This document shows, piece after piece, positions 1 to 64,000 of a DNA stretch of 64,000 bases (within the stretch, counting starts at the first letter, position 1; each line of letters begins with the position of its first letter). Made by a program: the position numbers and the translations under genes. The DNA is from Sipunculus nudus. Lineage: Eukaryota > Annelida > Sipuncula > Golfingiida > Sipunculidae. The notes under the pieces were generated by a model that was not told where the DNA came from, did not search any database, and was given only the letters and a program-made list of their open reading frames with translations. The stretch is taken from NCBI GenBank assembly GCA_026874595.1, contig CM049320.1, positions 11,929,964 to 11,993,963 of the forward strand, in the 5' to 3' direction.

Positions 1-161
1 TGTTTCGAAACAGATACAATGTCAACTACATCAAAATGTGAAGAAATAAAACTATCAAACAAAGACAACTCTTATTGTTTTTTAAAGACGCAAAAGCACA
101 CTCAAGCTAAGGGGTGTACTTGGCCACTGTGCCCAAGCTGATACAGGGCCTAGGTTCTTAC

Positions 162-235
162 CTCTAGAGCAAGCTGGTTGAAGTACGCAGCAAACCCTGC
201 CGCTAAAATAGCTATAACCTCCTCTCTGATATACT
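162..235 (-). CDS. MFSD8-like exon: start of TM7
   Basis: Acceptor TGTACAG precedes it and donor GTAAGAACC follows. It is 74 nt, enters in phase 1 and leaves in phase 0. It reads EYIREEVIAILAAG and then FAAYFNQLALE, the conserved start of the second MFS six-helix bundle. The next exon is outside the window; 1-161 is intron without other visible features. Confidence 0.8.
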
Positions 236-583
236 CTGTACAGCAAAATAAGAAACAGAATTACAGCAGACATACAGTTACAAGTGCATAATAATATACT
301 CCGTTCATCAAAGTATCACAATTAAAGCTCATGTGTAGCTTTAACTTAAGTAATTGATGACATACTTGACATAATTTTTACAACAAAATTAGATCAACTG
401 AATTAAATCAAGTATATATATCATGATACACTCTTTCATAAAAAATAAAGTAATTAGTATTATGATTATATATGCTTTGTTAAACAAAATTAGATATACA
501 GAAATACGGCTGTTGTACAGTGGCAAGAAATTATATGATGAAATGTCTTTTCTGTCATTCCCTCTCAGATTGATTTCACAGAG

Positions 584-646
<63 letters not shown>

Positions 647-3600
647 GTTCTATTTACAAATAAAAAAGGTAATCAGTTCCTGATATGACCAGAAAAATTA
701 TTTTTACTTACTTTTTTCGGCTGGAATATTCAACAGAGATATCAATTGGAGAATAATATCATAATAATTGTAATATTTATGTAATTTTATCAATATGATC
801 AACATGTAAAATCAGAAGCAAGATATACCATCGTAGAAGAACCGCAATCTGCTCTTGAAATTTCCACCTTCGTAACTTATTTCCCATGATGCAGTGTCAT
901 TCAAAGGACCAACTGGTTTATACGGAAGAACTCCTTCTTCTGCTACTGTGCCATAGGTAGCAGCACCAGTGGTATTCATGTGACCATGTGAGAGTGGAGA
1001 GTCTGTGGATTCCGACAAATTAACCCTTCTCCGAAATACCCCATCATCATTAACTGGATTGTTTATTGCACCCCTGCTGACTCTGTTGGAAGCTGGAATG
1101 TATGGATGATTGTCAGACAGTGTCGCATCAGTTCTTTCATGCTGATTAACAATAGCAGAAGAAGAAACCATAGCCATGCTAGTTATATCTGACACAGGTC
1201 TACGCTCCTGCGGATCATCTGTCCTCCTGTCTTGTACATGAGGCCCTCTAGTGAGTATGTGTTCCTCTTGTGTCATTTCATCACTAGGCAATACTGGTGC
1301 TGAATTATTTATATCTGCAGGCATATTTTGCTGTTTTTGATCATCTGTGTTATTTTTATCCTCTCCATGCAGTGATGCATTTTGCATCTCTGACTTTCTG
1401 AATGGGGAGTATTCTTCATGCATTTTTGCAAAGGAATCCTGATATCTGGGTAAAGCAGATTTTACTTGATCTGTTTTATTGGGCTTATGCCATCTCTCAA
1501 CCTCAGATGAAGTAGCCCCTATCATCAATTCTGCTGTCTCCATGAGTGTAGATGCTGTTCTCTGTGAATCATGTAATGTGGGTAGAACAGTCCGCCTTTT
1601 AGGAACACCCACTGATTCTGAATAACTTTCAGGTTTACCTTGTATTTCAGGTTCAGAAACATCAGTCAATTTAGCATTTACAACTTTCTGTTTTCCATAT
1701 TCACTTTGATCACAAATAGATTGTTGAGAGATATTTTTTCCTGTTCTCACATCAACTTCCATATATGGTTCATCGTATTGTTGTACAGTGCTTTCGTTTG
1801 TTTCTCTGGTTTCCAAAGTTGGGCCATCAGAATACACTAAATTTTCACGAAGTTCTTCATCTCTTAATTTTACAAGTTCATGATATAAAAACACAACCAT
1901 AAACTGGAATATAACCCATATCACAGCCATGAAAGCCTGAAACAGACAATTTTTATTTAATAATTAATTAATTAAACAATTTTGATATCAGATTTTAATA
2001 CTGCAAATACACTACAAATAAATTTTAGGATTTAACTGAACTTATGATAATATTTTAAAAAATCATTTAAATGATAAAATCTAAAACTGATAGTGTTTCC
2101 CTGAAGAGGCCACAATTCCTTTAATCTGACACATTTGTAAAAATATAGTAAACATGTGATTTTCATAAATGACTGAAAGCTTGAAAAGAAAAATGTTTAG
2201 CATTTGCTGCACCCATGATAATTGTATCCGCCAAAACAGAGTTTTGCGGATACTATGTTTTCAGCTGGCCGCCGCCGCGTAGGTGTCTGGAGAACACCTC
2301 CATAACCACTAGGCGGAATTTTACGAAACCCGGGATTATGTTCGGGTCACATGTGAACTGCTGCGCCCCGATTTGATTTTGACCTCTGACCTTTCCTCTG
2401 CGCTCTGCGTCTGTTTGTGCGTCTGTTTTCACACATAAACCCACATATCTCGGGAACCGTTTGACCGATCAGGAAAATTTTTTTGCACAAATGTAGCTCT
2501 TGGAGAGCTTTATAACATGCACAAAAAATGGTGGCGCCACCTGCAACCACGTTTGCACAGTGTCCATCTGTTCGTCTGCCTTGGGTTAAAATCACTCATA
2601 TCTCTGCAGTGACTTGACTAATTCACCTGAAATTCGGCATGCGTATACATCCTCGATAGCTGATTTTATGATTTTTCTCGGCAGTGGTTTGACATATCTG
2701 GCTAAAATTTTGCAGGTTTATACATCCCCGACAGCTCTCTTGATTTCATGACAGGTGGCGCCACCTGCATTCTAGTTTATGCAGCAGACATCCAAGCTCA
2801 TATCTTGGGAACCGTTTGACCGATTGGGCCAAAGTTTTGCATGTGTATAGTTCTCACATAGCTCTTTATCATACGCAAAACTGATGGCGTCACCTGCAAC
2901 TATTTTTGCTCAGCGTCCATCTGTTTGTCTGCCACAGGCTAAAATCACTCATATACATGCAGTGGTTTGACTTATCTGCCTTAAATTTTGCATATGTATA
3001 CAACTTGGACGGCTTTCTGGATTTTGTGGTGGGGGGGGCAACCTACATACACAATTTGGCTGCAGACATCCATGCTAATATGCAACACTTCACTCTATTT
3101 CCCCTTGCCACTCAATCCATGCCTCACTTCACCCGTTCCACTCTGATTTAGGCGGATACACGTAGTCGCTTGTCGACTACCCGTATTCTAGTTTGAATTC
3201 TGGATAGTCCTGAGTTCTCTGTATTTGTTACAAAGGTAAAGCAGGTATTGGTATTACAATCAGATATCACAAGAAATAATAAGGTTCTTCTGGCATATAA
3301 CCCATATTTGTGTTTTCAAAAGGTCAGCAGGATTTTGGCTGGAATTGTGAGGGCCAGGTTTTCCATGGGGTGAGTTGACAGGGGCTAACCCCACTGAGAT
3401 AGTTTCTGATAGATGGTGCTGTGACAGACCCTTCATGAAATAATGGCATATTCCTCAGGATTTATGGGGGAAATATAGAAAATGATCCCCCTTATGACAT
3501 ACTTGGCGTCATTCCAAACAATTCATGACCAAAAACTGTATTTCTGATGCATGGCCACAAGGAGAGCAACAACGGTTGAGAGACACATTGTCAGTTCCAA

Positions 3601-6600
3601 TACAAATACTTTTCCTTCTTAGTCAGTTCAGCTTGTTCCTGCATGTTTTTTTTTTCCAAACTCCCTTCGGAGCATACAGCACAAGCAACTATTACACACA
3701 GAATGAGGCTATTTCAGGGAACCCAGGCTTTCACCTTTTTCAAAGGTCTATAAACACTTTATCCCTGCTTTAACAGCTGATACTGGACTGACAGTAAGTC
3801 GAAGATGATTACAACTTACCCCTGGTGATGTATACTTGTCAACCTTGAATGGTCCAATGTAGAAATCTAACTTCCTGAGAAACAAATTGAAGGCAGGACC
3901 TGTAATGAAAGTTATATGAAAATTCTAGTTTGGCTTCAACCAGGTCACTATGACTTATTTTCAGACTAAGTATAATTCCAAAGAAGTAACACAGACTTTG
4001 TCACCATTATATGGATATCTGTAAGGGCCCTTTTTCATGCAAGTGGAAACATGAGCACTCTGAAAAAAATCTTCCTTTTTCAGGGATTTTACATTACTTA
4101 CACCTGAAAATTACTAGGAGTCAAGGAAAGCCTTGTGACTACACTATTCCAGTCATTATAGTTAATATAAATCTCTTAGTAGTAAATTTGAGCAAATATT
4201 GATTTCTGGGCAAAATACTGTTTTCAACAGGCAGTTAAAACCAGGTTATAAGCCTCTTGCTTAAACTTCCCTGCCTAAAACTTGCAAACCTTGCTTGTTA
4301 CATTGTTAAAGGCACACTGGGCATTAATTATTATCACTGACTAAATTGAATAGAATGTCTGCATATCTATCTACATTTATAAATGCTTGATTTAAGGCAG
4401 CATTAATAAAGATTATGGTTTCTTAAAAAAAAAACGAAATATTTTTACAAGTGTTTCTGCCACTTTTGCCCAGCAGAAAGACATTTCTGCCAGGCAAAAT
4501 GGTTTTCTGCCTTATATATGCCATCAGCAGATCAGAAAGGTATGTTTATGCATTAGAAAACCATCTCTGGCAGGGAATGGTTTTGTCAGGTGCTGTTCTC
4601 TTTATGGTAACCTATGATTATTTAACATCACCTAAATCTGAAGGAAATTACAGCACAGCATTGAGTCTAAGATCATATGATATATTGCAATGTATGATTA
4701 CAAGTTAATAAAGTAACCATTGTGTATATGAAAGCATAAACTGTGGATTCAGAAAATATTGTGGGTTTAAATATGTGGTTTTGACATGAAATACTATCTG
4801 TGGAGTTAAAATTTTCATGGAATAATCATTGTAATTAGGCCTTGTATTAAAATTATTATGTGACCAGACCTGAAATAAAATCAATGCAAAATAATTATTT
4901 ATAAGGAATGCACTGAATGTTTACAAGTTTTACTTGATAACTCATTAAATTAAATGAGTTTTTTCTCACAAACCCGGTGCCAGCGATTGGCTTTATGGCA
5001 CAACAACTATATCTGCTCCCTTTTCTGAGAAGGGGGGTGGGGGGGGGGGGGGGGGGGGGGGGGGAATTTGTGGGTATGTCTCGATAGATTCTTCTAAATG
5101 ATTGTGAGTTTTGTAATTTTGTGGATTAAATCTACCTGTGAACAAAAATAAGAACCCAACAAATACCTCTGAATCCACAGTACATTGTAAACTCACCAAA
5201 AATTAAACCAAACTGCCTGACAGCCATGAACACTGACAGCACCCTCGTCCTCTCCTCGCTACTTGTCACCCTTGCTATATCCGCAACGATAGCTGCACCA
5301 ACAGACGCCCCAACACCTACACATCCAAAACATTGAAATGAAACAAAATATAAGCTATTCCCAGACGCGCCAACCATTTTTGGATTCCTCAACAAATAAC
5401 AGTCAAATCTGCTCTTCAGAAAGTTATATCTATACTGAGAAACCTGTGTTATAAGACAAAAGTGGTCTTAATTGACAGGTGGTCTACACTGGTCGGTTAT
5501 AACCAATGTAATTTTTTTTGGTTATTGCAAAGGTGTTCTTAATAGACGGGTGGTCTTTAAGACAGGTTCAACTGTAGTTAGAAAAATCTGTAATTATAAA
5601 TTATAGATAAAACTGTGACAGATTAGGGTGTGGGAGGATAAATATATTTGTAACTTACCAACCACGAGTCTTCCACCCAGGACTACCCACTTGCTTGTCC
5701 CTATAAAGTACATGATGTTTCCTACGATCTCCCACATATTGGCAAACAGCAGAATCCACTTGGTGCGGTGGGTCTTGTCCGACAAGCTAAAATAGTACAG
5801 AAATAGTTGTAGCTGGAGGGGGGGGGGGGGGGTTTACTGTAGTTTTTATTTTATAAGAAATTCTACACAGAAATTTGGCATCTTGCTGATAGAAACAGTT
5901 GTTATGTTACTATTTATTATATTATGTACAATTATTATTTTTTTCAATAATTCCTCAAATTTTTACATGACAGTTACCAATCAGTATCTGTAATACCTCC
6001 CCCCCCCCCCCCTTCCATTTTATCAAACTTCACAGTTAACTGTGGTTCTGAAATCAGTCACTTTTCACATAAGTAGAGATGGTTGCTCTCTGAATGTGTT
6101 CATGTTAATCCCTGTGATTACCTTCCAAGCAGTGGTCCAGCAAACAGTCCTGAGAAGCTGAAGGCTGACAGGGTCATCCCCAGGAAGTACGGCTCAGCAT
6201 TGAAGCGTTCCTTCAGGTACAACCACAAGCTGGGCAGGATAACAGCTGCAAACAAAACACCATGTTATGATACACCCAGACACTGACACATCACCATATA
6301 TGTGCGTAATTTTAAACACGTGACACTCCAGCTCCTTGGTCTGATAACTCCTTCACACACTCTCTGCCCTGTGACAGAACCAGTGTAATTAGATTAACCA
6401 GAGCGTGTGTCAGATGATTAAAAGTTGGAGCTGGATGCACTGAGCAATAACACTGTCTCATTGGTCTGGTTACAATTCTTTGCTCTGTGGGCACCTTGGT
6501 GTACGTAGTAGGTGCTCTATCCTCAGCCATGTTATGTAATATATGAGACTGGCCACAAGTACAGTCCTACCGAGCTGTCTGAATATACAACACTATTGCC

Positions 6601-7188
6601 AGGTACATTTGTACGATGTTATGACCGGTGGTCCCTGCAGTGATGAATCTGTCTCAAAACTCAGGAATTTATATTTCACAAGTGCAGTATACTAATTCAG
6701 AAAATGGAATAAACAAAGGAATAAAAACAGACCTGCAGTACTCACGTAAATATATTCATCTCCTCACTCTAACCATATTTTGGCCCGCATAAACCCACAC
6801 TAAAATATCATGTAGCCTGCCCCGCCCCACATATCCCAGCTTTCAGCCTGCACCCACCCTTCCCCGCAGATTACTTTTTTGGCCACCCCTGCCCCACAAA
6901 ATCATAAATAAATCGGATCGTTGGGGCCCACAAATGTATACCATCCTGGTGGAGGCAATAAAGGAGAAAATGGCTCAGAACTTAAATTCTAACATAACTT
7001 GTTTGCATCAATAACAAGTAGTGAGATTGGAAGCAATAATTCATTTTATAAATCCTTGAATCATTTATTCTGTGGTTAATGACTCACCATATTCGATGCC
7101 ACCGAGAAGAAAGAAGATGGCGATGACAAAGAATGTACATTTCTTCTTGGTCTGGACATTCATGTTGAAATCTTCCACCATCCAGCCC
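162..7188 (-). CDS. MFSD8/CLN7-like major facilitator transporter, partial gene (7 exons)
   Basis: Seven minus-strand exons (7088-7188, 6122-6245, 5659-5786, 5197-5316, 3820-3899, 829-1936, 162-235) join in one frame through GT-AG introns. The joined protein has TM1 (residues near FFVIAIFFLLGGIEYAVI), then TM2 (FLGMTLSAFSFSGLFAGPLL), then the MFS loop 2-3 signature GPLLGSLSDKTHRTKW, then further TMs including VGASVGAAIVADIARVTS and AVRQFGLIFGPAFNLFLRKL, a TM6 (AFMAVIWVIFQFMVVFLY), a long hydrophilic loop, and the start of TM7 (VIAILAAGFAAYFNQLALE). MFSD8 proteins are lysosomal or endosomal membrane transporters of the MFS clan; localisation here is inferred from family. TM8-TM12 and the stop are beyond the left edge. 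The start is unresolved: an in-frame ATG at the beginning of exon 7088-7188 (MVEDFNMNVQTKKK) is plausible, but an upstream exon is possible because the exon has a good splice acceptor. MFS membership is near certain; MFSD8 as the nearest subfamily is likely. Confidence 0.85.
243..828. other. intron with TA microsatellite
   Basis: This is intronic AT-rich sequence between two transporter exons. The only structure seen is the TA run listed separately. A small upstream-strand open frame over the TA run (423-683) is an artefact of the dinucleotide repeat. Confidence 0.7.
589..643. repeat. (TA)n microsatellite
   Basis: Uninterrupted TA dinucleotides for about 55 bp inside the transporter intron. 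Confidence 0.97.
829..1936 (-). CDS. MFSD8-like exon: TM6 and giant cytosolic loop
   Basis: This 1108-nt exon (369 codons plus one base) begins after acceptor TTTCAG and ends at donor GATG/GTATAT. The first 18 or so residues form TM6 (AFMAVIWVIFQFMVVFLY). After that come about 345 residues with no hydrophobic segment. They are rich in S, T, N, D, E and Q and carry scattered basic clusters such as PKRR and HGEDKN. The exon ends GNFKSRLRFFYDG, just before TM7. In MFS proteins the TM6-TM7 loop is cytosolic; in human MFSD8 it is far shorter. The composition suggests an intrinsically disordered region, perhaps phosphorylated or carrying trafficking signals; no domain is recognised. Confidence 0.82.
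2227..3191 (+). mobile_element. non-autonomous Helitron-like element, copy 1 (complete)
   Basis: The element lies in a transporter intron. It begins TCCGCCAAAACAGAGTTTTG directly after an A and ends TATTCTAG directly before a T, matching the Helitron A-TC...CTRR-T convention. Eleven bases before the 3' end is a perfect 7-bp stem hairpin (GTAGTCG, loop CTTGT, CGACTAC, 3162-3180). The 5' end also folds on itself (TCCGCCAAAAC... GTTTTGCGGA). The interior is made of repeated degenerate units containing the phrase AAAATCACTCATAT and GGTGGCGCCACC palindromes at 2530 and 2754. No Rep/helicase coding is present. Two more copies at 12433 and 35305 share both ends or the 3' end. Confidence 0.75.
3192..3819. 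other. intron, no feature seen
   Basis: Transporter intron to the right of the Helitron-like element. Nothing recognisable apart from a short T run near 3650. Confidence 0.6.
3820..3899 (-). CDS. MFSD8-like exon between TM5 and TM6
   Basis: Eighty nt between acceptor CATTACAG and donor GTAAGTTG. It enters in phase 1 and leaves in phase 0. It reads GPAFNLFLRKL, DFYIGPFKV and DKYTSPG, matching the conserved GPAFN and (N/K)-x-T-(S/A)-PG landmarks of MFSD8-like proteins. The join to the next exon gives TSPG-AFMAVIW. Confidence 0.85.
3900..5196. other. intron with poly-G tract
   Basis: AT-rich intron. A G run of about 30 bases lies at 5034-5064 with a few interruptions at its left end. Nothing else recognised. 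Confidence 0.6.
5034..5064. repeat. poly-G tract
   Basis: Nearly uninterrupted G homopolymer in the intron 130 bp downstream (minus-strand sense) of a donor site. On the minus strand it reads as poly-C. Similar shorter G or C runs occur at 5817-5832, 6000-6011, 24783-24798, 25967-25980, 26222-26235 and 63602-63620. Confidence 0.95.
5197..5316 (-). CDS. MFSD8-like exon: TM4-TM5
   Basis: 120 nt between acceptor GATGTGTAG and donor GTGAGTTTAC, phase 1 to phase 1. It reads VGASVGAAIVADIARVTS, then SEERTRVLSVFMAVRQFGLI. The GA-rich helix followed by a charged loop and R-Q-x-G is typical of MFS TM4-TM5. The continuous open frame upstream of 5316 is intron read-through. Confidence 0.88.
5659..5786 (-). 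CDS. MFSD8-like exon: MFS signature loop and TM3
   Basis: 128 nt between acceptor CTATTTTAG and donor GTAAGTTAC, phase 2 to phase 1. Its start completes the MFS signature GPLLGSLSDKTHRTKW across the exon junction (conserved G, D and basic residues). It continues through TM3 (WILLFANMWEIVGNIMYFIG) into KWVVLGGRLVVG. Confidence 0.9.
6122..6245 (-). CDS. MFSD8-like exon: TM1 end and TM2
   Basis: 124 nt between acceptor GTTTGCAG and donor GTAATCAC, phase 1 to phase 2. It reads AVILPSLWLYLKERFNAEPY, then FLGMTLSAFSFSGLFAGPLL. The plus-strand open frame over the same bases is a shadow. Confidence 0.9.
6246..7087. other. intron, no feature seen
   Basis: Transporter intron. A C-rich, slightly repetitive stretch lies at 6800-6900 (cccgcccc, cccaccctt). 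No gene or element was recognised. Confidence 0.6.
7088..7188 (-). CDS. MFSD8-like exon: first seen coding exon, TM1
   Basis: 101 nt between acceptor ATTACCACAG and donor GTGAGTC, phase 2 to phase 1. It reads GWMVEDFNMNVQTKKK, then CTFFVIAIFFLLGGIEY. The short basic cytosolic N-terminus before TM1 fits the family. An ATG three codons into the exon could be the start; otherwise an upstream exon supplies it. Confidence 0.82.
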
Positions 7189-8619
7189 CTGTGGTAATAT
7201 AAAACTCCAATAAAAACACCACTGAGCTCAAATATGTCAGAAGTTTTCCAGTTAACCATTCACAACTACTGCATTACCCTTAATATCGAGGGGCCCAATT
7301 TTCTCACTTACATGATTTTACGAAGTTTTATAGAGTTGCATTTCCATTATAGAGCATTTACTTAATGTTTTTAATAGAATACCAAAACAAGATAATTGTA
7401 AACCTTTACAACCTACACAAAATTACCTTGCCCACTCTGTTCCATTAATTAAACAGCTAAGCCCACGTCCAGTGAATGTACTGACAACTAGGTTTAAGGG
7501 GTTCAGTTTCACCAACTCTGCTGAGAGGGGATTGCCATGACGACCTGTTTTCCATGGTTACCCAGCAACTTGTATATCTCATGGCAGATAAATAATAATA
7601 TGGTGACATGAAAATGCAGGGCCAGACCCAAGGGGTTTCTCAGTGGTCAAACACTCACACTGAATTCCAGGAATGTCACACAACGCAATCAACATGATCC
7701 TCATATATCTCTTGATATTCAAGTCAAGTTAAACATTAAAAACCAGGTGCAAATCTGTCAGCTGTGACCATTTCTCTTACGGAAGTTTAGTTTTGAAAAA
7801 TCAGCTGATCTGGAGATACAATGTATAACAGAACCACAGGCAGAAGAAAGGAGAATATAAGAAAGAAAAACAATTTTGTTGTAGATAGTAAGAACAACCC
7901 CCCTCCCCCCCTCAATAAAAGAAAACATGACACAAATATCAATTCAGAAATAAACTCATCAACCCCAAGAAGCCTCCCCTGCCTTGACAGATGCTTAATA
8001 AACACTAGGCCTCAACAGGAATCAAAGGTGCAAAAAACAGATACATACCCCCCCAGCAGTCCATCCCAAAATGTCAGAGGAGAAAAATATGCCCGTTCTA
8101 AAAAGTTATGATGTTTTGGTAAACATAAATCTGCAGACTAACAGACTTGACCTTGATGATGAAGTTCAAAGTCAACACTTTTCAAACTTATCAGAGAATA
8201 TGGCAGAAACAACTAATTTGTTAGTTTGAAGAATAAATCTTCAGTACTTTAAAAGTAATGGGATCACAATATTCCTAGACTTAAAAGGGCCTATTCATGT
8301 AACAGGTATCATAAAATATGCATGGAGGATAGCGTTATCTCCTTAATAAATTATTATGGTAACTGCCAATATTTCAATCTTAAACTGTACATGAAAAGGT
8401 TGTACCCCTTACAAGTTACAACCAGCCTCCTAACACTGCTGTCAGATCTGTGCCCTAACATTTGGGATTATTTCCATTTTTCCCTAATGAAACAGCTGTT
8501 AATCAGAATAACATGTGAGACTTTATATGCTTGCAGGTGAAGGCAGATGTCAGTATAATGAAATACCAGGGATGAGCTGATGTAAACAATCACAAGCCTG
8601 CTTTTAACCTTTTAATCTG
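7189..8619. other. no feature recognised
   Basis: AT-rich sequence upstream of the transporter. A 5' non-coding exon could lie here, but no splice donor with a convincing coding frame was found. A C-rich patch at 7900-7912 and 8049-8054 is simple sequence. Confidence 0.5.
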
Positions 8620-9760
8620 ATGAATTGTGAGAAGAACCACACACAGATCTGATACCTAATATAGAATAAAGTTCACACCCCACTCTGACAGTGATGGAGC
8701 AGAGAAACTCCTCCAGAACCTGAACCCACATAAAGCCACAGGCCCTGATAAAGTCTATGCCTGGATACTCAAGGAAACTGCACCACAAATGGCACCAGCA
8801 CTGACACATCTCTTTCAGGCTTCCCAAAATCAAGAAATTCAAGATAGAGTACCAACCGAATTGAAATCTGCAAAAATCAGGCCACTTTTTAAGAAGGGAG
8901 ACAGAAGTGCACAGTAAACTACAGGCCAGTGTCACTACTGCTGTGTGCAGTAAGGTCATGGAACATGTCGTTCACAGCCACATCATCTGCCACTTGGACA
9001 GGCCTGGATAGCTGATAAAGCTCAGCATAGCTTCAGAAAGCAAAGCTCAACTGAGACCTTGTTGCGGATCCACAACTGTGATACATTGTTGACGGAGAGG
9101 AGCAGAGCGGATCGGAATCACACGTCTTGGGCCGAGACAAAACTGAGACCCAGCTAATCCTGTCAGCAAATGATCAAGCTCAGAGTACCGGTATTTCTCT
9201 TTGGGAGCCAGTGGACTGTTTATTGTTGGACCTTTCCAAAGCTTTTGATAAAGTCCCACACAACAGACCACTGATGAAACTTGACAATTATGGCATCAGG
9301 GGCAGTATCCTTCAGTGGATCACAAGTTTTTTCCTCAGTGAACCACACCCAAAATGTCGTCTTTAATAGTCAGTCATCGGCTGCAACCACAGTTTCATCT
9401 GGAGTTCAACAAGGTACTGTCTTAGGACCTCTCCCCTTCCTTGTCTAATAAAGTTATAAATGACTTGACTTCATCAGTTTTGTCTACAACTATATTTGCC
9501 AATGATTGCTTCAAGTGCAGAAGGATCAAGACACCAGAGGGCCAGGCAACCTTACATAGAGACCTTGACAATCTAAAGCAATGCGATGACAAGTGGCTCA
9601 TGAAATCAACACAGACAAGTTTGAAGTCTTACGAATCTGTCCAATCACCAGCAGGAAATCCCTTCTGCTTGCTGACTATAGTCGCTCCAAATATAATGGT
9701 AACTCAGAAGCACCCACTATCCGTAACTTGCACCATTATTTAACTTTTTGACATAGATAT
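8620..9760 (+). pseudogene. LINE reverse transcriptase remnant
   Basis: Plus-strand fragments in shifting frames match the order of a non-LTR reverse transcriptase. At 8685-8935: LLQNLNPHKATGPDK..W, APALTHLFQAS, KSAKIRPLFKKGDRSA, VNYRPVSLL. At 9220-9345: LLLDLSKAFDKVPHNRPLMK, LDNYGIRGSILQWI. At 9385-9445: degenerate SGVQQGTVLGP. At 9455-9510: INDLTSSV, then FANDC in place of the catalytic FADDC box. At 9525-9605: RIKTPEGQATLHRDLDNLKQ. Frameshifts and stops break the frame, and endonuclease and 3' end were not found. The phrase set belongs to the CR1/Jockey-like LINE lineages common in marine invertebrates. Dead copy. Confidence 0.82.
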
Positions 9761-11077
9761 TTTATGTGGGATGCTGCGCGCCCCCCTCAATTCTTGCAGT
9801 GTATCCCAGGTTTCCCTTATCCCTACTCTCTTAAATTTAATTTATGATTTATTATAAGTTTAAAAAAATACTCCAAATATATATGAGCATAATCAATGAA
9901 TGTTGCCCTGTTTCAGGTTTACATACATGAGCCTGATGAGATATTCTGATTTCTGTAGATCGAAGGTGTAATTGTTCTGGCTGTCTTAAACTGAAAAGAT
10001 CCCTTCGAAAAAATTTGCATTCAGTGATAAATATTGAAAAAGATCCCTTCAAAAAGCTGCCTGCAGTGATATTATTATTAATGGCTCATCAGGAAATTTA
10101 ACAGATCAGCCACTGAATGACAAGATCTCATAACCAGTTAACAAGTCATCCTAATGATCTAGGAGGGTATACTCGATATATGGACATAACTTTTTTCATA
10201 AACACTGATTCATGTAACTCACCGTAAGGGTTACCCTATGATCACTAATGTCAGCTGATTGTCATTGCCCGGTTCTGGACGCTCGGGTCATCACAGTTCG
10301 ACTACACCGTTTCATGTGTTTATATGTGAAACGGCAAAAACGCAAGTCAGTTAAATACATTCACCACCAGCATATGTTTGCGTGACTGAGGCAAAATCCT
10401 TCATCACGAACAACCGTGGACGCATTTAATATTTAACAGTCACCGGCTTACCAAGCAACTTTAATTATAAGCTACACAAATATTGAAGATTCGTTAAATT
10501 CTTTTAAAAGTCTCTCACCATAAAGGAAGTACCAAGTCTAGACAACTTTAAATATAATTTGTCGCATGATTTATAATAAAAATTCCTCCTATAAAAATAA
10601 ACTTAACCGTGGTTTTTACCCCGGATGGCCCGGAAGATTAATACTCTCTTTGAAGAGTAAGCTTTGTATGATGTTTCCTACCACGATATCATCCTCTTTG
10701 TTTAAAGTCGTGATATAATGATGACACGTGATGTTTACTTGCAATAGAGGGCCTAAATTCATATACTTGCTCACTGATACATAGAAACTTCAATAAAGAT
10801 CCAATATAATTAACACTATATTAATTTATATAATAAGTACGTATTACCGTCTTACAAGTCTTTAACTGCAGCTGTTACAACGATTGAAAGATCCATTATC
10901 ATCGAGTGATAGCTAAATTAAGGCCAATAAATGTCGACTGCATTTTACTTATGATTGCAATTTGAACTCTTAATCATTCATAAAAATAATATTATGATAG
11001 TTAAACCAACTAGACCGCAAATAAATTTCAAGTCAATATGTTGAAAAATTCCTAGAACCTTAGGCAAATATATGTAA

Positions 11078-11080
<3 letters not shown>
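9761..11080. other. no gene recognised
   Basis: AT-rich. A local duplication of AAAAGATCCCTTC appears at about 9987 and 10031. A slightly more CpG-containing patch at 10260-10450 could be the promoter side of the minus-strand transporter gene, but no motif supports this firmly. Confidence 0.4.

Positions 11081-11127
<47 letters not shown>
11081..11127. repeat. (TA)n microsatellite
   Basis: Uninterrupted TA run. Confidence 0.96.
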
Positions 11128-11130
<3 letters not shown>

Positions 11131-11603
11131 GGTATACATATTTGTATATATCAAACTGATATTTTTAAATGTTTTTCCAAATAGAGATACGTCTAAAAAT
11201 TCAGTCATTAGTTCCTCGACAGAAGCAACTTTTTTTGCACGCCTATTGCTAAATTAAGGTCTGCTAAAATGTTAGGCCTAGGCCTATATAAAGCTTAGGA
11301 GGACGAGCCATAAGTAATTTAAACCTTCATTAAGTAAAGATACTGTTCTCCCGTTTCAAGTTCTTATGCTGAGCAGATCTAGGCCTATAGCCAGCAGATC
11401 TATGTTTATTATCATCCAAAGAACATATCATATATAAGGTAAGGCCTAAATATTTACTTTCAGAACAGCAGATCCCGGAGTTTTGCTATTTTTTTAGGGT
11501 TCTAAACACCCATATATATAGGCCCTAAATAATTTTTTTCCTCATCTGACCTCACCAGATATATCCTACAGGAAATCAAAGAACTTTATAGTTGGGACCT
11601 ATA

Positions 11604-11710
<107 letters not shown>

Positions 11711-11806
11711 TATATGCAGATCAGGGAACGCTTATAAAAACGCCACGCAGTGAAGTTCCGTAAAGATAACACACGGGAAATTTCATATAACTTACGTTAA
11801 GCCCAA

Positions 11807-12427
11807 AACAGACAAACGCGCGCGCATGAAGCGCGCGTCAAGCGTCTCGCGTGCGCCACGCGACAAATTCAAAACACACTAACGCGGCTACAACGCGCAC
11901 GACACGCGTCAGATTGGAAGGTATTAACCAAGCATTTATTATATTTTTTTGTTTTGTTTGTCTTTGTAAAAATAGTTATTTCGAAAATCAGCGTTGGATT
12001 ACTTGTATACAAATATATATCTTTTGTGACATGTTCTATAAAGATGACAGAACTCAATCACTATTCTGAACGATATTTGTATATTTGTGTTGCTTTGTTT
12101 CATGTTTTCTATCCAGATACAAATCAATAATTATAGTGCAGTGAATTATAACAAACGTTTCACGCGCAGTTTTATATAGAATTTGATTGCTGGGGTGGAA
12201 AACCTCTATTTAGTTATATGTCATTATCAGGAATCCCCACGCGGCTAGCGCGCGTCACGCGTCAAAAATCGCTCCAGGAGCGATAGCTGACGCTTGACGC
12301 TTGACGCGCGCGTATCGCGCGCGTTAGTCTGTTATATCATTGATAAATAGAGTGGAGCAATTTTTCCAGATTTGGCGCTTGACGCGTGACGCTTGACGCA
12401 CGCGTGACGCGCGCGTTAGTGTGTTTT
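11807..12427. mobile_element. two interleaved CpG-rich TIR elements
   Basis: Two TIR pairs interlock. Pair A: AAAACACACTAACGCG at 11871-11886 and its exact reverse complement at 12412-12427 (16/16). Pair B: AACAGACAAACGCGCGCG at 11807-11824 and its reverse complement at 12316-12333 (17/18). The interior near both ends is packed with GACGCG, GCGCGC and GACGCTTGACGC phrases, while the middle (11920-12210) is ordinary AT-rich DNA. No transposase frame is present. This is a non-autonomous DNA transposon family; the superfamily cannot be assigned without a target duplication. Confidence 0.72.
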
Positions 12428-12432
12428 TAGCT

Positions 12433-13264
12433 TTAGAAAACGGGTAGTTGACAAGCGACTACGTTTATCCCCCAATACGCTGAGTGTTACGGGTAGGCTA
12501 AAGTGAGGCATGGATTGAGTGGTAAGGGAGGGAAAAGTGAGATGTGTTGCATATTAGCATGGATGTCTAGCTGCCACTTAAACATGGCTGTAGGTGGTGC
12601 CACTTAATTGTCATTTGAACGAGAAAGCTATCCAAGATGTATACTTTTGCAACCTTTTAGGTGGATAAGTCAAACCACTGCTATAAAACATGAGTGATTT
12701 ATGGATTTAGAGCCTCGTAAGAACTATACTCATGCAAAATTTTAGGCCGATTACTCATACCAGTGCTAACTTGAAGATATTAGCAAGGATGTCCACAGTG
12801 TAAACGTGTTTAAAAGTGGCGCCACCAACCAACTCAACATAGCTCTATCCTAGATGTAAACATATGCAAAATTTCAGACAGATAAGTCAAACCACTGCCA
12901 AGACATAAGTGATTTTACCCTTGACATACAAACAGATGGCATCATAAAAAATAGTTGCAGGTGGCGCCACCAGTTTTGTGTATGATATAAAGCTATCCCA
13001 GAGCTACACTCATGCAAATTTTTAGCCCGATTGTTCGAACGATCCTAAGATATGTGGGTTTATGTGTGAAAACATACACGCATATGGATGCTCTGCAAAA
13101 AGGAAAGGTCATAGGTCAATTCAAAATCACATGTGACCCGATCATAATTCCGAGTATCAAAAAATTCCGTCCAGTGGTTACGGAGGATTCTCCTTATAGG
13201 CCTACCTTTGCGGCGGCACCGTCCGGCTGAAAACATAGTATCCGCAAAACCCTGTTTTGGCGGA
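12433..13264 (-). mobile_element. non-autonomous Helitron-like element, copy 2
   Basis: Read on the minus strand it begins TCCGCCAAAACAGG after an A and ends in the hairpin GTAGTCG/CTTGT/CAACTAC followed by CCGTTTTCTAA. It has the same internal units as copy 1, with GGTGGCGCCACC at 12960 and a one-mismatch version at 12815. Its 3' end abuts the CpG-rich TIR element (12427), so one inserted beside the other. Confidence 0.72.
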
Positions 13265-13745
13265 TTCAATTATTGAAGAACAAAACCAGAAATACTCTAT
13301 ATATTGAGTACAGCCTTGATGTGAATGATCAATGAATTATAATTATTCAGGCCTGTTAATTTAATTCAAGGGCATGATTTTTTTTCAGTACAGAGTAAAC
13401 CATTCAATTATAGAGTTGCACACATCCTGAATCACTGCAACACGATTCCAATGTACAGCTGCAGAAAATGATATGAGTCAGCATCACGTGATAACATCAA
13501 AGTTGAAAAATGAACAAACTGAAAGACTATGTTTTGTAATAACTTCTGCCTCCTTAGTATCCCCAGATTTGGTCAAAAATGTATCATTATCATTGAGTTT
13601 AGTTATAGCTTTCTTATCATATTTTCTATAAATAAACTAGGTTTATAGGCTTAATGCGAACCTGTGCAAAGTTTGGGAGCATGAATGGAGGTATTTTTTT
13701 TAAATTTAATATTGATCCTCTTATGTCCTGCACATCTACCTTAGT
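13265..13745. other. no feature recognised
   Basis: AT-rich DNA between two repeats; nothing seen. Confidence 0.5.
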
Positions 13746-13749
13746 CATT

Positions 13750-14096
13750 ATATGATTTCATCCAAATTGACGTTTCGGACCTGCACGTTTCGGACTAGGA
13801 CATTTTAAAACTAGGATGTATCAGTCAGGTATTTCGGATATGTTCTTTTTGCCAGGGAGGATTATTTGGACAGAGGAACGGATAATTTGGCGGCATGGTT
13901 TCAGAGAAGAACATTTTAAAATCTTTCCTAGCCTTTTCCCTATAAAATCTAAGAAAATGCAGTTAGATGACTAATTTCTTTGCAAAAAAAAAAGTTGGTG
14001 ATGCCAGCTACTGCAGTTTGGGAAATATCTAGCAGGCACGACGGACGACGCCGCACCATCGCATAAGCTCACAGATTCGCTAAAAATGCAAACCAA
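13750..14096 (+). repeat. dispersed repeat, copy A (ends CATCGCATAAGCTCAC)
   Basis: The segment from about 13888 (GGCGGCATGGTTTCAGAGAAG) to 14090 (CGCACCATCGCATAAGCTCA then GATTCGCTAAAAAT) is repeated with divergence at 14735-14992. Shared phrases include AAATCTAAGAAAATGCAGTTAGA and GGTGATGC(C/T)AGCT. The left part carries the doubled phrase ACGTTTCGGAC. Likely the end of a dispersed non-autonomous element. Confidence 0.6.
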
Positions 14097-14129
14097 GTTT
14101 TTTTTTTTCAAACCATTGAAAGATATGTG

Positions 14130-14260
14130 TACTAGTTCTAATCTGAGCATTCTGCGTCTAGACCATGTGACGTCGTCTAGACGTCAAGACGATGTGTCTA
14201 GACAGCAGACAGAGCCAGGTCAGTTGCCATGGTGATGTCTGGACCTCATCTGGTCGAACT
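14130..14260. repeat. GTCTAGAC palindrome cluster
   Basis: Three (G/T)GTCTAGAC-type 8-bp palindromes occur within 60 bp, with a larger near-palindrome GACGTCGTCTAGACGTC around 14170-14187. The flanks are AT-rich. Confidence 0.6.
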
Positions 14261-14639
14261 AAGTGACCTCTTGACTTGGCATGTTGAAACTTGGCATGTT
14301 GTCAAATCTGTTTTCAAACACTGAAAGCCTTTTTCAATTGGCTAAACTGCTTTTTTAAAGCTGCATTTACCCAATTCATTCTTATAAAACTGACAGAACC
14401 CTACCATAGAATAGTTCTTGTAAAATTTAAACCAATCAGCGCAACAGTTTCATCATAAAAACATTGTAAAAACTAGAAGAGACTAAAATAACATTTTTGC
14501 TCTTAAAAACAGATCAATGTAGGTGGCGCCACCAATACCTCAATTTCAGATATGACCTATGAGACAAACATTGGCATAAAATTTCGTGATGATAGCTTCA
14601 GATTATTTTAGTGTGCTTTTTTTGACAGATTACTAAGTT

Positions 14640-14992
14640 CAACTTCCTGTAACTCGGCCAAATATCACCGAACTTGAACCATTCGAAAACTTGAGAGAGA
14701 TTGTTCCAGTGATTATTTCTGTGAAATAATGGACAATTTGGCTGGACAGTTTCGGAGAAGAAGATTTTTAAAATTTTTTTTTAGCTTTTTTCCTTTAAAA
14801 TCTAAGAAAATGCAGTTAGAAAAAAATAAACAAAATCCGATAGAGTTTTTCAGATGACGCATAATTTGTAAAAAAAAAAACAATTGGTGATGCTAGCTCC
14901 TCCCGTTTTTGAGATAGCTATGGATAACGTACAGACGACGCACGAAGGACAACGCCGCACCATCGCATAAGCTCACAGGTTCGCTAAAAATA
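14640..14992 (+). repeat. dispersed repeat, copy B
   Basis: Second copy of the repeat at 13888-14096, ending with the same CGCACCATCGCATAAGCTCA then GGTTCGCTAAAAAT. Roughly 20 percent diverged by eye and longer by an A-rich insertion. Confidence 0.6.
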
Positions 14993-15239
14993 TATCTAGA
15001 TGTTTTTTCCCCAGCTGAGAACTATCTTGTGTTACATCTGAACATTCCTGTTTTTTTTTTTACTTTGTTTCTATACGGTAATTATTTTCTCAATTTCTAA
15101 TTTTTTTAACTCTCTCTTTTTCTTTTTCTTTTTTTTTTTTTTTTTTGCCCTCCTGTCATCAAGAGTGCCGGTATATTTTTCATCTAACGGTATTCGTTTG
15201 ACAAAAAATTCTTAGTGTTATAACAAATCCTTTCCGTTT

Positions 15240-15912
15240 ATTAACTTTAAACTTGTCTGGTCTACGAGAAAACTCCAAGATGGACAAACATGCCAAATTT
15301 CAGAGCAATACATTGAACCGCTCGTTAGATATGAGAATTTTTCACCTAAAGCAAACGTACGGATGGATTAAACACAAAAACAATTGCAGATGGCACCAAC
15401 AGTCTTAAGTATGAAATGGAGTATCCAAGATCTATGGACATGAACAATTTCAGGCCACCAATATGGCGCCACAAGTCTTGAATATGAGATGGAGGTATCC
15501 TAGATAAGCACAGTTTAAGCCCAATAAATTAAATCGATCACTACGACGAACAGATGAAAAACGCATGGATGGACGGCACGTAAATCCTTGCAGTTGGCGC
15601 CACCAGTCTCGAGTATAAGATGGAGAGATCTAAGATCTGTGGATAAGCAATATTCAAGCTCAATACATTGAATTACTCCCGATATATGGGCTTTTATTAG
15701 AAAGACACCCAGAATCAAACCGCACAAAAAGGATGGTAGGTGGCGCCACCACTCTTTTTAATGCACAACTACATAGGTCAACGAATAACTATGCCAGGTT
15801 TCAGAAAGATTGGACTAAGGGTCTGAGAGAAGTTCTTTGGAAATGAACGCGGGGGTGGAACCCGTGTGAAAACATAGTATCCGCAAAACTCTGTTTTTGT
15901 GGATACAATGAA
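15240..15912 (-). mobile_element. relative of the Helitron-like family (5' end and units)
   Basis: The right end, read on the minus strand, is a version of the Helitron-like 5' terminus (TCCACAAAAACAGAGTTTTG then CGGATACTATGTTTTCA). The interior differs from copies 1-3: units of about 140 bp contain AAGATCTATGGA-like phrases and the palindrome core at 15464, 15593 and 15739. A 3' terminus was not located. Possibly a subfamily that shares only the 5' end. Confidence 0.55.
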
Positions 15913-16376
15913 CAAGTAATTGCACTAATCAAATGACGCGAGTACACTTGTTTTTCGCGGACATCTGGTGCCATATTGTGATCATATGTTTAGCATTGCC
16001 GGGAAGGCATCGTGAATCTTACCAGTCAAAACCATATAGGCCTGTGCCGTTTCTGGTACATTGATTTCTTGTTCAGGCGGCGTGTGGACAGGGTATTGTA
16101 TGCATTCTGTTCGTTTAATTTGATTGGCAATTGTGATTTCGGCACCAACACTGACAGACTTGTTCATATTTCATGAAATAGACACAAGAGAGGGTCGCGG
16201 AATCAAGGTCTCTGAAAGAGTAGCCATGGATTTGGTTGTATGAAGATGCTAATGCTTCCAGTATGACATACAAACGGAGCATGACAGTCACGGACAGCAC
16301 AGGAGAATGGGAAATTTCAGCTAGAATGCCAAGGTTTAACGGAACGGTCAAGATTTTATTCAGTTTTAATAAAAAC
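15913..16376. other. no feature recognised
   Basis: Slightly higher GC than the surroundings (AGGCGGCGTGTGGACAGG, CACGGACAGCACAGG). Short open frames on the minus strand show no family likeness. Confidence 0.4.
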
Positions 16377-19264
16377 AAGTGACCCATGGGTCATGACGCT
16401 CAGCTGACTGGGAAGAGATTCGCAAAAGGAAATTTTATCATCTGAATGGTAGTATATACCCATTCAACTGAAGCATCAAACAGATTAACCAACAGGCCAA
16501 AATTGTGTCTGTATTTATATATCTCAAAAATAGAGAAAAAATGTGTAAATAATATACAAGTGGCTCCACAAGTCTGCAGAAACTAATAAAAAGACTTAAT
16601 GGTCAATATGCATGCAAAGAATCATGGTGATCTCTGCATTAGTTGTTACAACTTGTGCCATGTAAACAGATGACAGCATCCTTAAAGGTCTCAAAAATAG
16701 AGAAAAAAATCGAAAAATTGAATAAAATATAGGTGGAACCACCAGTCTGCAGAAACTGATGAAACACTCCATAAACATTATCCATCCAAAGAATCATGGT
16801 GATCTCTGCATACTTCAGCTTTTGTATCAAATTGTTCATTATTCTGAGGGATACTTCGGAGTCCTATAGCTTAAAGGATATGGGTAACAGAGACCTAATT
16901 TCATTTTCCATGGAGACTTTTCATGGATCTCCCTGTGTGTCAAGAATGAAGATTCTAGATCCAGTTGTTATGATTTGTACCCTGTTGACAGATAATCACA
17001 TCTTTAAAGGTCTCAAAAATAGAGAAAAAAAATTGAAAAAATAGAGGTGGCACACCCAGTCTGCAGAAACTGATGGAACACCTCATGATCAATATGTATG
17101 CCAAAAATCATGACCATCAGTGTTGAAGTTATTGAGATACTGCAGTTTTTGTATCAAATTTTTCATAATTCTTAGGGATACTTCGGAGTCCTATAGCTTA
17201 AAGGATATGGGTAACAGAGACCTAATTTCATTTTCCATGGAGACTTTTCATGGATCTCCCTGTGTGTCAAGAATGAAGATTCTAGATCCAGTCTATACAA
17301 TTTGTGCCCTGTTAACAGATGTTCATATCTTTTAAGGTCGCAAAAGTAGAGAAAAAAATTCGTAAAAAAAAAAACGAACAAATATACGTGGTGCCATCAG
17401 TCTGCAGAAACTGATGAAACATTCCATGATCAATATCCATGCAAACAATTATGGTGATCTCTGCATTAGTTGTTCAGCTTTTGTATCAAATTTTCCATTA
17501 TTCTGAGCTGTACTTTGGAGTGCCATAGCTCAAAGGATATGGGTAACAGAGACCTAATTTCAGGTTTCCATGGAGACTTTTCATGGGTCTCCCCGTGTGT
17601 CAAGAATGAAGATTCTAGGTTCAGTCGTTAAGATTTGTACCCGGTTGACAGATAACTACATCCTTAAAGTTCTCATTAATAAAGAAAAAAAATTATAAAA
17701 ATTTGAAAAAATAAAGGTGGCGCCACCAGACTGCAGGAACTGATGGAACACCTCTTGATCAATATGTATGCCAAAAATCATGACCATCAGTGTTGTAGTT
17801 ATTGAGATGTTGCAGTTTTTTTTTATCAAATTTTCCATTATTCTGGGGGGTAATTGGGAGCCCCACAGCTCAAAGGATATGGGTAACAGAGACCTAATTT
17901 CAGGTTTCCATGGAGACTTTTCATGGGTCTCCCTGTGTGTCAAGAATGAAGATTCTAGGACCAGTATTTACGATTTGTGCCCTGTTAACAGATGTTTACA
18001 TTTTTAAAGGTCTAAAAATAGAGAAAACAATTCGTAAAATATCGAAAAATATAGGTGGCGCCACCAGTCTGCAGAAACTGATGAAACATCTAATGATCAA
18101 TATGTATGCCAAAAAATATGACCATCAGTGATGTAGTTAATGAGATTTTGAAGTTTTTTTTAATGAAATTTTTGACAATTCTGGGGGGTACTTTGGGGCC
18201 CCATAGCTCAAAGGATTTGGGTAACGGAGACCTAATTTCTGGTTTCCATGGAGACTTTTCATGGGTCTCCCCGTGTGTCAAGAATGAAGATTCTAGGTTC
18301 AGTCGTTAAGATTTGTACCCTGTTGACAGATAACTACATCCTTAAAGGTCTCATAAATAGAGAAAAAATTTTAACAATTTTAAAAAATAAAGGTGGCGCC
18401 ACCAGACTGCAGGAACTGATGGAACACCTCTTGATCAATATGTATGCCAAAAATCATGACCATCAGTGTTGTAGTTATTGAGATGTTGCAGTTTTTTTTA
18501 TCAAATTTTCCATTATTCTGGGGGGTAATTGGGAGCCCCACAGCTCAAAGGATATGGGTAACAGAGACCTAATTTCAGGATTCCATGGAGACTTTTCATG
18601 GGTCTCCCTGTGTGTCAAGAATGAAGGTTCTAGGTCCAGTATTTACGATTTGTGCCCTGTTAACAGCTGTTCACATTTTTAAAGGTCTAAAAATAGAGAA
18701 AACAATTCGTAAAATATCGAAAAATATAGGTGGCGCCACCAGTCTGCAGACCCTGATGAAACATCTAATGATCAATATGTATGCCAAAAATTATGACCAT
18801 CAGTGATGTAGTTAATGAGATTTTGAAGTTTTTTATGAAATTTTTGACAATTCTGGGGGGTACTTTGGGGCCCCATAGCTCAAAGGATTTGGGTAATGGA
18901 GACCAAATTTCTGTTTTCCAAGGAGACTTTTCATAGGTCTCTCACTGTGTCAACAAATGAAGATTCTAGGTCCAGTCTGTACGAATTTGTGCCCTGTTAA
19001 CAGATGTTCACATTTTTAAAGGTCTCAAAAATAGAGAAAAAATTCGTAAAAAATCGAAAAATACAGGTGGCGCCACCAGTCTGCAGGTACTGATGGAACA
19101 TCTCATGATCAATATGTATGCCAAAAATCATGACCATCAGTGATGTAGTTAACGAGATATTGAAGTTTTTGTATGAAAATTTTGACTATTCTGGGGGGGT
19201 ACTTTGGGGCCCAATAGCTCGAAGGATATGGGTAACAGAGACCTAATTTCTGGTTTCCAAGGAG
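16377..19264 (+). repeat. tandem array of a ~338-bp unit inside a mobile-element end
   Basis: The left edge is AAGTGACCCATGGGTCATGA, containing the 14-bp palindrome TGACCCATGGGTCA, followed by GCTCAGCTGACTG. Then come a short unit and eight full units. The unit anchor (A)GGTGGCGCCACCAG(T/A)CTGCAG lies at 16732, 17046, 17387, 17716, 18054, 18392, 18729 and 19066; the last five are exact and spaced 338, 338, 337 and 337 bp. Each unit carries ACAGAGACCTAATTTC, TTTTCATGGGTCTCCC and TTTGTGCCCTGTTAACAGAT. The right edge breaks at about 19264 in the middle of a unit. The small open frames in each unit recur only because the unit recurs. Confidence 0.9.
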
Positions 19265-19389
19265 ATTTTTCATCGACCCTTTCCGTAAAAGATGTGAACG
19301 GGGTGGTGTGTTCGTCTTTATTTGGGTGCCCTGCCTTTCCATACATGTGGATTTTCACCTCAGCGGGACTTTGTGGACTTTTTAACTTG

Positions 19390-19940
19390 GCCGTTTCCAT
19401 TCATCCGTATTCATAGTCCGTATGCGTAGTCCGTGTGCGTATTCCGTATCCGCACGCTGCCGGGAGCGATCTGTGTGCACTACGCATACCAATCATCCTG
19501 TCGATTTCAGGTTTAGCATACAGTTTTCAGATTCAGGCCGTGCTGTATGCAGTCTCTATTTCCAACCGGTATGAATGTCATTTCTGGCATCAGTTTTCAG
19601 GAAACCAAACATATTGGCATTTGGCCGAGTTTTGTTTTCCTTTCCTTATCACAGACATGTTTTTTAGATGATTGAAGCGTAAACATAACTGTCCCTTATA
19701 AAATATTACTAATAATTATGATTGTTTAAAAATGTTATTTTAATTTTGTTTAAACTTTTGATGTTAATATATACAAATGTACATTACATATATAATGAAA
19801 TGGCTTGCAAAAAAAGAAAAACTTCCGCTATCGAGCACCTATCAATACGGAGTACAGACTACGCATATACATACTTATGGAAAACGAACTTTGCGGATAC
19901 GGACTACGGATACGGACTACGCACTTATGGAAAACCACCT
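19390..19940. mobile_element. foldback element with CGGATACGGACTACG motifs
   Basis: The left arm (19393-19465) has TTTCCAT, then ATAGTCCGTATGCGTAGTCC and GTATTCCGTATCCGC. The right arm (19850-19937) is the inverse: GCGGATACGGACTACGGATA, CGGACTACGCA, then CTTATGGAAAACC. The arms are made of repeated copies of one motif in opposite orientation around an AT-rich centre. Non-autonomous; no transposase. Confidence 0.65.
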
Positions 19941-20119
19941 CGTCTGGAGAAACGCATGCACTAATAATCATAATTTCTCAAATTTTGGTGTAATGTGTTT
20001 GTATAAGAAAATATTCCGTTTAAACATTTATACTAACTGATGAGGCAGATCGAAGCGGATTTAAATCGGATCTCACCAGCCAGGCTTAAATGGTGGCTAT
20101 TTCCTGTCAAACTCTTAAC

Positions 20120-20380
20120 TAGAGATGGTCCCGGGCCGTATCTCATTGAAGTGGTCGTATATTTTTTTATGCAGTCTAATAATCTCTACAAGCTCCCTTT
20201 TTTCAAAGAGAAGAACACGTGCCTGCTACAGATATATACGTGTAGCATCCGCATTCGGGCCCCCGCAGAAATCCATCACTGCTGGAACCGCATGCGGGGG
20301 CCCGTACTTATGGAACAATGATATCACATTTGTTGGATTTCAATCGTGCGGAACCCGCGCGGGGGCCCCATGAATGGAAA
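20120..20380. repeat. GC-rich palindromes (GGGGGCCC/GGGCCCCC)
   Basis: In AT-rich DNA, inverted GC-rich blocks appear: TCCCGGGCCGTAT near 20129, ATTCGGGCCCCCGCAG near 20252, ATGCGGGGGCCCGTACTT near 20290 and GCGCGGGGGCCCC near 20355. CTTATGGAA next to one block also occurs in the element at 19390-19940. Probably another foldback element or a relative. Confidence 0.5.
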
Positions 20381-20399
20381 GGCTCCCTTAAATTAAGGA

Positions 20400-23280
20400 G
20401 AATGCCACGAGTTGTCTCCTTTAAACGAGTGAGGTCAGCTACATTGCCTGAACAAGCTTGCAGGGTTGTGACCAATTCCTAGGGACACACAGGGATGTAT
20501 CTGGCAAACTCGCATTCATACAAGTTATCATTGGTAACTGGGTTTAGAATTTTACGCGTAATACATTTTCAAACGAAAACTTACATCAGGCATTCATAAC
20601 AGGAGAAAATTATTACTTGTTACATATAGTCTGAATTAAATTTGTCAAATTTTACAAACTTTTAGCAGTGCATTATACTTATTGGTCGATTCCCGAGTTA
20701 TGGCTTGCCGTGCTACCATGGGACGGTATGTCCATGCACATTCAGAGCAACAAATCAAATTACTATTGATGCTACTCAAAACTCAATGCAATAACATTAA
20801 TTTATTCAGCTTAACTGCAAATATACTAAGACAAATCGCACCGCCCATTCACAGTTCTCGATACTATTTCGGCGGCTGCTTTTGACCATGCCATTACAAC
20901 TGGCTGAACATCACGGATATGACCAAAACAACAATTTGATATTGTATAATTTTAATTACATCCAGTGTATTCAGAACACGTTCACTTGAATATGAAAACA
21001 ACTGACAAACTGTTTACGACATGTAGAGTTTTAACATACTTACAACCAGTGATCTGTACAAACCGAGAACATAGCTCAGTTATTCAAGATGGTGTTATAG
21101 TGGCATCACGCCGCAATCCTTATTATTTACATTATAATCATTATAACATTGAGTTTAGTGCGATGACACGTTAGATTTTAATTTCTTTTTTCCCGTACAT
21201 TTGACCATTTTAATGTAATAAAAGAGAAACGGAAAATGAAATACAAAACCTACACATTCTCAAAAAGGGCAAAAAAAAAAACGACAAAGTATTTGGTGCA
21301 CAATAACGTTCTACAGCAAAGAATAGGTAACATGTCATGGTTCCAATTAGTATCAAAGACTGACTTTATCTCACGGTATCATCCACTTAACTAATACAAT
21401 CCCGTATCAATTTATTATAAATATATACACCAAATGTTCACAGGGCTAATATTTAGTTTCCCTACCACAGGACAGATGGCGTAACGATACAGCAGGCACC
21501 AGGTCAACACTGTGCCCTGTCACAATTACATTTGTTGGTTTCACCATACTGAAAAGCTGACTGGCAAAATCAGCCCAGAAGTACACATTGTATAGGGAAC
21601 TGGAATGTTAGCAGGTAATTCACAGACTAGACTTCACAATGTTTCTAATGATACGCCTATGCTGTTTTAGTGGCGAAACACATTTTTCAACAATTTCACA
21701 TAACATGTACCTATTGCTGGACTGAAATGCTCTTTGAAACTGTCCTAAAACACCATGAAGTTACATGATTCTGTATCCTAGTGTATGGAAGGAACGACTA
21801 TTCTGGAACTGACACATGAAAACCTTAACAATCATACCATTATCTGATGCCATGATAATTCTGTATTAGTGTGTGGGTCAGTTGTAACAAATCATTTAGC
21901 AACAGTTGACCACGACCAAGTGAATAGAGATTTCAAAGTTATATACGTCAAAACTTTGGTGATTTATTTAAACTTTTTTTGCAGGCAATCACTTCACATT
22001 TGACCTAATAGGGTTTCAACACAGCCAATCTATTGATCACATGCATCATCTACATTAAGATATACTTTACAATATATATCAACATGCACCATTGATTGCT
22101 ATCAATGGATCAACATCCATACTCTGTATATGATACAAGAACTATGACTTCTATTTACATATCTAAGAATAAACTACGTTTATACAATAATCAATACAAT
22201 TTTTTTATTTGATTAGGCCCCACACCGATTGCAAAGTTTCAATATACAAGACTACACTGGGATCTTAACCTCTGAATATACAATCACACCTTTCATCAAA
22301 TGTTTTATCGGGGCGAGTACATTAATTTGCAACAAGACCATTTTCATCAGGCTAAGACTTCTGCCTATCAAGCTTTAAGCCTATCTTGTCTCTGGGGCAT
22401 GTGCTGGTATTACTGCGTACAAGGCCTACCACCACTGTTCATTTTTCATCACAGTTTGGTCATTGTTTATAATATCATAGAAACATTCATCTACAGTACA
22501 TTTCTTGATCTGGAGTATATTATTCGCACTTTTATTACTATCAAGCAGTTTTGGAATTCAGGATGTTTGAAGGGGTTTTGACAATATCTATACAGTTTTG
22601 ACCACTCACCCTAGTACAAACCACAGATGTCTATAAGTGCTTTAAGAAAACTTACAACAGTAATATTATTTTTATGCAGCTGCTTGAGTTTTTCATGTGA
22701 TCTTAAGTGTCTGAATTCAACAAAAAGTAAATCTTTACATTTAGTGTATCCTATTGTGCAATCTTAGCAATACCTACATCAGTGAGGATTAAATATGAAG
22801 CCAATTGCATCTGCAATTACATGACATAAGGATTTTTACTTATTAGATTTTAAAATCTTCAGAAAATACTACTAAATCCCTAGAACACTGCACCAAATGA
22901 ATAAATCAATCTTGAGCTGATATACCATGTTAAAAATACAATTACTTCAAATATCTTTAATAAAGTTTCAGTTTTCACTTTTTCAGCTTGATTTTTTTAA
23001 GACCATGAAACTCTCCAAGTTACTTAACGGTCTGTTTGTGTTTGTTAATAAATATCCATATCCAGAAATACCTTAAAAAAGACAATAGAAACAAACATAT
23101 ATACAAAAAGGGTACATAGGTATTACGTGTCTTTGACCCAAAGAAACTGTTAAACTAAAAATATGAAGAATTCTATATGAACAAACACAGTGGAGACATG
23201 AACGCTTAACATTGTGCATGAAGATACAGGCATACACTTTTGTTTATTTATTAACTTTTTACACTTTTGTCTATTTTGTA
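20400..23280. other. no feature recognised
   Basis: AT-rich sequence without recognisable exons, repeats or RNA genes. Open frames up to 93 codons have noise-like composition. Confidence 0.45.
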
Positions 23281-23346
23281 AATATATATTATATATTCCT
23301 TATTTATCTATAAGGGCTCCATAAAGAAGCTCCTTTTCAACTATAG

Positions 23347-23560
23347 ACCTAACATTGGTGAAAATAATACATATCTTGATGCGAGTACCAGTCTTGTGAA
23401 ATACAAGAGGCATACTGATACAAAGGTTCTTGTGCTAAAACATGAACCCCACGGGAATTACAAGCAAGCATACATGGTAACAAAGGATGTTGGCTTGGTT
23501 CATCAACAACTCAACAACCTCAGAACTGGTGACGACAGTACCTCAGTCCTAAGAAAGTAG
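23347..23560 (+). CDS. candidate terminal exon, unrecognised
   Basis: A plus-strand open stretch follows a splice-acceptor-like CTCCTTTTCAACTATAG and ends at TAG (23558-23560). Read in phase 2 it gives PNIGENNTYLDASTSLVKYK, RHTDTKVLVLKHEPHGNYKQ, AYMVTKDVGLVHQQLNNLRT and GDDSTSVLRK. Amino-acid use looks protein-like and GC is higher than the flanks. The frame also remains open for some distance upstream of the acceptor. No family recognised, no partner exon found, so it could be chance or a decayed gene. Confidence 0.3.
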
Positions 23561-23984
23561 GCTTCTGATGTTTCAAACCAGGAACGGCCTAAAACCAGTC
23601 ACTTTTAGAAGGTAACACAGATAATAGATTAACATGATACTCCCTCCCACAACCTCCATGCTTCAATGCATGAAACTACTCCCAACCCTCTTGCATCTGC
23701 AAACATGCACTACCAGATCCCTAACAAGCTAGGTTTCTATTTTTTCAATTGAGGAAATAAAACCAATTTATGAAATTACATCAGTCATGTAATGGCCTGT
23801 GCATCAAAGGTTCTCCATGGATGTGAAAGTTTAAACCCTGAACGTCAAATGTTTTTGTTATTGTAATACTTTAAACTGCTTCATATTGTATGGATTAACA
23901 TAAACTGAATAATCATAACAAAGTAGACAATGCTGGTAAAAACTATTGGTTGATTACTAACTGTATCATTTTGTTATTTCTGCA

Positions 23985-24295
23985 GCTGATCAAGTGTGCT
24001 GCAGTCCATACTGGGATGGTCAAGGTTGCTCTGATCAAATGAAATACTGTCAGCTCAGTATTGTATTGAAGTCCATCCGGAAGTACCAGCGTGCATGTTC
24101 CACGAGGCCAGACATTGTAAATTCATGGAGCCCCATAGAATACGCACCGGAGGCAGTGGCCGGATGTTTTACGTTTTCAGTAAATGGTCGACCCAGTGAG
24201 GCCAACAGGTTTATGTAGATGAGTGTCCTATAGGGGGCGCTGATGTTGGTCCTGCATCTTATTTCTGCTTCTGGCTTGTCACAACCCATACTGCA
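23985..24295. other. candidate coding or conserved segment, strand unclear
   Basis: A patch of higher GC is open on both strands. Plus strand after acceptor-like TTTCTGCAG: DQVCCSPYWDGQGCSDQMKY, then CQLSIVLKSIRKYQRACSTR, ending NRFM and a stop near 24218. Minus strand: LASLGRPFTENVKHPATASG, AYSMGLHEFTMSGLVEHARW, ending at a stop near 24050. Neither is recognised. One strand may be an exon or pseudogene. Confidence 0.3.
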
Positions 24296-27200
24296 ATAAA
24301 AGCATATTGATTATATAAGCACTCATACAAACTGTCTGAATTACTGTCATAGTTTTTTTATGTGCAAAACATGGGACATGTTATTACAGTATTATACCTG
24401 TATATTACTGCAAAGAACGATGATAAGGAAAATTTCCAATAATCAATATATTTTGACAGAAAAGTGGCATCTTTTGCAAATACTTACTACCACCTAAATC
24501 CATCTCATTCCCATTTTACTCCTGTTGTTGTAAAACACAAACAAATGGAAACAAGTCAATCATTCTATACATAAATCTAGAAGCCACTGACAACATTTTT
24601 ACCTTGATTAACAACCAAGTTTTATCTTTAGCCAATGCACACATTGTGATGCTATTCAGTTGAACACCATGTTAAATTCTGTGACAGCATTATATCTTAC
24701 ACATGTCAATAAATCTTAAAAGAACAGAATATGGAGTCCTGAAAATTAATGGAAACATAAAGAAAATTTTTACACAAGCTCCACCCCCCCCCCCCCCAAA
24801 AAAAAAACCCCACATAAACACATGTATATATATGGACACAAGTACAGCAATCATGATGACGCAAACCACAGTTCATACCATGACACACACAAAATATGCC
24901 ATATTTCTTCCAATCATCCATAATCTGTGTTTACACATATCCTTTGTATTGAACAAGAGTTCCAATCCCCCAACGGCCTGGTCTTCATAACGCAGTAATG
25001 AAATAACAACAAGACGGTTTCGGGGCCATAACACTAATCCATGATCATTTGAATCATATGTCTATTTTGGGCATTTTATCTGTTGAAACAACAGTGCTTG
25101 GTCACTGGCACACATAACTGAAATCAAACCACACCATTCAAAATGAGGACAACATGGCCAGCCAAACTGAAGATATAAACAGAGTGGACCTAATAATATA
25201 TACATGGCTAATGCATAAATAAACCTTTCTACAATCTTTGATTATCATGTACTATTATAGTACATGAAACAAGTATAAAACATGTCTGTCGATACTGTCA
25301 CACCTGTTTACACCTGATACGTCTAGCTTAACAATTAGTTACAACAATCTGGATATCTGACCTGTAAACTATTGGGGCTGATCATTTTGCATTGCAAAAC
25401 CCCCATACTTGAGCCGCATGCATAATCACATGTTGAGTACAACTTAAAAATTTGTCTCAGTCTTAAGCTGTCTCACACACAGCTCTGTACCTTTGATGTC
25501 TTTTACAAAAACATTGTACACATCATCCTCTACCATCAACAACCATACTCAAATATATTGGCACGCTCTCTCTTTCACTCCAATCTTTTTTTTTTCTATA
25601 TGGATATATGACCTGCATGGAGTAGTTTTGAGTTTATGAAAGTTAAAATATGTCCATAGCATGAAAAAAAAATCATCTAAGCAACCACTGACAGCAAAAT
25701 ATGAAATATGTAACAACCCCCTCTCCAAAATCTTGCAGTTCACAGTCTTGCTGTCATTTTCTCTCAGAAAATTGTGCAGATTAAAAAGCTGGGTTAGCAA
25801 AACCCACAATTAACAACTGTCACCCGACTTTAAGTAGTCAATTATTGATATATTATTTTTAGTCTATGTGTAATTACCTTTGTAAATTAAGTTAAATGTC
25901 TTAAATGTCCACGCAAGTTTCCTAGATGTCACTAGCACAAGTGGATACAGGATCTGCAACAAGGAGGGGGGGGGGGGGGGAGGGGGCTTAACACTTGGGA
26001 ACAGGTAAACGTGTCCTGGGAGTTCCGGTAGACTTTATACATGTATCTCTCCCATGCTGAAGTATTGGGAAGACAGAGTCTGGTACTGCTGTTCAGTATC
26101 ATGTGTATATTATTCTATTTTCCATATTATTTAGGTATATTAGAGTGGTTGCGTTCCCAAAACACCTCCCTAAATTCACCCAGGCTTTGTTTCTTGTCTA
26201 TGACCAATGATGTTTCATCTTTGGGGGGGGGGGGGAGGATTAATACGGTCAAATGTCAGACAACCATGTAACATCAATGTATTCATTACATAGGATATCT
26301 GACGAATGTGATAATAAATTATGATCAATATATTTGCGCATGATTTAATGCACCTTCTAATTATCATGAAATCTATTGCATAGAATTATATCTAAATGTT
26401 GTCTGAGTGAAGATTCAGTCTGACCCTCTACACCACACAAACAGGATAAGGTAATGGCTGGGTTGTTAACATTTGTTCACTGTGTAAGGTCCAGGTTTAA
26501 TGCTGTTAGCTGAATTGTGTCCCAGGTTTGATATTAGAATTTTTTCTATATAATAAGACTTCTTAGCATGTGCATACACACTTGCTTAGGGTCAATTATG
26601 CAACAATGCAACCAATTTAATCGATTATGAAAGAAAACGACTAATAAATTATTTGGCACATCACTAATAACAATAGTGTCTTTGTATCATGATGCCTCAG
26701 TACATCAGAGTTACCTTTCAACCATAATTTGACCAGTGACATGACCTCACCCTCGTATAAGTAGATTCTTTCTCCATACAAACATCAGTGCCAAACATGC
26801 CAATCAGGTTCACCACAGAAGTCAGCTGTTCCTGATAATATCTCTGATTTATTCACTATTAATATAATAAGTACATTCACAAGTATATACCACATATTTT
26901 ACAGTCACAACTTTTACCTGGGGTTATTTTCAAAGTGGAATAACAAGTCATATACATATATAAACATTGCAGTATATATGTCCTGTGATTAAGTATATAC
27001 ACTCACTTCTAGTATTCACATACTTATCTATAATATACAAGACTTCTTAATCTTTATAAATATGTATGCTTGGAACATCACTAAGTGCGTATTTACGTGT
27101 ACGACTGGAAATAATAAATAAATGTTCTGCCTTGCCCCCTGTCACTAACTGGTACAACTTCACAAATAAAACATGCAACTAGTCATGCAAAACTGATATT

Positions 27201-27745
27201 TACTGACACACAATAACAGGTGTGTTTATAGAACCCGCATAAAACGAACAGGTTCTTCACATTTCAGGCTAGATTCCACGCAACAGATCACTTGACACTG
27301 CATTGTTAGGTCACGGTTGTTCATCACTCACCTGTCATTACGTCAATGTATGATACTGATGCTGAAGCAATGAACATGCATCGATTGTCTCATACAAAAT
27401 AACCATAACAAAGTTCAGGTAACGCTAACATAGCATCTCATGTATAACCTGTACATGGTTGTTCTCCCCTCAAAGGGCATTAATTCTTTAAAAGACTGTA
27501 ACATGTTTACTTAATTTAAGGACAGATTTAAGCTACCTATGACCAAAAACAGTGATCTGTTCTAAATTCACACCTGAGAGACAGAGCCACTTTACACTGC
27601 TGTTAGCAAACAAGATCTGCACCATGATCTTCAAAAGTTGACTTAGTAAACTGAAATAATCTCGTTCTCATTCATGGAAACTCAAAGTCAAATATATTAG
27701 CACAGACCTTCCCATGTTTGACTCATATCAACTTTTCAACTCTTA
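24296..27745. other. no gene recognised; C/G homopolymers
   Basis: AT-rich. Contains a C run (24783-24798), a G run (25967-25980) and a second G run (26222-26235). No exon or element seen. Confidence 0.5.
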
Positions 27746-27749
27746 CACC

Positions 27750-28470
27750 ACATCACGTTTGAACCAAGTCATCTATGGTTTCACCTGAACCATTCTGGTC
27801 ACTCTGAAACCACCTTGCTTTGGTCTAAGCCACTCTGGTCTGATCAAATTCACTCTTGTCTACTCTAAACCACAACCAGCCATCTCTGGTCAGACACAAA
27901 CCACACTGATCTGACTATAACTGCCATGATCTGACTATATAACACCACTGACCTGACTCAAACCACATTGGTCTGACTATAGCCACCCTGATCTAACTAA
28001 ACTCACTTTCAGAGCTAACCTGGTCTGACTGGTATCCAGCCAAGTCTGACTCTTATCAAGGAGGTTTTACTCCAACCATTTTTGTAAGGCTCAAACCACC
28101 TCTGACTAGAGCTAATGTAGTCTGTCAGACTTAAATCACCCAAGTCTGATTAAAACCATCCTGACTTGACACTCCAAAAAAAACCTCATGTTTGATCTAA
28201 GCTGATTTGGTTTGCACTAGACTACCCTGGCCTGCCTAAACCCACCACAGGTTCAATCTGAGCTAACTCTGAGAAACTTGGTTGGACTCAAGCACCCTGT
28301 CTAGTCTCATATTACCTCTGGTCTAACGTGGGGGCACCCTGTCTGACTCATACTACCTTCCTAGGACTCAATCCACTTTTTTGTCTGGCCCAAGTTACCC
28401 TTGTTTTGGATCAAACTACCCACGTCTTAACTCAAACCACCTCTGGGCTCCTCTGAGCTGACATTGGGTG
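27750..28470 (+). repeat. degenerate minisatellite, CTGGTCTGACTCAAACCACC-like unit
   Basis: About 25 to 30 decayed copies of a unit near 22-25 bp built from (C/T)TGGTCTGACT and (C/A)AAACCACC. Copies vary in length and sequence, so the array is old. Confidence 0.75.
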
Positions 28471-30285
28471 GACTCTCATCAAAAAGTTCTCCTTCTGAAC
28501 AACCCAGGATTTAAAATACCTGAAGTCTACCTGCTAATTATCTCTTCATCCTCTCACACCTCACAAATAAAGTGGCCTGCTGTATACACTCCCTTGGTTA
28601 GTCTCTTGGTCAAGACATACTGTTTGGTTCTACATATACACAATGATTAACTGAAGTGTAGTCTCAAAAGGCTGCCTTCACCTGCAGGAACACCTGTTTG
28701 TGCCATAATAGGTTGATGTTGCTGATATGCTGGTAGTCAGCATCTTCTTCCGTTATACATTAATCACAAAGACTTGTGCATTTCTCTTAAAATTTATCTA
28801 CGTTTAATTTTATGAATAACATAATGGCCAAACTTTCATGAAAGCATGGTATTACTTCTGATATCTTCATTGGAATGTGGTTTCTTTCACCGATACACAA
28901 ATTCTCAAATACCTTACAATAGCGACCGTGCACACTGTCTTCCTCTTAACGAATATGCTCAAAACTTTCCATTTTAACACAGCACTGTGATCTTTTATAG
29001 GGTCTGCACTTTATGACCTCTCATCTTTCTGATGAGAACAGTGACACACACATGGCAATAAAACATGGTAGGTGGCTTTGATTTTGAGCCATATAAAGAC
29101 ATGTTTATCTTTAACACTAATTTTGTTATATTGCAAACACTGTCATAATTAGAACAACTGAGTGACAGGTACATGTTTGTTAAGCAAGGATGATTTTGCA
29201 GTGTAAAACATAAATGCCCATATTAAGTATATTGATTACAACAATACACATACATCAGGCATAATATCCATTCATGCCTCTTCCTACCCAGCCAGTGTTA
29301 GCCATTTGCCTTAAGTGACAGATAGGAGCCTCACCAAATTATTCAACAGATTTAAGTCACTCTGAATGAATGGATGTGCAGATGGTGTCTGATTCAATGG
29401 GGTGAACAGTAAACACACTGCCACCTACATGCACCTAGCTTAACTATAATGTTTGAATTCTATTTCTGATTTAACTATGCTAGTTGAGACTTGGGGGATA
29501 TATGCTTCATTGCAAGTGTTACAGTTGCAAACACAATGAGCAGCCAGGAAGGTTAATTCATGCCTTGCTTACACAAAATTCTAAAATATTTTCATATGTA
29601 TAAGTTGACAAAGACATTCAGAAACAATGTCACTGTAAGGGGCACTAACCTGCAAATTTCCATAGTTCAATGTACTTTTATGACAATCCCACAACTAATA
29701 TAGGTCAGGTAAAATTCAAAATGGAAATTTTTTCAGGCAGCCAGCTGGCCATCCCATCAACTCTTAAATGGCTTTTTAGAAGGCTTGAAAATCCCCTAAT
29801 TACATCTGTGGAAGGTATAGGTCTCAAGGGTATACTTATGCATTTACACTACAATACCAACATCTGTTACCTCCTTGAATGTATAACCACACATACTATA
29901 CTAGTTCCATATTTACATTACCAGTCAGCAGTTAGAGGAAGTACTACGACACAGTTTAAATAAATCTAATATTTCACACCATCAAACACAATCTATTTAT
30001 TTTTGCTGTTCTACTGATAAATATGAACAGGAATTTAATACTGCCAAGTTACAGTTGATAGAGGGAAGTTAGTTATAACTAGCTCTATCAGCTCAACTGA
30101 ACCATGTAATTTTACTTTGGATCCAGATTACATCAGAAACTAACACTCAACATATTATCAGCCTTTTTCTCTCAACAACGGTTTTGGGGATTTACCTTTA
30201 TTCTTCTACACCTGTTTGTACTGAACATTTTTGTGCACAATGGTTTCATGTATTATTATATCTCCACATTTTCCAAAACTGATTT
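28471..30285. other. no feature recognised
   Basis: AT-rich, no exon, RNA or element seen. Confidence 0.45.
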
Positions 30286-30289
30286 ATTT

Positions 30290-30945
30290 TTGCTCCATAC
30301 TGCTTTTATCAGAGCTTATCCCAGTTCTGAATGCTCTTGTCATATACTAGATCTAACTCAAACTGCTCTTATTACATTTTCCCCATCTCTTATTGATCTT
30401 TCCAGTTATTATTCCCCTCTTAAACTGCACTTGTTATTTATTATTCCTATCTCAAACTGCTCTTGCTACCTGGTAGTTATTATTCCCTTCTCAAACTGCT
30501 CTTGACCATTATTATTTCTATAAGGATACGCTCTTGCTAGTTATTATTCTTCTTGTACCAATAACTGCACAATCCATTCTACATATACAGCTCTTTTGAA
30601 TTACTGATTCTATGAACTGTTTTTACCAGTTCATGTCTCTACTCAGAACTGCTCCTACCAAGTGTACTTCTTGCCAATTTTTATTCTTTTCAAGAAAAGA
30701 TCCAATTGGTCAGCAGTTTTTCTTTATGAGCTGTTCTTTTCAATTAATATCAATATCAAGAACTGCCTTTGACATGTATTATTCCTGTTGTCATCTGTTC
30801 TTGTCACAGTTTCCAAACAGGCATTTTTTTTTGTCAGAACTGGCTCATATTAAAACTGCTCTTGACAGTTATTGTTCATATCAAGAACTGCTCTTGACAG
30901 TTATTGTTCATATCAAGAACTGCTTTTGACAGTTGTTCCAATGAT
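30290..30945 (+). repeat. degenerate minisatellite, CAAACTGCTCTTG unit
   Basis: Repeated (C/G)AA(A)CTGCTCTTG(A/C)CAGTTATT(G/A)TTC with period near 33-36 bp. The last two copies (about 30853-30925) are nearly identical, with ATATCAAGAACTGCTCTTGA. Earlier copies are decayed. The open frames over this stretch are a product of the repeat. Confidence 0.75.
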
Positions 30946-33315
30946 GCATTTCACAAACCAGAAGCTGCTTTGCCAGTGTAATTTCCATGAAATTTTTTTA
31001 CAGTTATGGTTAATATCCAGGGCTATATACTATTCAGTATAAACAATACTGACACCTGCTCAGGCCAGAGATCATTCATGCCAAATCCTAAATGTGCTAG
31101 TTGTTTTTTTCCTCCCAAACACCCCTTTGATGTTTTATTTTTCTTATCCTGGAACTTCTTTTGACTAGTTACATGTGAATCATTTCCTGATCAATCATGT
31201 ATTTGTAGTTTATTTTCTGCCAGCATTTCTTCTGTCTGCCCGTTTTATCATTCCAGTGGCCCATTTTATCTAGTTGTGCTTGAAAACAAGCTACACTTTC
31301 TGTCAGAATTAAGTTGCTGGCTCCAATATTGCTGACAAGTATCCCTGCTTACTTCCTAATTAAATCTTTATCTAATGATATTAATACTGACTCAAAGATA
31401 ACCAGATGTTCTAATTGATTAGCTGCCTCTGTCCTAACCAACAGATAATCTTGTAAATATTTAAATCCATTTATATCACCCTATGTTGTCTGTCACAAAG
31501 ACATGCAAAACTCAATGTGCACATATACTTTTATCTTTTGTACACATTAACTGTAAAACATCTCATTGTGTAAATTTGTGGGCTTTTTATTTATTTATTT
31601 TTTTTAATATTAAATGAAATATGTATGGTTCTGATCTTCCTCTGTTGTACAAAGTACAAACCCCATGTTGTATTTTAATTGCTTATGACTACTCTCCAAT
31701 GCTTTTGTGGGTTCTTCAGTAGGTCTTTCTAATTCTCATGGGTTATAACAAATTATCAAAAAGTATACAGAACCCTACAGAAACTATGATCATAACAGTT
31801 AAACAAGAGACAGGTTCCAAGTTCTGCACAGCTCTTAGGTAACACAAAATACAAATACACAAACAGTTTGTCCTTCTTTATTTCAGCCTGGAAAACAATT
31901 GTTGGACAAAGAAAATCAGTTAACAATGTGGCTCTCATCAATGCTTTCCATTCCTCCTTTTTCATTTTATTTTCCAAGTATGAATTCTACTGTCAAAAGA
32001 AACTGTTAATAACACAAGTAACTCAAAGAATACAACTGTGGTATTTGTTTCTGCTTTTCCAATGCTCACTGACCTGTCAGTGGTGATGCATTACTTATGG
32101 CTGACTCAAAAGGTGTAATAATTATCTGGGAACAAATAACTAACCACAAGCCAAGTTTTAATCATTATTACTCTGATTAAAGCAAGGTTCACGACAACCT
32201 GTCAAACAAAGTGACTTCTCTTCTTACCTTGTTGAACCAAGATCCTTTAAAGCTCAATTGTTGAAACAACCCAAGTTTTATTGTTTTAAATCAAATAATT
32301 GGTGATTTCTATGATCATTCTATATCTAATGCTAGTTCATTGTGCTTAAATCCCTGAAAATCAGCCAATAAATTCAAGTGAAACTGTCAATCATATCATA
32401 TAACTTCTCATCACTGTATCCTACACACTCTAAACTACTGTTCAACATATACTGACTGGCTTATATACATTGTTATGTATAGTACAATGTCCACTCGATC
32501 AGATGTGCGACCTAAAGTGCCAACTATAGTGGTCATGTGAGCTGGAATCCCGAGATTATTGGCTCTCTGCTGCTAACCACAAACCAATCTCACATTGTAG
32601 TAGAGGGTGCCTTGTTTGTGAAGAATAACGCGCTAAGACTTCAGGAGTAAGATCAAATCATATACAGTTAGAGTTAATTGCCTGTCTTTCCACCTCATGG
32701 CTGGGTCATCCACACTGAGTGAAGGCATGTGGAGAAAAATAAGAACACTGATGAGTGTCACAGAAAGAGAATGTCTGTGATAATGCAACAGGATGAATGA
32801 ATATGAAGCAATTCCGATGATCATAAAATATATAATAATTAAAATACATTATTTTAAGTAAAGTTATTAAAGTATTTAAACTGCCGACAGTGTTCTATGC
32901 CAAGCTAAGATGATGTGAACATTTTTTAATCAGCCTTTATAGCAAAATAAAATTAAAATGCACAATACTGAAATAGTTTTTAATATTAGTGTTCATCAGA
33001 AAATATTAAAGAAATTATATTCCTGCAGATTTTTTTATGTGAAATGTTCATCAGTTCTACAAATATATTGCAAATATTGTGAGGTCATATTGTGATCCTG
33101 TTGCAAAAGACAAACAAAATCAACTGAGGTAACAATAACTTCAAGAGAAGAGGGGAAAAATCAAACTCAAGGTACCCTATGTGAAATTTCTAAAATGTGA
33201 CAACAGGCAAGGGTTGAGCAAACAGGAGAGTAGGAATCTGGACAGAATTATCAATGTACAGTGAATTGCCATTTATCTGACCATCTACTGGGACAAGTAT
33301 TTCTGTACAGATAAA
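30946..33315. other. no feature recognised
   Basis: AT-rich DNA; nothing supported. Confidence 0.45.
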
Positions 33316-33323
33316 CAAACATC

Positions 33324-34060
33324 CAGGGATGGGGCCAGGTACCTGTACCTAGGTACACATTTCAGAGTACCTTGTACCTGTACCTGCTTCTAAAGTACCT
33401 GTACCTGGTACAAGTTACCCCAGGTACATTTTCATATTTTCAGTTGTTTTTTTTTTTTTTTGGTTTTTTTTTGTTCTCTTTAGTATTAAATTACCTGTAG
33501 TGTAAAATAATCAGCAAGCCATCAGTGCAATAAACTGCTCATGAACTGAATTGTTATCACACCTCTAGAATGGTCACATGTGTGAAATCAGCTGTAACCA
33601 CTAATTGAGCAAATCATTTGATTATACTGTACTTGGTGCATTTAATGAACATTTAGTACACAAATATCATGTTTGTGAAGTATGGTGCCATACAGTTAAT
33701 AAGCTCTCTTACTGTACTTGGTGTACTTAATGGACTTTCCGTAGATTTGAATTTCATGTTGGTGAATGTTTGCCATACATTTAATACGTTCTATTAAAAT
33801 ATACTTTAGCAAATGACTTCAGAATTATTTGATGGAAAAAAGGCATGTTAACTTGCATATATGTGAATTTATGCCGAAAAAGGTTTTTGAGGTGATCCTC
33901 AAATAAATGTACCTGTACCTAGGTACATTCTAAAGTACCTGTACCTGTACCTAGGTACTCTGTGAAAATCAAGTACCTGTACATGTACCTGTACCTGGCC
34001 AATTCTTAAGTACCTGTACCTGTACCTAGGTACTTTCACTTGTACCTGGCCCCGACCCTG
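33324..34060. mobile_element. hAT-type MITE with GTACCT palindrome arrays, complete
   Basis: The 737-bp element is flanked by an exact 8-bp target duplication CAAACATC (33316-33323 and 34061-34068). Terminal inverted repeats are CAGGGATGGGGCCAGGTAC on the left and, reversed, CAGGGTCGGGGCCAGGTAC on the right. An 8-bp duplication with CAGGG ends is the hAT superfamily signature. Subterminal regions (33336-33425 and 33909-34050) are dense arrays of GTACCT, often as the palindrome GTACCTAGGTAC. The centre holds a tandem pair of ~85-bp segments starting ACTGTACTTGGTG (about 33628 and 33712). No transposase. Confidence 0.9.
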
Positions 34061-34068
34061 CAAACATC

Positions 34069-35304
34069 CTGATGACTGTCAATGGCTAGAAGTGATATGA
34101 TGGGATCATTCTGTGATACATACCTGTATATACTGGCATACTACATTTGAAAAATCAAACATTTCCCTCAATATTATATCATTTTGAATTTTTCAAACAT
34201 TTTCAAAAGATCTCACTGAGTTAACAAAAATTGGTAATTTTCTCAAGTGAGTAGATCAGATCACACCCAGCAGGTGCAGTTTAAAGGAAGCTGGCAGAGT
34301 GTAAAACACTGAGAAATAATGTGCTTTTACACTTGCAGCTCCGCCACAGATTCAGTGACCCATGCTTCAATAAGTTGAAACAGAAGTAAAACCTTCAATC
34401 TGTTCTTTCCATTCAATAAATATTTATTTTAGATCAAAAGATTTTGGATAAAGGGTCATAATTTTGGTTCTCAATTTCAAACTTTGGTTTTGCAGATAAG
34501 TGGTGTTCAGATAAATGGCAAACAGCAGTATCTTACACTGAATGAGATATGTATTGAAAAAATATGCTCTATAAGATAGATAAGGATTATCCTTGAGAAG
34601 TGCTTGTAGGAATTGTACAAACTATGAGTGTCCAAGTGATAATTCATCATTTGGCATGACTACCTGTTAGTTTTCAGGAGGAAATATTTATTCTTGTTTG
34701 AAGTCATAACAAATGAGGTCGAAGTGACCTATTTTTATCAAAATTTAAGAATGCTCTGATCATCACATTTCCCAGACTGAAATTACAGCCATTAGTTTTG
34801 TTTATGATTGGTCACTGACTGATGTTTGAGGAAAATGGTATTCATTTTTCTAAACACTCAATTATTCTCAGATTCTATTGTGAAATTTGAGGAAATTGAC
34901 AAGAAATTCTACAGGGCAAGCTACACAGATAAAAAGTGCTGGTGATTATCACACTGAAACAAAATGTGACATACCAAAGATAAAACAAATAGAAGAGCCT
35001 TGATGTTACCATATAATGCAAAACATGTAAAAATAATGAAGAAACCAGTGGTGAATGTAATAACACAAACTCATCCAGAGACGTGCACATGTCTCTAGAG
35101 ATAAAATAAGACAACCAAGGGTTGTTCATAATAGCAGACCTACTAATTCTTAGCGAAAAATGGAAAAAGAGGTTACTGGTCTAATCAATAAACTAATTTT
35201 ATAAGTTATTATTATTATAACAGCAAAATGATCAGTCTTTATGACTTAATTTTAAAGTGGTAATGGCTAATATGTAGAATTCTATAAATATCAGACTAGA
35301 TGAA
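34069..35304. other. no feature recognised
   Basis: AT-rich DNA between two mobile elements; short open frames are noise-like. Confidence 0.45.
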
Positions 35305-36318
35305 CTAGAATACGGGAAGTAGACAAGCGACTGTGTATCCTCTGAAACCAGAGTAGGACAGGTGAAGTAAGGCATGGATTGAGTGGCAAGGGGAAATAAA
35401 GAGATGTGCATTGCATATTAGCAGGCATGTCTGCAGCAGAAATGTATATGTAGGTGGCGCCACCTGCCACAAAATTCAGAAAATTATCCAACTTGTATAC
35501 AATTGCAAGCTTTTAGGCAGATAAGTCAAACCACTGCCAAGATATGAGTGATGTTATCCCACGGCAGACAAACAAATGGACACTGTGTAAAAATGAACGC
35601 AGGTGGCCCCACCAGTTTTGCGTATGATTAAAAGCTATGTAAGATCTATACACAGGCAAAATTTCAGGAGGATATGTCAAACCAGTCCTGAGATACAAGC
35701 TTGGATGTCTGCAGCCTGAACAGGAAAGTAGGTGGCACCACCTGCCACAAAACTGAGAAAGCTATCCAAGATGTATATACATGCAAAATTTTAGGCAGAT
35801 AAGTCAACCACTGCTGAGATAGGTGTGATTTTATCCCACGGCAGACAAACAGACGGACACTGTGCAGAAATGGTTGCAGGTGGCGCCACCAGTTTTGCTT
35901 ATGATAAAGACCTATGTGTGATCTATATACATGCAAAATTTCAGGAGGATATGTCAAACCAGTCCTGAGATATAAGCTTGGATGTCTGCAGCCTGAATGA
36001 GAAAGTAGATGGCACCACCTGCCACAAAATCAAGAAACCTACCCAGGATGAATACAGATGCTAAATTTCAGACTGATAAGTCCATTCACTTCACAGATAT
36101 GAGTGATTTTATCCCAAGGCAAATGGACAGAAGGACATTGTGCAAAATCGTTGCAGGTGGCGCCACCATTTTTTATGTATGTTATAAAGCTACCCAAGGG
36201 TTACATTTGAGCGAAATTTTTTTCCTGATTGGTCAAATGAGTCCGAAGATATGTGGGTTAATGTGTCAAAATGGAGAAACAGATGGATGTACTGGAGAGA
36301 GGAAAGGTCAAAGGTCAA
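35305..36318 (-). mobile_element. non-autonomous Helitron-like element, copy 3, 5'-truncated
   Basis: On the minus strand the 3' end reads GTCGCTTGTCTACTTCCCG then TATTCTAG before a T, matching copies 1 and 2. Internal units carry exact GGTGGCGCCACC at 35453, 35879 and 36156, separated by repeated TATGATAAAGCTAT, CAAACCACTGCC and GATTTTATCCCACGGCAGACA phrases. The element loses likeness to the others after GGTCAAAGGTCAACG (about 36318), so the TC terminus is missing. Confidence 0.75.
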
Positions 36319-39300
36319 CGCTAAATATTAGGAAATTTCATGTCATAAAATATTTCATGATATTGCATCTTAATAATTTGTTTGGAAAAATGAAAAGGGC
36401 CAAATTATTTTGACTGTTTCTGACAAAGGGAATGAGTGATAAGACTGAATTGAAGGTACAAGATGAACTTAACAATGACTTTGTGGTGAACAGGAAAGGC
36501 ACTAGTAAATAATATGAATACCAAAATTTCTTCAGTTGGTTATTTAGATGTGAATAATATCATATACATGTATTTTAAATACATAGGTTATGTTTCTGTT
36601 GTGAAAGATGCTGTAGTATAAGTGCACTAATTTACAACTGTTAGTTTCCATAAAATGAATGCTAAGTAACTGGTTTTAGTTTTTCTCCAAAATCATTCTC
36701 TTGAAAGCAAGTGCAGGAACCCAACTATATATCCAATTGGCCATTTTCACGTATCTATATAATTCAGGGTGAAAGTCGGCTCGCAAGATGAAAGCCCTTC
36801 TAACTTCACAACTTAGGTCAATTTTTGTATACACAATCAATGTTTGATGTATAAAAGATTTTGTATCTTATAGTTTTTACATTTCAAGTTTTACAGTTTC
36901 ACATCACTGACAATACCAGTCTCATCTGATTCTTCACTTTAATTCCTGCTCTACAGGGGTTTGTTTATTCTTGAGCTGCTTCTGTGTTGTGAGCAGCATA
37001 CAATGCAAGCAGCCAAAACTGGCGAAAGGATAATTTCTCTTCATATGCAAGGCACCTTGGCCAGTACCCATTCATTCTTGGGAAAAGGGGGCTATCTCTC
37101 GCCGTAAAGACCTTTGAGAATATGTTAAACAGGGTATACACCAATGATGCTCAAGTTTTGAGCCACTTATCCAAAAAATTTCTAAAGAAAACTTAACAAT
37201 TCAGCAGCTCTTTCAAGGAACTGGTCTACATAGTTTGATGAAGATGAGCAGAAAAAGACAGACTTCCAAAGCAACAACTTTGACAGGACACATATTTTGG
37301 CTGCTGGGATGTTTACATAAATGTTCATGTGGTTGCAAAAATCCACCTTGAAAGGAAGAGCTCAGATGGCAGCTCTCACAATGATGTATTATAATGAATG
37401 GAGTGGAGGTGTGTGGTATGGAGGATTAAAAAGTTCTAGCTTTTCTCTGCGACAGATTCACTGAGACATTTGTTATTAACCAGAACAAAGTATACTGTAG
37501 GTGAATAGGTGAATTACTGAGTAAAAAGAAGCACAACAATTAAAGTTTTCCTTTAGATATAACTGAGACAACATAATGAGTACAGTATCATCTTCTAACA
37601 ACTTAGAGAAAATATAAAACTGCACATCCATGCTGATAAACTGACGATGACTAGTGACTACGGGAGACTGATAAAATACAGTGATCAAAGGTAAGCCTAC
37701 CCTTTATTTTTTAGTTGCCCAGACTAAAAGAAAAGAAAAACAGCATATGAATAATGTATCAGTTTTTATCACCTACCTTGACAGACATGTAAATACGCTA
37801 CAGGTATCATGAACAGTATGTAGTAAATCTATGCACTAAGTAAACCAGCACTAAAGAGGACACTGTCATCCTCATCTGCTGCAACTATTGATATAAAAAT
37901 AATCCTGGAATATGCATCTTCCTATTAGCAAGGCAGATTATTAGCTCTGACAGATCTTGAACTAGCGGTCTGCTCTGCCAACTATTCTATGAATTATGAA
38001 CAAGCCCACATGTCATGATGTGGAAATCATAATGTCCTACAAAAATCCAACAGATTTTAAGTAGTGAGTACACAGTAGACAGTAGTTAAAACTTTTAACA
38101 TGCTGTATTAACAAGAACACATGCACTGGAAAAAGGAGTGTTTTATGAATGGTCAGATTCTCATTAAGATTTTGACAATGCAAACCATTTATCTTAAAAT
38201 AGTAACAGATTTTTCTTAAACATAAAGGAAGAGTAAGCAAGTCATCTGACTGCTCTGAAGGTCTTATTCATAACTTAAGAAATGGCTGGAGAGCAGCCTG
38301 GCAGAACATGGTCTCCCTGAGCATAGCTAAAAAAAGAGTCTTGCTTGCCTGAAGATGTGATAATGGATTTACCGTTATCAGTTATGATTTTCAAAATCAT
38401 GAACAAGGTACCACAGACTGAACATAAACTAGATATTGCCAAGAACTGATAATTATTCTCTACAGACTTTATTGCCAGTTAAATAAAACCCCTGTTGGAC
38501 TCCGGTACCACTTAATATATATTATACATCTTAATGCTTGCTCACTTGTCTGGATTTCTTTTGATATGCAATTATGATAAAAAGATATATAAATGACTGA
38601 TTACACATATAAAAGATGTCAGAAAACACTGCATACATTCTGCATTAGCTTATACACCTGGAAGTTAAAATTATGGTCAATATATATATATAACTTCACA
38701 ATAACCTGAGCTAAACAATAAAGTTTGTTAAATGGAGATATGAGGGAAAGAAGACTAACTACTGCCCAATGCTCAAAGACTAAATAACATAAAGGCTACT
38801 GGCAAGATGGGTGTAAAAATGCTAATTAATATCAATCGTGCTAACTTAATTATCTGCAAAATCAATAAAGAACTAAATTTGCTAAACACGCAACTGTCAT
38901 AATGTGAAGAAGATTCATAAAATTACATCATACTTGAAAATATAAAGACGTAAGTTCTATAAAAAAGGTGAAACATTCAGCACACCTGCCCTCGTTGCTT
39001 GGTAACAGACACATACCCATAATATCCTCACAACAACACTGGCAGGAGTCCAGTCTGATAACGTTCATAAAACAGGTAGTGGCACTCAAAAAACAAATAA
39101 TACAAACCATACTGCACCATGAGTACTCATAAAAGCAGCCGTCAGTCATTATGCTTGGTCATAACAACCAATAAAAGACCATAAACATGCTTCAAACATT
39201 AAAACACACACACGCACATTTGAACACTTTAATCATAATATCTGTAGTTGTTTAATCTTGATCATCATTCCTTAGGCTTAACACAGTGTTTCTTGATCTT

Positions 39301-40985
39301 TTTTGGTAATAGATGGTTGGTAAAATATCCCCCAGGCTTAACAATTACCAATTATAAAATACTTCCATTAATACATGTATTTCGGAATAATCATTATTAT
39401 TGCTGGATATGTGATCAAAGTCAAGCCTTATGAATATGCTTGACTTTTTAATGTTCTCTTTACATTAGACTTTTTATATTACACAGGACAGCTCTTTCAT
39501 AAAAACCTTTATGATTTAATTTGTCACAGAAATGCTATGTAAATATATACCCAGTGTTTAGCAAGAAGAGTTCTAACATCAAAATCCTACGTGAATATAA
39601 CTCAAAATTTCCATCTCTCAAACCTTTTAAATGGTTAGTGCAAAGCAAACATGGATGGAATACCTATATTGGCACTTGTACTAAATAAAGACAAATTTTC
39701 ATACTTTTTCCAAAAATATGAAAAATTTTTGTTATCAAGTTTATTAATGAGAGCACAAAAGCAGAACAAGAAAAGGTTGCGTTTCTTCACCATCCTTCAC
39801 CCATTTAGAATACAGATAGTTTTATAAAGCATCGTCCCTGTGCCCAATAACCCCCACCACCAATCCTTCTGTCACCAGGTTTTATAATGAAAAGTTTGAA
39901 TTTACTGCAAAGACTCTGTTAACAAAACATCTTCACACCCGGAAGGTAAGACCATTAACCATTTTAACCAAATAATTGCTACATAATATTCCTTCAAAAT
40001 TTCTCTTCCCTGTAATAAACAGCTACATTTGGTATAAAGGTATCTGCATCATTTAAATGGAATGAGCCACTCATAATAGTTGGATAGATGATGCTGTATG
40101 TTATCCAATATTCAATTACTAATTAATATATTGCAATTAAATCATATTAATCAGAAACATAGAAACTCTAGTATTTATGTAAATCCCCAACCTATGGAAA
40201 AGCAGTCTTTATTAAATAGGCTTTTGACAGGCATATATAGTAGAATACAATGGAACATTCAGATCAGAAGTATCTTCTGAGGACATCCCTAAATTAACAG
40301 CACAGGCCAATTTCACCTTTACACTCCATGGCTCATTCTAATTTCTTGGTATGATTTTTTAAATTTTTGATACACAGTTAAAAATTAAAATTCGACGCTG
40401 GTGAGATGGCTTAATATTGGACTAAGTGGTCTAATATGATACAACTGAATGCTGTGTGCAAGAGTAAAACATGTTTATTATTATTTTTAGTATATTGGTC
40501 AGACCAAACTTTTAAAAAGAAACATTTAAATAAGGCTGAGCATGTGATACTCCGGTTCAAATTGTTAGCATTGAGATTTCAATTCCATTTTTAAATATAC
40601 CTAAAATAATATAAAATGTAATTACTTAAACACCTTAGACAAAACAGTGTCATTTTTCTTTCAGTTAATGAAGCATACTTATTTTGTACACAATGCCCTT
40701 GTACAATACCGCTAAAATTCAATGGTCATCATGAGAAAATTGACTTTAATTGTATTCATTCATGCTGTTAACCTCAGGGGAGATTCATATGTTTGACCAA
40801 AATATCAAAAGTTTCTGTCAAAACCAATATAATCTGTTGTCGTCTAAAATGTTATTGGTTCCATTGTATTCTAAAATGACTGTCAATCTTGAATTACATT
40901 CTGTCTGAATCACAGACAGATCTAACTTGTGCAGAGCAAAGCAAAGAAACATAAAACAAAGGAGAAAATAAAACGTAACCACAAC
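36319..40985. other. no exon located; probable synaptobrevin 3' region
   Basis: The final C-terminal exon and 3' UTR of the minus-strand synaptobrevin gene should lie here or further left, but no acceptor with a convincing short coding tail was identified. A slightly more complex stretch at 36960-37330 has no recognised likeness. Otherwise AT-rich and featureless. Confidence 0.4.
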
Positions 40986-40991
40986 ACTTAC

Positions 40992-41043
40992 CAACAATGA
41001 TAATTATAATGATAAGAATAATGACTATCAAAATGATCCACAT
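40992..41043 (-). CDS. synaptobrevin alternative TM exon b
   Basis: 52 nt between acceptor GCATTTCAG and donor GTAAGTGTTG, phase 0 to phase 1. It reads [17 protein letters not shown] plus G. It is the distal of two interchangeable TM exons. Confidence 0.88.
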
Positions 41044-44000
41044 CTGAAATGCACAGAAAACAAATATTCATGCACATCAATATGCAAATGAAAATGCATC
41101 AGACAAATAACTACCCACAATGCAGTTTGTTTCAGTCATGTGACCATGCCTGACTGCCATATTTAGATGGGAACCAGACACAGTCACAAACAGTAGAACA
41201 CACAGGTACAACTCCATGATATGAAGGTTAATGCTTACAAAACCCAAGAAATAACAAATTCATCATATGACATAGTACCAAACATATAAAAAGGAAATAA
41301 AATTCAACCTGAACTAATTCTGATTTTCACTGATTCACATATCTCCCGAAAAGAAAATTCTGTTTTTTATTCATTTTAATTAATACATTATTTTAAACTT
41401 TTTTTGGAAGGGGGGGTTGTTCTGTTTGTGTGCTACTATTTACATGCTTGAGGAAGGGCAGACCTTAGCAGCTTTACACCAGTAATCAGTAAATAGTTCC
41501 AGTTTATCTCTAAAATCCATGTTAGGTCATGGATAGTGTTGAAATTCAAAATGGCATTTTTATAGAATATATAGAGTAAAACTTTCTCTAGAATATTTTT
41601 CTGGCCTCTCATGAACAGGTCAATAATTTCTTTCACAAAGAGTAAATTTTTCAAGAATGAATATAAATTGCACATTTCATTGGTAGCCAGTGACTGACAA
41701 ACCAAGGTCTGCAGGTCTTACCCAAGTCAACAACACATAGTGAACAGAAATACTACAACAGCTATTCAGGCTACACATTTATAACAGTCAGTCAAAGGGC
41801 AAGCGACAATTACCGCACTTACCAACAATTATTATTATGATGACAAGTATAATTCCTCCCAGAATTAACATCATCTGCAAAGTCATACATGGCATTATTA
41901 TCTCTCTTTAGCATTACTGTGCTATTATCACCATTGCAAGCTATAATTGGTACCTATATACTTGACATACTTTCATGTTATTCCCCTAAAATACTCATAG
42001 CTGGGACTGTTATTGTATTCACATTCACTGCCCAAGCATTAACATCTAGTTCTTCCTTATTTGAGTGTATGTGTGCAATATGACAAGGGGGACAATATAT
42101 GTAAGATCATTGTACACTAGAATGTGTCACATTTTCATAATGACTGACAGAGTATCTGGAATTCAGCTTGAGGACAACTTTGAAGTAATGAAGTTTGAAC
42201 ATGGACAGGTTTATATTTATACAAGGGGATGCATCATCTTACTTTCTCCAAAGCTAATCATTTGAATATGACTCAATGGTACCTTAATTTTTATGAATCA
42301 ACACATACCTTTAAAAATAAACAGGGATACATTTGAATATTTCATAGAATAGAGGAAAAGTTTGGCACAGAAAATGAAACATTTTTTTTCAAAGCTTCCT
42401 TTAATATAAGGGGGACATTATTTTTTTCAACTCTTCTGATAATGGCCTGTGAGGTATATACAGTGAACCATATAATGATGTTTCTAACTAAATGTCACTA
42501 TATTCCTTTTTTTGAATGGAGGATTTTATATGAAGTATATAAGGGTCTAGGAAAGTTGCACTGCCATTAAAACAGTCATACTGAGCAAAATAAATATTAA
42601 CTGTGGATCCTGATTACTTCATGATGTGCAATAACTGATTTTGCCAAATATAATCTGTACTGATATTTAAGGATCGTTGAGTCTGATTTAATAATTGTAT
42701 AATCATTACAGATCTTAACTGTATACAATTTTCAATTTATAGGACCTGAAGGGTAAATTATTTTTTTTTATTTTCATCCAGTCTTATATGGAGTTCCCTG
42801 TTCAAACCTTAGGACAAATTTAAGGAATGTTAAGGACCATAAGCATCAGATTTCATCGACCAATCTCCATATTAGTCATACAGTTTCTGAAGAATGGCTA
42901 AAATAGCGGTTTAATTTGTTCATCCAAACAACTGATGCTCCATCCTTTGCTGGTGAATTCACAAATTTAACCATGATCACTGGAGACTTCCGGGACTGGG
43001 AGAGGACATTATTTCGAGAGATCATATAGAGATTGAGACCACACTGCACAGAGGTACAATCAGACCTTTCACAGCTAAAATAACTTTTTTTAGCATTCAA
43101 CAATGATAATAGTGAAAGAGAGAACACAAATGCAAAATTTACGGACTTTCATGGACTTCTGGTTATTCTTATGCAAGTTTAACAATATTTATATATTTCA
43201 AATCTATAGTTTTGAAGTCTAGGACTTTCCTGGTTTTAAGGGGCCCATATAAACCCTGTTATAGTTCTACTAGACTGGATGGTTTACAGCTCTCACCTTT
43301 AGGTTCTTCCACCAGTATTTTCTCTTCAGCTTGCCTGCACTGGCCTCAAACTGGGATGCTCCTGCTTGCAATGCATCTGTGATGGACAAGCAGACAATGT
43401 TCATTCAACTGAGGAAGGGATGATATCAGTTCTTTATACAATAATAAAAAAAATTTCTTGCGCTATATCATGATATCTTTATATGAGTATCTGGAGCAGG
43501 AACTCCAGCACTTGCCTTCATATCTGTTCAAGGAATACTTATTAACCAGCAGATCCCTAGAGTTTTGAAGAAAGGGATTCTTTAAGTTTGTCTAACACTG
43601 TGATTTCTAACATACCAATACCCATATAATTTTTATTATAATAATTAATTCTATATAGAATTTCATATGATCCATTAAAATAAATGTCATCCCTGAAAAT
43701 AAATGATTCTCTTAACACAGAGAGACCCTTGTGATGCCAGTTATGCGATTATCTTAAGGTAATAATCCTAAAAAGGCTTATTATGGACAATATCTTTGGA
43801 CAAAAACACATATCACAATGATAAGGAAGTTAGCAGTACAATTATCAATGCTGTCACATATAAAAGCTTGAAAGACAGGTGTTCATTCAAACTGTGACCA
43901 TTCATGTAGATTTCACAGGGTAATTGCCCACTGATGTTTCTTACCTGCCCTGTCATCAAGTTCTGAAAGTTTTTGATCTCTCTCCAATACCTTGTCAACG

Positions 44001-47000
44001 TTCACTCTCATAATATCAACCACCTACAAATACATCAACAGCTAGGGTTATATTTACAATTATCATCAAGGCAGGAAATGTTTATGTGAGGATTCTGGTT
44101 CAAATCAACAAAGATTGCGCAAGTATATGATGTCAAAAGTGATACAAGTACTGGTATCCAATTTGCATCTATGCAATGTACAACCACAACTTATTCGCTA
44201 AAATATTAAGTAGCGATTAACTATAGTATATCTTCAGCAAGCTTGCTACCCAAAGAATACTCCTCCCCTGATATTTATCTTGGTCTTACTTCAAGTACAA
44301 ACAAAGAGTAAACCAGGTTTGTTATCTGTTTAATATTTAAGATCTTTCTGCCATGACCTCTCAAACAAAGAATGACAACTATATGAGCAAACCCCAAGAG
44401 TCTTTACAGTAAGTTACACAAAGTCTTGAAAACAGAGCAACCTGAACACAATAGTTTCATTTAAATTTTTCAACTTTAAATTAACTTATGTTTTGGCAGT
44501 TAATATTATTTCCTCAATATCATACAAGCTGCCAACAAGCAACCCTGACAGTACATTCCAACTTTTTTTTGTTAACTAGTGATTTGTAAGAACCTGACAG
44601 GTTCTCCTCCAGCAGTCTGTGCTGTCAGGTAACTAACCTCATCAACTTGGGCCTGTGTCTGCTGCAGTCTTTTGCTCTCCATCTGTCCACGAGGTGGTCC
44701 TCCTGGGCCCCCAGACCTGCCAATCAAAAAAAGACATTAAATAGTGACCCATTTTTAAGATACAGCCCATGTAAATGGTCATACAACTCATACAGGAAAC
44801 ACAAGCTGAAATCAAGATACATTATTACTACTCTAGCTACCATCAATTTACATCTATTTGCCATTTATTCATAAACCTAATAAACAAGGGAGGTTTTTAT
44901 TGGTGAGTGCATAAATGTAACCCAGTGTCATGTTTCTTTAATAACAGGTTTACTAGGTAGTTTAATAATATTAGCATAGTTCAAAAGATTATATAAAACT
45001 ATATATATATTCATGAATAAATGGTATGATCTACCTGGCTACAAACATTTCAAAAATTCATCTGATCTTACTATTTATCAATGACAAACTTCTTATCATA
45101 AGAACTTTATGGGTAATGAGGAGCCTGTGAAATGATATTTAACAGAATATGACAGATTTATAGAAACAATTTGTTAACCAGTTTAGATCCAATTAGGAAC
45201 TGAAACACTAACATCCTTTATTCCAAATGCTTTATAAATGTAGGTGAGTTAACTCTATACTCATGAGCAGTACTAAGTCAACCACTCAAAGGTGACCAGC
45301 TTATGTCATAAACAGCAATACAAACGTGATTCACTACATAAACAATACATATATAAGCTCCATATAATATAAAGCATCTCTAGCCAAGTTTAAAACCAAA
45401 ATAAAGTGGCGATATCATACCATGCTTACCATAAACATGCAGTCCCAGTGTCATACACTGTTGACATGTATACTCTGAATCACCTACGTTAGTCAATAGA
45501 TCAGCTCCTGGTCACATGACTAAACAGATAGATCACATGACATTGGATTATTGTGTACTTAATTATGACCTGCAGTGAGTCATTTTTTTACCCTTAGGGT
45601 AAGTTAGTAGATCATATGCATGTGCACTGATATGAACTTAAAAAATAAAATTTATACATATCCATTCAGAAGTGTTTCTCACTGTATAACCACTGGTAAA
45701 ATTTACATCCTGTTCTTTGTAAATCGTATCTTATAAATAATCAATACATGTGAACCAGAAAATCCTTCCCCTGTGTATATATAAAGGCTGTTTTGATGTA
45801 AACAAAACTCAATCTGATTATCATGTCATTCTTGGCAAAATAAAAATCCAAAGTACATTTCCATGCTTGAACCCAAGTAATATAGGAAAACAGTATTCAG
45901 AAAGCAGTGCTCATTGATCGTTTTAATGAGAATTTCTATGTTTCTAAATTTTTTCTTGTGTTAGGATTTCAAAACAAGCATACAAAGAGTTCAGAACAGG
46001 TAATCCTTTCATGTTTCGTAATCCAGAGTAATTTTTTTCTATTGAAGGAAATTCCCCAGTGATAAACTGAAGTACACATTATTATATGAATATCGTAAAA
46101 AGGACATACTCTCTTGATTTAGGGTTTAAATTTCACAAAACTTTTGCTTGCCTGTGCATGTTTCAAGAAACTCACCTATTATTATAATGTTACAAGCAAG
46201 AGAATGGCACCTAGTGATATTAATCATTTTTTGACTTTTCCAATGGAAAACAACCCAGGAGGTTTGTTAGTACCAATACCTATTATATTTTCCAGTTTAT
46301 TCAATGAATTTCTAGAAACTTGCATTTGGCACTAACTTGTCTCAACTGAAATCAAATGGTTAAGAGTATGCAACATCTGGGGCCCTGGAAACTGCAGAAA
46401 ATTGATGTGGTTGATGTCATAAAATGATAAATTAATCTAAAGAAAAATGACACCCATATCACTGACACTGTAATAGAATACTGCAACAGAATATTTAAAT
46501 CAGGATGTGGCATAGTCCCTGATTAACGAATGATTCATTAAAAACTAATGTTAATACTGTATACTAGTATAATGAATATCTGAACAATACCAACAGTTGC
46601 AGTATGAAACAACAGAAACAGTGTTTTGTCTGATACGACAATGCTTATTTGTGAGCAGACTCATATCTTATATACCACAAACCTCAATAAATGTATAATT
46701 TTAGCATTACATGAATAAAATCTCACATGAGGAACCACTAATTATTTCATGTTACATTGTTAGCCTTAGAGGAAAGTCAATATTATTCTTACCATATTTT
46801 CAATAAATTTAATAAAACATGATCTTATCATTTATGAATCTTGGAATGATTGGACCAATTCCTCTAAATTTATAAAGTAAAGATATTCTTGTCTCATACA
46901 TCTATTTTGCTAAAACCATAAGAGCACTGGCTTACAGAATGAATCTGAACTTTACTCCTTAAAGTTTTAATTTTTTCAGTTTCAGCAACTGTGTTAACAA

Positions 47001-48923
47001 GCATACACACAAAGAAATAAATATGACACAATTGCCATACAGCAGAAAACTACTGGCAAGCACATAAGAAGAATTTATTTAAAAGAAACAATCGTAAATC
47101 ACAAGATTTATATCAAATTTAATCATCAGCTTCGATACCTAATAGCTATAGATGTCTGATGGAATGTGTGCACAAAATGTACCTGAACAAAATGACATAA
47201 AGCAAAACATAGCTACACAAAATGGTACATAGGGAAAATTGGACACAAGTCATTAAAACCAAAACAATGGATAACATCATTTTAGCATTGATGATTCTAA
47301 AACAAAATTAAATATAAAGTAACATTTAAATCCTTCAAAAATGTAAAGTGTACAGATTGTGGCATTTTGTGGTACATAATTTGTTTCATTTTTGTTCAAA
47401 GAAAAGTAAATAATAGCTCACAAACAGCAAAATGGTATTAAATGTTATAATCCCGTTTAATATTTTTGAAGTAAATCATATTTAATGCTGTTTGATGAGA
47501 ACATTATGATCAGGAACTACATGCACAATTCATCAGTTCCTTCACCTTCTTGAAATATCAACTGATAAAATTTGGTTTTAATTATGTATTGCTTTCACAT
47601 TTGACAAAGGAATTCTGAAGATCAGTGAAGTATTTCTACACGAAAGTATAAATATAGCCAATAAAATCACCTTGACGGGGTTTGAAGTTCATATGAAAAT
47701 AACTAAATTTTTATGAAGCAATTTAATTTAACTTGGTTATGGATTCATGATCATTTATGCATTCAATCAAGCCTTAAAGAAAAACAACAGAGCATGATAT
47801 CATATCATGTTAATATCTGTATGCCATTTTGTTCAGTTAAGTTATGCCCATGGGAACTTTGTTCTGTGATGTTTATTTCTCAGACCTGTCCAACAGGAAG
47901 CGACAAAGATAGACAGTAGAACCACAGTGACATCCAGTTGAACACTACTGCAGTACCTGCATTAGCCCAAACTGTGAAGCGGATCTATTTTTAAGCTGCC
48001 CCCTGTAAGTGCTGTCACCATTAGTGTCAGATCATTGTGTTTGAATCACTTCATATTGATGATAATCCAGAAATAATCAATATTAGCAGCATCTGGCTTA
48101 GTAGCAGAAACTCAAATAGATTTATATGTATACAAACATCAGCTCAATGAACATTTATATTAACACAAACGGGATAAACAAAAATTATCATGGATAAGAC
48201 ATTCAGTGTCCATGCATACAATATCAAGTTACATGCTTAATGTCTGCTTACTGATAACTGTTATTTCAAAAGCATTAAGTTCAATTTTACTTCCTTAATT
48301 CTATTTTATATGCTTCTCTTAAACCAATTAAACAGTGATTTTAAAATCCCACCCCATCCCACGTGTCATTTAAATCTCTTCAGAAAATTTTGACCAGCTT
48401 GGGAAAATATAACGCTGGCAATGATAGTGTAAGACTTATCATATTAAAAACTTCATTTCAGTAAAACAAGTATGGAGACTTGTTCTTTAGTTTCTTTCTC
48501 CCTTTCTGTTACATTCATGCCATTTTAAAACAACTAGATCTTGTCTAATTCAGATTATATATCAGTCAAGTCTTCCACAGCAGCTGTAATTTTGCTTCAT
48601 TCTTATAATGAAAGACATCAAACTTTAAACAACTTGAAAATAATAATTATTAATTTTCATAACAGTGAATGCTATAAAAGGCTACCATTTTTTTTTAAAT
48701 TTTCATGTATTAGGATAACCTCAAATTAGGACCATACGAAACTGGTTATTTATCAAATAAATTCTTAATGTAACTTTTTTTAAATAGGGATGATCAGAGC
48801 TGCTGATGTATACACATATCACATGACACAACACCAATCACATGACAACAGTGAGATCATGTGACTACTTACGGAGGCCCACCAGGGCCTGCTTGTGGGT
48901 TGGCCTGGGGTGGTGGAGCAGAC
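40992..48923 (-). CDS. synaptobrevin / VAMP, partial (v-SNARE)
   Basis: Minus-strand exons 48873-48923, 44638-44716, 43945-44023, 43297-43376 and a choice of 41823-41874 or 40992-41043 join in phase. The protein reads a proline/glycine-rich head ([33 protein letters not shown]), the SNARE motif ([60 protein letters not shown]) and the membrane anchor. The arginine of LERDQ is the zero-layer residue of R-SNAREs, and KRKYWWKN is the juxtamembrane signature. Synaptobrevin sits on synaptic and secretory vesicles and pairs with syntaxin and SNAP-25 for fusion. Sequence is closest to neuronal VAMP1/2-type proteins. The initiator exon (expected to end ATG plus two bases) and the last exon after the TM were not found. 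Confidence 0.95.
41823..41874 (-). CDS. synaptobrevin alternative TM exon a
   Basis: 52 nt between acceptor ACTTTGCAG and donor GTAAGTGCGG, phase 0 to phase 1. It reads [17 protein letters not shown] plus G. Same length, phases and 3' end as exon b. Splicing both together would add one extra base after the first (52 mod 3 = 1) and break the frame, so they should be mutually exclusive. Confidence 0.88.
43297..43376 (-). CDS. synaptobrevin exon: SNARE C-half and juxtamembrane
   Basis: 80 nt between acceptor CCATCACAG and donor GTGAGAGC, phase 1 to phase 0. It reads [20 protein letters not shown] then YWWKNLK. This is the C-terminal half of the SNARE helix plus the WW membrane-proximal motif. 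Confidence 0.95.
43945..44023 (-). CDS. synaptobrevin exon: SNARE N-half with zero-layer Arg
   Basis: 79 nt between acceptor TTTGTAG and donor GTAAGAAAC, phase 0 to phase 1. It reads [20 protein letters not shown] then ELDDRA. The R in LERDQ is the ionic-layer arginine. Confidence 0.95.
44638..44716 (-). CDS. synaptobrevin exon: Gly/Pro head and SNARE start
   Basis: 79 nt between acceptor GATTGGCAG and donor GTTAGTTAC, phase 2 to phase 0. It reads [20 protein letters not shown] then QAQVDE. Gly/Pro-rich linker followed by the first SNARE heptads. Confidence 0.93.
45000..48860. other. synaptobrevin intron, no other feature seen
   Basis: The long intron between the exon at 48873 and the exon at 44716. 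AT-rich; no repeats or exons recognised. Confidence 0.55.
48873..48923 (-). CDS. synaptobrevin exon: Pro-rich N-terminus
   Basis: 51 nt between acceptor ACATATGTAG and donor GTAAGTAGTC, phase 2 to phase 2. It reads [16 protein letters not shown] plus a split P codon. As in vertebrate VAMP genes, the start codon would be in a tiny upstream coding exon, which was not found. A minisatellite begins about 20 bp upstream of its acceptor. Confidence 0.85.
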
Positions 48924-48939
48924 CTACATATGTACAAAA

Positions 48940-49503
48940 AATGCAACTGTCAATCATGTCTTAACATCATGTAACTGTCAATCATGTCTTAACATCATGT
49001 AACTGTAAATAATGTCTAAACATCATGTAACTGTCAATCATGTCTAAACATCATGTAACTGTCAATCATGTCTAAACATCATGTATCTGCCAATCATGTC
49101 TTAACATCATATATCTGTCAACCATGTCTTAATATCATGTAACTGTCAATCATGTCTTAACATCATGCACCTGTCAATCATGTCTTAACATCCTGTAACT
49201 GTCAATCATGTCTTAACATCATGTAACTGTCAATCATGTCTTAACATCATGTAACTGTCAATCATGTCTTAACCCCATGTAACTGTCAATCATGTCTAAA
49301 CATCATGTAACTGTCAATCATGTCTTAACATGATGTAACTGTCAATCATGTCTTAACATCATGCATCTGTCAATCATGTCTTAACATCATGCATCTGTCA
49401 ATCATGTCTTAACATCATGCAACTGGCAATCATGTCTTTACATTATGTAACTGTCAATCATGTCTTAACATTATGTAACCATCAATCATGTCTTAACATC
49501 AGG
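48940..49503 (+). repeat. 28-bp minisatellite, about 20 copies
   Basis: Near-perfect tandem copies of ATGTAACTGTCAATCATG then TCTTAACATC (28 bp). Variants include TCTAAACATC, ATGCATCTG and ATGTATCTG. The array sits in the intron directly upstream (minus sense) of the synaptobrevin Pro-rich exon, close enough to overlap its branch-point zone. Confidence 0.97.
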
Positions 49504-50110
49504 TGAAACCACTGTTCCTTAGAACGCAAACCTTTGGTTAACCGCAGATATGAACTAGCTTTTTTTGCGCCAATACACCAAAGGTCAAATTACCGTCTAT
49601 TGGCTAACATAATAAGCTGAAGACTGTCAGTACTCCTACATCATAGTAAATGTAAGGGTTCACAAAATAGAATAGAATAAATTTATTCAGATAAGACCTC
49701 AGGCTCAAAGTGCAAAAAAAAAACCTCAACATAGTATTTCAATATAAATATCACATTGTCATTATGACAATTTTGATATTTATATTGCATAACTATGTTG
49801 ATGTTTCTTTTTTGAAATTTTAGGCCTAAGGCCTTAACCTGAATAAACTAATTTTCCTCTATTCAGGGTGCGCAAGTTTTACCAAACACCTGGATTTTTC
49901 CTTTGGTTTAACTCAGGCAGAGGAAAACAACCCAGGCTGGGTAAAATAGGTTTAACCCAATTTAAATGTAAACCCTGGTACCAACTGTTCATTATAATAC
50001 ACACCTATGGCTAACCTCAGATAACATGCAACCAGCTTTTTTGTGCCAATGGTACAGTTACTGCAAAGTGGTAAACAAATCAAGCTGAAGACTTGTAGTT
50101 TATCTGTCCA
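49504..50110. repeat. foldback repeat with flanking direct repeat
   Basis: A near-palindrome of about 190 bp spans 49668-49855. Its left arm reads TTTATTCAGATAAGACCTCA... CCTCAACATAGTATTTCAAT, and the right arm is the inverse ending AACCTGAATAAACT. Its centre is ATTGTCATTATGACAAT. Outside it, GG(T/C)TAACC(G/T)CAGATA then AGCTTTTTTG(C/T)GCCAAT occurs at about 49535 and again at about 50010 as a direct repeat. Confidence 0.65.
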
Positions 50111-51310
50111 ATAAAACAGTCATATTAAAATTTACACCAAGGAAATAGAAATATGTATTGTTTGAACATACCACATTTCTTCTTCTTTCATCATTGTGTA
50201 AACCTATATAGATGCAGTAAGAATGGACACTGGTCTGATCTAATTTGATGACTGCGTTATATTTAAATTTAATGTTCATTTCAGTGACAGCTGGCCAGGC
50301 AATATGTCCTTATCTTGTCTGGTAACCCATACACATTTAAATGATTTTATTATTAAGTCCATGGTGGTTGCCCATATTGACAACAGACCTGGCCCATGAC
50401 CATTCAATGCAACTGAAATATCAATATCACATGATTTTACAGCCCACGGAGCATGTTCTGTGGAGTGATGTGTATTTGGTGATCTGATGAACCAAGAGGT
50501 TCCTAGGTGAGAAGAATGTATTATTAATTTATTTTAAAGAATTGTTGCATTTCATGTATAGAGTAGCAACAGATTAAACTGGCAAATTAACATAGTTGCC
50601 GGCATTTTAATCAATTATTTTAGCTGTCCCAACTACAATAAATCTCTCCTATAAATTAGCAAACAGTTATGCGATATCTTCTGAGAAGGCTCTGATCAAA
50701 CGAATAATAGCCCAAGTTACTCTGGGCTGTATCACAGCTCAGCTGCTAATGTATGCCTCAATGACAATGCTACTTTTTAAATTATTTTAAGAATCATCAA
50801 TGCTGCTTCTCCAGCCCCGAATCAGTTAAATCAGGATTTTATCACAAAACAATCTGTTACCCTTACAGAGGAAATTGAATTTAAATAATTATATATTGCA
50901 GTTTTAGCACTGGTCCAGAGAGATCCAAAGCATATAATATACATATATGTATATAAATATATATCTAACTGAGCAGCCATGCCGAATGTTGTCAAGGGGC
51001 ACCACAGCTGCCACTGTGTGTCAGTGGTTGGAGATTTATGCTGGAATGACATAACCCACAGGTCCTGGCTCTAGCAGAGGTTGGGGTGAATGAAAATGGC
51101 ACCTCTGTATCAGGTATCTGTATTAAATGTGTACCATTGTTTCATCCCTTGGGTTAAAAATGGAGCATTTGAATAGGACAGTAATGGTTTAATGATCAAA
51201 TTTTCAATGGATAAATATTATTGTTCAATTGTATAGTTGTGTTTACCATGTATTAGTGATAGGTACTACCAACTACAGTGACAATAAATGGGATTCCAAA
51301 AAAATAAACA
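50111..51310. other. no feature recognised
   Basis: AT-rich intergenic or 5' intronic sequence of the synaptobrevin gene. Nothing supported. Confidence 0.45.
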
Positions 51311-51420
51311 ATTTAGGAGCCCATTCTTGTGGGCTACTAGTAAAGACACCCCTGTGTATGAGATTGCAGGTTCAAACATGGCCGAAAGTCGGAACTAGAC
51401 CAAGTTGTTGTGAATGACTA
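51311..51420 (+). repeat. possible tRNA-derived SINE head
   Basis: GGGCTACTAGTAAAGACACC resembles a Pol III A box and GCAGGTTCAAACATGGCC (51366-51383) a B box, about 45 bp apart, as in a tRNA-derived SINE head. No full cloverleaf or tail was resolved. Confidence 0.35.
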
Positions 51421-51454
51421 TGTTATAAGTGATATGAAAATTTATGATTGTAAT

Positions 51455-51660
51455 GAGTTTACGTCAGGATTCAATGCGTGTGTGATTCCCGCCTTTGGAT
51501 ATGATTACGTCAAGTTTCAATGATGGTGTGATTCCCGCCTGGGAATATGATTGGTTGATGAGAGAAATGCGCAGTGAGGAGCGAATGGTCATCCCTGAGT
51601 GCTAGCGGCAGAGCCCTGTAACTGGACGTGAAAGTAAGTGCTACAGTTGTGGCTCTCAGA
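51455..51660 (+). promoter_or_regulatory. candidate promoter with duplicated CRE-like and E2F-like sites
   Basis: A 46-bp tandem duplication carries TTACGTCA at 51459 and 51505 and TTCCCGCC at 51486 and 51532. It is followed by ATTGG (an inverted CCAAT box, 51550), TGCGCA (51570s) and a GC-richer stretch ending at a consensus donor GTAAGTG (51634). TTACGTCA resembles a CREB/ATF site and TTCCCGCC an E2F site. The donor suggests a plus-strand first exon of about 60 bp, but the region could also serve the minus-strand synaptobrevin gene, whose first exon is missing. Confidence 0.45.
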
Positions 51661-52349
51661 GTCACAGACGAACGGACCATGTTTATCTTTTAACCAGCAG
51701 GTGGGGTGCTATAAACTACTGTGAAGCACTTGAATGGCCCTGTCTATTCGGTCTCTGTTGCTTCAGTCAGCAGGATACATGTACCTCATTATTATCTGGG
51801 TGGACCACAGTGTTAGCCGATAATGTAATTAATGAACCCCACTGGTTGAAACTTACAGTGTCAGAGTTGTCAGTGGCCTTGTTGTAGAAACCACAACTGT
51901 GATACTCCATTCATCGTTATGGTAATAATTTGTAAAATTAGGCTATGTAATGATGAAATGGTATTTATAAGGTTTAAAACAAATATGATAAACAGACAAA
52001 ATATACACATCAAAATATATCTGTTTGTGCCTTTGGTAATAAATGAGTCTTTCACACAATATAAGCATATTCTTGCCTTAACATTTTAATCAGTTATCCA
52101 CCAAATGATCTTTGAAGGCACTGTTAGCCAATTCAAAGCATCATTGTGATATTGCCTATAAACAAGGCAGCTTCTAGAAATATTGGGTTTGTGAAGGGCA
52201 ACTTTGCAACATTACACTGGTGCTATCACCATCACGTTTCATAAAATGACCAAGGAAATTATCCTAGGACATCATCAAGGTCACTTCACACATATATTTA
52301 TATATGATTTACAAAGGGTTAGTATGGCCAAACTCAAGACACTGATGTT

Positions 52350-52760
52350 AAGGGGCAGAGCTAAAGAATAAAGCGTCTCAGGACAAGCCCAGTAGTGGCA
52401 ACACTCACTGGGACCCAACACACGGTGTCATACAATTTATTGCAAGTGCTGCGCAGCCAACACCCAGCAAACCAAAAGCTCAGTAAAACCAAAGCAGATT
52501 GGCTGAGTCTGTAAACCAAGATGGCAAGCCCCTTGTGCGGCACTGCAAGAGAGGAAATTTGCAAACAGTGGGGGATAACTGACCTCAGGCCACACCAGCA
52601 AGTTAGTATAGAGACTGTCTTGAAAGGTGATGATTGCATCGTGTGTGTTTCAACAGGGGTAGACAAGGTCTGTACTCCCTGAAACCTTCGACCAGAGTGC
52701 AAATCAACTGGCACCTCCAAGAACCTGCCATGTGATTGGTAAAATTTTACGCAGGAGGGA
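52350..52760. other. unassigned higher-GC segment with a 119-codon open frame
   Basis: A minus-strand frame (52361-52720) reads MEVPVDLHSGRRFQGVQTLS at its start. The plus strand contains broken frames such as RLRTSPVVATLTGTQHTVSY. GC is clearly above background. Composition is not convincing on either strand; a decayed mobile-element gene is possible. No family recognised. Confidence 0.25.
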
Positions 52761-53266
52761 ATTCAACAGAGAAAGCACCACCTGGTGGCAAAACCTGACG
52801 TGCAGCAGCTACAGCAAAGCGAATAGATGAGCATAGTGTACCCGCTGCTTTTGGAGTATAAACTGAGTCTAGGTTGCTCAAGACCACTTGTGTATATTAC
52901 GGTAACTATTGGGTAGTATCATGCTTGTGTATGGAGCTTGTTGTCACTAAGGAATGATTGCAGTCTATTAGAAGTGAATCCAAGAAAAATATAAATATCT
53001 ACATTATCAACCTTTCTGAATCATGAAGACGAGATTTTGTAATCATTCAATATATACTTATCAGTATATATACTTATCATATATACTTCAGTCTATAGAC
53101 TGGCCCAATTCGTTCATTTCAGTTAGCATGAAGGGAATACAAATAACAACAATATCACTGATCATAATCAGTTAACATGAACAGAATACAATCATATATT
53201 GTCAATAACAACAATATTGTTATTATTTGACTCTGCATACTAAATTTATGTTATCATGGTCAACAT

Positions 53267-53500
53267 ATGCCAGCATACTGGCCACTGAGTTTAACACCAA
53301 CTTTGGCTGAGAAGCCAGCTTCAACTTCGGGCCTTTACAAAATTACAGTTAAACCAGTGAATGTTTTTTCCACGACAATTCCACCCTCATTCTCAAGCCG
53401 GGTGGCCAAGAAGATCGATTCATATCTAGACGACCTGGGTCATTTCTTGGAAAAGCTTTTTCTCCTGGGCAAGGAGTGGTACATGGGGCCAATCTTATAG
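53267..53500 (+). other. small open frame, unrecognised
   Basis: A 77-codon frame begins MPAYWPLSLTPTLAEKPAST and ends in an amphipathic tract (RVAKKIDSYLDDLGHFLEKL). No splice context or family likeness; may be chance. Confidence 0.2.
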
Positions 53501-53929
53501 ATATTTAGATTTTATCTGTATCATCGGATCATACACTAGGGATATACTCACATTTTTTTTCCAGAATTTCGGTGCAGGAAGGTTTTCAACTGAACTGATC
53601 TGACAGGAAAACAAAGATGGCGGATATAATGTAGTCTGATGTCATTATCCGGGCACTTGTTCATAGAACTCGGTGCTGCCCTCTCATGTCTGAAACCAAA
53701 AACCACCTTCCCGCCCACAATGATTTTCTGTTATAAGTAGCACGAGGTTGCCACATTATGGAAAATTGGGAAATAGTAATTTAATAATAGTCTCATTTAC
53801 CAACGAATTAACAAAAAAAAAAACTTCGTAATGACCATAAAATACAGCAACAGTACAGTTATAAATTTTATTATGTTCATCACAAACTATTATCCTTTAC
53901 ACTCACAAACCATGAAGATTGGTTAGCCT

Positions 53930-54870
53930 AAATATAATCAGTTTAAATGGTTAAACCAATTTTGGTTGTTTTAACCAAGATATTGTTTATCTTAACCTAC
54001 ACGTTGTTAAAGTAGGCCTACTAACCAAACCAGTTAGTTCTTCTGGCCATTTTTATTGGTTAACAGAATAAAAATATACTGTGTGTAGGCCCCCTATATA
54101 TAGGCTTAGGTTTTACTTTAGGCCGAACCAATTGGGCTAGGCTATATATAGGCCCTATATGTCAATAGATAACCAAAATATTGGTTACCTTAGCACACAA
54201 ATATGACCAATCTGGTTGGTTAAGATGTTAGGCCTATTGGTTGATTTTACCAACATATTAATTGGTTATTTTTACCAACTGATAGGAAAAGCACTGACCA
54301 AACCGATTGGTCAATGTTAACGTCATGCATGCAGGTAGGCCTACAAACGTGCTCCAAATCAGTTACAAGAGATGCAAGCTTTAGGCCTACTGGTTGAGGG
54401 GCAGAACGTCTGACTTGTACATGCGAGCGGTTACAGGTACGATTCCAAGATCGGTGTTTTTTTGTGTTATATATACCCAATTGAAACCCCATACAACCAA
54501 ATAAACCCGAAACTGAAGAAAGACTTATATATAAGAAGATTTCCGGTCAATCTGGAGAATAAAACAAATGAAAAGGGGACGGAAAGTATAGCAGTGCACA
54601 CATAAAAGTGTCCACAAGTCTGACCAGCTGTTGTGACCAATTTATTATCTGATTTAACCAATTTGTTTTTGTTGACCTAGACCAAATAACCAAATTATTT
54701 TGGTCAAACTGACCAATTTTGTTGGTTTAATTAAACGATCAGCTGTGTTGGTTGTTATGACCAATATATTGGTTGATTTGACCAATTGGCCTACCTGTTA
54801 TTTGATTTCAACCAAAATAAATTGGTTGTTCTAAACAATAAATTGTTTAGACATATTTTGACCAATCATA
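53930..54870. repeat. AACCAAT/ATTGGTT array interrupted by an insertion
   Basis: Tens of copies of AACCAA(T/A), TTGGTT and (T/A)GACCAAT in both orientations lie at 53930-54310 and resume at 54590-54870. They often pair as AACCAATATATTGGTTG-like palindromes. The middle (54310-54600) is different sequence and includes a tRNA-like block. Looks like a foldback element whose arms are motif arrays. Confidence 0.75.
54383..54470 (+). repeat. tRNA-like sequence (tRNA pseudogene or SINE head)
   Basis: TGGTTGAGGGGCAGAACGTC matches a tRNA D-arm/A box, GACTTGTACATGCGAG an anticodon arm with possible TGT, and ACAGGTACGATTCC a T-arm/B box (consensus GGTTCGATTCC with one change). A T run follows at 54458. 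The acceptor and anticodon stems do not pair well, so it is not a working tRNA. Confidence 0.5.
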
Positions 54871-54941
54871 AATGGGTTGGATTTATTATGCTTATAAGCC
54901 CTTTAAGTCTATAAGCCAACTATGCAGGGCGGGATATAGGC

Positions 54942-55009
<68 letters not shown>
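54942..55009. repeat. (TA)n microsatellite
   Basis: TA run with one G interruption near its start. Confidence 0.95.
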
Positions 55010-55010
<1 letters not shown>

Positions 55011-55373
55011 CCTATATATCGGCAAAAATACAGCTATAGGCATGTAGGCCTATAGGCCCATGAATGTGAATTCGACTCTTCTTGTATAAAGCTCAAAGAA
55101 AATATTCAATTTTGTTCCACAAAGCTACTGGCACGGTAACATATGTAATTTTTAGTCATACACTCATAAACTATATAGAATTATATAAGAAATAAAGCAT
55201 CAGGGCTGTACATATAGGCTTATATAGATAGGCCTATTAGGGATCATTGTACGAAAAACTACCCATTTCAGCCGGTAGGCCTTTAAGAATATATATAGTC
55301 TCACATGGAAATAAAAAATGTAGGCTAAACAATATGCAATTAATTTAAGCAGAGCACTTTAGTCCATGCATAA

Positions 55374-55379
55374 ATATAT

Positions 55380-55466
<87 letters not shown>
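55374..55466. repeat. (TA)n microsatellite, about 90 bp
   Basis: TA run with an AA interruption near 55393. Confidence 0.96.
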
Positions 55467-55469
<3 letters not shown>

Positions 55470-56945
55470 GTGGCTAATATTTAATGCCCTAAAAGTATCA
55501 TCAAATTCAACACGATTACAGACTTTTAGCAGTGCCTGCTTATGGAAATAATAATGAAAGATTGAGTTGGATATTTTCCTGCCAATTTTACGGTTCCACA
55601 TAATCAATTGGGAAAAAAATACTAAAGGCTTACTTGTACGGTGCATTTTATTCTAACAATATATTTTAACCCCGAATAATGATTATTTTTGATGTTATAA
55701 GGTATATACATTTGTATTTGAATCCTGAAACAAAATACAGCCGCAATCAACTGAAGGAAAATAATGCAATAAATTGAAGGAAAATATAGCAATCTACCAC
55801 GGGTAACAAAAATGAGGGAGATAAAAGCATTTTCTACATGTTTTATTATATTTCTTTTATTTTTTTCTTGAAATTATGCCTATTTTCAAAATATAACGGC
55901 ATTGAAGAAAGGAAACGGTGTTGAATTATAATTTATGTCATCATTTGCAAGATTATTACCTATAGGATGCAGATTTCGTTTATAATATTTTAAACTGTAA
56001 TATTTAGAAAAACATAACACAATAATCCCTTTCAAAACGAAGAAATTCTGAATACCGATGCCAGTTTGTATAGAATTAAGATGTTACTTCTACCCTGTCA
56101 CTTTTTTTTCGACACTATTCATCGGCATTTACCACTGTTAAAAGTGTAGAGTAACGTTTTTCATAACGTTTTGAAGAAAAAATAAATGATATTTATTCGA
56201 AGAAAATTAATAACTCCTTCAACCTTTCTAGTTCTCAGCAGGCCTATATATTTGAGTGTTGAAGGTGTGCGCCATATATTCTAAAACTATATATACGATA
56301 AGCATTTACCTCCATCATTTTGAAGAAATATATAGGTAATGGTGTTCAAGAACAATAAATATATACATAAGTACGGACATTTACACAATTATATGGATTT
56401 TTAAATGACACAATACATACCGATAATGATGGTTTAATGAAGTCATTTTGTGACGTTACTTCAAGTTTTAGGCAGGTTTTAAACAAGGAGTAAACAATCA
56501 TTATGGTGCCATGGCGATCAAATCGTCTTTGTAACGGTGTTGAAAAAAACTGGGCACATGCATTTTTAAAGTGAAATACATGGGGGATGTCAAGAAAGTT
56601 GTTAAAGTTTTTAAGGAACGATGAAATTATTTATGAAGGTTGAAAAAAAAAAATCCTAGAGCTATACCATTTTTTATGAAAGATATTCATGAGGATAATC
56701 ATATTTATTATGGTATTGGGGACAGGTACCTTTTGATGACCTTTGAACCATTAAGGAAAGATGTTAAGCATTTCAGGTATATTACTCAGCTTAAGAAATA
56801 ATTAAGCTCAAATTAAGCGGAAAACATTTGAAACTAAAATTCAACCCCAAAAGCACGATGTTATATATGTATATATGTACAATAGGGTATAACATGAATG
56901 CAAGAGACATGAGTTTTCATGAATTCGGTCGTTTTCTGTAGAATA
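55467..56945. other. no feature recognised
   Basis: AT-rich with small A and T runs; no exon or element seen. Confidence 0.45.
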
Positions 56946-56949
56946 ACCC

Positions 56950-57315
56950 ATACAGCCAACACTGTTAAAAGTTGCACGTAAAATAACGGTGCTTTGCACC
57001 GGCAGCAAAGTTGACAGTGCAATGCACCGTTATTTTACGTGCAAAAAAATAACGCAGTGCGTTAAATAACGTCGCATTTCACCGTAATTTTACAGCGCTT
57101 TGGGACGTAAATAAACGGTGCTTAGCCACGTGAAATGACGGGCATGTGTTATTTTACGGGACAATATGCCGTTATTTAACAGTGCTTAGAGACGTGAATA
57201 AACAGTGATTTAAACAGGAATCAGGGCATTGCACCGTTATTTCACGGTGCTTTGATATGTAGAATAACAAAACATTGTTACTTTATAATAAATAACAGTG
57301 CTTTGCACTTGGAGC
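56950..57315. repeat. foldback array of AACGGTGC/GCACCGTTATTT motifs
   Basis: A perfect 21-bp inverted repeat, TTGCACGTAAAATAACGGTG plus C at 56972-56992 and its reverse complement at 57024-57044, encloses a 31-bp loop that itself holds GGTGCTTTGCACC. Further copies of CACCGT, AACGGTGCTT and ATTTTACG follow to 57310. It opens with ACACTGTTAAAAGT. Likely a MITE. Confidence 0.72.
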
Positions 57316-58400
57316 TATACACTTTTACAGGTTTCCATAATCTTTCTCAAAACGTTTCTGTCTTGTCACTCCGGACGAACCCTATATTTGTATGTGTACT
57401 TCAGGTTTCTCATAAAGTTTTTTAGATTTTACCAGTAAAAATATTACGAACGAAGTCAGACCTCCTTATGATGATAGAGTTGTAACTTTCTGTTTGAAAG
57501 TCAAGTGTCCCGAAAATCAAATCAGGATATCCACATCTTGGCTTATTAGGAAATGGCATTAAAAATGCATGCTCACACATAATATCACACAACTTCTTTA
57601 TTGTATGAAATATTCAACAGATCATCAACATGTACAACACGTGTACTTAATGTATATAGTTATTCAGATTATACTGATCTTCCAAAAGGCATCATTAGGA
57701 AGCAAACATATTTAAACATTTTGACCACAACTAAACATAAAATTTGGCAATTAGTGCAATACTATATGATTACTATTATGAATGCTGTGTTATCTGATTA
57801 AGGTTGCTGATCTTTTTAACAATGGGGCCCAAATCTATTTATAATGTATCTTTGAAAAATAGATAAAAGTGCATCAATAAATTTATAGTTTTGTAAATTA
57901 ATGGTATCTTTAAAGTAAAAGATGGTCAGAACACAAGTCAAACAATTGAAATGGATTTAACTTATATGTCACCAAATCTTTCTACAGTAAAGGCATCTAC
58001 TTTGTGTGAAGCTTCTGATAATAAATTCCAAAATAAAGGTCCTTGGTAAATAAATGATTTTTGCATCAATTAAATTCGAACCTGAGGGAGTTTAAGAGAA
58101 TGCCTAAACTGTAACAAGGGTGCAAATGTAAACGTTTTTCCATAAAAGTAATAAGATAATCACCTGATTTAATTAAGGTATTTAAACACAAGAATGTTAA
58201 AAGTGAAATAGTTGTTAACTGATATTTCCTATATTGTTGATATATTATAGAGGAAAATGCAGCATTAAAACATTAAATCTGACCAACCAGCTCTATTGAC
58301 AGTGAGAGGGCAGTTAGAGGTGCATTCAATTACCCAAAAATATAGAAACCTAAAGGTCTTTTTAGTCCCTTGGGATACTCCAGGGTAAATATCCAAAATG
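57316..58400. other. no feature recognised
   Basis: AT-rich DNA between two foldback repeats; nothing supported. Confidence 0.45.
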
Positions 58401-58407
58401 ACGCATA

Positions 58408-58700
58408 CACTGTAAAAACTAAAAACCCAAAGACATGTCTATTTAAAGACGCTTTTCTGTTACACTTAATAAACATGTCTAATGTCTTTGTGAAGACACT
58501 GGTGTCTTAACAAAGTCATGTCTTGTGTCTATAAAAAAGACACTTGTGTCTTTACTTAAGACGCCAGTGATTATGATTAGACACCAGTGTCTTTAAGACT
58601 GCTGGTCCATTTTCATTTGTGTTTTGTGAAAATAAGAAGAAATCTGTGTCTTTTTGGAGGATGTGTGTTAAAACCAAAAAGTCTTATTGGAGCCTTGAAG
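58408..58700. repeat. foldback array of AAAGACAC/GTGTCTTT motifs
   Basis: After ACACTGTAAAAACTAAAAAC come many copies of AAGACA(C/T), (T/A)GTCTTT, GACACTGGTGTCTT and GACACCAGTGTCTTTAAG in both orientations. The start resembles that of the repeat at 56950 (ACACTGTTAAAA), so the two may be related families with the same ends and different internal motifs. Confidence 0.68.
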
Positions 58701-58934
58701 TGAAACTGTAATCAGGTGTAAACAGGGGATGACAGGTTGGGACAGAAAAGTTGACTCATCAGGCAGACTTGTTCTCTCATGACGTAACCTATTTGCATGT
58801 GACCTGTTTCAACAAAAAATGAGATATTGTTTTTATATTGATCCATTTTATTCTCATTAGGTGTTAACATATACAAATGTGTATCATTTATACAAACAAT
58901 ATGCATCACAAGTATCCATTATTTGACTAGGATG

Positions 58935-59590
58935 TCAAAAGCTGACAAAAGCCAGAAACCTTATAATTGGGTGACACCCCAAACTTGTGCAGCATTTACA
59001 GATTCTCAGGATAAATGACCATACCATGTTTCATAATAATCCAACTGCTGGTTCTGTGAGAAATAAGCTCCTAAGTTTTTTTTTCTATTATACGGTCCAT
59101 GACCTTGAAAAGTAGACCAAGGTCACCCTTCTTTGTACTTGACTGAGATTTTGCTGATATGCATCACCATTAAATAAAAGAAGTTTCTGTGTTGAATGCT
59201 TTTGGAGATATCCTACTCACAAGCAAAAGTTAAAAATTCTGTTAAATTCTTAAAAAAATCAGAAATTGTAGGTGTGCCCAGTGAAGCAGTTACAGACCAT
59301 CAGTCCCAGTGACCATAGCATGTTGTATAATAATCCATCTATTGGTTACAGCTTGTAACTGTTTTCTAGAGTTAGCCCTGAAACCTTGAAAAATATGGCA
59401 AGGTCACCCATCTACGAACTTGACCAAGATTTTGTCGATATACATCTACATTAAAGAAATAAAATTCCTACAGTGAAACCTTTAAAGAGATATCCTGCTG
59501 ACAAGGTAAAAGTTAACGGATGCTGGATGGACAGTCAGACGGGGGTCTTGGATGATGACAAAAGCCCATAAGCCTAAAGGGCTGAGGGGT
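58935..59590 (+). repeat. dispersed repeat with internal ~305-bp duplication
   Basis: (C)AAGGTCACCC(T/A)TCT..(G)AACTTGAC then AAGATTTTG(C/T)(T/C)GATAT occurs at about 59119 and again at about 59400. GAGATATCCT(A/G)CT(C/G)ACAAG occurs in both halves as well. It ends GACAAAAGCCCATAAGCC at 59555 onward, echoing GACAAAAGCC near 58943. Lies directly downstream of the SAMD3-like stop codon. Confidence 0.6.
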
Positions 59591-59602
59591 AATAACAGGT
59601 AT

Positions 59603-59959
59603 TTATTTTTCTTCTTCCTGTTTGTTATGTTGGACAAAAAACTTGTCCACCTGCAGCATAAGTTTGGATAATTTGGTGCTCATGTTGTTCCCTTGTATTG
59701 GATCTTTGAGCACCGTTTGTTGCACCAAATTTAAAATCTGACTATAGACTCTGGGGTATTCAAGGTCTGACACATAGTACACAATGGACAAATACATAAG
59801 TGCCTGAGGCACTGATTTTGCACCGGTGCAAATGTTGATTTCATCCCCAACGATGACTGCTTCATCCAGTTCATCATGAGTAGACATGAACAGCACCAGT
59901 CTTGGCGCATCCCCTCTCTTGGATGTCAGCACCGTGCTTTCTGTTGTGGTGTCAGAGTG
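59603..59959 (-). CDS. SAMD3-like terminal exon
   Basis: 357 nt including the stop, after acceptor TATTCTACAG, phase 0. It reads HSDTTTESTVLTSKRGDAPR then LVLFMSTHDELDEAVIVGDE and ends in a K/E/Q tail (VQHNKQEEEK). Confidence 0.8.
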   Translation of the reverse strand, partial: HSDTTTESTVLTSKRGDAPRLVLFMSTHDELDEAVIVGDEINICTGAKSVPQALMYLSIVYYVSDLEYPRVYSQILNLVQQTVLKDPIQGNNMSTKLSKLMLQVDKFFVQHNKQEEEK

Positions 59960-60849
59960 CTGTAGAATACATGTAAATTTGAAGGTATATAACATAAAAC
60001 CTGTTGATCTTGTTAATCTGTGATGCGCAAGATTAAGTCTTATCTCTTACATGCTTTGATTGAGAACTATATGTATTTTATATTCATAAAATGTACATGA
60101 AATTATACAGCATTTATAGTATTGATGGGGGTCATCTCCTTGATCACAATCCATCATGAACAGTTTATCATCAAACAATGATCAACTATTATTTACTGTT
60201 GAGAAGTTATAATATCATGAAAAGTCATCAGGAAACATTAGTTGAGCTCAAGGAGTATGAAATTTCTGATCAAATACAGATCTTTACTTCCTCTCAAATG
60301 ATATAGGCTTCATCTTAGCTAATATATAATACAGTCATTATAATTATATAAAGCTTAACATTTGTGAAAATTCTTTAGCTAATTATGTCAATACAAGATT
60401 AAACATTGGACCATCTGCATCAACTGACTGATCATCAATTTTACATTCAATCATCAGTCCCAACGATAACAAATTGAATTAGCATCATGGATAATTATAT
60501 AATTTATGAACACTTACTTTTTCAACAGTGAAAACTGTCTTAGTTTTTGCTCCTTTCCCCTTATCATAGGCACTTGCCCTCTCCAGAAACTGGGCCACTG
60601 CCAATTCCTGTTCAGCCTTTAAACCCTGAAATCATAAAATAACATAAGCTTATAGAGAAGTCTGACATGTAAAATACCATGCAAGCAGGATTCACTTTAT
60701 ATCATGATAACATGTTAGATGAATAAAACAAATTATATAAATTGAATCCTCTTGTCACAGAATTTTTTAAATTAGTTTTCTTCACCCTGTGGATCATCAT
60801 AGAAAATAAACAAGTTACTAATGGGCCAAGACCCTCAGCTGAACCTGAA

Positions 60850-60912
<63 letters not shown>

Positions 60913-62776
60913 AAAACAGTTTTTGTTTGATCTAGTGAAAGCTATAATCTGTATATGTCCAAGGACATGTAAATCCCAACAATAATTCTACTTCCTACAT
61001 AATGAAAGGAAACAACACAAATTAAACATTTACCTGTGCTTAAAAATATAAAAGGAAGTTTATAACTTAATTTAGGTTTTATTATTTCACAGTGACCAAG
61101 CTTGACCTGTTCATAACCTAAGTTTCCCAACAACTGTGATAAATCTGGGAAACTGTATAGACTGAAGTATATGTAAAATTTTATTATACACCTTAAAAAA
61201 TTATAAACCTGTCCTGTTGCCGAAAATGTCCATTGTCATAAATTTCAAATCCTTCCATGATCAATACAATTTTTGGGACACTGAAGGTGCCCAAAAGTCA
61301 AAGAAGGTAGACCAATGATATAATTTTAGCTTTCCTATAACATCGTTCAAAGCTAACCTGGTTGCCAAAATTTGTTAATCTGGTTGCTAAACGTATCATT
61401 ATAATGACTTGTAGCTAAAATGTGTGTCCCTCTATAATACAATAAGAGGGTGCACATGCTGAAAGTCATGTAGATAATGGACAAAGGGCTATCCTTATAC
61501 CTCTTTTGAGGAGGATACTGTGTTGAAAATTTTTAATTCCATGAATAGATCACACTCATGATTTAAATAAAGTTTTCCCACAGATATCTATGAAGCAATT
61601 TAAACAAACTCACTGATGGTTTTCTTGGCATCAGATTCAAGCCTGACTTGAATAGAATCTTCATATTTCTCTGTTCCTGCTTCAAATCCTCATTTATGCT
61701 GCGCAGGAGACAGAACTCACGAAGGATCTGGAAGAATATAAGATGTGGAGCTGGCAGATGCAAATTATTGGCAAACCCTAGCTGTTATACACATATCACA
61801 AGCATTGGTTAGATTTAATGAATTCTAGGAAGTAGCATGACCACTGGCATAAGAAATGCATATATTTATTTACCACCATATTTTTGTCAAGATTATGAAC
61901 AAGGGACCCATTGGTCACGGCGCACAGCTGATTGTGACAGTAATAACTGCATCACCATAGATTTTTTAATGTGCATTAAAAATACTATCCTGATTGCTCA
62001 GGAACTAAGGCTAAATGACAGGGGGGAGGGGAGAGTTACTTACAACACCTCTAGATATAAATACAGAATACGGAATTAAAATCAATGGTGCTTACAGGGA
62101 CTGGTGGGGGGCAGCATGATCTCAATTAAATGACTTGGATATTGCAACTGAAGCAGCAACAGCAACTGAGTATTATAAAATAAGTGATCCATGGATCAAA
62201 ACATTCAGCTTAAAAGCAAGCCATTTTATCCTAACATTCACAACTAGAATTTAATCATCTGAAATTGATGTTGAATTTTAACTTCAGATATGATCTTGAC
62301 CTTTGACCTTCTAACACATCACCAAGGTTCTTTCGTAAGTGATAGATGACAAGTTGGCCAAGTGTGTATCAACTAAAAAGTTTCAACCACTTTAGGTGGT
62401 ATCGTACAGGGACACCTTAAATTTCCAAGGAACAGACATAGTAACAAGAAAGTACACTCCCCTTTCCTTAACCTTGTGTCCTATTTTTAAAGAAATTATC
62501 TTATATCTTACATTTTCAGTGTTTACTATTGTACATGAAGGGATGGATAATATGTGAATTAAAATGCCTTTACTTACATAGTCCATGTCACCAAGAAATG
62601 GAAATCTCTCAACAAGTGGTTTAACCCTCCCTGCTGGCTGCTTGGTCAACCACTCCCTTCTATCAAGGAAAGTCTCTCGTTGCAGCATTGTCACATGAGC
62701 AACATCAGGACTTGGCTTTCGCCACTCCTCTTGGATGGCCTCTTCACATTTCCTCATCTCCTCTGTAGACAACTTT
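59603..62776 (-). CDS. SAMD3-like uncharacterised protein, C-terminal half (4 exons)
   Basis: Minus-strand exons 62578-62776, 61614-61727, 60518-60625 and 59603-59959 join in phase 0 and end at TAA (59603-59605). The protein has an acidic helical start (STEEMRKCEEAIQEEWRKPS), then REWLTKQPAGRVKPLVERFP and FLGDMDYILREFCLLRSINE, a K-rich linker (GLKAEQELAVAQFLERASAY, DKGKGAKTKTVFTVEK) and a C-terminal domain (LVLFMSTHDELDEAVIVGDE, INICTGAKSVPQALMYLSIV, then YPRVYSQILNLVQQTVLKD). The R-x-W-(I/L)-x(n)-P-x-V-x-x-(L/I)-x-E-R-(F/Y)-P-x-L pattern followed by EF resembles proteins annotated SAM-domain-containing protein 3-like in fish and invertebrates; the assignment is from recalled pattern only. 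No SAM domain is visible here; it would be in upstream exons beyond 64000. Function unknown. Confidence 0.72.
60518..60625 (-). CDS. SAMD3-like exon
   Basis: 108 nt (36 codons) between acceptor ATGATTTCAG and donor GTAAGTG, phase 0 to 0. GLKAEQELAVAQFLERASAY then DKGKGAKTKTVFTVEK. Confidence 0.75.
60852..60909. repeat. (TA)n microsatellite in intron
   Basis: Uninterrupted TA run in the SAMD3-like intron. Open frames crossing it are artefacts. Confidence 0.97.
61614..61727 (-). CDS. SAMD3-like exon
   Basis: 114 nt (38 codons) between acceptor ATTCTTCCAG and donor GTGAGTTTG, phase 0 to 0. ILREFCLLRSINEDLKQEQR then NMKILFKSGLNLMPRKPS. Confidence 0.78.
62180..62225 (+). repeat. solo end of the 338-bp-array element family
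   Basis: AATAAGTGATCCATGGATCA then AAACATTCAGCT, with a perfect 14-bp palindrome TGATCCATGGATCA, matches the left ends at 16377 and 62921. Nothing of the rest of the element follows. Confidence 0.5.
62578..62776 (-). CDS. SAMD3-like exon, most 5' one seen
   Basis: 199 nt between acceptor GAAGCTTTAG and donor GTAAGTAAAG, phase 2 to 0. KLSTEEMRKCEEAIQEEWRK, then PSPDVAHVTMLQRETFLDRR, then EWLTKQPAGRVKPLVERFPF. Upstream exons are outside the window. Confidence 0.75.
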
Positions 62777-62918
62777 CTAAAGCTTCATATATAAAGTAAA
62801 CAATAAATTTCTAAGGTATCCTTATCCTTTTACTAAATCATTAGGAGTTAAAGTAAAAATATACATAAATGACTTCTGTATGTGTCACTGAGATTTTTAC
62901 TTCCTGAGAAATATGTAC

Positions 62919-63846
62919 AATAAGTGACCCAGGGGTAATGATGCTCAGCCGACTGACATTTGGATAATATGTCCTTGCACAGACAACCAGGCGGCATCAT
63001 TGTTCATGCATATTAGCTTAAGTTCATCAAGACCCATAAGCACAACAAATTTGATGACAATCAGCCTTTCATGAGGAATCTGGCAATTTGTGTGTATATT
63101 GCATTATTTCTGGGGTGCTCAAATATACCCCAAAACTCTGAGAATATAGGTCACTGTGACCCAATTTCAGGTTTCTGGGGAGAACTTTTGAGGAACTCTC
63201 AGGATGTCAAGTTAGAAGATTCTGGGCCCCATGGTTATGATTTGTGCCCTACTTTGGTATCAAATTTTCAATTATTCTATGGGGTACTTCTGAGCCCCAT
63301 GGCTCGGACAATATGGGTGACAGAGACCTAATTTCAGGTTTCCAAGGAGACTTCTCATGGGCCTCCTAGCATGTCAAGAAAGAAGATTCTAGGTCTAGTT
63401 GTTACTATTTGTGCGCTATTAGCAGATGACGGCATCTTTTAAGGTCACAAAACGGAGAAAAAATTGTAAAAATACAGGTGGCACCACCAATCTGCAGAAA
63501 CTGATGGTACTCTCAATGATCAATATCAATACAAGGAATCATGGTGATCAATGCATTAGTTGTTCAGAAACTTTAGCTTTTGTATCAAATTTTTCATTAT
63601 TCGGGGGGGGGGGGAGGGGGGTACTTCGGAGCCCCATAGCTTGAAGAATATAGGTAACAGAGACCTAAGGAGACCTAAGAGACCAGAGACCAAGGAGATT
63701 TTTAATGGACCTCTATGGATGTAAAGTAAGAAGATCCCAGGTCCAGCAGGTACGATTTGTGCCTTGTGAACGGACAGACAGCCGGACAGCCGACAAGCAA
63801 AGAGTGATCACTATAGCTAAGATGACCTACAGTCAGCTGAGCTAAT
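62919..63846 (+). mobile_element. dispersed copy of the 338-bp-array element
   Basis: The left end is AATAAGTGACCCAGGGGTAA then TGATGCTCAGCCGACTGAC. The right end is CTACAGTCAGCTGAGCTAA before TAAAATG. The 13-bp phrase GCTCAGC(C/T)GACTG is inverted at the two ends. Between them are two diverged units (AGAGACCTAATTTCAGGTTT, ATTTGTGC(C/G)CT, GGTGGCACCACCAATCTGCA). A G run lies at 63602-63620. It sits upstream of the most 5' visible exon of the SAMD3-like gene, probably in an intron. The CTAA-T end leaves open a rolling-circle origin. Confidence 0.7.
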
Positions 63847-64000
63847 AAAATGTTATCAGCCAGGTGTTTTTTATTGTATCTTAAAGCATACTGATGAATC
63901 TGAACATATTACATTATTGCATTACAAAGCAGGGAATATATAGATATTTGTGTGTAAAAAATGAAAGCCAGTTAAAACTACAACAAAACATCCCAAGTTG
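63847..64000. other. no feature seen
   Basis: AT-rich window edge. Confidence 0.5.

Follow-up and report, generated by a model that had tools for sequence, protein, structure and literature searches.

The SNAP-25 gene contains the alternative exons 5a and 5b, which alter the SNARE/cysteine region and not a transmembrane helix. Like the locus described here, where exclusive use is probable, this neuronal SNARE gene has a duplicated pair of exclusive exons. An exchange of the membrane anchor is described for the syntaxin gene unc-64 of C. elegans, where the exons 8a and 8b alter the anchor and are switched by the CELF protein UNC-75; two studies were at odds over which syntaxin form rescues movement (PMC4946901). 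In unc-64 the anchor exons of a SNARE are exchanged by splicing, as would be the case in the present gene. However, unc-64 encodes a t-SNARE of the plasma membrane and uses last exons, whereas a v-SNARE and internal exons are concerned here; in unc-64 the variation is confined to the final 14 of its 25 anchor residues, whereas positions 95 to 111 (VAMP2 numbering) would be exchanged here. The C-terminal splice variants of VAMP1 belong to the same R-SNARE class and also arise by splicing near the C-terminus, but the extreme C-terminus alone varies, whereas here the helix would be swapped and the tail kept in common (PMC3123573, in which SNAP-25 splicing is also cited). The vertebrate synaptobrevin-1, synaptobrevin-2, cellubrevin and VAMP8 have different anchors encoded by separate genes (PMC4972536, PMC7239655), whereas here a single gene would supply anchors with 33 to 67% isoleucine and valine in their first nine residues. 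Among the literature matches listed, none described a synaptobrevin whose anchor is exchanged; this result concerns papers, and gene annotations of other animals may contain such a case. Alternative anchors are already known for the C. elegans syntaxin, and the synaptobrevin pair would be a further instance.

The share of isoleucine and valine in the first nine anchor residues is a published correlate of fusion-pore speed (Dhara et al., PMC4972536), and engineered polyI anchors were found to accelerate fusion-pore expansion (Dhara et al. 2016, PMC4972536). A similar gain was reported for the natural VAMP8 anchor; the VAMP1 and VAMP8 anchors altered the kinetics, but not proportionally the total secretion (Dhara et al. 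2020, PMC7239655). The importance of position 100 is disputed. Secretion was only partially rescued by the G100V mutant and depolarization-evoked exocytosis was almost gone with G100V/C103V (Hastoy et al. 2017, PMC5460238), whereas G100L was without effect (Dhara et al. 2016, PMC4972536).

Structure of the gene

The window, i.e. the whole 64-kb stretch of DNA that was analysed, was found to contain a synaptobrevin gene on its minus strand (Table 1). Judged from the translated exons, it is a brevin-type R-SNARE, i.e. of the vertebrate VAMP1/2/3 class. The Pfam Synaptobrevin profile (PF00957, cut-off 26.4) gave 118.1 bits with form A, which carries anchor exon A, and 117.4 bits with form B, which carries anchor exon B. 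The top matches in the PDB were VAMP2 entries (1.8e-47 with anchor A); the fourth was the synaptobrevin entry 1l4a, which we take to be that of squid. The present protein and 1l4a contained in common an 11-residue stretch at the place where VAMP2 has FETSAAKLKRK. Exons 2 to 4 encode the SNARE motif and the juxtamembrane stretch, and exon 3 contains an arginine that is presumably the central layer arginine of the R-SNARE. The start-codon exon was not located, and the known part of the protein begins with SGGPGG, ahead of the SNARE motif. In both forms the juxtamembrane WWKNLK, which matches the KYWWKN stretch typical of this class, was followed by 18 hydrophobic residues. The small residue of VAMP2 position 100 was present in form A and absent from form B.

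Table 1. Exons of the synaptobrevin gene, with positions in the window
Feature	Position	Strand	Remarks
Synaptobrevin exon 2	44638..44716	-	opens with the last base of a split codon; alignable to VAMP2
Synaptobrevin exon 3	43945..44023	-	exit phase 1; 26/26 residues as in VAMP2 (PDB 2kog alignment)
Synaptobrevin exon 4	43297..43376	-	Asp codon finished; ends WWKNLK; exit phase 0 directly before the anchor
Anchor exon A	41823..41874	-	52 nt; entry phase 0, exit phase 1; VAMP2 position 100 is Gly
Anchor exon B	40992..41043	-	52 nt; entry phase 0, exit phase 1; VAMP2 position 100 is Ile
Putative common last exon, coding part	37704..37723	-	split codon giving Val, then WATKK and TAA

Several repeats and open frames were present around the gene. 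Upstream of the known synaptobrevin exons, at 48941-49501, a 28-nt unit is repeated 20 times as a minisatellite (91% match). Two tandem arrays, at 16646-19273 (unit of about 338 nt) and 35450-36173 (about 277 nt), contained a common palindrome-like core, GGTGGCRCCACC; the latter lies downstream of the putative last exon. Short arrays with GTACCTGTACCTGGTAC- or CTAGGTAC-like units were present at 33339-33412 and 33901-33982, about 560 nt apart, and are perhaps the ends of a mobile element, which is a guess. Beside the gene, the minus-strand open frames 812-1963 (383 aa) and 5132-5467 (111 aa) resembled parts of a multi-spanning membrane transporter.

The two anchor exons

An earlier note on this DNA had described two anchor exons of equal length and phase. 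Their coordinates, 52-nt lengths, peptide readings and phases were as claimed, with acceptors ending in cag and donors starting with GTAAGT. The window contained 389 AG-N52-GT spans (231 on the minus and 158 on the plus strand), of which 78 and 52, respectively, were open, and exons A and B were the only ones with a frame of 17/17 hydrophobic residues. Such a frame arose once in 100 simulated 64-kb strands, generated by a first-order Markov model that was trained on the minus strand and matched its dinucleotide make-up.

Exons A and B were identical at 12 of 17 residues (permutation mean 5.9, p about 2e-4) and at 37 of 51 bases (permutation mean 26.2, p about 2.5e-5), when the residue or codon order of B was shuffled; the similarity rests on 17 codons, since the segments are short and isoleucine-rich. 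Four of the five differing residues were found among the first nine. A repeat search of 37700-43300 gave 13 families of direct repeats, and the pair formed the longest of them, with 65 nt at 77%, comprising the exon and 6-7 nt past the splice site at each side. The repeat search that covered this region also listed 17 inverted repeat pairs. By eye, the acceptor of exon A appeared less pyrimidine-rich than that of exon B. Taken together, A and B are very probably real, well-formed alternative anchor exons.

A third anchor copy was sought on the minus strand among AG/GT-flanked open frames of 46-91 nt, entered in phase 0 and left in phase 1, with at least 85% hydrophobic residues; the scan gave only A, B, their extensions and one span at 5354, outside the gene. 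The hexamer UGCAUG, presumably an Rbfox site, was present on the minus strand at 41074, where it precedes the start of exon B by 26-31 nt. It was rejected as a notable regulatory motif because it is frequent in the window (38 on the minus and 14 on the plus strand).

Putative last exon and predicted splice products

Among the 587 pyrimidine-AG sites scored between 40980 and 24000, the acceptor at 37723 ranked first by a naive score, devised ad hoc and not a trained splice model, by which several other sites also scored well. A second last exon may exist besides 37723. The last exon first picked by eye, at 31887 (G/GC TGA, with a final glycine), was rejected, as it ranked about 75th of the 587 sites by the same naive score. 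The terminal G that had been claimed after IIIIIV turned out to be the opening base of a codon interrupted by the intron, which with the best-scoring last exon is GTC (valine), so that the anchor ends in IIIIIV-V. The sequence V-W after the anchor is also found in mouse cellubrevin (table in PMC4972536).

When either anchor A or anchor B was joined to the exon at 37723, the predicted chain was 102 residues long (start codon not included), with an identical luminal tail in both forms. Inclusion of both exons gave a predicted chain of 117 residues, consisting of anchor A followed by a 21-residue hydrophilic luminal tail, and skipping of both gave a predicted soluble SNARE of 87 residues, ending SGQLKNKG. 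Inclusion of both exons would shift the frame, as the earlier note stated, but the frameshift alone would neither remove the anchor, as anchor A is kept, nor make the exons exclusive.

Proposed splicing of the anchor exons

We propose an ancient tandem duplication of the membrane-anchor exon in a brevin-type gene. One of the two anchor exons, A or B, would be spliced to the exon that ends in WWKNLK (43297) and then joined to the common last exon (37723), and the outcome would be two full-length v-SNAREs with the same SNARE motif and different transmembrane helices. As an overall explanation, this duplication of the anchor exon with alternative splicing to a common last exon is probably correct. 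Two anchors behind one SNARE motif, as first suggested in the earlier note, is what the sequence fits best, in view of the length, the phases, the splice dinucleotides, the confined homology and the common last exon. The use of both exons, largely as alternatives, is likely.

It is unlikely, though worth weighing, that A and B are cassette exons that are not strictly exclusive, so that double skipping or double inclusion would yield further regulated products. With 779 nt between them, A and B lie far enough apart to be spliced to each other. The products skipping both (87 residues) and including both (117 residues) end in the last exon and may escape nonsense-mediated decay, which need not remove products terminating in the last exon. 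Against cassette exons stand the equal length, the phase and the homology, which are hallmarks of exclusive pairs. The sequence criteria of Pillmann et al. (PMC3228551) for mutually exclusive exons are a similar length, compatible splice sites and frame, and homology, a combination also present in only 0.56% of the non-exclusive fly X chromosome exons (90/16,180; PMC3228551). All three were found in the A/B pair, with 52 and 52 nt, the same splice sites and phases, and homology. The minimum similarity of 15% (PMC3228551) was taken here as the share of the self score; the BLOSUM62 score between A and B reached 62% of one self score and 61% of the other.

Age of the proposed duplication and possible selection

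The flanks of A and B, 300 nt on each side, showed no similarity when compared with 300 shuffles (p 0.58 upstream and 0.78 downstream). In simulations without indels, the similarity of 300-nt intron copies could be recognised in 63 of 100 trials at 0.75 substitutions per site and in 8 of 100 at 1.0, so that intron homology fades in this range. An unselected copy of exon A remained intact in 16 of 40,000 simulations at 0.5 substitutions per site and in none of 40,000 at 0.75 or more, where intact means that the splice dinucleotides, the open frame and the full hydrophobicity were retained and the simulation was run without indels. If the introns were copied along with the exon, then, since the introns are now unalignable and a neutral copy would have decayed, exon B would have been kept by selection. 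With exon-only copying, the missing intron similarity gives no date for the duplication. Of the 11 non-Met codons with identical residues, 5 differ synonymously, which also suggests age, although the count is small.

These results bear on the possibility that one anchor only is ever produced and that exon B, or else exon A, is an idle or decayed copy. Exon B does lack the glycine that Hastoy et al. termed highly conserved (PMC5460238). However, it has retained an open frame of 17/17 hydrophobic residues, an acceptor that is pyrimidine-rich by eye and the donor GTAAGT, which a neutral copy rarely or never did in the simulations at the distances above, and we consider an idle copy quite improbable. 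The pair appears to have arisen by tandem duplication of an exon long ago and to have been retained by selection.

Paralogues and related sequences

The Pfam profile search of the host genome (1.43 Gb, 153 contigs) matched 11 exons, including one from this gene. The retrieved loci were translated on the plus strand, and five minus-strand loci on the minus strand. The anchor exons were compared in five genes, this one and four others, for which the paralogue names are our own labels. The VAMP4-like gene (C5:67567550 onward) contained, like the present gene, a phase-0 break directly after the juxtamembrane stretch, WWKECR being followed by GTAAGT, and one separate anchor exon, MRLLIAVVVIVILLIIIGL and a stop. 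In the 10 kb read, no second anchor was found in this gene; the next candidates were 15/17 and 14/17 hydrophobic and unlike its anchor. In the C2 and C14 genes the juxtamembrane stretch and the anchor were found in a single exon, and the C14 gene exits in phase 1 after VVIG, like exons A and B. In the C10 gene one exon comprised the juxtamembrane stretch together with the beginning of the anchor, if not more of it, and GTAAGT was present within the anchor. The family thus has a separate anchor exon in another gene as well, whereas the duplication of the anchor exon was seen in this gene only, among the five genes compared.

The exon 3-4 peptide had no confirmed relative in IMG/VR (80 pattern matches) or in the GTDB contigs (595), which is no surprise for a gene from an animal. 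A paper on Tritonia refers to mollusc synaptobrevin sequences (PMC4342343).

Anchor composition and possible effect on fusion-pore behaviour

In VAMP2 numbering, the first codon of the anchor exon corresponds to Met95 and the sixth to position 100. Anchor A contained Gly100 and an added Gly101, and anchor B contained Ile100 and Val101. Isoleucine and valine made up 3 of the first nine residues in A and 6 in B, compared with 2 in mouse synaptobrevin-1, 3 in cellubrevin, 4 in synaptobrevin-2 and 7 in VAMP8 (PMC4972536, Table 1). The differences between A and B, as read from the two exons, are mostly in the helix half singled out by Dhara et al. Form A would act like the neuronal synaptobrevin, as Gly100 and the low isoleucine and valine share are kept, whereas form B would resemble the VAMP8 anchor in speeding the widening of pores and would serve larger or non-neuronal granules. 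The views of Hastoy et al. and Dhara et al. on position 100 give opposite predictions for B, and the A/B pair is a good test for that reason. The link to fusion-pore tuning, put forward in the earlier note, has a basis in published work. It is plausible that the switch alters fusion-pore behaviour, to which we would give somewhat less than an even chance, and it may affect secretion.

The BLOSUM62 scores with synaptobrevin-1 were 49 for A and 36 for B, those with synaptobrevin-2 were 49 and 43, and those with cellubrevin were 30 and 49, respectively. The peptide of exon B opens with MW, as cellubrevin does. Out of 17 residues, A and B had 10 and 11 identical to synaptobrevin-2, 8 and 8 to synaptobrevin-1, and 6 and 9 to cellubrevin. 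By BLOSUM62, A is nearer to synaptobrevin-1 and -2 and B nearer to cellubrevin, which is a hint only, as plain identity does not separate them likewise.

These scores could also indicate that the switch affects sorting, i.e. the target vesicle or organelle, or synaptophysin binding, and not the pore kinetics. The MW start of B, its nearness to cellubrevin, the nearness of A to synaptobrevin-1 and its slightly greater score with synaptobrevin-2 are in line with this, as are the splice variants at the C-terminus of VAMP1, which change its targeting (PMC3123573). On the other hand, synaptobrevin-2 with polyL, polyV or polyI anchors still reached chromaffin granules (Dhara et al.), the 2020 variants are reported to do likewise (PMC7239655), and A and B have the same predicted luminal tail; an effect on sorting in place of kinetics is rather unlikely.

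With regard to the pore, splicing in one gene may provide the set of anchors that in vertebrates is spread over several genes, A being an anchor of the neuronal synaptobrevin-1/2 kind and B one of the cellubrevin/VAMP8 kind for large or non-neuronal granules. This is a tentative suggestion, which we hold to be rather unlikely as it stands. Within it, B would be nature's equivalent of the polyI anchors made by engineering, which is equally speculative.

Significance

The debate over whether the SNARE anchor tethers passively or takes an active part in the fusion pore has so far drawn on engineered anchors and chimeras. If the proposed splicing is true, the gene would provide a natural experiment in which the helix alone is swapped and the SNARE motif and the tail are constant, with most of the differences between A and B in the anchor half singled out by the mouse work. 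It would also place the dispute over Gly100 in an evolutionary frame.
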